Part shown: one piece after another, positions 1 to 36,518 of the stretch
Layout of the letters: each line of letters starts with the position of its first letter
How positions within the stretch are numbered: the stretch's first letter is position 1
Origin: a virus
Virus record (IMG/VR): IMGVR_UViG_3300021197_000705
Coordinates: 1-36,518 of that record
Length of the DNA stretch: 36,518 bases
Strand: one strand, 5' to 3'
Notes under the pieces: model-generated
Database searches by the model: none
The model's input: the letters and a program-made list of their open reading frames with translations, nothing else
What the model was told of the DNA's origin: nothing
Position numbers and translations under genes: made by a program

Positions 1-378
1 TTAAGCAGAATCTTAGGGCACAAAGAATACACGACACGTAAAATAGATCCAGTGTTCAACATGAAAGCGTTCCGACATCTTGTCGATACGCACACTGTGG
101 GGAAACTTGTGGATAGTTCTCCACCGCCTGAGGAAGAGGGAGAGATGATTCCTTTCCCTGGGGTGCTGAAGAAAGGTTCACGTTCATCGGCAGTAAAGTT
201 TGTGCAAACCTGCGTGGGTGCCAGCAGAGATGGTATTTTTGGGAGAGGCACCAGAGCGAAAGTGATTAGGTGGCAGCGGGCACATGGTCTGCTTGCAGAT
301 GGCATAGTTGGTCCAGCTACTTGGGCTGCAATGAAAATGAGAAGGACTAAAAAAATTGTTCAACCCACGTTTTATTAA
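1..378 (+). CDS. Endolysin, C-terminal part (gene continues from 36087-36518)
   Basis: The reading frame is open from base 1 and is the second part of an N-acetylmuramoyl-L-alanine amidase whose first 144 codons end the window. Joined, the protein has 269 residues. This part opens with LGHKEYTTRKIDP, which supplies the amidase_2 zinc ligands H151 and D160 (numbering of the joined protein) that pair with H24 in the other part. A peptidoglycan-binding domain (PG_binding_1 type) follows, roughly window codons 50-115, with the typical pattern of two short repeats ending DGIVGPATW. The enzyme would cleave the amide bond between muramic acid and the peptide stem during lysis. The in-frame GTG at 52 and ATG at 61 are internal codons. 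The stop at 376-378 overlaps the start of the holin gene. Family assignment is strong; joining the ends is inference from frame and motif continuity. Confidence 0.93.
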   Translation, partial: LSRILGHKEYTTRKIDPVFNMKAFRHLVDTHTVGKLVDSSPPPEEEGEMIPFPGVLKKGSRSSAVKFVQTCVGASRDGIFGRGTRAKVIRWQRAHGLLADGIVGPATWAAMKMRRTKKIVQPTFY

Positions 379-562
379 AGACATTTCAGAGCGAGCTATA
401 TCAACATTTGTTCAAGCGCTTGGGGCAGCTATGGCTATCCCAGGTCCTAGCCTTATTGATTCTTTGAAGGTAGCTGGCGTAGCTGCTATCATCTGTGTAG
501 GCAAAGCTGTTGCTGCATCTAAAGTGGGAGATCCTGAGACTGCTTCTATTGGTAAGGGTTAA
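356..562 (+). CDS. Holin, r1t-like
   Basis: A 68-residue protein that starts with TTG, 23 bases inside the end of the endolysin gene, with AAGGA about nine bases upstream. The N-terminus (FIKDISERAISTFVQALGAA) is the hallmark of r1t-type phage holins, which begin with a short charged segment followed by an ERAxxTFxQ helix. Two hydrophobic segments are visible, about residues 14-29 and 34-53, and the tail reads GDPETAS, also typical. It would form holes in the cytoplasmic membrane and time lysis by the adjacent amidase. The TTG start rests on the family pattern and the Shine-Dalgarno site; an internal start would remove the conserved motif. Confidence 0.82.
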   Translation: MFNPRFIKDISERAISTFVQALGAAMAIPGPSLIDSLKVAGVAAIICVGKAVAASKVGDPETASIGKG

Positions 563-583
563 CCCCTAGCGGGATGGGATCTT

Positions 584-1453
584 ATGAGTTATCGGCAGTC
601 GGGAATTGCTTATAGAGAATCTGACTTTGTTTATAACAGGTCTGATGCGACTCTAAACGTAGGTGTTATTAATGTAGTTTGTGGTACTCCTACGCTGTTT
701 GAGTTCCCTTACCGTAAGTCTGGTACAGCATACCGAAATAGTTTCCTGTATCGTGAGCCAGCTTCTAACAACAATACTTATGTAGTTAAAGCTTTCCCAG
801 CTACGTTGGCTGTGACTACAGCGTTCTCTGCTGTGGCAGGCAAACCTATAGACGTGCTTGCCGCTACGGTCAATGTCGTTGCGGGTGTAGCTACAAACAT
901 TAACGTTGACGCTAACTACATTGCCCTGATTGAGGGCATGAACATTCCTGTAGCTATGACTCCTCCGAGTCTTGTAGCAGGTAACGTTCTGAACGTTGCG
1001 ACTATCCCTGTCACTACAGTCATGGGATCTACGCAAGAAGCCATTGTTTATCCTGATACTATAGCGGCTACTGTTGGTGTGCCTGCTCCTGCGGACGTTA
1101 GCGGAGATTTCAGTATCACTGCTGGCACAATCAAAGCGGTAGTTTCCACGCCGGACGTGCTGCTGCATCGTATCTTAACTGTTCCTCAAAGCAACACTTT
1201 ACCTCCGGTGCTGCGCCCTCAAGACGCCAGCAAAGCTGCGTTCGCTTTACGTCAACACTACAAGCCTACCGCTAGAGGCATTAACCTAATAATTGTGAAC
1301 AACGCTTCGGTACAAACGTTTATGCCAGCAGATTTCAGCACTGTCACTAGAGTCATTTATGGCGGTCATGCTAGCCCAAACGATTTGACAGCCACTGAGC
1401 AAGACATTCTTATAGCCGCCGGTTATCAGTTCAATATAGGGGAGCCAGTCTAA
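584..1453 (+). CDS. Putative virion structural protein with YRxSGxAYRxS repeats
   Basis: A 289-residue protein between the lysis genes and the connector-like genes. Residues 3-13 and 43-53 carry two copies of a short motif, YRxSGxAYRxS. The middle (about 60-190) is rich in V, A, T and N and looks beta-stranded, with no membrane segment. The last 70 residues form a different, more polar region ending in a segment (LTATEQDILIAAGYQF) that resembles C-termini of other phage virion proteins. The stop overlaps the next start as TAATG, so translation is probably coupled. Position among tail genes suggests a minor structural or neck protein; no specific function is recognised. Confidence 0.75.
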   Translation: MSYRQSGIAYRESDFVYNRSDATLNVGVINVVCGTPTLFEFPYRKSGTAYRNSFLYREPASNNNTYVVKAFPATLAVTTAFSAVAGKPIDVLAATVNVVAGVATNINVDANYIALIEGMNIPVAMTPPSLVAGNVLNVATIPVTTVMGSTQEAIVYPDTIAATVGVPAPADVSGDFSITAGTIKAVVSTPDVLLHRILTVPQSNTLPPVLRPQDASKAAFALRQHYKPTARGINLIIVNNASVQTFMPADFSTVTRVIYGGHASPNDLTATEQDILIAAGYQFNIGEPV

Positions 1454-1836
1454 TGCCAATGTATTCATACCGATGCGTCCAGTGTTACACCATTTGGGAT
1501 GTTAAGCACAAGATGCAAGACACTTACAGCGAAGCTTGTGAGAGTTGTGGTGGGGACTTAAACAAATATTATGGCAATGTGCAGATAGCTCCGTCGGTTA
1601 TGCCTACCAGATCTAATATTGATTTGGCTAAGACTAAAGCTAACGACGCTGCTAAAGATGTTGACATGGCTGCGTACAAACGGTTAAGGAAAGAAGGGTT
1701 ACAGCCTCCTAGTATTAACGGTTCAGCGAAACTTGAGGCCCGTGCCGGTACTAAATGGGAAGTTAACGCAGGACATACTTTATCTCACGAAACTCGTAAG
1801 CAAGGGGAGAAGACTTTACAGGAGCACTTAGGATGA
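1453..1836 (+). CDS. FmdB-type zinc ribbon protein
   Basis: A 127-residue protein whose N-terminus follows the FmdB/regulatory zinc ribbon pattern: MPxYxYRC, with cysteines C8, C11, C29 and C32 placed to bind one zinc ion. The rest is basic, helical and without recognised motifs. It overlaps the genes on both sides (TAATG at its start, ATGA at its end), so it belongs to the connector operon. FmdB-like zinc ribbons occur next to head-tail genes in many actinophages; whether this one is a virion component, an assembly factor or a transcription regulator cannot be told from sequence. Confidence 0.8.
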   Translation: MPMYSYRCVQCYTIWDVKHKMQDTYSEACESCGGDLNKYYGNVQIAPSVMPTRSNIDLAKTKANDAAKDVDMAAYKRLRKEGLQPPSINGSAKLEARAGTKWEVNAGHTLSHETRKQGEKTLQEHLG

Positions 1837-2774
1837 CTACCGCTCAGGTGTGGATTGACTCTACACGAGACATGCTTTTATCTAGCTACGTGGAAGAACT
1901 AGACGTGTTGACTGCTGCTGTCACTGACACGACTGTGCAAACGTTAACGATCCAGGGAACGTCTAGCAGCATAGCTAAGGGTGTGGTGTTCGAGATCGGC
2001 ACAGAAATGTTTTACTGCACTTCTGTAGCTGGTAACACAATCAACGTGTTCCGGGCTTACGCTGGTTCGACTGCCACTACTCACGCTATAGGGGATTTCA
2101 TTAGGGTGTCACCGAAGTTCCCTACCTACCGTATCATCAATAGTATTAACGACGATCTGTCAGACTTGAGTTCTCCTGATAACGGTTTGTTCCAAATGAA
2201 AACTACTAGCTTCACTTACGACGGTGGGGTTGATGGATACAACTTGGCGGGGTTGACTTCTGCCGAAATTAACTCTATCTACATGGTCACTTACGCTGAT
2301 GTGGGTTCTGAAGCTACAGAACCTCAAGTTCTTTCCTGGACTTTGCGTCGTAACCGTGACACTACGACGTTCCCTAGCGGGTTAGCTTTGATTCTTTATA
2401 CTGGTGTGTGGCCTGGTCAGAAAGTTACGGTCATGTACAAGTCCCCGTTGACTCCTATCGTCGATGGCAGCACTCTTCTTTCTACTGTAGGGTTAGATAG
2501 TACGGCTTACGATTTGCCTCCGTTGGGTGCAGGTATGGCGTTGATGACTACTACCCCTATACGTCGAGAGTTTTTGGATGCTGAAGGGACTTCACGTCTT
2601 GCTGAAGAAGTACCTGCTGGCGCTATTTCTGCGTCGTTCCGTGATTTGATGGGTCGCCGTCGAGCTAGGGTGCAAGCAGAGTCAGGGCGTTTAGTTGCCC
2701 GCTATCCACAAATTTGGAGCCGTAACGCTGCTGTAAGACCTACATCGCAATGGAGCGGATACTCTGATGCCTAA
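1833..2774 (+). CDS. Head-tail connector / tail tubular-like protein
   Basis: A 313-residue protein. Residues 35-95 contain a beta-rich segment of the kind seen in phage structural proteins, with a motif that runs GTEMFYC, then VFRAYAGS, then THAIGDFIRVSP (compare the widespread virion motif RGxxGTxAxxHAxGxxV). This is followed by FPTYRIINSINDDLSDLS, reminiscent of connector proteins in which a helical segment follows. The C-terminus is basic (RRRARVQAESGRL). In podoviruses the pair of genes in this position normally makes the tail gatekeeper and nozzle below the portal. ATGA coupling to the zinc ribbon gene and an 8-base overlap with the next gene support one transcript. The precise role is inference from motif type and position. 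Confidence 0.68.
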   Translation: MTTAQVWIDSTRDMLLSSYVEELDVLTAAVTDTTVQTLTIQGTSSSIAKGVVFEIGTEMFYCTSVAGNTINVFRAYAGSTATTHAIGDFIRVSPKFPTYRIINSINDDLSDLSSPDNGLFQMKTTSFTYDGGVDGYNLAGLTSAEINSIYMVTYADVGSEATEPQVLSWTLRRNRDTTTFPSGLALILYTGVWPGQKVTVMYKSPLTPIVDGSTLLSTVGLDSTAYDLPPLGAGMALMTTTPIRREFLDAEGTSRLAEEVPAGAISASFRDLMGRRRARVQAESGRLVARYPQIWSRNAAVRPTSQWSGYSDA

Positions 2775-4638
2775 CTCTCAAAGCCTGCCAGTCGAACTGA
2801 ATGGGATATCTTACCTAGTTGACACTAGGCAGTACTCACGGACGACTGTGCCAGCTTTGCGTGAACAACGCGATAACAGTGCTGAGCCTGGAGAGAACGC
2901 TTTAGATACGTCTGGTGCGTGGACACGTTCTCAAACAGATTGGTCGTATGGTGCTGGGCAAAACAGTTTCGATATTAGTGACAGCGACCGCCGTAGATTT
3001 AATACTTCTTCTGGTGTTGATATTTGGACGAAAGGTCAAATCACTCTTCTCCCCATTACTGAAGAAAAACTAAACGCTGTCGAAACGAATTTAGATATCC
3101 AACGTATGGGTGTGTACGTGTATGCGGCCCACGGAGCTAACGCAGTTTTCTCTACAAACCTTGTGCCTGGTGCCCCAACATGGACTCCGTTTGTTCCTCG
3201 CGCAGGTAACGACGTTAAAGACATGACTTCAGACGGCACGAACGTGTACTTCGCTTTCGGTTCTGCTGCTGCTATAGCTAAAGCTACATTAGGGACAGCA
3301 GCTATTGACGGTAGCTGGCCTACTTCTGGTACCCAATCGGCAGACGTGTTGCAGGTGGCTGCGGGTCGCCTCATCGGTGCGTTGGGTGCAAACATTTTTG
3401 AGTTGGACGCTAACGGTGTGAAGCTTGGCAGTTCTTTAGATTACACTGCTCCGTTGGCTGCAACTACGTGGGTTTCTATCAGCGGCGGCCCGTCAGGTAT
3501 CTTCGCTGCGGCGAACACAGATAACACCGGGTCGGTATATCATATCAATGTGTCAGCTACTGACGGCACTTTACAAACACCTATAGTTGGTGGGCAGTTA
3601 CCTCACGGTGAGGAGATCAACAAGATCCTTGCGTACGGTGAAATACTATTGATAGCTACTACCGCCGGGTTACGTACTGCTCTTATCGACACACAATCTA
3701 ACGCTGTGACTATCGGTCCAGTGATTGAAGAAGGCGGCGCTGCGTATGCGTTGGAGATTGATTCTAAGTTCGTGTGGTGGGGCGGAAGCAACGGCAAGAT
3801 TTACAGAGGTAACCTTGCTGTGTTTACTTCTACTTTAGTCCCTGCCTGGGCACCAGATCTGGTGTCTACAACGGGGTCAGGTAATGTTACTTCGGTTGCG
3901 CGTTTCTTAGGTAAAACATATTTCGGTGCTGTTGGTGACGGGGTTTACGGCGAGTCGGGGACCGGCGTCAAAGTTGCTACAGGGACACTCAACATTGGTG
4001 AAGTGTCGTGGTCAACTGTTGCACCTAAGCTTCTGCGTTCGGTGACGGTACGCCAAGACAGATCTCAGTACCTGTTCGGCGACACGAAATACAATCAGGC
4101 GTCAACAACATATCAGGACGCTGCTTTAGAGTACCGTGGTAACCCTACTTCTGTGATGCCTGGTTCAGTGTTTTTCTCAGCAACAAACGATAATAACGTT
4201 CTTGACACGGTGGGGCCGTTAACTACGCAAGACCCTTTGCCTTTCAACTTCGTTACACAATCCTCTGTGTCATACAAGTTCGTGTTAACAATTAACCGGG
4301 ACGGCGTAGACACAACAGTAGCTCCGATCATTCAGGACTGGTTGACAAGCTGTATCGTCACACCTAGCAGGGTTGATGAGATCATTGCCCCAATAATTAT
4401 GCAACGTCAGGTGTTGACTTCTCGTAACGCTGGAGCCGCAGCAACGTTCGACTCTGCAACGATATTTACGTCTCTTAGGAACGTCATGGAGACAGGTATC
4501 ACAGTGGATTACGTTGAAGGAACACGGGCCGAGAAGGTTACTATAGAGAGAATTTCAATGCAACCAAACCGCCTATCCGACAATGGGGACTGGTGGGAAG
4601 GTACCCTAGTAGTCAGGCTATTAACCGTACCAAGTTAA
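2767..4638 (+). CDS. Tail nozzle/hub-like beta-rich protein
   Basis: A 623-residue protein that starts eight bases inside the preceding gene. Most of it (about residues 100-440) consists of repeated beta segments of roughly 40-50 residues with recurring small-residue turns (DGTNVYFAFG, GRLIGALG, DSKFVWWGG, GKIYRG), which looks like a beta-propeller. A final domain (about 480-623) is a separate beta-sandwich-like region. Large beta-propeller proteins after a gatekeeper gene are typical of the podovirus tail nozzle (T7 gp12 type). Residues 562-570 read DSATIFTSL, a nine-residue string that also occurs in the small protein at 12949-13131. No enzymatic motif was seen. Confidence 0.68.
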   Translation: MPNSQSLPVELNGISYLVDTRQYSRTTVPALREQRDNSAEPGENALDTSGAWTRSQTDWSYGAGQNSFDISDSDRRRFNTSSGVDIWTKGQITLLPITEEKLNAVETNLDIQRMGVYVYAAHGANAVFSTNLVPGAPTWTPFVPRAGNDVKDMTSDGTNVYFAFGSAAAIAKATLGTAAIDGSWPTSGTQSADVLQVAAGRLIGALGANIFELDANGVKLGSSLDYTAPLAATTWVSISGGPSGIFAAANTDNTGSVYHINVSATDGTLQTPIVGGQLPHGEEINKILAYGEILLIATTAGLRTALIDTQSNAVTIGPVIEEGGAAYALEIDSKFVWWGGSNGKIYRGNLAVFTSTLVPAWAPDLVSTTGSGNVTSVARFLGKTYFGAVGDGVYGESGTGVKVATGTLNIGEVSWSTVAPKLLRSVTVRQDRSQYLFGDTKYNQASTTYQDAALEYRGNPTSVMPGSVFFSATNDNNVLDTVGPLTTQDPLPFNFVTQSSVSYKFVLTINRDGVDTTVAPIIQDWLTSCIVTPSRVDEIIAPIIMQRQVLTSRNAGAAATFDSATIFTSLRNVMETGITVDYVEGTRAEKVTIERISMQPNRLSDNGDWWEGTLVVRLLTVPS

Positions 4639-4648
4639 GGGAGCTTCT

Positions 4649-5404
4649 ATGGCTAAGGTTCTGTTCTACGATATAGAAACTGCACCTAACCTCGCATACG
4701 TGTGGGGGCAATACGATCAGAATGTCATTTCCCAGCACAGAAGCTGGTATTTGATGTGTTTCGCTTATCGTTGGGAGCATCAGAAACAGACTAAGGTTGT
4801 TTCCTTAACGGACTTTGAGTTGTATGACGAAGACCCAGAGAACGACAGAGAAGTAGCTCAAGCTTTGTGGGATTTGTTTGACGAAGCAGACATCGTGATT
4901 GCCCATAACGGGAACCGGTTTGACATGCGTAAAGCTAACGCACGTTTTGTTTTTCATGATATGAAGCCGCCTAGTTCTGTGCAGCAGGTAGATACTTTGA
5001 AAGTAGCTCGCAAACATTTTATGTTTAACTCGAACAAGTTGGGGGATCTCGGTGAGCACCTTGGGTTTGGTGGGAAGGAAGCTACAGGTGGGTTCGGTTT
5101 GTGGGTTGGTTGCATGAAGGGTGAGGAGAAAGCTTGGAAGCGTATGACTAAGTACGCTCGACAGGACGTAGATCTTTTGATGAATATTTATTACAAGCTG
5201 CGTCCGTGGATGGATAATCATCCTAACAAAAACATTATTAACGATACGACTAGGCAGTGCCCTACGTGTTCTAGTCCTCATTTGTTGAAGCGTGGGTACA
5301 AACGGAACAGGACTACTTCTTATGTCCAGTTAGAGTGTGTGGATTGTGGAGCGCTTTGTCGTGAGAGAACTAAGTCTAACGAAGTCACACCTAGCGTAGT
5401 ATAA
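4649..5404 (+). CDS. DnaQ-like 3'-5' exonuclease with C-terminal zinc ribbon
   Basis: A 251-residue DEDD-family nuclease. Exo I is FYDIET (D8, E10); Exo II is IAHNGNRFD (N87, D92); Exo III has the YxxxD form (Y169, D173). The fold matches stand-alone RNase H-like exonucleases rather than a polymerase domain. Residues 204-237 add a zinc ribbon (C204, C207, C230, C233, with C237 nearby) that probably binds nucleic acid. The start has AGGGAG eight bases upstream. It is the last rightward gene before the convergent terminator, so it is transcribed with the tail genes although its function suggests DNA repair, recombination-end processing or degradation of host DNA. No phage DNA polymerase was found that it could proofread for. 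Confidence 0.88.
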   Translation: MAKVLFYDIETAPNLAYVWGQYDQNVISQHRSWYLMCFAYRWEHQKQTKVVSLTDFELYDEDPENDREVAQALWDLFDEADIVIAHNGNRFDMRKANARFVFHDMKPPSSVQQVDTLKVARKHFMFNSNKLGDLGEHLGFGGKEATGGFGLWVGCMKGEEKAWKRMTKYARQDVDLLMNIYYKLRPWMDNHPNKNIINDTTRQCPTCSSPHLLKRGYKRNRTTSYVQLECVDCGALCRERTKSNEVTPSVV

Positions 5405-5465
5405 AAAATAAGCACCCCTGAGCAGTAAACCGATTACCCAAACAGGAGACCGCTCAGAGATGCTT
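5404..5465 (-). terminator. Intrinsic terminator of the leftward operon
   Basis: Read on the minus strand, AAGCA-TCT-CTGAGC and GCTCAG-GGG-TGCTT form a stem of 5 + 6 bp with a 3x3 internal loop and a 28-base apical loop (arms at 5410-5423 and 5452-5465). A run of six T follows directly (5403-5408 on the plus strand is AAAAAA). It lies 44 bases past the last leftward gene and also separates it from the convergent late block. The large loop makes it a less than ideal intrinsic terminator. Confidence 0.55.
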
Positions 5466-5508
5466 GTCGGTAACAGTGAACATCCTCACAAAAAAGTGAT
5501 AGTGCCCG

Positions 5509-5859
5509 TTAAGGTATTTTGTGTGGGCCATTACCGATTTGCTTTAGCATACCACGTAACTCAGCAAAACGTTTAAGGTTCTCTTCTTTTGAAAGATATT
5601 TTTCACCGGGAAGAAGCCCGGTAGCTTTCCAGTCATCAGACTGCTGTCTGATAGTGGCTTGGTAATGAATCCAGAACTGACTGATGCTAGGCCAATAGTC
5701 AGCCTCTACCGCCAACTTAGCTACTGTAGCCTGGCATCCCTCAAACTGTTTGTCAGTAAGGAAGCTGTGCCAAGTCTTCAACGTAGGGTCAGGCGGTTTA
5801 GCATTCCACCACACTGCCGACATTTGCAACATAATCTGGTCTGCTTGTCTAGCCTCCAT
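5509..5859 (-). CDS. Putative replicative helicase loader (G39P-like)
   Basis: A 116-residue protein, last gene of the leftward operon. The arrangement TWHSFLTDKQFEGCQATVAKL followed by a Y-W-PSISQFWIHY segment resembles the N-terminal domain of phage helicase loaders of the SPP1 G39P type (a W...L..Y....V....L pattern followed by W/YPSIxxF). The C-terminal third is polar and partly charged. Such proteins deliver the replicative helicase to the phage origin. Since this genome lacks its own helicase, the natural partner would be host DnaB. The ATG has a strong GGGAGGAG seven bases upstream and overlaps the whiB-like gene by 11 bases. Assignment is by motif memory only and is moderate. Confidence 0.55.
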   Translation of the reverse strand: MEARQADQIMLQMSAVWWNAKPPDPTLKTWHSFLTDKQFEGCQATVAKLAVEADYWPSISQFWIHYQATIRQQSDDWKATGLLPGEKYLSKEENLKRFAELRGMLKQIGNGPHKIP

Positions 5860-6127
5860 CGTATTTCTCCTCCCGTAAAAATTTCACAAAAGCAGATCGT
5901 GCGTTGTAGCGCACGTCAGAGCTTCGCATCATCATGCTGCGAGAGTGAGCGCTTTGCCCGCCCCATGTGCATGACGGTGTGTAACTTATGCGGCGATGCC
6001 AATCTACGTCTGAGAGAGCTTCCCATAAACATTCTTTGTTCACTGGACAATCTTTGCAGTAGCTTGGAATAACTTCGTCAACGTGAAGCCCCCGACATTT
6101 AGCGAAGTCACGCCAGTTAGTTTTCAC
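5849..6127 (-). CDS. WhiB-family iron-sulfur regulator
   Basis: A 92-residue protein with GTG start. It has all four WhiB cysteines (C11, C24, C27, C33, in the form C-x12-CxxC-x5-C with CPVNKECL) and the turn motif W55-G56-G57 followed by S and R. These bind a [4Fe-4S] cluster and contact the primary sigma factor in characterised WhiB proteins. The family is confined to actinobacteria and their phages, so this gene is the best host indicator in the window. The C-terminal 30 residues are basic (R and K rich), fitting DNA binding. Phage WhiB proteins such as that of mycobacteriophage TM4 repress host WhiB genes and affect division and superinfection; a similar role here is inference. Confidence 0.92.
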   Translation of the reverse strand: MKTNWRDFAKCRGLHVDEVIPSYCKDCPVNKECLWEALSDVDWHRRISYTPSCTWGGQSAHSRSMMMRSSDVRYNARSAFVKFLREEKYDGG

Positions 6128-6431
6128 GATGCTGCCGCATCATCAATATACGATCTATAGTCGTCCCTGTCTGGCTCCGGGCCGCTCTGCGAGATGAACG
6201 TAAAGTGTACTCTAGGGCTGATATCGTGTAAGCATCTGTACGATGCAAAGCGTTTATGATTTCGTCGTCTTGGTATCCTGCTTCTAAACATCGGCGGACA
6301 ATCCCTCTGACTTGGTTGTATGGAGTAATGGGTTTAGGGTGCGCTTGCTCCCAGAATCTGTCTACTACTATGGTGGCATCTTGTGTGTCTACAGTGGTGG
6401 ATCGTAAAGATAGCTCTTTCCTATTCTCCAT
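6117..6431 (-). CDS. Hypothetical protein of the replication operon
   Basis: A 104-residue protein with overlaps of 10-11 bases on both sides. The central part (VDRFWEQAHPKPITPYNQVRGIVRRCLEAGYQDDEIINALHR, about residues 24-65) is predicted helical and has the look of the C-terminal domain of small phage replisome organisers (a W-x-P-x3-Y helix followed by an AGYxxxxIxxAL helix). The C-terminus is basic. It could be a replication initiator or adaptor accompanying the helicase loader two genes downstream, but no family was firmly recognised. Confidence 0.7.
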   Translation of the reverse strand: MENRKELSLRSTTVDTQDATIVVDRFWEQAHPKPITPYNQVRGIVRRCLEAGYQDDEIINALHRTDAYTISALEYTLRSSRRAARSQTGTTIDRILMMRQHREN

Positions 6432-6786
6432 CTTCCGTGAGTCTCTCTTTAAGTAGCTGAGCGAACTGGTGCATCTCCATCACCACGTACGCACCGCTAG
6501 TCCCGAAGTTCTTGCGTTTAACTAAAGCGACACCAAATTTGGCTTCAGCGTTGATGCGTTCTTGTTCAGTTTCACGCATGATCATGGACAGAGATGACAG
6601 CGCATCTTTCCTGTTCTTACATTCGAATACGAACTCAGGGAAAGCTGAACTGGCTATGTCTCCTACGTCTTTGCTTCCTGCTAAGGGTAGCCGCATGAAA
6701 GATTTGATGTTGTCAAATATGTATGTCCCTAAATATCTTACGCATTCGGTTTCCCAAGCGGTCCCTTTTTGTTTTGCTTTACCCAC
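6421..6786 (-). CDS. Holliday junction resolvase, PD-(D/E)XK fold (Hjc-like)
   Basis: A 121-residue nuclease with GTG start. Key residues follow the Hjc pattern: KGTAWE (E12), RLPLAGSKDVGDI (R32, D43), FECKN (E55, K57), then a helical region and a final strand with VVMEM. These proteins cut four-way DNA junctions, resolving recombination intermediates and debranching DNA before packaging. It sits in the same operon as a Rad52-like annealing protein, SSB and a RecB/Cas4-like nuclease, which fits a recombination module. A PD-(D/E)XK endonuclease with another specificity remains possible, but the K-D-V-G-D spacing favours a resolvase. Confidence 0.85.
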   Translation of the reverse strand: MGKAKQKGTAWETECVRYLGTYIFDNIKSFMRLPLAGSKDVGDIASSAFPEFVFECKNRKDALSSLSMIMRETEQERINAEAKFGVALVKRKNFGTSGAYVVMEMHQFAQLLKERLTEDGE

Positions 6787-7045
6787 TGGTTCCTTCTTCC
6801 CACATTCTAGTTATGTCTTGGATTTCGAATAGCTGGTCTACAGCTTCAGCAACTAAATTTGATCTCAAAGCCCAAAGAGGTAAACCTTTAAGGTGTTGAG
6901 GGTATTCTGGATTGTCTTCGTCTAACAACAGATTTTGGTCTATACGTGTAAGCATCTGATCGCTCATCACAATAGAAATGATTGAAGTGTTGTCAGGGAT
7001 GCTTAAACCTAAATTGGCTGACTCATCGTCATCTTCATAATCCAT
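6779..7045 (-). CDS. Ribbon-helix-helix-like regulator (88 aa)
   Basis: The frame is open further upstream, but residues encoded above 7045 look random. I place the start at the ATG at 7045, giving MDYEDDDES. After an acidic N-terminus, residues 20-32 can form the DNA-contacting strand (TSIISIVMSDQML), followed by a helix (LTRIDQNLLL), an insertion of about 20 residues and a second helix starting RSNLVAEAVDQLF. This is the CopG/Arc-type pattern with an enlarged linker. The Shine-Dalgarno is weak (AGGTG). A hairpin (7054-7084) and an array of short palindromes (7114-7152) lie in its 233-base leader, suggesting autoregulation. It overlaps the resolvase gene by 8 bases. Confidence 0.6.
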   Translation of the reverse strand: MDYEDDDESANLGLSIPDNTSIISIVMSDQMLTRIDQNLLLDEDNPEYPQHLKGLPLWALRSNLVAEAVDQLFEIQDITRMWEEGTSG

Positions 7046-7053
7046 TGGGACAC

Positions 7054-7084
7054 CTAGGTAGGGGGAACTTGCGCTCCCCCCTAG
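7054..7084 (-). other. Hairpin in the leader of the 88-aa RHH gene
   Basis: GGGGGA (7061-7066) pairs with TCCCCC (7075-7080) around an 8-base loop; CTAG at 7054-7057 and 7081-7084 can extend it past a three-base bulge. It ends nine bases before the start codon and has no T-run, so it looks like a leader structure that could limit ribosome access rather than a terminator. Confidence 0.45.
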
Positions 7085-7113
7085 TCTGCCATAAATGACA
7101 ACCTCTAGGTACC

Positions 7114-7152
7114 ATGACACATATGTGACACATGATGACACATGTGACACAT
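7114..7152. repeat. Direct repeats with CACA(TA)TGTG palindromes, operator-like
   Basis: Two near-copies of ATGACACAT(A)TGTGACACAT lie end to end (7114-7134 and 7135-7152). Each contains a palindrome: CACATATGTG at 7118-7127 and CACATGTG at 7139-7146, 21 bp apart (two helical turns). The array lies between two ribbon-helix-helix genes of the leftward operon in an otherwise non-coding 233-base gap (7046-7278), as expected for an operator bound cooperatively by such dimers. The binding protein is inference. Confidence 0.55.
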
Positions 7153-7278
7153 AGAGCTTAATGAGCGGAAACCTTAACAGATATCTCAAAGTCAACCCGT
7201 AAGAACCGGACAGAAGACGGCAGATTTCCTTCACTTGAAGTTGGCAAGCTAGCTCATTAAAAATTGCAGGGACAACCC

Positions 7279-7455
7279 CTAAGTATGCTTGTCCCGTAAC
7301 AGTTGGATAGCTTCCCTAACTACATGCGCTTGAGAAACGTTCCCTCCGTCCCGGTTTTCTGCGTGTTCCCGTATCCACATCAACTGTTCAGCACTGAGCT
7401 TCAAGTTAAACTGTTCCGTTAACCGTGTTCCGACTCGCCCTTTTGGTAGCCCCAT
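7279..7455 (-). CDS. Ribbon-helix-helix (CopG-type) protein, 58 aa
   Basis: A short gene. Its start ATG shares its A with the stop of the ssb-like gene (TAATG), with GAGGAG eight bases upstream. Product: basic N-terminus (MGLPKGRVGTRLT), then the strand EQFNLKLSAEQLMWI, helix REHAENRDGG and final helix NVSQAHVVREAIQLLRDK. This is the canonical RHH layout, with the hydroxyl N-cap of the second helix followed by VVREAI. Such proteins bind DNA as dimers through the N-terminal strands. The palindromic array 130 bases downstream, or the repeats at 11285-11380, are possible targets. Confidence 0.8.
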   Translation of the reverse strand: MGLPKGRVGTRLTEQFNLKLSAEQLMWIREHAENRDGGNVSQAHVVREAIQLLRDKHT

Positions 7456-7871
7456 TAGAAAGGCTCCTCATTCATTCTGAGAGTGTCTTGAACCATGTCA
7501 GGCTGCTTCTGAGCGACAGGCTTTCCTGAAGCTGCACCCTTAGATGTGACAGCTTCAAACCTTACAGACGGGCCGCCTTCGTTAGCTATAAGCTCAAGCT
7601 TTGAACGTTTCTTCCCGGTGTCTTTATCATCCCAGGTGCTTTGCTGTAGGTAACCGTTTAAGATCACACGGGTACCTTTAGGTAGCTCCGCTATGTTCTC
7701 GGCGAAATCGCCGAAGCAAACTACGTCAAAGAAATGGCTAGTCCGGTTGCCTTTATCTTCCGAACCTTTATTAACTGCGACACTGAAATGTGCATGAGGT
7801 TTACCGCTCGCAGCGAACCTTAATTCAGGGTCTTTAGTTAAATTGCCGACAAGTATCATGTCGCTACTCAT
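7455..7871 (-). CDS. ssb: Single-stranded DNA-binding protein
   Basis: A 138-residue OB-fold SSB. The N-terminus MILVGNLTKDPELRF, the segment FFDVVCFGDFAENIAELPKGTRVILNGYL and the strand KKRSKLELIA match bacterial and phage SSBs. A flexible linker follows, and the protein ends NEEPF, an acidic tip with terminal PF/F comparable to the DDxPF tip through which SSBs recruit partner proteins. It is coupled by ATGA to the Rad52-like gene upstream and by TAATG to the RHH gene downstream. It coats ssDNA during replication and recombination and probably works with the annealing protein. Confidence 0.95.
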   Translation of the reverse strand: MSSDMILVGNLTKDPELRFAASGKPHAHFSVAVNKGSEDKGNRTSHFFDVVCFGDFAENIAELPKGTRVILNGYLQQSTWDDKDTGKKRSKLELIANEGGPSVRFEAVTSKGAASGKPVAQKQPDMVQDTLRMNEEPF

Positions 7872-8278
7872 TTATTTCCTTCTTCCTGTTCCGCTTCAAA
7901 TTCGAAACGATGATGTAAGTAGTAGTTATCTTGCGCCCACAGATGCAGGCCCAGTCCGAAATGTCGTGCAGCTCTTTTGAGACCGTCGCTAATTGCCTCT
8001 TTAAGAAGCTCTCCGCTATCGGACATAGCCCGTGTGCCAATGCCTCCTGCTTCTTCTACGGTCACTTCACGACCGTCGATAGTGCAGGTTAGAGCTATTA
8101 TTATGCCGTCAACTTTGCCGTCTACTTCTATGATCTGTTTCACTTCAAGGTTGTACGGCCCAACAATTTCGAGTAGTCGTTGAGTGATCTCGGAATGAGA
8201 AACGTAATCAAACTTTCCTTTCTTGGAAATGTAACGCTTCGGGAAAGGCTGAGCTAATCTTGAAAGTTGCTCAGTCAT
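7868..8278 (-). CDS. Rad52-like single-strand annealing protein
   Basis: A 136-residue protein with the actinophage Rad52-type signature: LAQPFPKRYISKKGKFDYVSHSEITQRLLEIVGP at the N-terminus, a beta-sheet with IIALTCTIDGREVTVEE, and SDSGELLKEAISDGLKRAARHFGLGLHLW, the helix-strand segment that binds DNA in Rad52 rings. It would anneal complementary strands exposed by the phage exonuclease. It overlaps the ssb gene by ATGA, so the two are probably made in balance. The C-terminal tail is acidic (FEAEQEEGNK). Confidence 0.88.
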   Translation of the reverse strand: MTEQLSRLAQPFPKRYISKKGKFDYVSHSEITQRLLEIVGPYNLEVKQIIEVDGKVDGIIIALTCTIDGREVTVEEAGGIGTRAMSDSGELLKEAISDGLKRAARHFGLGLHLWAQDNYYLHHRFEFEAEQEEGNK

Positions 8279-9221
8279 CTTTCAGTACCTGTCCGGCGAC
8301 ACTAACAAAAGTAGGAGCGTCCTTCGCTTTGGAGCCAGGCGTTTGGCCTACCTTCGGCATGTCCCAACTGTAAACAATTCGCTGCAATGATTTGCCGTGA
8401 ATCCAATAGTTGAAAGCAGTAAGCATAGCAACAATTTGTGGTGGCATTTTCATTTGCACACCAGGAATCGCGACATGTTTGGTTATGTATTTGCGTAGAG
8501 TCGTGCGGGGGTCGTTGGCATGAGATATACCAATGCCGTTAACCACTCCGTTCAAAAACTTATCGCAAACTTCTTGCCCATATTGGGCAGTGATCTTGTG
8601 CAGGGTATAAGCCCACGCAGTTTTAGAACCCTTCACGCTGTCCACTGCTATGCTTGCAAGTCTGATTGACTCGTACATTGATTCTATCAAATTGTTGTTA
8701 ACAATGTAATCCACAACGTCGTTCTTATTAACGTTGCGTAAAGCATCTCTTTCGCTGACGGTAGCCGTCGCGCTGCTAAAGTTTAAACCTAAATCGCTAG
8801 CTATTAAAAGCTTGCCCAGTGCCATGACCGAACGAGCTTGCTTCCAGTTTTGGGCATTAGCAATGTCACTCGGTGTACGCATAGCACCATCATCAATAGT
8901 GTTGTACGCTTTCTCTGGCAGGTTCCGCACAACCAACTGGTCAGGGAGAGTTGTGCCGCTCATAGCAATAGCTGTCAATCTGTGTTGTCCGTCAATCAAC
9001 CGGCCAGATGTGCTGAAACGAAATGTGTCACCGTTAGGTATCCACTTCCCATTTTTAAGCATCGAAATATATCTGGCGACAACATAACGGCGTATTCTTC
9101 TGTTGTCTTGGTTGTGCTGTAGAAACTCTTCAGCTATAGACGGTGTTATGTCTATCAGTTCGTAAGTTCTGCTGCTCCTGTCCATAATTTTGCGGTTTAA
9201 TCTATCCGGTGAATGGTCCAT
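8271..9221 (-). CDS. ParB/sulfiredoxin-fold protein with DGQHR motif
   Basis: A 316-residue protein. An N-terminal region of about 20 residues precedes a ParB-N-like domain: ITPSIAEEFLQHN..NR, then YVVARYISMLKNGKWIPNGDTFRFSTSGRLIDGQHRLTAI. The DGQHR box (77-81) takes the place of the GERR box of true ParB proteins. Next comes a DDGAMRTPSDI segment and a mostly helical C-terminal 200 residues. This family is frequent in actinophages and is usually annotated ParB-like nuclease, with no proven function. It lacks a recognisable ParB helix-turn-helix and dimer domain, so it is probably not a segregation ParB. The start at 9221 has AAGGGA five bases upstream; an alternative ATG lies at 9185. Confidence 0.75.
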   Translation of the reverse strand: MDHSPDRLNRKIMDRSSRTYELIDITPSIAEEFLQHNQDNRRIRRYVVARYISMLKNGKWIPNGDTFRFSTSGRLIDGQHRLTAIAMSGTTLPDQLVVRNLPEKAYNTIDDGAMRTPSDIANAQNWKQARSVMALGKLLIASDLGLNFSSATATVSERDALRNVNKNDVVDYIVNNNLIESMYESIRLASIAVDSVKGSKTAWAYTLHKITAQYGQEVCDKFLNGVVNGIGISHANDPRTTLRKYITKHVAIPGVQMKMPPQIVAMLTAFNYWIHGKSLQRIVYSWDMPKVGQTPGSKAKDAPTFVSVAGQVLKDD

Positions 9222-10077
9222 TTGTTCCCTTTTCTTGTTGTAACACTAACGGTATTAGCGTTTCTTCGATTGAAGTTTTTTCTGTTGGCATCCCGGCGCA
9301 CATAGAGTTGTATCGACAGAACCTGCACCGCCAAGGTTGTACCGAACTGTCCGGGTCGGGGACATTGTAAACTATCCCAAAGTCAGGGATATATCGTTGA
9401 GGTAAACAACCCTCCTCAAACGTTTCTTTAACGATCGAAGATATTCTGTTAGCTTCTTCGTTCGCTATCTGACGCACTGTATCGCCGTACTGGCCGGGTA
9501 CAGGCTCATCAAGGCCGATAATCCATTCTATGCATTCACCGGCTTGAGTCTTGTTCCTGCCGTAGCTCTGATCTTTACACAAGTACACTAAGTGAATGTA
9601 CTTAACGTCAAGGTCGGCGGAGATGGCGTACATGCCGACTTGCGCTATTTCGTGTCGTTCAGGCTGAGGATCTTTCTTGGCTTTGTTAAACCCGAAAGAA
9701 GATTTAGATTTAAGTTCCCACAGAACTTGGTCGCCGTTCTTGTCGGTATAAATACCGTCTGCGTTTCCGCTGATATCCCAGCCGTATCCGTTTCTCAGAT
9801 CTATCGGGTACTCTCTGATCATTCCATGAGTAAACTCCATCGAGTCCTGAGCCATAGTGTGCAGTAAAGTACCTACTCTGAAAGCCAGCAGCGTTTTAAG
9901 GTCAATGGGGTCAGACTCCGGGACGTTTAACATCTCGTAAGAGATCTGTCGTGAGCACGACCCAGCAAAAGAACCTCGTCCTTTGGTGCCGTAAGCTGTG
10001 GGCCGTGGCCCTTCCTCTATCCTTTGATGAAATAAATGATCAAAGAGAGAATCAACTGTGCGAGTCGATTCAACCAT
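9202..10077 (-). CDS. Cas4/RecB-like PD-(D/E)XK exonuclease with Fe-S cysteines
   Basis: A 291-residue nuclease. Motifs in order: C41 (CSRQ), H73 in FRVGTLLH, D107 in SGNADGIY, E121-x-K123 in LWELKS, Q146...Y150 in QVGMYA, and a cysteine cluster C251-xx-C254-x5-C260. C41 plus the three late cysteines are arranged as in Cas4 and AddB, where they hold a [4Fe-4S] cluster. It probably resects double-stranded ends to make substrates for the Rad52-like protein two genes downstream. No cas1/cas2 or CRISPR array is present, so a CRISPR role is not indicated. Overlaps: 8 bases with the gene upstream, 20 with the gene downstream. Confidence 0.88.
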   Translation of the reverse strand: MVESTRTVDSLFDHLFHQRIEEGPRPTAYGTKGRGSFAGSCSRQISYEMLNVPESDPIDLKTLLAFRVGTLLHTMAQDSMEFTHGMIREYPIDLRNGYGWDISGNADGIYTDKNGDQVLWELKSKSSFGFNKAKKDPQPERHEIAQVGMYAISADLDVKYIHLVYLCKDQSYGRNKTQAGECIEWIIGLDEPVPGQYGDTVRQIANEEANRISSIVKETFEEGCLPQRYIPDFGIVYNVPDPDSSVQPWRCRFCRYNSMCAGMPTEKTSIEETLIPLVLQQEKGTNGPFTG

Positions 10078-10390
10078 CTTGTCCTTTGTAATTATCAGTG
10101 GACTCTAAAGACTCTTCGAATGTGACTTGACTGATCTTCTGGTTGAGTTTGTGTAACGTCTCCGAAGAGATCAACCAACTGTTTGTCCGTGGCGGCCACA
10201 CGTCGGGGTTTTGCAAAGACATAGTTATCTTAAACATCTTGTTCTTATCGCCCATATTGATCGCTGGTTGAGTGCGCTCAACAGTTACGTCTACTCCTTC
10301 CTCCGGTTCGGTGACTGAAACATTCTGCGCTTCGGTGCAAGTGATCTGCATTCCTGCCGAATAGCTGCTGAACATGAAGTAATCTCGCAT
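10070..10390 (-). CDS. Hypothetical protein (106 aa)
   Basis: Start ATG with AAAGGGAAAT immediately upstream. The N-terminal half is beta-rich (MFSSYSAGMQITCTEA, VDVTVERTQ) and the segment MFKITMSLQNPDVWPP is conserved-looking. The C-terminus is polar and acidic. It overlaps the nuclease gene by 8 bases and is preceded by a 48-base gap (10391-10438) that contains the palindrome GTGTACAC. No family recognised. Position suggests a partner or regulator of the nuclease. Confidence 0.7.
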   Translation of the reverse strand: MRDYFMFSSYSAGMQITCTEAQNVSVTEPEEGVDVTVERTQPAINMGDKNKMFKITMSLQNPDVWPPRTNSWLISSETLHKLNQKISQVTFEESLESTDNYKGQDG

Positions 10391-10438
10391 ATTTCCCTTT
10401 CATTCTAGTACGATGTAACACAGTGTACACCATTAATA

Positions 10439-10768
10439 CTACTCTGTATAGCATACCCAGGGGCTAAAGCCAAATTTTAGGTAAATAGTGTACGCCATTT
10501 GAACGTTCGCATCCACTTCGTAGACACTTTTGTAAAGATTTGGGAACTGTTCTTCCCAATAAAAATCATTTATTTGAAAGACGCCTCTATCTATCGACCC
10601 ACCAGAGTTCACATTGTAAGCTGTGGGCGACAAACGTGACTCGCACCACGCTATTTCAAGAGCCTGTTCTTGCGGCCAATCATATTGTTCGATCCGATGA
10701 GCAACAATTTCTTGCTGATTGCCGCCCATCGAGAGTATATCGACAAGTAACCACACAAGGTACTTCAT
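10439..10768 (-). CDS. Lysozyme-like (SLT-type) protein in the early operon
   Basis: A 109-residue protein with a hydrophobic N-terminus (MKYLVWLLVDILSMGG) that could be a weak signal or anchor. The core matches lysozyme-like transglycosylases: IAWCESRLSPTAYN with the likely catalytic E43, then GGSIDRGVFQIN, the standard G-x-FQI motif, and a final FGFSPWVCY that resembles the last helix of such folds. Two cysteines (C42 and one in the VCY) may form a bond if exported. Its place is odd: it is second or third in the early DNA-metabolism operon rather than in the lysis or tail cassette. ATGA overlap with the upstream gene. Confidence 0.78.
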   Translation of the reverse strand: MKYLVWLLVDILSMGGNQQEIVAHRIEQYDWPQEQALEIAWCESRLSPTAYNVNSGGSIDRGVFQINDFYWEEQFPNLYKSVYEVDANVQMAYTIYLKFGFSPWVCYTE

Positions 10769-10953
10769 TCATATCCTCGTGCTTTCTTTATCTCTTGCAG
10801 CGTAAATCCATAGTTCCATTCCTTGGAACCTCGACTCGCTGATCCACCGCTCTTCTTACGGTTAGCAGCGACAGCAGTTTTGCAAGTAGCACACAAATGT
10901 TTATGGATTTTGCCTACACATTTGGGGCACCTTAAAGTCTTAGGTCTCTTCAT
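10765..10953 (-). CDS. Small zinc-finger protein (62 aa)
   Basis: A basic 62-residue protein with CPKC (C9, C12) and CATC (C21, C24), enough for one zinc site, followed by a K/R/S/G-rich linker and a conserved-looking end (EWNYGFTLQEIKKARGYE). It is coupled to both neighbours by TAATG and ATGA overlaps. Such small zinc ribbons in early actinophage operons are usually nucleic-acid or RNA-polymerase binding, but nothing specific can be said. Confidence 0.75.
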   Translation of the reverse strand: MKRPKTLRCPKCVGKIHKHLCATCKTAVAANRKKSGGSASRGSKEWNYGFTLQEIKKARGYE

Positions 10954-11108
10954 TAAAACAGATCTTCCTCTTTGCGTTCAGCAAGTATCTGATCTGCCCT
11001 CATCGATTCAAAGTCATCCCGGTCAAACTCCAACCTGTCTTCGTCATAATCGAAATCGTCGGGCGGTTCTTGTGCATCGTGATCGGCTTGTGCTTGTTCG
11101 AATGTCAT
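10953..11108 (-). CDS. Small acidic protein, first gene of the leftward operon (51 aa)
   Basis: ATG at 11108 with AAAGGG about ten bases upstream and a good promoter 30 bases further. The 51-residue product is extremely acidic: DDFDYDEDRLEFDRDDFES in the middle, ending ERKEEDLF. It shares one base with the next start (TAATG). Highly acidic first-expressed phage proteins can act as DNA mimics or host-protein inhibitors, but no family was recognised and this is speculation. Confidence 0.72.
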   Translation of the reverse strand: MTFEQAQADHDAQEPPDDFDYDEDRLEFDRDDFESMRADQILAERKEEDLF

Positions 11109-11130
11109 TTTAGGGGTACCCTTTCTTGTT

Positions 11131-11165
11131 TACTCTGATGATACCATAATGTACCACCTTTGCAA
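11131..11165 (-). promoter_or_regulatory. Promoter of the leftward operon (extended -10)
   Basis: On the minus strand: -35 TTGCAA (11160-11165), a 16-base spacer ending TGG, and -10 TATCAT (11138-11143). TGn before the -10 makes it an extended -10 promoter. Transcription would start near 11131, leaving a leader of about 23 bases with AAAGGG before the first start codon. Confidence 0.65.
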
Positions 11166-11197
11166 ACCAGTTCACCACCAGGTGTCGTCCTTCCCTC

Positions 11198-11255
11198 TCA
11201 GACGCACGGGTGTCGTCTGATAGTGAAAGGGTTCGCCCTACGGGCGTTCCCTTTC
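11198..11255. other. Two adjacent palindromes upstream of the iterons
   Basis: The first pairs TCAGACG (11198-11204) with CGTCTGA (11214-11220). The second, 11225-11255, is symmetrical: GAAAGGG-TT-CGCCC-TAC-GGGCG-TT-CCCTTTC. Neither is followed by a T-run in either direction, and no gene reads into them from nearby, so they look like structural or protein-binding elements of the control region rather than terminators. Confidence 0.6.
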
Positions 11256-11284
11256 CCTGTCTTGAGTTTGCCTTGATTGGCTAT

Positions 11285-11380
11285 GTTACTGAACGGTAAT
11301 TAAGCTAAGTTACTGAACGGTAGTTTAGTTAAGTTACTGAACGGTAACTAAGTTAAGTTACTAAACGGTAGTTAAGTTAT
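11285..11380 (+). repeat. Four tandem 24-bp iteron-like repeats
   Basis: Four head-to-tail units begin at 11285, 11309, 11333 and 11357, all 24 bp. The first 14 bases are GTTACTGAACGGTA in units 1-3 and GTTACTAAACGGTA in unit 4; the remaining ten vary (AT-rich, ending TTAA/CTAA/TTAT). In unit 3 the core is part of an inverted repeat GTTAC-TGAACG-GTAAC. A degenerate fifth copy (CTAAATGG) follows near 11387. Contiguous units with no spacers exclude a CRISPR. The layout fits origin iterons or clustered operators. Confidence 0.88.
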
Positions 11381-11403
11381 TTAGTGCTAAATGGTTAGGG
11401 GAT

Positions 11404-11419
11404 TGTTTCACGTGGAACA
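11404..11419. promoter_or_regulatory. parS: parS-like centromere site
   Basis: The 16 bases TGTTTCACGTGGAACA read TGTTCCACGTGAAACA on the other strand. This fits the chromosomal parS consensus TGTTNCACGTGAAACA at every defined position. The flanking T and A extend the inverted repeat to 18 bp. Such sites are bound by ParB CTPases of the host chromosome-segregation system. It lies 23 bp after the iterons and 95 bp before a rightward promoter. No ParA or canonical ParB is encoded here. Confidence 0.8.
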
Positions 11420-11420
11420 A

Positions 11421-11475
11421 TTAGAGTTCTAAGCCTTAGTTATTAGGTTGTAAATAATTAATATTAATAGTTCTA
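11421..11475. other. AT-rich stretch, possible DNA-unwinding element
   Basis: This stretch is strongly A/T biased, with ATAATTAATATTAATAG near its right end, directly after the iterons and parS site. In iteron-type origins an AT-rich element normally flanks the repeats. It also lies upstream of the rightward promoter, so it could simply be an upstream promoter element. Confidence 0.4.
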
Positions 11476-11500
11476 TTGTGTCATTTAGTAACACCATACC

Positions 11501-11515
11501 TGTATACTTTACCTA
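11501..11515 (+). promoter_or_regulatory. Leaderless promoter of the rightward small-gene operon
   Basis: TGTATACT with -10 TATACT at 11503-11508 lies six bases before the ATG at 11515, so transcription should begin at or next to the start codon. No Shine-Dalgarno sequence precedes the ATG. No convincing -35 was found. Leaderless starts are common in actinobacteria, and two or three more of this form occur in this window. Confidence 0.6.
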
Positions 11516-11769
11516 TGGACGAGAACGCATTGAAGATAGATGCCCTAATGGATCAAATAGAAAACGATTTCATTGAACAATCAGAACAGGAATCTAGGCA
11601 CGATTGGTTCTGTGAGTTACTTGGTAACTCTGGCAGATTTCAACAATATGATCTAGAAAATCTTAGTTGCCTAGATGCTGATGAGATATGGAAGTTCTCC
11701 AATCGTCTTGATAAGTTAGCGGACCAATTCGAGAAGTTAATCAAACGCAAAACAGAAAAGGGAATATAA
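11515..11769 (+). CDS. Hypothetical acidic protein (84 aa), leaderless
   Basis: I use the ATG at 11515 rather than the upstream GTG at 11476, because the -10 box at 11503-11508 would otherwise lie inside the gene. The product is 84 residues, acidic at the N-terminus (MDENALKIDALMDQIENDF) and helical throughout, ending in a lysine/arginine-rich helix (DKLADQFEKLIKRKTEKG). It may form a coiled coil. No family recognised. It is the first gene of a rightward operon next to the putative origin and parS. Confidence 0.7.
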   Translation: MDENALKIDALMDQIENDFIEQSEQESRHDWFCELLGNSGRFQQYDLENLSCLDADEIWKFSNRLDKLADQFEKLIKRKTEKGI

Positions 11770-11770
11770 A

Positions 11771-12301
11771 ATGGTCAACAATCCGGAAGTCAATCGGGCT
11801 TACCGTTTGATAAGTAAGCATTGCAAATCTCAAGCACCTACTGAAAGGCAAATTCAAGACTTGAATATTGAGGTTAACGACTACAAGATCGACGACAGTT
11901 CCGCTCATATAAACGAGTTTGACGTGTGCGTTCATGTCTTTGATTTCGATTACTCACCCGCTTACAAACACTTTGGGGAATTGCTTAACCTGTTTCCACA
12001 ACTAGGCGCTGCGTTTGCTGCTACTGATTGGGCTGCTCAGCGTACTGATGCGATCATTGGGGAAGCTATAGACCCAGGTATTGATGGGGATTTATGGGAA
12101 GTAATCAATGCCGATACTTGGCGAATATCTGACATTGTTAGGATGTCTGAAGAGAGCGGAGATACTTATTATTTTGAAGAGTATCTTACTTTAATTAATG
12201 ACCATTTAGAAGACCGCTATCTATATGTAGAAGAGGGATCTTTGTATGTGGCTGTTCATGCTATGGAATCCGTGCAAGATAACCAGACCGCAGGCGTATG
12301 A
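11771..12301 (+). CDS. Hypothetical acidic protein (176 aa)
   Basis: ATG at 11771, one base after the previous stop, with AGGGA eight bases upstream. The 176-residue protein is acidic, with aromatic-rich segments (FDVCVHVFDFDYSPAYKHFGELL; WEVINADTWRISDIVRM) and no membrane segment. It does not match a family I know. The stop is in an ATGA overlap with the next gene. Operon context suggests an accessory or host-interaction role. Confidence 0.72.
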   Translation: MVNNPEVNRAYRLISKHCKSQAPTERQIQDLNIEVNDYKIDDSSAHINEFDVCVHVFDFDYSPAYKHFGELLNLFPQLGAAFAATDWAAQRTDAIIGEAIDPGIDGDLWEVINADTWRISDIVRMSEESGDTYYFEEYLTLINDHLEDRYLYVEEGSLYVAVHAMESVQDNQTAGV

Positions 12302-12669
12302 GAACGCTACTTGTTGATCCTGATCCGATAGTTACCGCCTCACTCTCCAAGTTCGGCGCATTAGAACGCTCTAAACTTGCCGACATTTTGCAAGCGTGGG
12401 AGAAATGGGGATTACCTGACGATTTCGACGATACCGAAGTGGTCGCCCTATTCAATACACATAGTGGAATGGTGTTCTTGTCTAATGACAATTATGACAC
12501 GCTAGTTTTGGAGGATGGGAAGCTAGTCCAGTGGTACGTTTTGCCATGGGGCGGGCATGAGGGCACACTTCGCGACTTGTTCAACGATAGCACTATGGAA
12601 GAGTGGAAGACTTGGCATGAAGAGGACCGCGATTTTGTAAATCAGCTAAGAAAAGAGGCAAGCGAATGA
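12298..12669 (+). CDS. Hypothetical protein (123 aa)
   Basis: A soluble, acidic 123-residue protein coupled to both neighbours by ATGA overlaps. It starts with MRTLLVDPDPIVTASLSKFG, then a helix with WEKWGLPDDFDD, two short strands (GMVFLSNDNYDTLVLEDGKLVQWYVLPWGG) and a helical C-terminus rich in W, E and D. No recognised domain. Confidence 0.72.
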   Translation: MRTLLVDPDPIVTASLSKFGALERSKLADILQAWEKWGLPDDFDDTEVVALFNTHSGMVFLSNDNYDTLVLEDGKLVQWYVLPWGGHEGTLRDLFNDSTMEEWKTWHEEDRDFVNQLRKEASE

Positions 12670-12791
12670 TAAGCGATAATAGTTGCCTCGTTGACTGCGT
12701 CAGCGCTAGCCCAATAAGCCTAAGGCATGTGGTCATTTTTCTCAGTGCCTGCGCTCTCCTATTCTGGACCTACGAAAGATTCATTAGATGA
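12666..12791 (+). CDS. Tiny membrane protein (41 aa)
   Basis: ATG at 12666 overlaps the previous stop as ATGA; the stop at 12789-12791 overlaps the next ATG in the same way. The product begins MISDNSCLVDCVSAS and has one hydrophobic segment, about residues 21-36 (HVVIFLSACALLFWTY), followed by ERFIR, which suggests a single-pass membrane peptide with a basic cytoplasmic end. Double translational coupling supports a real gene despite its size. Confidence 0.62.
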   Translation: MISDNSCLVDCVSASPISLRHVVIFLSACALLFWTYERFIR

Positions 12792-12952
12792 CAGACCTAA
12801 CCCTATCAATCCTAAGCCTAGTTCTAGTGACGCCTCTATGCATTTGGCTGTCACTGTCAGATAAGAAACAAGCAAAGATATTGAACCCAATTAAAAAACC
12901 ATTAAACAACCAGGATCCTAACGGGATCTACGATTACAAAAGGGAATTATGA
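12788..12952 (+). CDS. Small membrane-anchored protein (54 aa)
   Basis: ATG at 12788 and stop at 12950-12952, both in ATGA overlaps. Residues 3-24 (DLTLSILSLVLVTPLCIWLSLS) form a transmembrane helix at the N-terminus. The remaining 30 residues are basic and polar (DKKQAKILNPIKKPLNN). Together with the 41-aa gene it makes a pair of coupled membrane peptides. Spanins are unlikely, since the presumed host lacks an outer membrane. Confidence 0.65.
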   Translation: MTDLTLSILSLVLVTPLCIWLSLSDKKQAKILNPIKKPLNNQDPNGIYDYKREL

Positions 12953-13131
12953 CCGATAAAAATCCGTTCATGTCAAGTATGATAGTCTTTTCTAGTAAAG
13001 ACATCAGAGAAAAGAGCGAAGACGAATTGAAAGCCGAAGCATTGGCTCAGCTACGGGAACAGTTTACAAAAAAGCTGACTACTGAGTCGGACTCCGCCAC
13101 GATCTTCACTTCTCTCAAGGACGATAACTAA
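12949..13131 (+). CDS. Small hypothetical protein sharing DSATIFTSL with a tail protein (60 aa)
   Basis: ATG in an ATGA overlap; stop in a TAATG overlap. The product starts MTDKNPFMSSMIVFSSKDIRE, has a charged helix (EDELKAEALAQLREQFTKKL), and ends SDSATIFTSLKDDN. Residues 48-56, DSATIFTSL, are identical to residues 562-570 of the 623-aa tail protein, with codons that differ only at third positions. Function unknown. Confidence 0.7.
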   Translation: MTDKNPFMSSMIVFSSKDIREKSEDELKAEALAQLREQFTKKLTTESDSATIFTSLKDDN

Positions 13132-13352
13132 TGTACTCGGCCAACTATTTAGAACCCGGCGCTATCGCATGGCGCCAAGCGTTCGCAAAACACCTAACGA
13201 CTCACAAGTGCAAAGGATGCGGAACACAAGTTTGCTCAGGCCACGCTCAACTATCCCTAGATGACAGTCTAGATTATGACTGTAACTATAATCCGGAATG
13301 CCCATTTGCTGCACAATATGAAGACGGGATCTACTGCAACTACTGCCGATAA
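13131..13352 (+). CDS. Cysteine-rich, probably zinc-binding protein (73 aa)
   Basis: Last gene of the rightward small-gene operon, coupled by TAATG. Seven cysteines (C27, C30, C35, C51, C57, C69, C72) plus histidines are arranged as CKGCGTQVCSGH, C-x5-CPF and a terminal CNYCR, enough for one or two zinc sites. The first 22 residues look helical. A UUCG-loop terminator follows 23 bases after the stop. Confidence 0.72.
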   Translation: MYSANYLEPGAIAWRQAFAKHLTTHKCKGCGTQVCSGHAQLSLDDSLDYDCNYNPECPFAAQYEDGIYCNYCR

Positions 13353-13374
13353 CTAACCGATAACCAAACGAATT

Positions 13375-13410
13375 GGGCCAGTCTTTCGAGGCTGGTCCTC
13401 TTCCATTTTT
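13375..13410 (+). terminator. Intrinsic terminator with UUCG tetraloop
   Basis: GGGCCAGTCT (13375-13384) pairs with AGGCTGGTCC (13389-13398) as ten base pairs including two G-U pairs, closed by a TTCG tetraloop. The downstream side reads TCTTCC then ATTTTT. It ends the rightward operon that starts at 11515. Confidence 0.82.
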
Positions 13411-13557
13411 GCGAACAGCTACCAGCAAAACCAACCGAGGGCAAACGAACAAACGCAAAACGTTTTTCGTGCGCCAGCGCCCTATCCCTAACACCAACAA
13501 ACCCTACCCCCCTATAGTCTAGTCATTGGTGAGTAGGTTGTAGTGTTTAGTCTATTT

Positions 13558-13655
13558 AGGTACGGTACCTGTTAATAAACTTAGGATACCTATGTAGTAG
13601 GTTGACTAAGTATTAGGAGGCTAGAAACATAGGGAGTATGTGCCTAGGTACCTAG
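13558..13655. repeat. AGGTAC-type palindromes, operator-like
   Basis: Two perfect palindromes share the half-site AGGTAC: AGGTAC-G-GTACCT at 13558-13570 and CTAGGTACCTAG at 13644-13655. A shorter AGG-ATA-CCT lies at about 13582. Related CTAGGTA words occur at 7054 and 7104 in the leader region of an RHH gene. They may be binding sites of a phage regulator; this is inference. Confidence 0.4.
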
Positions 13656-13765
13656 TACTAACATAATGTTTATCGTCTGTTTAGCTAGTTTGGTTCAATG
13701 GTTTGTGGTTGTGTTGGTTGTGCGGATAGTTTGGTGGTGTTCGGGCGGGTTGTTTTGGGAGAATG

Positions 13766-14004
13766 TTCACCGCTTTGGTGAATGTTTGAGAGTGTTAGCC
13801 CCCCCTCTGGGGAGGAACTTACGTTGAGGTTGGTCCGCTTGTGGAGCCATGCCGTCGTTGTTAGCCAACAAGGTATTAGTTTGTTGGAAGGCCGGTGTGT
13901 AAGTGCGGATTGTTTCTTTGTGGCTGCCCAGGCTTCCCATTACCAGCCGTCCGTACTTTTGGGATATTTTTTGAACGCCTATGCAAGATTTGTTCGTAGG
14001 CGTT
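13766..14004 (+). ncRNA. Candidate structured RNA or structured DNA element
   Basis: Consecutive helices can be drawn by eye. TTCACC/GGTGAA with loop GCTTT at 13766-13782. CCAACAA/TTGTTGG at 13865-13887. A long arm with AAGTGCGGA/TCCGTACTT (13901-13909 with 13950-13958, one G-U) enclosing TGGCTG/CAGCCG, followed by a run of six T at 13967-13972. AACGCCTA/TAGGCGTT (13974-13981 with 13997-14004) enclosing GCAA/TTGT. No match to tmRNA, 6S, RNase P or tRNA was seen. A plus-strand transcript is assumed; no promoter for it was identified. A packaging site is an alternative reading. Confidence 0.35.
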
Positions 14005-14151
14005 GTTGACTGGTATCCGTTTGACGGGCTACTCCCCCTACCGTTGATAGGTTCGGGGGGCGGTTTCTCACCGTGCAACCCTAGTTTCCCTTGGGTCGGG
14101 GCCGATCTTTCTCGGTGTCGTGGGTTGTGTATGTTTATTGTAGCAGATGTT

Positions 14152-14168
14152 TGCTATGCTTGCTTATA
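14152..14168 (+). promoter_or_regulatory. Extended -10 promoter for the late block, leaderless
   Basis: TGC-TATGCT (14152-14160) is a TGn-extended -10 box. It lies seven bases before the ATG at 14168, so transcription would start at or within a base of the start codon. There is no Shine-Dalgarno site. It is the first rightward promoter before the terminase and portal genes. Confidence 0.55.
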
Positions 14169-14431
14169 TGGCTCCTTCTAATTCTTCGGCACCTAAAGAA
14201 AGCGCCCGGTATTACCGGGATAATCCTGATGCGAGGAAAAAGAAGGATGCCTATAATACTAAGTTTAATAAGAAGCCTGGTCAGATGGCTAAGCGCCGTG
14301 AGTTGTCTAAGGCTCGTTCGGATAGGGGTATTATGGGTAAGGGCGGTAAGGACTTGTCGCATACTAAAAGTGGCGGTCTTGTTCGTGAGAAGGTTTCTAA
14401 GAACCGGGGCCGTAATAGGGGCAAAAAGTAG
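14168..14431 (+). CDS. Conserved small basic phage protein (87 aa)
   Basis: I place the start at the ATG at 14168; the upstream in-frame ATGs at 14147 and 14156 overlap the -10 box. The product is highly basic: ESARYYRDNPDARKKKDAYNTKFNKKPGQMAKR, then GKGGKDLSHTKSGGLV and a KNRGRNRGKK tail. This pattern (YYRxNPxARxKKxxY...KKPxQxxKRxE...KDxSHTK) recurs in many marine and freshwater phages as a small protein near terminase genes. Its charge suggests DNA or RNA binding, perhaps in packaging, but its function is not established. Confidence 0.8.
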   Translation: MAPSNSSAPKESARYYRDNPDARKKKDAYNTKFNKKPGQMAKRRELSKARSDRGIMGKGGKDLSHTKSGGLVREKVSKNRGRNRGKK

Positions 14432-14508
14432 TTACTATTAATGTGATTAGGGATATTATTGCGGTTAACCAAGTTATGGTTAGGATTATGTTGCCGAACC
14501 ACAAGGTG

Positions 14509-14832
14509 TTAGCATCCGGCTTCGCGTTTTAGGTGTTCCCAAACGCCCCATTGTTCTTCGCTCCATTTGGTGTTTACTGTGTTGAGGAAGCTGGAGCAGT
14601 CTTTGTTTTCGATTGGTAGTTTTACGGAGGCGTCCCCTATTTGTATGGTGTTTTCGCGTGTTAGGGGATGGTATTGTTTGGTTGGTTGTTGAGTTTCGGA
14701 GTCCGGCCAGAGCATCATAACTGCTGTAATTGCGCCTGCTATTGCTACGCCAACAGCAGAAAGACCTTTGACAATTTTTTTTATGGCGTCAGCCCAAGCG
14801 TCTGCTTGTTGTCCTACCTCTTCTGCTTGCAT
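14509..14832 (-). CDS. Orphan leftward membrane protein (107 aa), leaderless
   Basis: The only minus-strand gene inside the rightward late block. Residues 1-22 are polar and helical. About 23-43 form a membrane helix (GLSAVGVAIAGAITAVMMLWP) and the remaining 60 residues are polar with two cysteines (one in KDCSS and the C-terminal one). A -10 box (TGA-TATTCT, 14839-14847) lies six bases before its ATG, so it has its own promoter and a leaderless message. Single-pass membrane proteins expressed separately from late genes are often superinfection-exclusion or lysogeny proteins; a holin or antiholin role is also possible. No family recognised. Confidence 0.72.
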   Translation of the reverse strand: MQAEEVGQQADAWADAIKKIVKGLSAVGVAIAGAITAVMMLWPDSETQQPTKQYHPLTRENTIQIGDASVKLPIENKDCSSFLNTVNTKWSEEQWGVWEHLKREAGC

Positions 14833-14847
14833 TATTCTAGAATATCA
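14832..14847 (-). promoter_or_regulatory. Leaderless extended -10 promoter of the orphan leftward gene
   Basis: On the minus strand TGA-TATTCT (14847-14839) followed by six bases and the ATG at 14832. No good -35 (TTTTAG at the expected distance). It has the same form and spacing as the promoters at 11503 and 14155. Confidence 0.55.
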
Positions 14848-14876
14848 CACCTGTTTCTACACTAAAAATGTTTTCC

Positions 14877-14894
14877 TGCTATCTTGTTTCTTTA
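14877..14894 (+). promoter_or_regulatory. Extended -10 promoter diverging from the orphan gene
   Basis: TGC-TATCTT at 14877-14885, eight bases before the ATG at 14894, again without a Shine-Dalgarno site. It would restart rightward transcription past the leftward orphan gene, towards the terminase. Confidence 0.45.
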
Positions 14895-15022
14895 TGGTAG
14901 CGGAAGAAGAATTTGATGAACTACCCACAGAAATGATGGGTGAACGGTATGATCCGTTCGAAGATGACACCCCAATCGAATGCGGGTTAGAAAATCCTGA
15001 AGTTTGCGAGTCTTGCCAGTAA
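14894..15022 (+). CDS. Small acidic protein with C-terminal cysteines (42 aa)
   Basis: The frame extends upstream to 14768, but that part lies over the promoter region and has unnatural composition. ATG at 14894 gives MVAEEEFDELPTEMMGERYDPFEDD, ending ECGLENPEVCESCQ with cysteines C30, C38 and C41. Acidic and possibly metal-binding. No family recognised. The leaderless-type -10 box supports this start. Confidence 0.6.
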   Translation: MVAEEEFDELPTEMMGERYDPFEDDTPIECGLENPEVCESCQ

Positions 15023-15055
15023 GGTAAGTAATACCCCTAACAGAAACGGAAGACA

Positions 15056-15250
15056 ATGGGACAAGATAAAACTAGCGGAAGAGTTCCTCCGCACGCATCA
15101 TCAGCACATCATCGCCAAGGTTACAACGATCGTCTTGATGAGTCTCTTGCTATGGCTCATGGTAAAAAAAGCCAGTCGTTAAAAGACCGACGTGATGAAT
15201 CACGAGGCGCACGTAAACCTAAAGGATCTTTTGGTTTCGGTAAGCGCTAA
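15056..15250 (+). CDS. Small basic protein with DRRDESRG motif (64 aa)
   Basis: A 64-residue basic, presumably disordered protein: GYNDRLDESLAMAHGKKSQSLKDRRDESRGARKPKG. The paired DRLDES / DRRDES motifs with an intervening GKK-QSxKDRR are familiar from small proteins near terminase genes in marine phage genomes; function is unknown there too. The ribosome site is weak (GGAAGA). It stops 13 bases before the terminase start. Confidence 0.68.
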   Translation: MGQDKTSGRVPPHASSAHHRQGYNDRLDESLAMAHGKKSQSLKDRRDESRGARKPKGSFGFGKR

Positions 15251-15263
15251 TTAAGGGGATTGT

Positions 15264-17207
15264 ATGCCTTCGGGCAAAGCTATTACTGTAGAAAAATGGA
15301 CACAGTTCTTGGCGCTGCGTCGTGCAGGTAACTCTATGTACGGCGCAGCCAAAGAATGCGAAATATCTTACCATGCTTGCCGAGACGCTGAAAGCGGTAA
15401 AGCCCCACGCAACTATTTGGCTGCTAAAGAGACGTTAGGCAATCAAGGTCCTTCTGGTGTACCTGACTATGAGGACCTTAAACCTGAAGCTCAGGCAGCT
15501 TACGATAACATAGAAGTCTTTGCTAGACGCTATTTTGGTATCGTGTTACAGCCTTGGCAGATAGAAGCCACGGAACGTATCATGGGGTTAATGGAAACAG
15601 AGTACGAAGAGTACGCTGTTATTAATGCGCCACCTGGCTGCGGTAAATCAACGTTTTTTGCTAAAGTGCTTCCTGCCTGGGCAACTGTAAGAAATAGAGC
15701 TATCCGTGGCATGATTGGTTCTTCGTCACAACGCCTAGCGGAATGGTACTCTCGTAGGCTAAGATCAGAATTGGATCGTGCTCATCCAGTCAAAGCTGAA
15801 CTAAACGACGTTCGTTTAGGGCTAGCGGTAGACGCAGAGGCCACAATCCAAGAAGACTTCGGTATGTTCAAACCAGACTCGTCTGAAATTTGGCGTTCCG
15901 AAGCTTTCACTGTGCTACAACAAGGTGACGCTCCTCTTTCTCAGAAAGAGCCAACATGGTCAGCGTTCGGAATGGACTCCGGTTTTCTCGGCGGTCGTTT
16001 TGATCTGGTTATCTGGGACGACGTTTACGATCCTCGCAAAATGCGATCTTCTGAAGCCCGTTCCGACATGCAACGATGGTGGGATGAAGTAGCAGAAACT
16101 CGGTTAGAGCCGGGCGGGCTGCTTATTCTCCAAGGTCAGCGCATGTCAGCCGATGACATTTACCGTTATGCGTTAGACAAAGTAGCTCCCCCTGACGATC
16201 TAGAACTTGAGGAGTTTGACCCCGACGATGCACCAGAAGAATGGCGAAAATACCATCATCTCAAATATCCGGTCCATTATGAAGACCGTTGTAAAGGCGA
16301 TCACAAACCTGACGCCGCACCTTGGCCCGAAGGGTGCCTACTTTACCCTCGTCGATTACCGTGGAGACGACTTAGACACATTAAAGCGCAAACTCCAGAC
16401 CGATTTGAAGTCCTGTATCAGCAATCGGACATAAATCCGGCCAGTGTGCTGGTTGACCCCCTGTGGGTAAGTGGCGGTCTTGGATCTGACGGTGTTGATT
16501 ATGTCGGTTGTTGGGATAACGACCGTGATCTTTGGGAACTTCCGCAAGGAGTTTCTGGAGACATGTTCGTTGTAGCAACCGCTGATCCTTCACCGTCACA
16601 GTTCTGGGCTTTGCAGTGCTGGGCTTACAATCCTGAAACTGAGTTTCGTTATTTGTTGGAATCGTACCGTCGTAAGATGGACGCTCCATCATTTTTGGAT
16701 TGGAATCATAGCGAGCAAAGGTTCACTGGGGTTGCTGAGGATTGGTGGCAGATCACTAACGATATGGGCCGTCCTTTGACTCATTGGATTATTGAAGCTA
16801 ACGCTGCACAGAAATTTATTTTACAATATGACCATTTTAAGCGATGGGCATCTATGCGAGGAGTGCAACTTGTTCCGCATTATACACATAGCCGAAATAA
16901 GGGAGACCCTAAGTATGGTGTCCAAATGTTGGCTCCGTTATGGCGGGTAGGTCGTATCCGTTTGCCAGGCAAACAGGGCACAGATGCCCGTCCGCACTCG
17001 CTTTTGTTGATAAACGAAGTGACTCGATGGAACCCAGAAGGTACCGGATCTCGCACAGATGACTGTGTTATGGCACAATGGTTCTTAGAACATAATTTAG
17101 AGAAATTGTATGTACCACAAAATGATGGGCCTAAACAGTGGCGCCCGTCGTGGCTTTCAGGGCAAGATATAGGGGGGAACCATTCTTACGCAAGGTTGTA
17201 TACGTGA
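15264..17207 (+). CDS. terL: Terminase large subunit with N-terminal HTH-like extension
   Basis: A 647-residue packaging motor, with AAGGGG five to six bases before the ATG. The ATPase domain has Walker A APPGCGKST (122-130) and Walker B LVIWDD (248-253). The nuclease domain has VVATADPSPSQFWAL with D441 and a late acidic pair in RTDDCVMA (D599, D600). The first 75 residues are an additional domain; ITVEKWTQFLALRRAGNSMYGAAKECEISYHACRDA has helix-turn-helix spacing. No separate small terminase was recognised, so this extension may carry the DNA-recognition role. The stop overlaps the portal start (GTGA). Confidence 0.95.
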   Translation: MPSGKAITVEKWTQFLALRRAGNSMYGAAKECEISYHACRDAESGKAPRNYLAAKETLGNQGPSGVPDYEDLKPEAQAAYDNIEVFARRYFGIVLQPWQIEATERIMGLMETEYEEYAVINAPPGCGKSTFFAKVLPAWATVRNRAIRGMIGSSSQRLAEWYSRRLRSELDRAHPVKAELNDVRLGLAVDAEATIQEDFGMFKPDSSEIWRSEAFTVLQQGDAPLSQKEPTWSAFGMDSGFLGGRFDLVIWDDVYDPRKMRSSEARSDMQRWWDEVAETRLEPGGLLILQGQRMSADDIYRYALDKVAPPDDLELEEFDPDDAPEEWRKYHHLKYPVHYEDRCKGDHKPDAAPWPEGCLLYPRRLPWRRLRHIKAQTPDRFEVLYQQSDINPASVLVDPLWVSGGLGSDGVDYVGCWDNDRDLWELPQGVSGDMFVVATADPSPSQFWALQCWAYNPETEFRYLLESYRRKMDAPSFLDWNHSEQRFTGVAEDWWQITNDMGRPLTHWIIEANAAQKFILQYDHFKRWASMRGVQLVPHYTHSRNKGDPKYGVQMLAPLWRVGRIRLPGKQGTDARPHSLLLINEVTRWNPEGTGSRTDDCVMAQWFLEHNLEKLYVPQNDGPKQWRPSWLSGQDIGGNHSYARLYT

Positions 17208-18967
17208 TAACTGTTACTGAGATAGTTTCAATTTATAGTGCCAGGGCGCAAGCGTCTGACCAGATCAAAGGTCGTATGCGTAATCTTAGAGATTACTATA
17301 ACGGAGATGTCATAGTTCCGTTACCTGAAATCAACTCTGATGAACAGTCAGCGGTAGCTAATTTGTTAGCTCAAGGTTTAGATCAGACTGCTATGAGAAT
17401 AGCGTCTACTCGCCCTGACATTTATTGTCCCCCTACAGATGTAGCTCGTAAACGTTCGCGTGATAATGCAGACATCACTCGTAAGGCTTTATTTGGTTGG
17501 TGGGAAAACAGTCAAATGGATTTGCAGTTAGCTAAACGTGCCCGTCAACTTATCGGGTACGCTACTACTGTTTCTCAGCTTAGGTGGAACGAAAAGAATG
17601 GGTGCCCGGAATGGCATTTGCGTGACCCTTTGACAGCATACCCAGCTACTCTTCTTGGCGTAGATGACATGCTGCCTCGTGATTGCATTTTTGCGTATGA
17701 ACGTCCTCTCGGATATTTGCATCAAATGTATCCTCAAGCCGCTTCAGTGTTCCAATCGAACAGCGACGCTGGTCCTGATCAAGCTATTGAAATGATTGAG
17801 TACGTTGACGCCGAAGAAACTGTTTTGGTAGCTATGCGTGGACCGGTGCAAACTGGTCTGTTTGGCACGTCGTCTACTATGGACGATAACATTGTTTTAG
17901 AGTTGGAACGTGTCCCTAATCGTATAGGCCAAGCTCCGGTAGTGTGTGCCCAAAGAATTTCGTTAGATGGGGCGCAAGGCCAATTCGATGGCATTCTTGG
18001 CATGTATCAGATGCAAGCTCGTTTAATGGCGCTTGAAGTTATAGCTGTACAAAAAGGTGTGTTCCCTGACACTTGGCTTGTTGGCCGTGCAGGCGAAACC
18101 CCACAGATCGTTAACCCAGCAGATGGAATGACCGGCGAAGTCGGTGTCATCCGTGGCGGCGATCTTAAAGACATGTCTTTGCAACCTGGCTATATGACTA
18201 ACCCTGCGATTGACCGATTAGAACGGGCGCAACGTTTAACGGCTGGTATTCCTCCAGAGTTCGGCGGAGAGTCTTCTACTAACATTCGGACTGGTCGTCG
18301 AGGCGATTCGGTTCTTTCGGCAGCAGTTGATTTCCCTGTACAAGAAGCTCAAAGGATTGTAGCTAGGTCTTTGCAAGAAGAAAACAAGATAGCTATTGAA
18401 ATGTCTAAAGCTTACGCAGGGAACCGGGGACGCACTTTTTATGTAACTTCTAAAAACGCTAAAGGCCCAGTCCAATATACTCCTAACGCTAATTTTGAAA
18501 CGACTGATAACGTTGTAACTTACAGCCAGGCTGGTGCTGATATTAACAATCTTGTTATTGGCGGCGGGCAAAGGCTCGGTATGGGCACTATGTCTAAGAT
18601 GTCGTTTATGGCGATTGATCCTTTGGTAGAAGATCCAGAGTTTGAGCATGACGCAGTTGTAGCTGAACAGTTAGAAGCAGCGTTGCTTTCTTCTATTCAG
18701 CAACAAGCCGCTGAAGGCGCAATTCCTCCAGCAGATCTTGCTCGTATTATGAGTTTGGTTGCTAACAATCAGAAAGAGTTAGCTGAGGCTGTTGAGCAAG
18801 TGCAGAAAGAAGCGCAAGAACGTCAAGCTAAACAAGTTGAGGCTATGTCAGCGGAAGCTATGCCAGGGCTAGCTCAGCCTGGGATGGGTGCTGAAGCTAT
18901 GGCCGCCGGTGCAAATGCAGAAGCGGAAGCGGCACCTGATTTAGGTGCGTTACTAGGAGCGTTATAA
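17204..18967 (+). CDS. Portal protein, SPP1 gp6-like
   Basis: GTG at 17204 overlaps the terminase stop as GTGA and gives MITVTEIVSIYSARAQ, 587 residues. The upstream open frame lies inside terL and is discounted. Typical portal features: LRDYYNGDVIVPLPEI near the N-terminus, LVGRAGETPQIVNPADG and GDLKDMSLQPGYMTNPAIDRLERAQRLTAGIPPEFGGES around the wing/stem helices, and a long C-terminal helix (about 500-560). The last 35 residues are a low-complexity A/E/G/M tail. It forms the dodecameric vertex through which DNA is packed and ejected. Confidence 0.88.
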   Translation: MITVTEIVSIYSARAQASDQIKGRMRNLRDYYNGDVIVPLPEINSDEQSAVANLLAQGLDQTAMRIASTRPDIYCPPTDVARKRSRDNADITRKALFGWWENSQMDLQLAKRARQLIGYATTVSQLRWNEKNGCPEWHLRDPLTAYPATLLGVDDMLPRDCIFAYERPLGYLHQMYPQAASVFQSNSDAGPDQAIEMIEYVDAEETVLVAMRGPVQTGLFGTSSTMDDNIVLELERVPNRIGQAPVVCAQRISLDGAQGQFDGILGMYQMQARLMALEVIAVQKGVFPDTWLVGRAGETPQIVNPADGMTGEVGVIRGGDLKDMSLQPGYMTNPAIDRLERAQRLTAGIPPEFGGESSTNIRTGRRGDSVLSAAVDFPVQEAQRIVARSLQEENKIAIEMSKAYAGNRGRTFYVTSKNAKGPVQYTPNANFETTDNVVTYSQAGADINNLVIGGGQRLGMGTMSKMSFMAIDPLVEDPEFEHDAVVAEQLEAALLSSIQQQAAEGAIPPADLARIMSLVANNQKELAEAVEQVQKEAQERQAKQVEAMSAEAMPGLAQPGMGAEAMAAGANAEAEAAPDLGALLGAL

Positions 18968-19324
18968 ATGCCACGTAAAGGCGCAGGCCAAAAAATTCAG
19001 ACTGCTAAAGGACAAGCTTATGGTGAAGCTCAAATGCAAGAAGAGGCTCAACGAGCAGTGCCTTTGCCTCAGATGCCTAGTGCTGCAAAAGCTGCACCAG
19101 GTGAAGCATCATTAAACAGAAATACTGAACGTCCTAATGAGACTGTCATGGCTTCTCCAATGGGGCCGCCTCCTCGTGCTATGGAAGGAGTGTCAAACGA
19201 ATCGCTGTACGCTCAGCTACCTATGTTGGAAAGTATTGCTTCCCAACCTGGAGCGTCTGCCCAAACTAAAGCTTTTGTCCGTCAGCTTAGGCTAGTCGCT
19301 ATGCGTAACGGAGTCGAAGCATGA
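18968..19324 (+). CDS. Hypothetical structural-operon protein (118 aa)
   Basis: ATG directly follows the portal stop and the gene ends in an ATGA overlap with the giant gene. The product is basic at the N-terminus (MPRKGAGQKIQTAKG), rich in A, P, Q and M in the middle and probably disordered, with a short helical C-terminus (KAFVRQLRLVAMRNG). It could be a portal-associated or scaffold-like factor. No family recognised. Confidence 0.7.
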   Translation: MPRKGAGQKIQTAKGQAYGEAQMQEEAQRAVPLPQMPSAAKAAPGEASLNRNTERPNETVMASPMGPPPRAMEGVSNESLYAQLPMLESIASQPGASAQTKAFVRQLRLVAMRNGVEA

Positions 19325-22300
19325 GTTTTATGAGTCGTGTCGGCGGCATCATCGGCGGGTTCACTAACCTTGGTGAAGAGATCGTAGAAACTGTATGGGA
19401 TACAGCAAGGTCTGTTGTTACCGATGACGAGTATGAAGGAGTCGGAGATACCATTTTAGGTATTGTCCAGGACAACCTTATTAGCGGAGTTATGCAAGCG
19501 GCGTTTGGTGAAGGTAGCGCTTTAGAACAAACAGTAGGCGTTATCCCTGGATCAGTGCGTGCGCCTATAGCTACGTTCACTAACGACGTTTTAGGTACGG
19601 TAGATGCTTGGCAAGATGCTTACATTGAACGTCCTTTAACCGCAGCGGTTATGGGTTTCAATGTTGCTACTCAGTCAGGCTTAACCGGGTTTTTAGATGG
19701 TGACACTTATAGGACTGCTTGGCAGATAGCTAACGAAGGTTTGCCTGAAGGCGAATATGATCTTTCTAAGATCCCTGAGAATCAACAGGAATTGTTTACT
19801 AAAGAATTGAGTTTAGGTAGAGCTATAGCTTTTGCTATGATGGGGACTGATACTTTGAATCCTCATGCGGCTGCTGAAGCTGCTCAGTCTTCTACGTTTA
19901 ATCTTATTTCTGGTTCTTTCGATTTAGCTGAAACGATTTTGTTAGACCCACTTTTGTTTGCGGGTAAGCCTATAAGGGCGGCTCGTTTAGGGAAGTTAAC
20001 TATTGGCGGAGTAACAGATGTTGCTAAAGGTGTTAAACGTTTTGACGCTGTTCTAGCTCCTACTCGTGCATTGCTTAAAATAGAACGTCGTACTGGGCCA
20101 TTAGGAAACAAAAAACTTGGTTGGACTAATAAGTTAAATGCTACAGAGATCGCTAACTTTACGACTCGTCGAGCACAACAAGTTATCGAAAGTCCTAATT
20201 GGAAAAAACTTAACGACGCTATTGAAGATTTGCCTTCTAGTGAAGCTATGAGGCAGTTAGACAACGCTGCTGGGAAAGGATTGAGCACTTTCGAAAAGAG
20301 TGCGTTGGTCGGTCGCCGTGCTGGCGAAATTATGGATTTGCTTGGAAAACAAAAAAAAGGAAAGACAGTAGGCATTACCCAAGAAACAGCAATGATGTTA
20401 GCTCAAGCAACAAATCCTGTAATGAGGTCTAATCATTATAGATACGCTATGGGAGATCAAACAGTTTTAGTTAGCGCTTTGGAAGCAGCTACAAAAAAGT
20501 CAAATGCGTTACTAGGCAAAGCTAATGTTTTTGATCAAATAGACAATTTAGAAAAAGAGATTTTAGCAACACGAAACACTCTTAAACAAGCTGCGGATGA
20601 ACATCGTCAGCAACGCAAACTCTCAGATACTGTCGATGAGATTGTTGAAGATAAAGGTTTTGATAGTCCTTTGGTCGAAGAACTTAACAGCGCCATGAGT
20701 CGTCGTCGTGTTTTAATTAAGGAAGTTCAAGAAGCTGTAGACGTATTAGGAGAAGGTCCTGAACAATTTGATTTTGGGTTTATTCTTGATTTGAAAACTC
20801 GTTTTAGTGATGCTCAAATAGATAACCTTGCAGCTAAAAAAAGTGGGGCTTACGGAAACGATTTAGCTCGGTTCTTGGCAGCCAACAGTCCTGAAACTTC
20901 GGCTTTGATAGATGCTGCTACTGATCGTTGGCTTCTTGATGGTGTTGATTATGTTCGAGGAGGCAGAGAACTTTTAGAAATAATTGATCCTGTAGGAGAC
21001 GCTGCTCAAAGAGGATTCCTTGGCGAAGAAGGGATAAGAGCTTTACAAAGCGAATTAGCTGAAAGGGCTGTTTTAGATCGTAAGATCCGTGTCCCATTGT
21101 CTAACAAAGCAAAACTTTCTGATACCGGTGTAGCTGCAAAGGTATTCGAGACTGCTGCAAAAGCTTTGCCGGGCAGAAGAATAGTAGAATATTATAGCGA
21201 GAACACAAGCCAACGTTATTTCGATACAAATGATGCGCTCCAATCTGGCAACCAATTTGAGCGGATGATTAGAGACTTAAGAAGATTCGATAATAACGAC
21301 ATTTTATCTCCAGAAGAAGCTGATCGTTATTTAGGTCAATGGTCAATGTTAGAAGGCAGCACTCAACGTCTTAATATGTTTGAAACTCTTATTGGAGAAG
21401 TAAATAATCGGATTGCTTCTTTTATTGGTGATGGCAATACAGCTACACAAGAAAAACTTTTGAATCATTTAACTGAAAACTACAACGCAGCTAATTTTAC
21501 TTTTTCAAGATCTAGACCTGAAGGTGGAAGATTTGGCGGTAGTGATAGAGCACGTTTGTCATTCCAAGATGGAGACAAAGTAGTAAACATTGTTTCTCCT
21601 TTAACGCAAAGACAATTAGCAACAAGCCGTGTTTTGCCTCGTTATGATTTAGTCAAAGAAGCTTTGGATGTCGCTACTGGGGACCGACGGTTTAATAGAG
21701 TTCGCAACAGAACAAGTAAACTTTTAGGCGACAATAGTGTACTAAATCTTAAAGCTGTAGGTAGAGCCGGTTCAGATTCGGCAGAAGCTATTATGAGGGT
21801 ATGGCGTCCTGCCGTTCTTTTGCGTCCAGCGTGGCCGTTAAGAGTAGTAGGAGATGAAGCTTTACGTGTTGCTTCTGTTATTGGTGGCCTTAATTTGCTT
21901 AGAGGCATGTCTTCTGGTTTTTCAGATTACAGAGTCGAGTTGATGCGCCGTAAAGGTATTGACGTAGAGTCAGGATTTATTGCTAAACTTAAAGACGAGT
22001 TGGGTGAAGAAGCAAAAGATTTAACTGACGAATTTGAAATTTATGATGCTTACCGTCAGCAAGCAAGATTCAAAGGGAACCTTGAGGAAGCAGACAAAGT
22101 TCTTTCTAAACGGTACGAACAAGAATTACTTAGCCAATGGCAAACGTCTAAACGTATTAAAGGTATAGCCGCACGAAGCGCTTTAGGGTTTGCAACTTTA
22201 GGTCCTATTGGGGCTTTGGGTGGGGCTGTTGTCGGAGCGATAAGTCAAGGTTCTACTGCTCGTAAGTTTGCTCAACGCGAGTTAGGGGAGATGACTGCGG

Positions 22301-25050
22301 AAGGTCTTAAAAAGAGTGCAGACGGATTGTTTAATGAGGCTACTGAGATTTATCGAAAAGTAAGTGCGATTGGCACTGCTGATGAAGTCGCAGCGGCTGC
22401 TAAACAAGCTAAAGATTTAAGATTCGCTGCCGATCTTTTGTTAACTAAAGAAGCCAAATTAAAAGAAGTTATGAAAGTTCTAAGGCTTGACCCAGATTCA
22501 AAAGAGTATCAAGCTTTAGTAGCAGCGCAATCAGCAGGTGTTCGCCTTCAACAAGCTGGGCGTCAACCCACAATGATTGGTGGAGTGCTTGTTCGCAATG
22601 CAATAGGCGATAACAACTTTAACTCAAACGCTATACAAGGGCGTGTTAGCGCAGATCGTTCTACTTCCAAACTCGTCCAAGGAGCTTCTCTTAAATCTAA
22701 AAACGAAATAGATTCCGATTTTTGGGAACAAATTTCTTTAGATCAGGGGGAAGATTTTGTGCGGGCGTGGGATTCGACGACTAACAAACAGTGGAAAGCA
22801 GGGGCAGGAGATCCTCATGTTAACGATTATCTAGAAGTTGTTTGGTCTACTGCTCATAGAAGTCCTGCTGATTACAAGTTTGCTTTGACAGAGTTTCTTC
22901 AAAAAAAACAATCGGGTCTTAAAACTTTAGAAGATTTAGATATTCCTAAGTCAGGTCCTGAATTTGATGCTTTTGTTGAAGCTGTTTACCAGACACAGAA
23001 TCAAATCATGCCACAATTTTTAGGCGCTAAAAAAATTGATGATTTTAACGGGATAAGAAATAATTTAGGTGATCGTAAAGCTGATGACATTAAATGGGAA
23101 GACGTTAAAGTAATTCGCGATGGCATGGACAAAAATACTTTAATCGATATTGATAACAATAATTATATGAACTTGACAATAGGGCAACAAGCTAGAGGCG
23201 TTACTCCTAATTGGCAAGGCAGTAAAAAACTTATGGAATTTACAAACAGTGCATTTACTGTTTTAGCTTCTTTGCCTACAGATAATCTAAGCAGGTTACC
23301 TTATTTCCGTGCTTCATTCGACGAAGAGATGGCTCGTAAACTTTCAGCGTATGTTAACCCTGAAACAGGAGAATACGTTTTCCAAGGAGAACAATTACAA
23401 AAAATAATTAATCGGTTAGAGAGCAGCGCACGAGATAAAGCTTTAGGTGACGTTCGTTATCTTCTTTATGATCTTACTGAATCTACTCGTATGCAAGAAT
23501 CGTTGTCTAACATGATGCCTTTCCTTGGGGCATGGCAAGAAGTCATTAGCCGTTGGGCGGGCATTGCTAAAGACAATCCTGCTTACGTTTCTAGAGTTCT
23601 GGATAATTTCAATTCTATTCCTACTACCGAAGACGAAGAAGGCAATCGTTGGATGATTCTTCGTATGCCAGATCTTGGAAAAATTGGCGGCGGTGGGGCT
23701 TTGTTAAAACCGTTTGTTGGCAAAAATCTTACTTTTAGTAAAGACGCTATGTCAATGTTGTCTTCTGGTGGGCCAGGGTTCGGGCCATTAGTAACTATTC
23801 CTTTAGCAGAAATAGCTTTAGTAGAACCTTCTTTAGAAGAAGCTGTAGAATTTATGTGGCCTTATGGTTTGCCTCAAGGAGATAATCAGTTCTCTAGAGT
23901 CATCGGCCAACTTGCGCCTGCGTGGGCCAAGAGAGCTAAAGGAGCTTTGGCGGGCAGCGACGAGCTTGATCGTTTGGCTTTGACTGTAGCTCGTAATCGT
24001 ATCACTGCGTTAAAGATGCAAGAGCCTACTTCAGATGACGGAAGATTTGAAACTTTGTATGAGCAAATGATTTCTACTGAAGAGTCAAGAAACGAAATGA
24101 TGAGAGATATTAAAGAAGACGCTCAGGCTTTGTTAAAAGCTCGTGCGTTTGCTTCAATGATTCTTCCTACCACAATGAAAGTAGATTCTCCTTATCAGTT
24201 CTATTTAGATCAATGGCGGGAATTGACTAAAGAAGATCCTTTGCTAGCGGATGAACGCTTTGTTGAAGAATACGGTACAGAGTTTCTTGCAATTATGGAA
24301 AGAACAACTAAGACAAAGAACGGAGTTTCTCCGACTCTTGAAAGTTGGGACAAGTTCCAAGAGTATCTGCCTTTGATCGAAGCTTACCCTGAAATTGGTG
24401 GGTTAGTTACAGCAAACGTAGGGAGTGATGAAGCTCAACGTTTTAATGTGGCTGTATATCGCCGTCAGCAATCTTCTGCTCTTTCTCCTGGCTCTCCTGA
24501 AAAACAACGTGAAAGAGTTCCTTTAGAAGATTTTATTGAAGCTCCAGATATTAAACAAGGGTGGGAAGAATATAGAGACATTATAAATATAAGAAATGCA
24601 GAATTGGAAGCACGTAAAGAACAACAAGCTTCTGGTTCTTTGAACGCTGCTAGCAACGCAGACGTAAAGCAATGGTATTCGTTTAAGATGGAACAGTTGC
24701 AAGCCGCTCATCCGGGTTGGTGGCAAGCGTTTAATGTTACTGACAAGTTGAAAGATCAAAAAAAGTTTAATGCTTTAAGGGCTGTTGTCCAAGATGAGAC
24801 GTTAGTGCAACGTCCAGATATCCAGCAACTTAAAAACTATTTAGATGAACGTCAAATAGCTATAGACGAATTAGCTGCAAGGAAAGCCGCAGGTGGTTCT
24901 GACTCTTTGACTTCTCAAAGCAACAGTGATGTTTATGAATGGTGGGAATGGACTCGTTTGCAGTATCGAAACGAAGATGACTTTATTGACATTTTTGATC
25001 GTTATCTCAGTAGAGATAATGTAGATGTCCTAACTTGGAAGACGAATTAA
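19321..25050 (+). CDS. Giant virion protein (1909 aa), probable internal/ejection protein
   Basis: The largest gene, coupled by ATGA to the gene before. N-terminal ~230 residues contain hydrophobic and Gly-rich helices (RVGGIIGGFTNLGEEIVETV; LLDPLLFAGKPIRAARLGKL). Coiled-coil-like helices follow at about 390-480. Residues 953-975 form a Gly-rich hydrophobic segment (LGPIGALGGAVVGAIS) that could cross a membrane. About 1378-1420 has a conserved-looking motif (RYLLYDLTE..., MMPFLGAWQEVISRWAG). The C-terminus is helical with WWEW and F-x3-FDRYLSRD. No vRNA polymerase, protease or lysozyme motif was seen. Large proteins with membrane-active segments after the portal are typical of podovirus ejection proteins; the role is inferred. 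Confidence 0.75.
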   Translation: MSFMSRVGGIIGGFTNLGEEIVETVWDTARSVVTDDEYEGVGDTILGIVQDNLISGVMQAAFGEGSALEQTVGVIPGSVRAPIATFTNDVLGTVDAWQDAYIERPLTAAVMGFNVATQSGLTGFLDGDTYRTAWQIANEGLPEGEYDLSKIPENQQELFTKELSLGRAIAFAMMGTDTLNPHAAAEAAQSSTFNLISGSFDLAETILLDPLLFAGKPIRAARLGKLTIGGVTDVAKGVKRFDAVLAPTRALLKIERRTGPLGNKKLGWTNKLNATEIANFTTRRAQQVIESPNWKKLNDAIEDLPSSEAMRQLDNAAGKGLSTFEKSALVGRRAGEIMDLLGKQKKGKTVGITQETAMMLAQATNPVMRSNHYRYAMGDQTVLVSALEAATKKSNALLGKANVFDQIDNLEKEILATRNTLKQAADEHRQQRKLSDTVDEIVEDKGFDSPLVEELNSAMSRRRVLIKEVQEAVDVLGEGPEQFDFGFILDLKTRFSDAQIDNLAAKKSGAYGNDLARFLAANSPETSALIDAATDRWLLDGVDYVRGGRELLEIIDPVGDAAQRGFLGEEGIRALQSELAERAVLDRKIRVPLSNKAKLSDTGVAAKVFETAAKALPGRRIVEYYSENTSQRYFDTNDALQSGNQFERMIRDLRRFDNNDILSPEEADRYLGQWSMLEGSTQRLNMFETLIGEVNNRIASFIGDGNTATQEKLLNHLTENYNAANFTFSRSRPEGGRFGGSDRARLSFQDGDKVVNIVSPLTQRQLATSRVLPRYDLVKEALDVATGDRRFNRVRNRTSKLLGDNSVLNLKAVGRAGSDSAEAIMRVWRPAVLLRPAWPLRVVGDEALRVASVIGGLNLLRGMSSGFSDYRVELMRRKGIDVESGFIAKLKDELGEEAKDLTDEFEIYDAYRQQARFKGNLEEADKVLSKRYEQELLSQWQTSKRIKGIAARSALGFATLGPIGALGGAVVGAISQGSTARKFAQRELGEMTAEGLKKSADGLFNEATEIYRKVSAIGTADEVAAAAKQAKDLRFAADLLLTKEAKLKEVMKVLRLDPDSKEYQALVAAQSAGVRLQQAGRQPTMIGGVLVRNAIGDNNFNSNAIQGRVSADRSTSKLVQGASLKSKNEIDSDFWEQISLDQGEDFVRAWDSTTNKQWKAGAGDPHVNDYLEVVWSTAHRSPADYKFALTEFLQKKQSGLKTLEDLDIPKSGPEFDAFVEAVYQTQNQIMPQFLGAKKIDDFNGIRNNLGDRKADDIKWEDVKVIRDGMDKNTLIDIDNNNYMNLTIGQQARGVTPNWQGSKKLMEFTNSAFTVLASLPTDNLSRLPYFRASFDEEMARKLSAYVNPETGEYVFQGEQLQKIINRLESSARDKALGDVRYLLYDLTESTRMQESLSNMMPFLGAWQEVISRWAGIAKDNPAYVSRVLDNFNSIPTTEDEEGNRWMILRMPDLGKIGGGGALLKPFVGKNLTFSKDAMSMLSSGGPGFGPLVTIPLAEIALVEPSLEEAVEFMWPYGLPQGDNQFSRVIGQLAPAWAKRAKGALAGSDELDRLALTVARNRITALKMQEPTSDDGRFETLYEQMISTEESRNEMMRDIKEDAQALLKARAFASMILPTTMKVDSPYQFYLDQWRELTKEDPLLADERFVEEYGTEFLAIMERTTKTKNGVSPTLESWDKFQEYLPLIEAYPEIGGLVTANVGSDEAQRFNVAVYRRQQSSALSPGSPEKQRERVPLEDFIEAPDIKQGWEEYRDIINIRNAELEARKEQQASGSLNAASNADVKQWYSFKMEQLQAAHPGWWQAFNVTDKLKDQKKFNALRAVVQDETLVQRPDIQQLKNYLDERQIAIDELAARKAAGGSDSLTSQSNSDVYEWWEWTRLQYRNEDDFIDIFDRYLSRDNVDVLTWKTN

Positions 25051-25051
25051 T

Positions 25052-25822
25052 ATGACTGGTGGACTTACTACTGCATTCAAAGAGCAAGAAGCTGTTTCTT
25101 TGAACGAAGGCATGAGTATGCAGGGGATACTCCAAATGATGGCTTCTTCTCAAGGGCGCAGTGATCCTATTATCGGTCAAGAAGATGTGTTGCGTGGCAA
25201 TGTATCTCGTGGCGATGATCCTTCTGATCGTTTTATTGACAATACTACAAAGCCTCCAGCGAGCATTACAGCGAGTTCTTTTATCGAAGAGTTTGCGACA
25301 TTGGATATAGAAGAGCAGGAAGCTTATGCTGAAGCTATGTTTGCAGCGGGTTATGGAGACAATTTAGCGATTGAAGATTTGGACGATATTTATGATCCTT
25401 ATTTTATTTCTCAAATGTTAAGCAACGGTATAACTCGCGCTAAAGAATCTTTTAAGATCGGTCGGCAGAATTTGCCTGATTATGAAGGGGCGCTTTCAGA
25501 GTTTGAAGATGTTTCTCTTGACGATGTTTTATCTAAATTGGAAGAACGTAAACCTAAGGTTCGTTATATAGATAAGTTGAAGTTGAAAGATACGGCTCAA
25601 GCTTATTTCAATAATGAGTTAGGGCGTCAGGCTGATGGTGCCGAGTTGAAATCTTTTATTGCTGGAATTCATGCTGCTCAGAAAGAAGGGTTGAGTGGGC
25701 AGGAGTTAGATGTGGGTTCTCGTGCGAGGGAGTTTGCTCGTCAGGCTGATCCTACTCGTGCTCAGGGTATGGAGTATTCGAATGCTGCTGCGTTGGCTAT
25801 GTCTGCGTTAGGAATGAAATAA
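25052..25822 (+). CDS. Probable internal virion protein (256 aa)
   Basis: One base after the stop of the giant gene, coupled by TAATG to the next. A polar, helical protein: low-complexity N-terminus with S, G and D, acidic middle (FATLDIEEQEAYAEAMFAAGYGDN), and a C-terminal segment LKDTAQAYFNNELGRQADGAEL that resembles helical motifs in large phage virion proteins. Placement between the giant protein and two other long helical proteins suggests it belongs to the ejectosome or core. No enzymatic motif. Confidence 0.68.
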   Translation: MTGGLTTAFKEQEAVSLNEGMSMQGILQMMASSQGRSDPIIGQEDVLRGNVSRGDDPSDRFIDNTTKPPASITASSFIEEFATLDIEEQEAYAEAMFAAGYGDNLAIEDLDDIYDPYFISQMLSNGITRAKESFKIGRQNLPDYEGALSEFEDVSLDDVLSKLEERKPKVRYIDKLKLKDTAQAYFNNELGRQADGAELKSFIAGIHAAQKEGLSGQELDVGSRAREFARQADPTRAQGMEYSNAAALAMSALGMK

Positions 25823-28119
25823 TGGCTAATGAATATAAAGATATTGAATACGATTTAGGCGAAGCTATAAAACGTGTAGAACAACAACTGCGCGAAATGG
25901 GTGTTTCTGATTCAAGCGTTTACGGTGTAACCGAATCAGATCCTGTTACCCGCATCATAATAAAAGATCTTAACGCTAAACTTGCAGAGCTTAGAACGCT
26001 TTCTCCAGATCTTAAATATAGTGTAAATGAAAAAGAACGAGGAGAAAACCCTACATTTTTAGGGGTCGAAGGTTATACGGAATTTAATAATCTTGGGACT
26101 CAACAGTGGGGGAAATTAATTCCTCAAGGATCGTCGCTAAGTTCTTACACTCCAATAGAAGCGGCTCAGGAAAGTTTTGATAAATCTCTTGAATATGGTA
26201 ATGACGCTGAACGTGCTCTTAAATATTTAAGAGCTAATCTTATAGGGGCAGAACAAAGAGGCGAAACTCCAAAAACGGGAAGCAATATTCGTTGGGAGGG
26301 CAAGTCTTTAGGTGCTACGCAATTTATTAAATTAATTGAAAAAAGATTTAATGTCGATTTAGGCACTATTGATGTTGATCAACATGTTGAGGGGACTGAA
26401 TGGACTGAAATTACTGATCTGCTTGTAGATCAAGCCGCTTTTGCATTTAACGTTGGTGACAAAGCTAGAAGTTATATTGTCAGAACAGAAAAAGCTGAAG
26501 CAGAGTTTGATGAACTAGCGACTAAAGCTTTTGATCTTACTGAAAGTCTTTCTCCTGGAATTTCTGACGGTGACACAAAAATAGATCCAGAGTTTTTTTC
26601 GCAACAACAAGCAGATATGAGACTTGGAAGATTAACTGAAGTCGTAGAGTTTTTAGGTGATGAAGCTTTAGCCGAGATTTCAGAACTTGATCCTACTGGA
26701 CCTGCGGGGCTTTTAGTTGATGGGGCGGCTCAATGGGCAGAGAATCCTGAAAATCCTCGAAACTCAGGACTAGTTTCTTCTAGGGAAATTGAGGCAGAGG
26801 AAGAAGCTGTCCCCGCAATAGGGGAGCCAAGGATTGAAGACGTAGAGGTAGATACTCTTCCTCAACCAGATGTATCTGTCGAAGAAGAAGCATTCTTAAA
26901 CGCTGAAATCTTAGGAGAAACACCTCTTACTCAAGCTGAGATGGACGCTGACCGTCTTGCCAATGCGGATGCTTTCGCTGCGGCTGATGCTTCGATGCTC
27001 CCTGAGCTTAGCGAAGCTGGCGGTGACCCAAGCATTATTCCTGCTGTTGGAGGCGCTCCAACCGGTGGGCCTGGCGGCGGACCGTCTACACCAGAAGGTT
27101 TCAATACTCAGCTAGACGCTATCGGAAATACTTTCGATGTAGCGTCACAGTTCGGTTACCGTTTCTTTTTCTTCAAACCAGGCACAGATGAGCCTCGTGA
27201 AGACATGATGATTAGCGACCCAGTAATACTTGATCGGTTAGGATTAGACGGACCTATCAACGTTCTTGAATATATCAAAGTCAAAGGGTTAACAAATCCT
27301 CGTGAGATTCAAGCGGCGTTTGCTGAAACAGAATGGTATGCGAACACTAATGAAACGATGCAACAGTTTGATCTAGAATGGGACGCTGCTGCTCCTAGCG
27401 GTGCGTTGAACGACGACTTTACTTTGCGTCGTAAAGAAATAGTGAAGACAGAGCTTGATTACATTTCCAGTCAACTTGAAGCTTTAGGTTTGTCAGACGA
27501 AATGACTGAAAGCCAAAAACTAGATTTAGCTAAGACAGCTAAACGTACAGGTATGTCGTTACAAGATATTCGTCAAACGTTGTCTTCTGTAGAGACCGAT
27601 TATTTGGATTTCGCTAGTTTCACGGGCGCTGATGGTGCTGGTACAGGTTTGTTGGGGACTTATGAAACTTCTATTAAGAATATGGCTTCGCAATATATGA
27701 TTGGTATTAATGAAGAAGCTTTGGATAGTTATGTGATGGGTGTTTATCAATCGGATAATCCTGAACAGAATTTGTTGTTGTTGAGGGAGCAGTTAGCGGA
27801 GACAGCTAAGGAAAGGTTCCCTACGTTGGGTGGTTTGATTGATCGGGGTATGACTCCGGCCCAGTATTTCGCTCCGTATTCTTCTAAAGCTTCTTCTTTG
27901 TTGGAGCGTCCTGTCGATTTTATGGGTGCTGATGAGGGGTTGTTTAATCAGATAGCGTCGGGTATGCCTGATAATGAGACTGGGAGTAGGACTATGACGT
28001 TCACGGAAGCTAATGAGTTGATTCGTGGTACTGCTGAGTGGCAGACTACTAAGAATGCTAATGATGAGGCTCGTACTATTGCCGATGATGTTGGTCGGAT
28101 GTTTGGATTTGTAGCGTAA
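25822..28119 (+). CDS. Large probable internal virion protein (765 aa)
   Basis: TAATG couples both ends. Three parts are visible: a helical, charged N-terminal domain (1-330), an acidic P/E-rich linker with a Gly/Pro stretch (GGAPTGGPGGGPSTPEGF near 408-425), and a helical C-terminal domain (about 430-765) with WYANTNETMQQFDLEWDAA, LDYISSQLEALGL, KRTGMSLQDIRQTL and FPTLGGLIDRGMTPAQYFAPYSS. The C-terminal pattern is familiar from long actinophage virion proteins. No lysozyme or peptidase motif found. Near the 3' end the third codon positions become strongly T/G-rich compared with the middle of the gene. Confidence 0.68.
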   Translation: MANEYKDIEYDLGEAIKRVEQQLREMGVSDSSVYGVTESDPVTRIIIKDLNAKLAELRTLSPDLKYSVNEKERGENPTFLGVEGYTEFNNLGTQQWGKLIPQGSSLSSYTPIEAAQESFDKSLEYGNDAERALKYLRANLIGAEQRGETPKTGSNIRWEGKSLGATQFIKLIEKRFNVDLGTIDVDQHVEGTEWTEITDLLVDQAAFAFNVGDKARSYIVRTEKAEAEFDELATKAFDLTESLSPGISDGDTKIDPEFFSQQQADMRLGRLTEVVEFLGDEALAEISELDPTGPAGLLVDGAAQWAENPENPRNSGLVSSREIEAEEEAVPAIGEPRIEDVEVDTLPQPDVSVEEEAFLNAEILGETPLTQAEMDADRLANADAFAAADASMLPELSEAGGDPSIIPAVGGAPTGGPGGGPSTPEGFNTQLDAIGNTFDVASQFGYRFFFFKPGTDEPREDMMISDPVILDRLGLDGPINVLEYIKVKGLTNPREIQAAFAETEWYANTNETMQQFDLEWDAAAPSGALNDDFTLRRKEIVKTELDYISSQLEALGLSDEMTESQKLDLAKTAKRTGMSLQDIRQTLSSVETDYLDFASFTGADGAGTGLLGTYETSIKNMASQYMIGINEEALDSYVMGVYQSDNPEQNLLLLREQLAETAKERFPTLGGLIDRGMTPAQYFAPYSSKASSLLERPVDFMGADEGLFNQIASGMPDNETGSRTMTFTEANELIRGTAEWQTTKNANDEARTIADDVGRMFGFVA

Positions 28120-29327
28120 TGAGTTTTATAGAAGATTTTTCAAGTTTTGATTCTAATGCGGCTCGTGCGGCTCGTGCTCAGGAGCAACGTGAGGCTGACC
28201 TTCGTGCGTTGATAGGTGAAACAGAAGCAGAAGAAGAGACGGTAGAAGAAGAAGTAATAATAGAAGACGAGATACCAGAAGAAGTAATAATAGACGAAGA
28301 CGAAGAAGAAGTGACAATAGAAGATGAGGAGGATGAGGACGATGAAGAGGATGAGGAGGAAGAAGAAGTCGAAGACCCAATAGTTACAGCCGCAAGGATA
28401 CGTGCTGAATCGTTAGCATCAGACAGACTAGCTAGAGCCGAAACTGCCAAACGGCTTGCTGCACAAAACGCTGCTTTAGCTACAGGCAACGCAAGAGACA
28501 CACTAAACGATTTGTTTCGTCAAATGTTCGGCAACGACCCTAAATTTGCACCAGACATCAAACTTTTAACTAACCAGTTAGAAAAGTTGATGATCAAAGG
28601 AGCTTCTTCTTTAGAGATAACTCAAGAGATCCGTCAATCAGATTCTTATGACAAACGTTTCCCAGGGATGGATTTGCGTGCAGCGGCAGGGATGTCGGCT
28701 ATTAGTGAAGCCGAGTATATAACTTTAGAAGATAACTATCGTAACACTATGCGAATGTCTGGGCTAAGCGAATCGTTTATAGACGATGACGCTCTTTACG
28801 CAAATCTTATAGCCGCTGATGTGTCTGCGGCTGAGTTGCAAACACGGGTGGCTTTAGCTGAGACGGCGGCTAACGGGGCAGACCCAATGATCCTTGCACA
28901 AATAGAAGAGTTCTATCCTGAGATGCTAGAAGGTAATCGTCTAGTCGAGTATTATCTTGACCCCGATAAAGCCGTCAACATTTTTGAAGAGGAACGTAGA
29001 CAGCGTGCGGCAGGTCTATCCGTCGCCACGTTGCGTACCGTAGGTCAAGGTTTAGATGTAGGAATGGCTGAAGCTTTGGAAAGAGAGAACATCCAAACAC
29101 GCGAAATTCAATCTCGTTTAGGTCAACGGAGAGGTTTGACGGATCAGTTGTTGGGTGAAGAAGCGGCGTTGACTGCAAGCGAAATAGCTTCAGGCGAGTT
29201 CGGTTTAGAAGCAGAACAAGCAACTAAACTGCGTCGCCGTCGCGAAGAACGAATCGCTTCTTTCGGCGGTCGTGGCGGGGCTTTGACAAACAACTCTGGC
29301 ATCCAAGGTTTGGGTACTGCCAACTAA
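28119..29327 (+). CDS. Virion-associated protein with long acidic tract (402 aa)
   Basis: Coupled by TAATG. Residues 35-88 are almost only E, D, V and I, encoded by GAA/GAG/GAT/GAC repeats (28221-28380). This is followed by an alanine-rich coiled-coil segment and a helical domain with EAEYITLEDNYRNTMRMSGLSESFIDDD and AADVSAAELQTRV, a pattern also seen in structural proteins of other actinophages. The C-terminus is basic and Gly-rich. The acidic tract could buffer packaged DNA, hold basic partners or delay interactions until ejection. Last gene before the capsid promoter. Confidence 0.7.
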   Translation: MSFIEDFSSFDSNAARAARAQEQREADLRALIGETEAEEETVEEEVIIEDEIPEEVIIDEDEEEVTIEDEEDEDDEEDEEEEEVEDPIVTAARIRAESLASDRLARAETAKRLAAQNAALATGNARDTLNDLFRQMFGNDPKFAPDIKLLTNQLEKLMIKGASSLEITQEIRQSDSYDKRFPGMDLRAAAGMSAISEAEYITLEDNYRNTMRMSGLSESFIDDDALYANLIAADVSAAELQTRVALAETAANGADPMILAQIEEFYPEMLEGNRLVEYYLDPDKAVNIFEEERRQRAAGLSVATLRTVGQGLDVGMAEALERENIQTREIQSRLGQRRGLTDQLLGEEAALTASEIASGEFGLEAEQATKLRRRREERIASFGGRGGALTNNSGIQGLGTAN

Positions 29328-29330
29328 CAC

Positions 29331-29366
29331 TTGCATTTAGCAGTAAATGTAGATATAGTAATTATT
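29331..29366 (+). promoter_or_regulatory. Sigma70-type promoter of the scaffold-capsid genes
   Basis: TTGCAT (29331-29336), 17-base spacer, TATAGT (29354-29359). Start of transcription would be near 29366, giving a leader of about 87 bases to the scaffold ATG. It lies right after the stop of the 402-aa gene, where a strong extra promoter for capsid supply would be expected. Confidence 0.6.
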
Positions 29367-29405
29367 GTTGATTGGCCCCGTATGGGAGAGCTACCAACAA
29401 ACCTC

Positions 29406-29429
29406 CATCAAAGTACCACCGCTTTGATG
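29406..29429 (+). other. Leader hairpin upstream of the scaffold gene
   Basis: CATCAAAG (29406-29413) pairs perfectly with CTTTGATG (29422-29429) around TACCACCG. It ends 23 bases before the scaffold start and has no T-run. It may stabilise the capsid message or control scaffold translation. Confidence 0.55.
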
Positions 29430-29452
29430 CGTACAGGACAGGTGAGCGACAA

Positions 29453-29905
29453 ATGGCAAACAGCAACTCCGTCGATATTGACGAATCAGAAGCTGATGTC
29501 CAAACCGAATCGAAACCGAATTGGCGTAGGGAACTCGAAGGTCGAGCAACCACCGCTGAGGCAGAACTCGCTTCTTACAAGAGGCGTGACGCTTTCCGAT
29601 CAGCAGGATTAGATCCTGATGATGCTAAGGTTAGCTATTTTGTTAAAGGATACGAAGGAGAACTTGATCCCCAAGCTATTGCAGCGGAAGCTACAGCAGC
29701 AGGGTTTCTTGGCAGTAATGCCTCTCCTAATAATCCTCGGCAAGACGCAGAGCTAGCGGCAGAGCAAAGGATTGCTTTGGCTGGCGAAGGCGGAGATCCG
29801 GTTAGCAACCCTGACCTAGACGCACAAATTAAAGCTACTAAATCCCCAGAGGAATTAAGAACTTTGATGGAAGCAAACGGTTATTTGTGGGGCGCAACAA
29901 CCTGA
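29453..29905 (+). CDS. Capsid scaffolding protein
   Basis: ATG at 29453 with AGGTGAG seven bases upstream, chosen over the in-frame ATG at 29372, which lies before the leader hairpin. The 150-residue product is acidic and helical with WRRELEGRATTAEAELASYKRRDAF, then AGLDPDDAKVSYFVKGYEGELDPQAIAAEATAAGFLG and a C-terminal helix LRTLMEANGY. A coiled coil followed by the Y-x-GELxxxAIxxEAxxAG motif is the standard form of small actinophage scaffolds directly upstream of the major capsid gene. It shapes the procapsid and leaves or is degraded before packaging. Confidence 0.82.
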   Translation: MANSNSVDIDESEADVQTESKPNWRRELEGRATTAEAELASYKRRDAFRSAGLDPDDAKVSYFVKGYEGELDPQAIAAEATAAGFLGSNASPNNPRQDAELAAEQRIALAGEGGDPVSNPDLDAQIKATKSPEELRTLMEANGYLWGATT

Positions 29906-29949
29906 TTTAGTCATTAAAGCGGAGTCCCTCTCTCTTTAAGGACTTCATA

Positions 29950-30888
29950 ATGGCCGTAGGATTTACGGGTACTGGACAGGTAGATTCTTCTACCGGAGCG
30001 TTTGAGCAACTCGCTTACTTCGCATTACGATCCAACCCTCTTTACGAAATGATCGCAGATGTTCGATCTACAGCGCAAACCCACAATGGTGCGTCTGTAA
30101 CATTCGACATTTATGACAACATGGCTACCGCTACAGCAGCGTTAGCGCAAGCAACAGACGTTGCAGCTATCCAGTTGACAGATACGGTAGTTACCGTAGC
30201 ATTGGCTGAATATGGTAACGCTGTGACAACAACCGCTAAACTGCGCGGAACTTCTTTCTTGAATGTTGACGCAGACGCAGCGAACATTATCGGTTACAAC
30301 ATGGTTGATTCTATCGACACTATTGTAGCGGGTATTGCTTCAGGTGGAACAAACGAAATTCTGCCTGCCGGTCGTGCCGGTACTGTCAACATTATTGCTA
30401 CTGACATAATTACCCCTAATCAAACTCGTACTGCGGCAGCGAAACTTCGTACAGCTTCAGCACCAGGTTTCGAGAACGGTAACTATGTTGGCATGATTCA
30501 CCCTGATGTCGCTTTCGATCTTCGTAGCGCAGCAGCCGTGACTGATGTTATCGCTTACCAGATCCGTCAAGATGGCGCTGCTGTCCGTAACGGTTCTATC
30601 GGCACATGGGGTGGTGTGGAGTTCATTGAGAACCCTCGCGCTAACATCCAGGCCGGTGCCGGTGCTGCCGGTATCAACGTGTATGACACTGTTATAGCTG
30701 GCCGTCAGGCTCTCGCTAAAGCATTCTCACGGGCACCAGGTTTCGGTGAGCTACCTTCAGTAGTTTATGGACCTGTAACTGATAACCTGCGTCGTTTCAT
30801 GACTGTCGGCTGGTACCACCTTGTTGGTTACGGAATCTTCCGTCAGGCATGTTTACAGCGTGTAGAATCTGCTTCTAGCCTCGCCTAG
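29950..30888 (+). CDS. Major capsid protein, N4-gp56 type
   Basis: A 312-residue HK97-fold protein. ATG has AAGGA eight bases upstream. Recognisable stretches: FEQLAYFALRSNPLYEMIADVRST, VTFDIYDNMATATAALAQATDV, VVTVALAEYGNAVTTTAKLRGTSFLNVDADAANIIGYNMVDSIDTIVAG, MIHPDVAFDLR, and the C-terminal GELPSVVYGPVTDNLRRFMTVGWYHLVGYGIFRQ. These match the N4-gp56 family of phage major capsid proteins. It forms the icosahedral shell. A strong hairpin (30901-30937) follows its stop and probably limits read-through. Confidence 0.92.
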   Translation: MAVGFTGTGQVDSSTGAFEQLAYFALRSNPLYEMIADVRSTAQTHNGASVTFDIYDNMATATAALAQATDVAAIQLTDTVVTVALAEYGNAVTTTAKLRGTSFLNVDADAANIIGYNMVDSIDTIVAGIASGGTNEILPAGRAGTVNIIATDIITPNQTRTAAAKLRTASAPGFENGNYVGMIHPDVAFDLRSAAAVTDVIAYQIRQDGAAVRNGSIGTWGGVEFIENPRANIQAGAGAAGINVYDTVIAGRQALAKAFSRAPGFGELPSVVYGPVTDNLRRFMTVGWYHLVGYGIFRQACLQRVESASSLA

Positions 30889-30900
30889 TAGCTGCGGTTT

Positions 30901-30955
30901 GGGAGGGTCAGGGTTCCCCCTTTCCCCTGGCCCTTCCATCCCCCCCCTATTCTTT
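30901..30955 (+). terminator. Terminator after the major capsid gene
   Basis: GGGAGGGTCAGG (30901-30912) pairs with CCTGGCCCTTCC (30926-30937), twelve pairs including two G-U. The 3' side is ATCCCCCCCC then TATTCTTTGTT, so the T-run is weak. It probably reduces rather than abolishes read-through into downstream virion genes. Confidence 0.6.
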
Positions 30956-30983
30956 GTTAGTATCTTGTTAAGCGGAGGTTGAT

Positions 30984-31103
30984 ATGCCTAAAGTCGGTAA
31001 TAAACATTACAGCTATACCCCTAGTGGTAGGAAAGCTGCTGCGGCGCAAGCTAAGAAAACTGGGAAGAAAGTTACTAATACTAGAAAAAGAGGGAAACGA
31101 TAA
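30984..31103 (+). CDS. Tiny very basic protein (39 aa)
   Basis: ATG at 30984 with GGAGG six bases upstream. The product, MPKVGNKHYSYTPSGRKAAA followed by QAKKTGKKV and TNTRKRGKR, is strongly basic. Similar small proteins (PKVGxKxFxYTxxGxxAAxxxAKKTGKK) occur in the structural regions of many phages. It probably binds nucleic acid or an acidic virion partner. It is coupled by TAATG to a following small frame. Confidence 0.75.
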   Translation: MPKVGNKHYSYTPSGRKAAAAQAKKTGKKVTNTRKRGKR

Positions 31104-31174
31104 TGGCCGGATCAGGGAATGTGACTATCCGACCTAAGCCGATTACAGGTACCGGAGGAGTTAACCGTGGCTAG
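31103..31174 (+). CDS. Possible 23-aa peptide bridging to the next virion gene
   Basis: ATG overlaps the preceding stop as TAATG and the frame ends eight bases inside the next gene. The product is MAGSGNVTIRPKPITGTGG plus VNRG. It may be a real mini-gene or only a coupling frame that brings ribosomes to the GGAGGAG site of the next gene. Confidence 0.35.
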   Translation: MAGSGNVTIRPKPITGTGGVNRG

Positions 31175-31610
31175 TGGCCTTTATGCCTTGCCGTTTAAGA
31201 ATAATTTGACGCAGGTTACGAATTTCCAAATAGATTTTGATGATACAACCGCAGGCCGTTTCAAGTGTATGCTTGTCACTTCGTCTTACACCCCTAACTT
31301 TGATACTGATTCAGTGTTTGCTGATGTGAGTAACGAGGTTTCAGGTGCGGGTTACACTGCTGGCGGTGAAGCTCTCACTGGTGTGACGTTCGCTATCAGT
31401 GGGGGTACGATTACGTGGGATGCGGGGGATGTGACGTGGACTGGTTCTACGATCACTAATGCTGCTGCTGCGGTTATTTATAATACGAGCGAAGCTAACG
31501 ATCCTTTGATCGCTTATGTTGATTTTGGTGGGAACTTTTCCACTACGTCGGGTACGTTCCAGATTGTTTGGAATGCGTCTGGCGTCTTTACTTTAGATAC
31601 GACACCGTAG
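31167..31610 (+). CDS. Virion structural protein (147 aa)
   Basis: GTG start with GGAGGAG six bases upstream. The 147-residue protein is beta-rich: ALPFKNNLTQVTNFQIDFDDTTAGRFKCMLVTSSYTPNF, a Gly-rich middle and PLIAYVDFGGNFSTTSGTFQIVWNASGVFTLDT at the end. The C-terminal YVDFG...SGTFxIxW...GxxxL pattern is common among phage virion proteins encoded after the capsid gene. A decoration or tail-associated role is likely; which one cannot be decided. Confidence 0.75.
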   Translation: MASGLYALPFKNNLTQVTNFQIDFDDTTAGRFKCMLVTSSYTPNFDTDSVFADVSNEVSGAGYTAGGEALTGVTFAISGGTITWDAGDVTWTGSTITNAAAAVIYNTSEANDPLIAYVDFGGNFSTTSGTFQIVWNASGVFTLDTTP

Positions 31611-31620
31611 GAGTATCGGT

Positions 31621-31887
31621 ATGGCTAGTAATTTTCCGGGAGCTTTAGATACAGCGACTCAGCAACCTTCACCTCTTGCTACTACAGAGTTGGATGCGGC
31701 AGGGTTTTTGCATGATGAGGTTCACACAAATCATTCAACTGCTTTGATTGCTTTGCAAACGAAAATGGGGATTAGTGCTTCGACTCCGACGACGATAGGT
31801 CATGTGCTTACTGTTTCGGCGGCGGGTACTACTGCTTGGGCGGCGGTTGATACAGATCCGATTCCTCTAATTTTAGCTTTGTCATAG
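31621..31887 (+). CDS. Small fibre-locus virion protein (88 aa)
   Basis: AGGAG seven bases before the ATG. The sequence FPGALDTATQQPSPLATTELDAAGFLHDEVHTNHSTALIALQTKMGIS is a widespread phage motif (FPGxxDt...LDxxGxxHxxxHxxxxxAIxALxxKxGI) normally found at N-termini of tail fibres, where it forms a helical, trimer-organising segment. Here it is an independent short protein ending in a beta segment (IGHVLTVSAAGTTAWAAV). It probably builds the fibre base. Confidence 0.75.
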   Translation: MASNFPGALDTATQQPSPLATTELDAAGFLHDEVHTNHSTALIALQTKMGISASTPTTIGHVLTVSAAGTTAWAAVDTDPIPLILALS

Positions 31888-31898
31888 GAGTATAGAAT

Positions 31899-32231
31899 AT
31901 GGCTAATACATTCAAAAACGCACGGGCTGCGGCTACTAATACTTTGGCAACTGTTTACACTGCTCCTTCTGGAGCAGCGACTGACATAGCTATTGTGTTG
32001 TTGGCGCAAGCTACTAACGTGGCTAGTGGCGCTCAAGCTGTCGATCTTTGCTGGTATGATGCGTCTGGTACAGTTAAGACTGACTTGGTTAAAGATTTGT
32101 CTGTTCCTGAGAAAGCTGCTGTTGGTCTTATCGCTGGCAAGCTTGTGCTTGAGAGTGGGGATTATTTGCAAGTCAAGTCTACAGCCCCTTCCCTTATAGA
32201 ACTGTCAGTTTCTGTATTAGAAATTACCTGA
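31899..32231 (+). CDS. Fibre-locus virion protein (110 aa)
   Basis: AGGAG eight bases before the ATG. A compact beta-sandwich type protein: MANTFKNARAAATNTLATVYTAPSG, VVLLAQATNVASGAQAVDLCWYDAS and IAGKLVLESGDYLQVKSTAPSLIELSVSVLEIT. The YTAP...N...W.D...GKLVLExGD.L.V pattern is common in small phage tail or fibre-associated proteins. Role inferred from position. Confidence 0.75.
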   Translation: MANTFKNARAAATNTLATVYTAPSGAATDIAIVLLAQATNVASGAQAVDLCWYDASGTVKTDLVKDLSVPEKAAVGLIAGKLVLESGDYLQVKSTAPSLIELSVSVLEIT

Positions 32232-32234
32232 TCT

Positions 32235-33740
32235 GTGACGGGTATAGAAGCGGGTAAGACGTGGAGTAGGGTTGGGCCAGAGGTGGCTCCTACTTCGTCG
32301 TCTGCGTCTGGTGTGTTTACTCTTTCAGAGTATTCAGAGAATCAGGGGGCTGGTACTTGGCCGAATCCTGCTGTTGGTTGGATGGCTTATTTCAAACCTT
32401 CTGTTTATGGTTCTAGTTGGCTTTACACTCAGTTGATGTTGGATGATTCAGACAACATACATATTGCCACAATAGGGACTGTTAGTGGTGTCACACAAAC
32501 GGGGATAGTCAAGTTAAATTCAGATGGTGCTGCTGTTGCAGCTAATCATACAACCGGTAGTCCTTCGAGTTTTTATTCTGAAACAAAAGGTTTGATTCAC
32601 GACGCAACAAACAACAAAGTGTTTCTAACTGGTAAATGGTATCAGTCAGGGGATTATGCTGCGACTGTATCTTTTCCTGAAAATTTAAGTTCTATAACGC
32701 CTTTAGGTAAAACTAACAATCCTGCTACTGCTGGAGCAGGTTTCCAAAACGATAACACTACTCGTGCTACTGTTCTTGCGTCGAATAACAGAATTTGGAA
32801 TATTGCTCGCGCGCACGATGGTAATAGATACAAAGGATTTCTGTGGCAAAATGGTACAGATGGTACTTACTATTCCACAGGAGCAAGAGATTTTAATTAT
32901 CTGAGCAGTAGTAATCACATGTGGCCTATGTCTGTTTGGACTGATAACACTTATGGGTATGCTCTTATTTGGGGCTATTCAACTGGTCACATGTTTTACG
33001 GCGATAGCAGCGGCAGTATTTGGAAGCAGCAAAGAAGCACTAACTCTTACCCTATTGTGCCTGATGATATTGTAGAAAAAAGTTCTACTGAAGTAGTTAT
33101 TTCAGGTGCTTATGCTAACGGTAATACTGATAACAGATGTTTTGTGCAAGTGTTTAATAAAACTTCGTTTGCAGTTTCTTGGACACAAGATATTGTTATA
33201 GATCCAAATCAAGGTCATACGAATGGGATGTACACAAGCGTTTGTGTTGACTCATCTGAAAATGTTTATATTGGTTGGCGAGAACAGTTAAGCCAAGGTT
33301 CTGGCAACTGGACGTATTGTTATGCTAAATACAATACTTCTGGCACGTTGCAGTACAGTCGTTCTATTGAATGCACAACCGCAGGCAACACATCTGCTTT
33401 TGCTGCTTGGACTGGTAATACTCCTCATATTAAAATTAGCAGCGATGGTTCAACACTTATTATTCAAGGCGGCCAACTTAACGGTGGCACTAATCCTTTA
33501 GCTGGTTGGGTTTGTTCTGTTCCTTCAGACGGCGGCGGTGTTGGCGGTACAGTTACTATAAATAGTCAAACGTTTGAAATAAAAAATCCGACTATGACAA
33601 CTCGTACAGGTCAAATGGACGGTTGGCAAAACGGTCAAAACTCTCAAAATAGTGGCACTAACTCTGGAGCTAATACAGCTCTTTCAGGGGCACCTGGGGT
33701 TTCAACATATACAGAAACAATTACAAAAGGTAATATTTGA
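32235..33740 (+). CDS. Fibre/receptor-binding protein, beta-propeller-like (501 aa)
   Basis: GTG at 32235, three bases after the previous stop. It is needed to include the N-terminal anchor motif (VGPEVAPTSSSASGVFTLSE, then WPNP), which recurs in the protein at 34020. From about residue 55 the protein is built of repeated beta segments of 40-60 residues with conserved turns (DDSDNIHIATIG, ATNNKVFLTGKW, DSSENVYIGW, SSDGSTLIIQGG), typical of a propeller or SGNH-free receptor-binding head. The end is N/S/G-rich. No Shine-Dalgarno is visible. It likely contacts the host surface. Confidence 0.72.
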   Translation: MTGIEAGKTWSRVGPEVAPTSSSASGVFTLSEYSENQGAGTWPNPAVGWMAYFKPSVYGSSWLYTQLMLDDSDNIHIATIGTVSGVTQTGIVKLNSDGAAVAANHTTGSPSSFYSETKGLIHDATNNKVFLTGKWYQSGDYAATVSFPENLSSITPLGKTNNPATAGAGFQNDNTTRATVLASNNRIWNIARAHDGNRYKGFLWQNGTDGTYYSTGARDFNYLSSSNHMWPMSVWTDNTYGYALIWGYSTGHMFYGDSSGSIWKQQRSTNSYPIVPDDIVEKSSTEVVISGAYANGNTDNRCFVQVFNKTSFAVSWTQDIVIDPNQGHTNGMYTSVCVDSSENVYIGWREQLSQGSGNWTYCYAKYNTSGTLQYSRSIECTTAGNTSAFAAWTGNTPHIKISSDGSTLIIQGGQLNGGTNPLAGWVCSVPSDGGGVGGTVTINSQTFEIKNPTMTTRTGQMDGWQNGQNSQNSGTNSGANTALSGAPGVSTYTETITKGNI

Positions 33741-34027
33741 TGGCTAATGTATATGGTTTATACACAAATTTAGAAGGTGATTATCCTTTACACCAGGGGG
33801 ATGTTCAACGATTTTACCCAGACTTTATGAATGGCGATCCGTTGCCTGAAGGTTGGCTCCCTGTTGTGGAAACTGAAGAGCCAGAGACAGTGATTACTGA
33901 TACAGAAATACAAACATTTATTAGTGGTGTTTCTATTGTTGATGGTGTAGCTACGCAAACGTACACACCAGTTAATCGGCCTATACCACCTGATCCAGAA
34001 ATGGAAGAAGGATCAAATAATGCCTAG
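33740..34027 (+). CDS. Small fibre-locus protein, possible assembly factor (95 aa)
   Basis: ATG at 33740 overlaps the previous stop as TGATG; a TTG three bases upstream is an unlikely start. The product, MANVYGLYTNLEGDYPLHQG..., then GDPLPEGWLPVVETEEPE and an acidic Pro-rich end, resembles small phage proteins with the LPEGWxPVVExExPE motif that accompany fibre genes. A fibre-assembly or virion-cap role is inference. Overlaps the next gene by 8 bases. Confidence 0.68.
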   Translation: MANVYGLYTNLEGDYPLHQGDVQRFYPDFMNGDPLPEGWLPVVETEEPETVITDTEIQTFISGVSIVDGVATQTYTPVNRPIPPDPEMEEGSNNA

Positions 34028-34733
34028 TCCTGGTTATGGTGAGAATGGGTCTGTTATAGGCCCCCAAAATTTGCCGACTAGTTCGGTGGCTTCTGGTGTG
34101 TGGTCTTTGGCTGAGATGACTGAAGCTCAGCGTGACGGCATCTGGCCTAATCCGCAAGGGGATTTTGAGTTGTTAGCAACAGCAACTGTTACGTCAGATG
34201 TGCCGTCAATAACAATCGGTTCTATTCCACAAACATATCGTGATCTAAAAATTGTGATTCGTGCAGCAACCACAGACCTTGTTTCGGACACTACGTGGAT
34301 TCAACCTAACTCTGACACAACGCAAGCTAACTACAGGTTGTTTGCTTTAGAAAACACGAAAAGCGGTAGTGGCGCTGGTTCGCAAGGTTATGCGTATTTT
34401 AGTTACAGTTCTAATCAACATCCAAGAGGTACATGGCCGCAAGGTTCAAGTGGTCGTGGCAGTTTGAATGAGCGCACAGCGTTAGAAACGTATATCCCGA
34501 ACTACACGAACGCAGGTTTAGCAACTTCAGGCAGCATGATGCACACTATTTCAGGTGCTAACAATAACATAGCGTCGCCACCCAACAACATCTTTGTAGG
34601 AATTAGCGGTTCAACTCTTAATCTGAGTGCAGCGATTACGTCAATCAGAATTATTGAGCCGCAAGGTTCAAGCGCAATTTATTATTACGCAACAGGAACA
34701 CAAATTAGTGTATACGGAATAGGACAACTGTAA
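34020..34733 (+). CDS. Receptor-binding/fibre protein, paralogue 1 (237 aa)
   Basis: An N-terminal anchor (IGPQNLPTSSVASGVWSLAE, then WPNP; residues ~12-46) is like that of the 501-aa fibre protein. It is followed by a beta-sandwich domain that starts FELLATATVTSDVPSITIGS and continues IPQTYRDLKIVI, ending AAITSIRIIEPQGSS, then TGTQISVYGIGQL. The same domain forms the two following proteins. The domain type (LLATxTV...ITFxSIPQTYxDL...LYGI) is extremely common in tail fibres of aquatic phages. Confidence 0.78.
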   Translation: MPSPGYGENGSVIGPQNLPTSSVASGVWSLAEMTEAQRDGIWPNPQGDFELLATATVTSDVPSITIGSIPQTYRDLKIVIRAATTDLVSDTTWIQPNSDTTQANYRLFALENTKSGSGAGSQGYAYFSYSSNQHPRGTWPQGSSGRGSLNERTALETYIPNYTNAGLATSGSMMHTISGANNNIASPPNNIFVGISGSTLNLSAAITSIRIIEPQGSSAIYYYATGTQISVYGIGQL

Positions 34734-35317
34734 TGGCTGATTATGAAGTAATCGCTTCAGGTTCAGTGGATGCGTCGGCCCCTGTTACGATTAACATTAC
34801 TAGTATTCCTGGTACGTTTAAGCATTTGTTATTTTCACTTAATTCAGCGTCAACTCTTAGCAGCGGAAGCTATTCAGATTTGTTAATAATGAGATTTAAC
34901 GGTGACACAGGTTCTAATTATAATAGAGCTAGGCAATACAAGTATGATTCTTCTAGTGGGGCAGGTACTCAAGATAGAGGTGAAGATAGCAGTATGGGGG
35001 TTGCTTTTACACGTATACCCACACGTCACTCAGGTCAAAGCACTAAATCTTTTGCCCACACAAATATTTGTATTCCTGCATACTCAGACACAGTATTTAC
35101 TAAAGGCGTTTTAATAGATCATTTGAATCCTTACAGTTATAATTTTCCCACCACTGGCCAAGAGTCAGGAATAGGTTCTTTCATAGGTGTTGGCGGTTGG
35201 AATAATACGGCTGCTATTACTTCAATACAAATTTCTTCTTATGAAGGATTAGTAACTGGCACCTCAGGGTGTGGTTTCGCAGTTAACACTTCTTACGTTT
35301 TGTCAGGACTTGCATAA
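34733..35317 (+). CDS. Receptor-binding/fibre protein, paralogue 2 (194 aa)
   Basis: TAATG coupled. It consists almost only of the fibre domain: YEVIASGSVDASAPVTINIT, SIPGTFKHLLFSL, then MRFNGDTGSNYNRARQ, a feature of this family, and AAITSIQISSYEGL near the end, finishing YVLSGLA rather than LYGI. It has no anchor motif, so it must be attached through a partner or assemble with paralogue 1. Confidence 0.75.
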   Translation: MADYEVIASGSVDASAPVTINITSIPGTFKHLLFSLNSASTLSSGSYSDLLIMRFNGDTGSNYNRARQYKYDSSSGAGTQDRGEDSSMGVAFTRIPTRHSGQSTKSFAHTNICIPAYSDTVFTKGVLIDHLNPYSYNFPTTGQESGIGSFIGVGGWNNTAAITSIQISSYEGLVTGTSGCGFAVNTSYVLSGLA

Positions 35318-35856
35318 TGGCAACATGGAATCTTTTAGGTACAGCAACAGTTTCTGGTACTTCAACAACAGCAATAACTTTTAGTTCAATCGATCAAAGC
35401 TATAAAGATCTTTGCATAATTGGGTCGTTAACAGATGTTACAGGAAGTAGTGGTTACGCTCCTATTACTTGGCTTATGAAAACTGCTGCTGGTGGTGCAA
35501 TGTCATTAGGTGGCGGTTATATGGAAATGAGCTATAACAGCCTAACACCAAGTAGTACGCAATTTGCTAGCGCAAGTAGTACAATTAGTTACATTAATAG
35601 TGCTGACAGCACTAGTGGGAACAGTCCTATATATTTTTATTGCTATGATTACTCTAGTACTACAGTTGCAAAAAACTTTTATTTGTTTCATGGGACTACT
35701 GGCAGATCACCTTATCTTGCAGCTAGTTCGTTTCGGATGCACAAATGGCTTTTTAACGATGGTAGCAACAGCCCTTTAGGAACGATTGATGTAAGAACAT
35801 CGCAAGCAAACCTTCAAGCTGGTTCTACTTTGTCCCTTTACGGAATCGAAGGATAA
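35317..35856 (+). CDS. Receptor-binding/fibre protein, paralogue 3 (179 aa)
   Basis: TAATG coupled. Again a single fibre domain: WNLLGTATVSGTSTTAITFS, SIDQSYKDLCIIGSL, a variable S/T/G/Y-rich centre, then LGTIDVRTSQANLQAGSTLSLYGIEG. The ends align with paralogues 1 and 2, while the centre is diverged, as expected for a host-range determinant. Confidence 0.75.
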   Translation: MATWNLLGTATVSGTSTTAITFSSIDQSYKDLCIIGSLTDVTGSSGYAPITWLMKTAAGGAMSLGGGYMEMSYNSLTPSSTQFASASSTISYINSADSTSGNSPIYFYCYDYSSTTVAKNFYLFHGTTGRSPYLAASSFRMHKWLFNDGSNSPLGTIDVRTSQANLQAGSTLSLYGIEG

Positions 35857-35862
35857 AAAATT

Positions 35863-36087
35863 ATGTCAAAAAAATTAGTTATAGATATTGCTGCGGGAAC
35901 TGAAGAGCTTGTTGATTTAACTGATGAAGAGCTTGCCGAGATAGCGGCAGGAGCAGCAGAAGCTAAAACTCAACGTGAAGCGGAAGAAGCAGCGGCTGCA
36001 CAAGCGGCTACTGATAAAGCTTCAGGTAACGCCAAACTTAAAGCGCTTGGTCTAACTGACGAAGAAATTGTTGCGCTAGTCGGCTGA
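35863..36087 (+). CDS. Small acidic fibre-locus protein (74 aa)
   Basis: The 74-residue product has a beta N-terminus (KKLVIDIAAGTEELVDL), an alanine/glutamate helix (DEELAEIAAGAAEAKTQREA) and a conserved-looking end (KLKALGLTDEEIVALVG). This form (LtxeE...KLxALGLTxxEixAL) is common as a small last gene of phage fibre loci; function unknown. ATGA overlap with the endolysin start. Confidence 0.75.
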   Translation: MSKKLVIDIAAGTEELVDLTDEELAEIAAGAAEAKTQREAEEAAAAQAATDKASGNAKLKALGLTDEEIVALVG

Positions 36088-36518
36088 TGGATATTGTTGA
36101 CGCACCAAAGAAAGTAACCAGCGGACGACCCATGTCGCCCGTCGGTATTGTTGTGCACCACACAGCATCCAACCATAAAGCAGACCCAGATGACGTAATC
36201 GACATGTGTATACGTGGCGTGAACAAAGTCCCAGGGCCGCTATATAATTATATGGTTAAACGTGACGGAACTATCGTCTGTCTGTCAGACAAGTTTAAAG
36301 CTAATCACGCTGGACGTGGCAGCCGTAAAGTAATGGACAGACTGAAACACGACAAGAAAGTTGTTGAGTCTACAGTCGCAGGCAAAAGCAGCTTCAACTC
36401 GTCCCTGTACGGCGTAGCGATCATTAACGACGGCTTAGGTGAGGATGTACCTGACGTACAGATGGACGCCTTAGCGCGCTTCTGTGCGTTTCTTTGCGAT
36501 GGGCACGGCTGGAACCCG
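36087..36518 (+). CDS. Endolysin, N-terminal part: N-acetylmuramoyl-L-alanine amidase (gene continues at 1)
   Basis: ATG overlaps the previous stop (ATGA). The 144 residues up to the window edge are an amidase_2 (T7 lysozyme-type) domain: VGIVVHHTASNHK (zinc ligand H24), YNYMVKRDGTIVCLSDKFKANHAGRGS, GVAIINDG and the final FLCDGHGWNP. The rest of the domain, with the second and third ligands, is encoded from base 1. The window breaks between the codons for P144 and L145. Confidence 0.95.
   Translation, partial: MDIVDAPKKVTSGRPMSPVGIVVHHTASNHKADPDDVIDMCIRGVNKVPGPLYNYMVKRDGTIVCLSDKFKANHAGRGSRKVMDRLKHDKKVVESTVAGKSSFNSSLYGVAIINDGLGEDVPDVQMDALARFCAFLCDGHGWNP

Follow-up and report, generated by a model that had tools for sequence, protein, structure and literature searches.

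One published account (PMC11541004) reports anti-defence genes as clustered in plasmid leading regions. Such leading regions, like accessory early regions and anti-defence hot spots, resemble the locus studied here in that small unrelated genes form a compact operon whose content turns over between conserved flanks. The likeness to leading regions extends to a relative of one of our genes, g3, which lies near a relaxase gene, whereas the locus differs from anti-defence hot spots in that none of its genes matches a described anti-defence protein. RedRock and Miko, mycobacteriophages with extrachromosomal prophages, share with our actinobacterial phage a parS near direct repeats. However, the parS of RedRock consists of 8-bp repeats and ours is a single palindrome of the chromosomal type, and RedRock and Miko have parABS, whereas no parA, parB or repA was recognised here. 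The acidic anti-restriction proteins ArdA and Ocr are like g2 and g3 in being small, strongly acidic and borne by mobile elements, but g2 and g3 match neither of these families in Pfam and the fold of g3 has no significant match among solved structures.

The DNA that we analysed, hereafter the window, is an IMG/VR virus record of 36,518 bp in which terminal repeats are absent. Seven head-to-tail ATG ORFs (g1 to g7, all on the plus strand) span 11515-13352 according to the sequence and the ORF lists, in agreement with the sequence-only reading of this DNA, which had described seven coupled genes of 84, 176, 123, 41, 54, 60 and 73 residues. Genes g1 (11515-11769) and g2 (11771-12301) are separated by a one-base gap, ATGA overlaps join g2-g3, g3-g4, g4-g5 and g5-g6, and the g6-g7 junction is TAATG. 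First-order shuffling of 11480-13420 (1000 replicates) gave coupled chains of at most four ORFs when all start codons were allowed and three with ATG only, against the seven observed. Five coupled ORFs arose in 0/1000 shuffles, and the antisense strand gave a coupled-chain count of 1. Hexamer (codon-pair) scores strongly favoured the called frame for g1, g2, g3 and g6; g7 scored best in its own frame, yet weakly. Composition gave g4 and g5 no support, and we regard these two as genes on account of their coupling and their co-linear counterparts in a related locus, L003. The seven-ORF chain is not a product of chance and forms one compact, terminated gene unit.

The leaderless promoter proposed for g1 is plausible in its placement, with a putative -10 element TATACT (11503-11508, plus strand) 6 nt before the g1 ATG at 11515 and no Shine-Dalgarno sequence ahead of that ATG. 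The count of the pattern is, however, at chance level (TATAMT-N5-7-ATG, 2 occurrences in the window vs 1.85 expected). The UUCG-loop terminator that had been proposed was recovered as a predicted intrinsic terminator with a 10-bp stem and a TTCG loop (13375-13398, plus strand).

The products of g1 (84 aa, pI 4.4) and g2 (176 aa, net charge -22) are acidic orphans, and a single-sequence AlphaFold2 model of g2 was uninformative (pLDDT 33). The earlier description of two single-pass membrane peptides and one cysteine-rich protein also held. Each of g4 (12666-12791, 41 aa, motif SCxVD..SPI) and g5 (12788-12952, 54 aa, with a charged C-terminal tail) has one hydrophobic segment, and g7 (13131-13352, 73 aa) is a zinc-finger-like orphan with seven cysteines, including two CxxC motifs. 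The remaining gene, g6 (12949-13131), encodes an orphan of 60 aa. Scans of all seven proteins against Pfam, PHROGs and PADLOC, the last mainly a defence-gene library, returned nothing above noise. In these three libraries no gene of the seven matched a known anti-defence or takeover family, and the Pfam scan gave no toxin-antitoxin family. Viral collections scanned with g1, g2, g7 and g3 (as a single sequence) yielded no relatives by a method that detects close relatives only, and searches of solved structures by sequence with g2, g7 or the g3 profile brought no useful match. As judged from sequence, six of the seven genes are without usable relatives.

Left of the unit lies a leftward operon encoding a RusA-like resolvase, SSB, a single-strand annealing protein, a Cas4/PD-(D/E)XK nuclease and a lysozyme-like protein, and terminase and head genes lie to its right. 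Our search found no close cultured relative of the window TerL, and 80 related IMG/VR loci were fetched. The closest relatives with a complete slot are L002 and L003, with TerL identities to the window of 98% and 96%, respectively. L003 encodes a WhiB regulator (4827-5132, minus strand) that has no counterpart at the corresponding position of the window. Given this WhiB in so close a relative, and as WhiB-like proteins are exclusive to Actinobacteria (PMC8612146), an actinobacterial host is the most likely one. Just before the terminase operon, the window also contains about 470 nt of conserved non-coding sequence (13663-14130), which is common to L002, L003, L004 and L005 at 68-87%. Its predicted fold has at least one two-sided compensatory change in 20 of 88 pairs and Rfam gave no match, and the region is a candidate for a new structured RNA or a late-operon leader.

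Comparison with these relatives placed iteron-like repeats, a parS-like site, the operon and its terminator in one exchangeable block (11228-13662) between conserved flanks. On the left, homology reaches window position 11227 in L003 and 11221 in L131, a relative by its exonuclease (95%) whose contig ends at that match, just before the block. On the right, nucleotide homology resumes at 13661-13667 in L002, L003, L073 and L013. Inside the block, no significant DNA similarity to the L002 or L003 slots or to other loci was detected, the terminator excepted. Between the same flanks L002 and L003 carry other genes, those of L002 running leftward and including one for a GP88 protein, and those of L003 forming a rightward four-gene chain with two leftward genes. 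Since the content is replaced between conserved edges, we regard the slot as a site at which entire sets of genes are swapped, a turnover seen in the two relatives that are sufficiently close, L002 and L003. The window terminator also lies, in the opposite orientation, in L003 (6866-6889, minus strand), where the two leftward genes would be the ones to use it. Such a terminator, common to two different gene sets but flipped in one of them, is a sign of modular exchange. Replaced content in L002 and L003, together with a terminator of its own, gives the unit features of a variable accessory (moron-type) cassette. Searches of the 80 related loci gave no significant homologue for any cassette gene. 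A g3 profile that does find the window returned nothing from 48 relatives' records, and a g2 search returned nothing from 45, with partial records limiting both results.

In the L003 slot, two genes joined by ATGA encode single-pass membrane peptides of 38 and 51 aa (5959-6075 and 6072-6227), compared with 41 and 54 aa in the window. Gene g4 shares SCxVD..SPI before the membrane segment with its counterpart (shuffle p = 0.022) and g5 shares the general layout and a YDYxxE tail (shuffle p = 0.014), these similarities being two of 49 comparisons and each weak. The SCxVD..SPI motif was found in no fetched locus besides L003. Homology of g4-g5 to the L003 pair is suggested by their co-linearity. 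Independent variation of the genes among relatives, which the sequence-only reading had counted against itself, is largely what we observed, as L003 retains no more than the g4-g5 pair and has other genes in place of the rest.

Upstream of the operon, four iteron-like direct repeats with a 24-bp period and the core TTACTGAACGGTA lie at 11278-11371 (plus strand). The core has five matches in the window at up to two mismatches, against 0.9 expected. At 11404-11419 lies the palindrome TGTTTCACGTGGAACA, which is expected fewer than 0.01 times by chance in the window; it is real and improbable by chance, and by its sequence it reads as a parS. The linkage of the operon to parS that had been claimed is unsupported. 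Although the upstream palindrome is real, it is absent from L002 and L003, and a six-frame scan of the record, which may be incomplete, found no ParA motif KGGxGK[TS]. The perfect site occurs in this record only, with 28 of the 33 relatives' records lacking the site and the other five, L002 and L003 not among them, having sites with one mismatch. Co-occurrence of cassette and parS in related phages, which the earlier reading had offered as a check, found no support; neither the perfect site nor the cassette was found in the relatives searched. As both the site and the repeats lie inside the block, they could have been acquired together with it, although the cassette was found nowhere else. Elsewhere in the window, u316 (8271-9221, minus strand) encodes a DGQHR motif protein of phrog_5931, a group of unknown function, found among the relatives only in the L131/L132 contig. 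It may be ParB/Srx-like, and the phage that encodes it carries a parS-like site. As a parS partner it was set aside, since, beyond the DGQHR motif, neither Pfam nor solved structures gave a match in support of ParB membership.

The protein encoded by g3 (12298-12669, plus strand) is an acidic polypeptide of 123 aa with a net charge of -14 and the motif FNxxSGxVFLxN. It had been stated that none of the seven genes matched a family, and for g3 this has to be revised. It belongs to an undescribed mobile-element family that extends across phages of Bacteria and Archaea, though the curated libraries searched are without it. The family is not described in PHROGs (v4) or NCBIfam, and g3 with five family members gave no significant match in Pfam. 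With g3 alone as query, and so independently of the profile, tblastn recovered the relative ctf1B273 (UOF77975.1, E = 5e-19). Further relatives found by tblastn were gp03 of Pelagibacter phage HTVC034P and gp59 of the Burkholderia phages BcepSauron and BcepSaruman, whilst Drs3_00037 of Methanobacterium virus Drs3 was weak with g3 as query and clear with a second family member (E = 2e-9). All of these are homologous to g3 over most of its length, the best local alignments with the uncharacterised phage proteins showing about 38-46% identity (Drs3 weaker), and g3 is assigned to the family by the shared motif and a near full-length alignment. A motif scan derived from the alignment added 43 viral contigs to the family, and a further search added one Chitinophaga contig, on which a gene for a TrwC relaxase (E = 4e-61) is found close to the g3 relative. 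Only 1/395 Bacteroidota genomes, the seed Chitinophaga genome, carries the family, so that g3 looks like a mobile-element gene; PLSDB plasmids gave no family member at a significant level.

In the alignment the conserved residues of g3 are F43, N53, S56-G57, V59-F60-L61, N63 and L76, with no obvious catalytic set among them. AlphaFold2 gave a confident alpha/beta model (pLDDT 89.4), which had three significant matches in BFVD. One of these is the Drs3 family member (E = 4.5e-7, TMt 0.84), with which g3 shares its predicted fold. Significant matches came from BFVD only, and the PDB returned nothing significant. A resemblance of the model to frataxin/CyaY was too weak (best Z 3.1) and was set aside, and a lone, weak AcrIIA4-family match for 1 of 29 family members (E = 0.009) was taken as noise.

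In most of the contexts inspected, the neighbours of the g3 relatives are short ORFs that have not been characterised, and in many cases the terminase is adjacent or replication genes follow; the ctf1B273 relative sits upstream of SSB and helicase. Several are not in obviously coupled arrays, and the relatives' records also differ from the window in that a search of 16 viral-contig records of the family found no g2. On L100 (4989-5413) a g3 relative is followed by an ATGA-coupled membrane peptide of 31 aa, as in the window. On L087 (3539-3700, minus strand, and 4992-5336, plus strand) the best IMG/VR relative of g3 is close to a small acidic protein whose C terminus reads CGLENPESCESCE and which resembles one ahead of TerL in the window's phage group, placing g3 also near the terminase of a distant relative. 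BcepSauron gp59 (L084, 5989-6378), a family member of 129 aa, is annotated as a serine/threonine kinase and has no Pfam kinase match, and the label is likely a misannotation.

Our preferred reading, to which we give a probability of about 0.5, is that the unit serves host takeover or counter-defence as an exchangeable accessory operon of an uncultured tailed actinobacterial phage. The operon has the leftward replication/recombination operon on one side and the rightward late (terminase) operon on the other, and the cassette would be expressed early. The acidic soluble products of g1, g2 and g3, the cysteine-rich g7 and the membrane pair g4-g5 would act as small inhibitors that bind host or defence proteins and so aid takeover or counter-defence, with g3 as the portable part, its family being present in phages of very different hosts. 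We counted in favour of this reading the complete turnover of content between sharp conserved edges, the translational coupling of seven ORFs, the small acidic proteins, the inverted terminator common to L003, the g3 relatives among small early-type ORFs in unrelated phages (HTVC034P, BcepSauron and BcepSaruman, ctf1B273 and Drs3), the g3 relative close to a relaxase gene in Chitinophaga, and the rarity of the g3 family in cellular genomes, as expected of mobile-element genes. Counted against it were the lack of a match to any known anti-defence or takeover family, the g3 relatives outside obviously coupled arrays, and the small number (two) of relatives that show the turnover of the slot. The grouping of anti-defence genes in plasmid leading regions, as reported in PMC11541004, makes counter-defence a natural reading. 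Where the sequence-only reading had offered episome maintenance, host takeover or defence/anti-defence, takeover or counter-defence stays the best reading, and the tie to parS is not upheld.

Episome maintenance would take the iterons as an origin and have a host ParB grab the parS-like site, the operon stabilising a plasmid-like prophage. We consider this unlikely, even though the variable block contains both the iterons and a perfect parS-like palindrome immediately ahead of the operon. Extrachromosomal prophages have been described for actinobacterial phages, but those of the RedRock and Miko types carry their own parABS (PMC7157519). Here, by contrast, a ParA Walker motif was not found, the scanned genes include no recognisable integrase or repressor, and no gene of the seven looks like a replication initiator. 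Moreover, both closest complete-slot relatives do without parS, and g3 is found in phages without an iteron/parS context. An own terminator, a possible own promoter and a membrane peptide pair weakly kept in L003 would also suit lysogenic conversion or superinfection exclusion, in which the membrane peptides and their partners shield the carrier cell from other phages. This we hold to be improbable, given that PADLOC gave no match above noise and that the genes scanned, in a record that may be incomplete, show no temperate sign.

We are similarly doubtful of phage-internal early functions, such as regulation of replication, packaging or transcription, in a slot that merely tolerates turnover. 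That the g3 family occurs in bacterial as well as archaeal phages could point to a partner within the phage itself, and as this distribution could fit such a role equally well it counts against takeover or counter-defence; g7 could likewise be a nucleic-acid-binding zinc finger. Close relatives, however, do without all seven genes. A second lysis module, with the adjacent single-pass peptides g4 and g5 as a holin or spanin-like membrane pair, is very improbable, the endolysin and holin genes being located at 52-562, far from the unit.

Within the preferred reading of takeover or counter-defence, a tentative and somewhat unlikely extension is that g3 founds a new small anti-defence or host-inhibitor family. 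This family would have an unsolved fold and be common to phages of Actinobacteria, Proteobacteria and methanogenic Archaea and to a relaxase-bearing Bacteroidota element, with the cassette adding a two-peptide membrane partner.

The kind of cassette is ordinary for phages, whose accessory slots are sites of turnover of counter-defence and takeover genes. Its sharp conserved flanks in close relatives make the slot minable across a group of uncultured actinobacterial phages. The part worth pursuing is the g3 family, which was not found in Pfam, PHROGs v4 or NCBIfam, yet occurs in cultured phages (HTVC034P, BcepSauron and Drs3) and is therefore directly testable.
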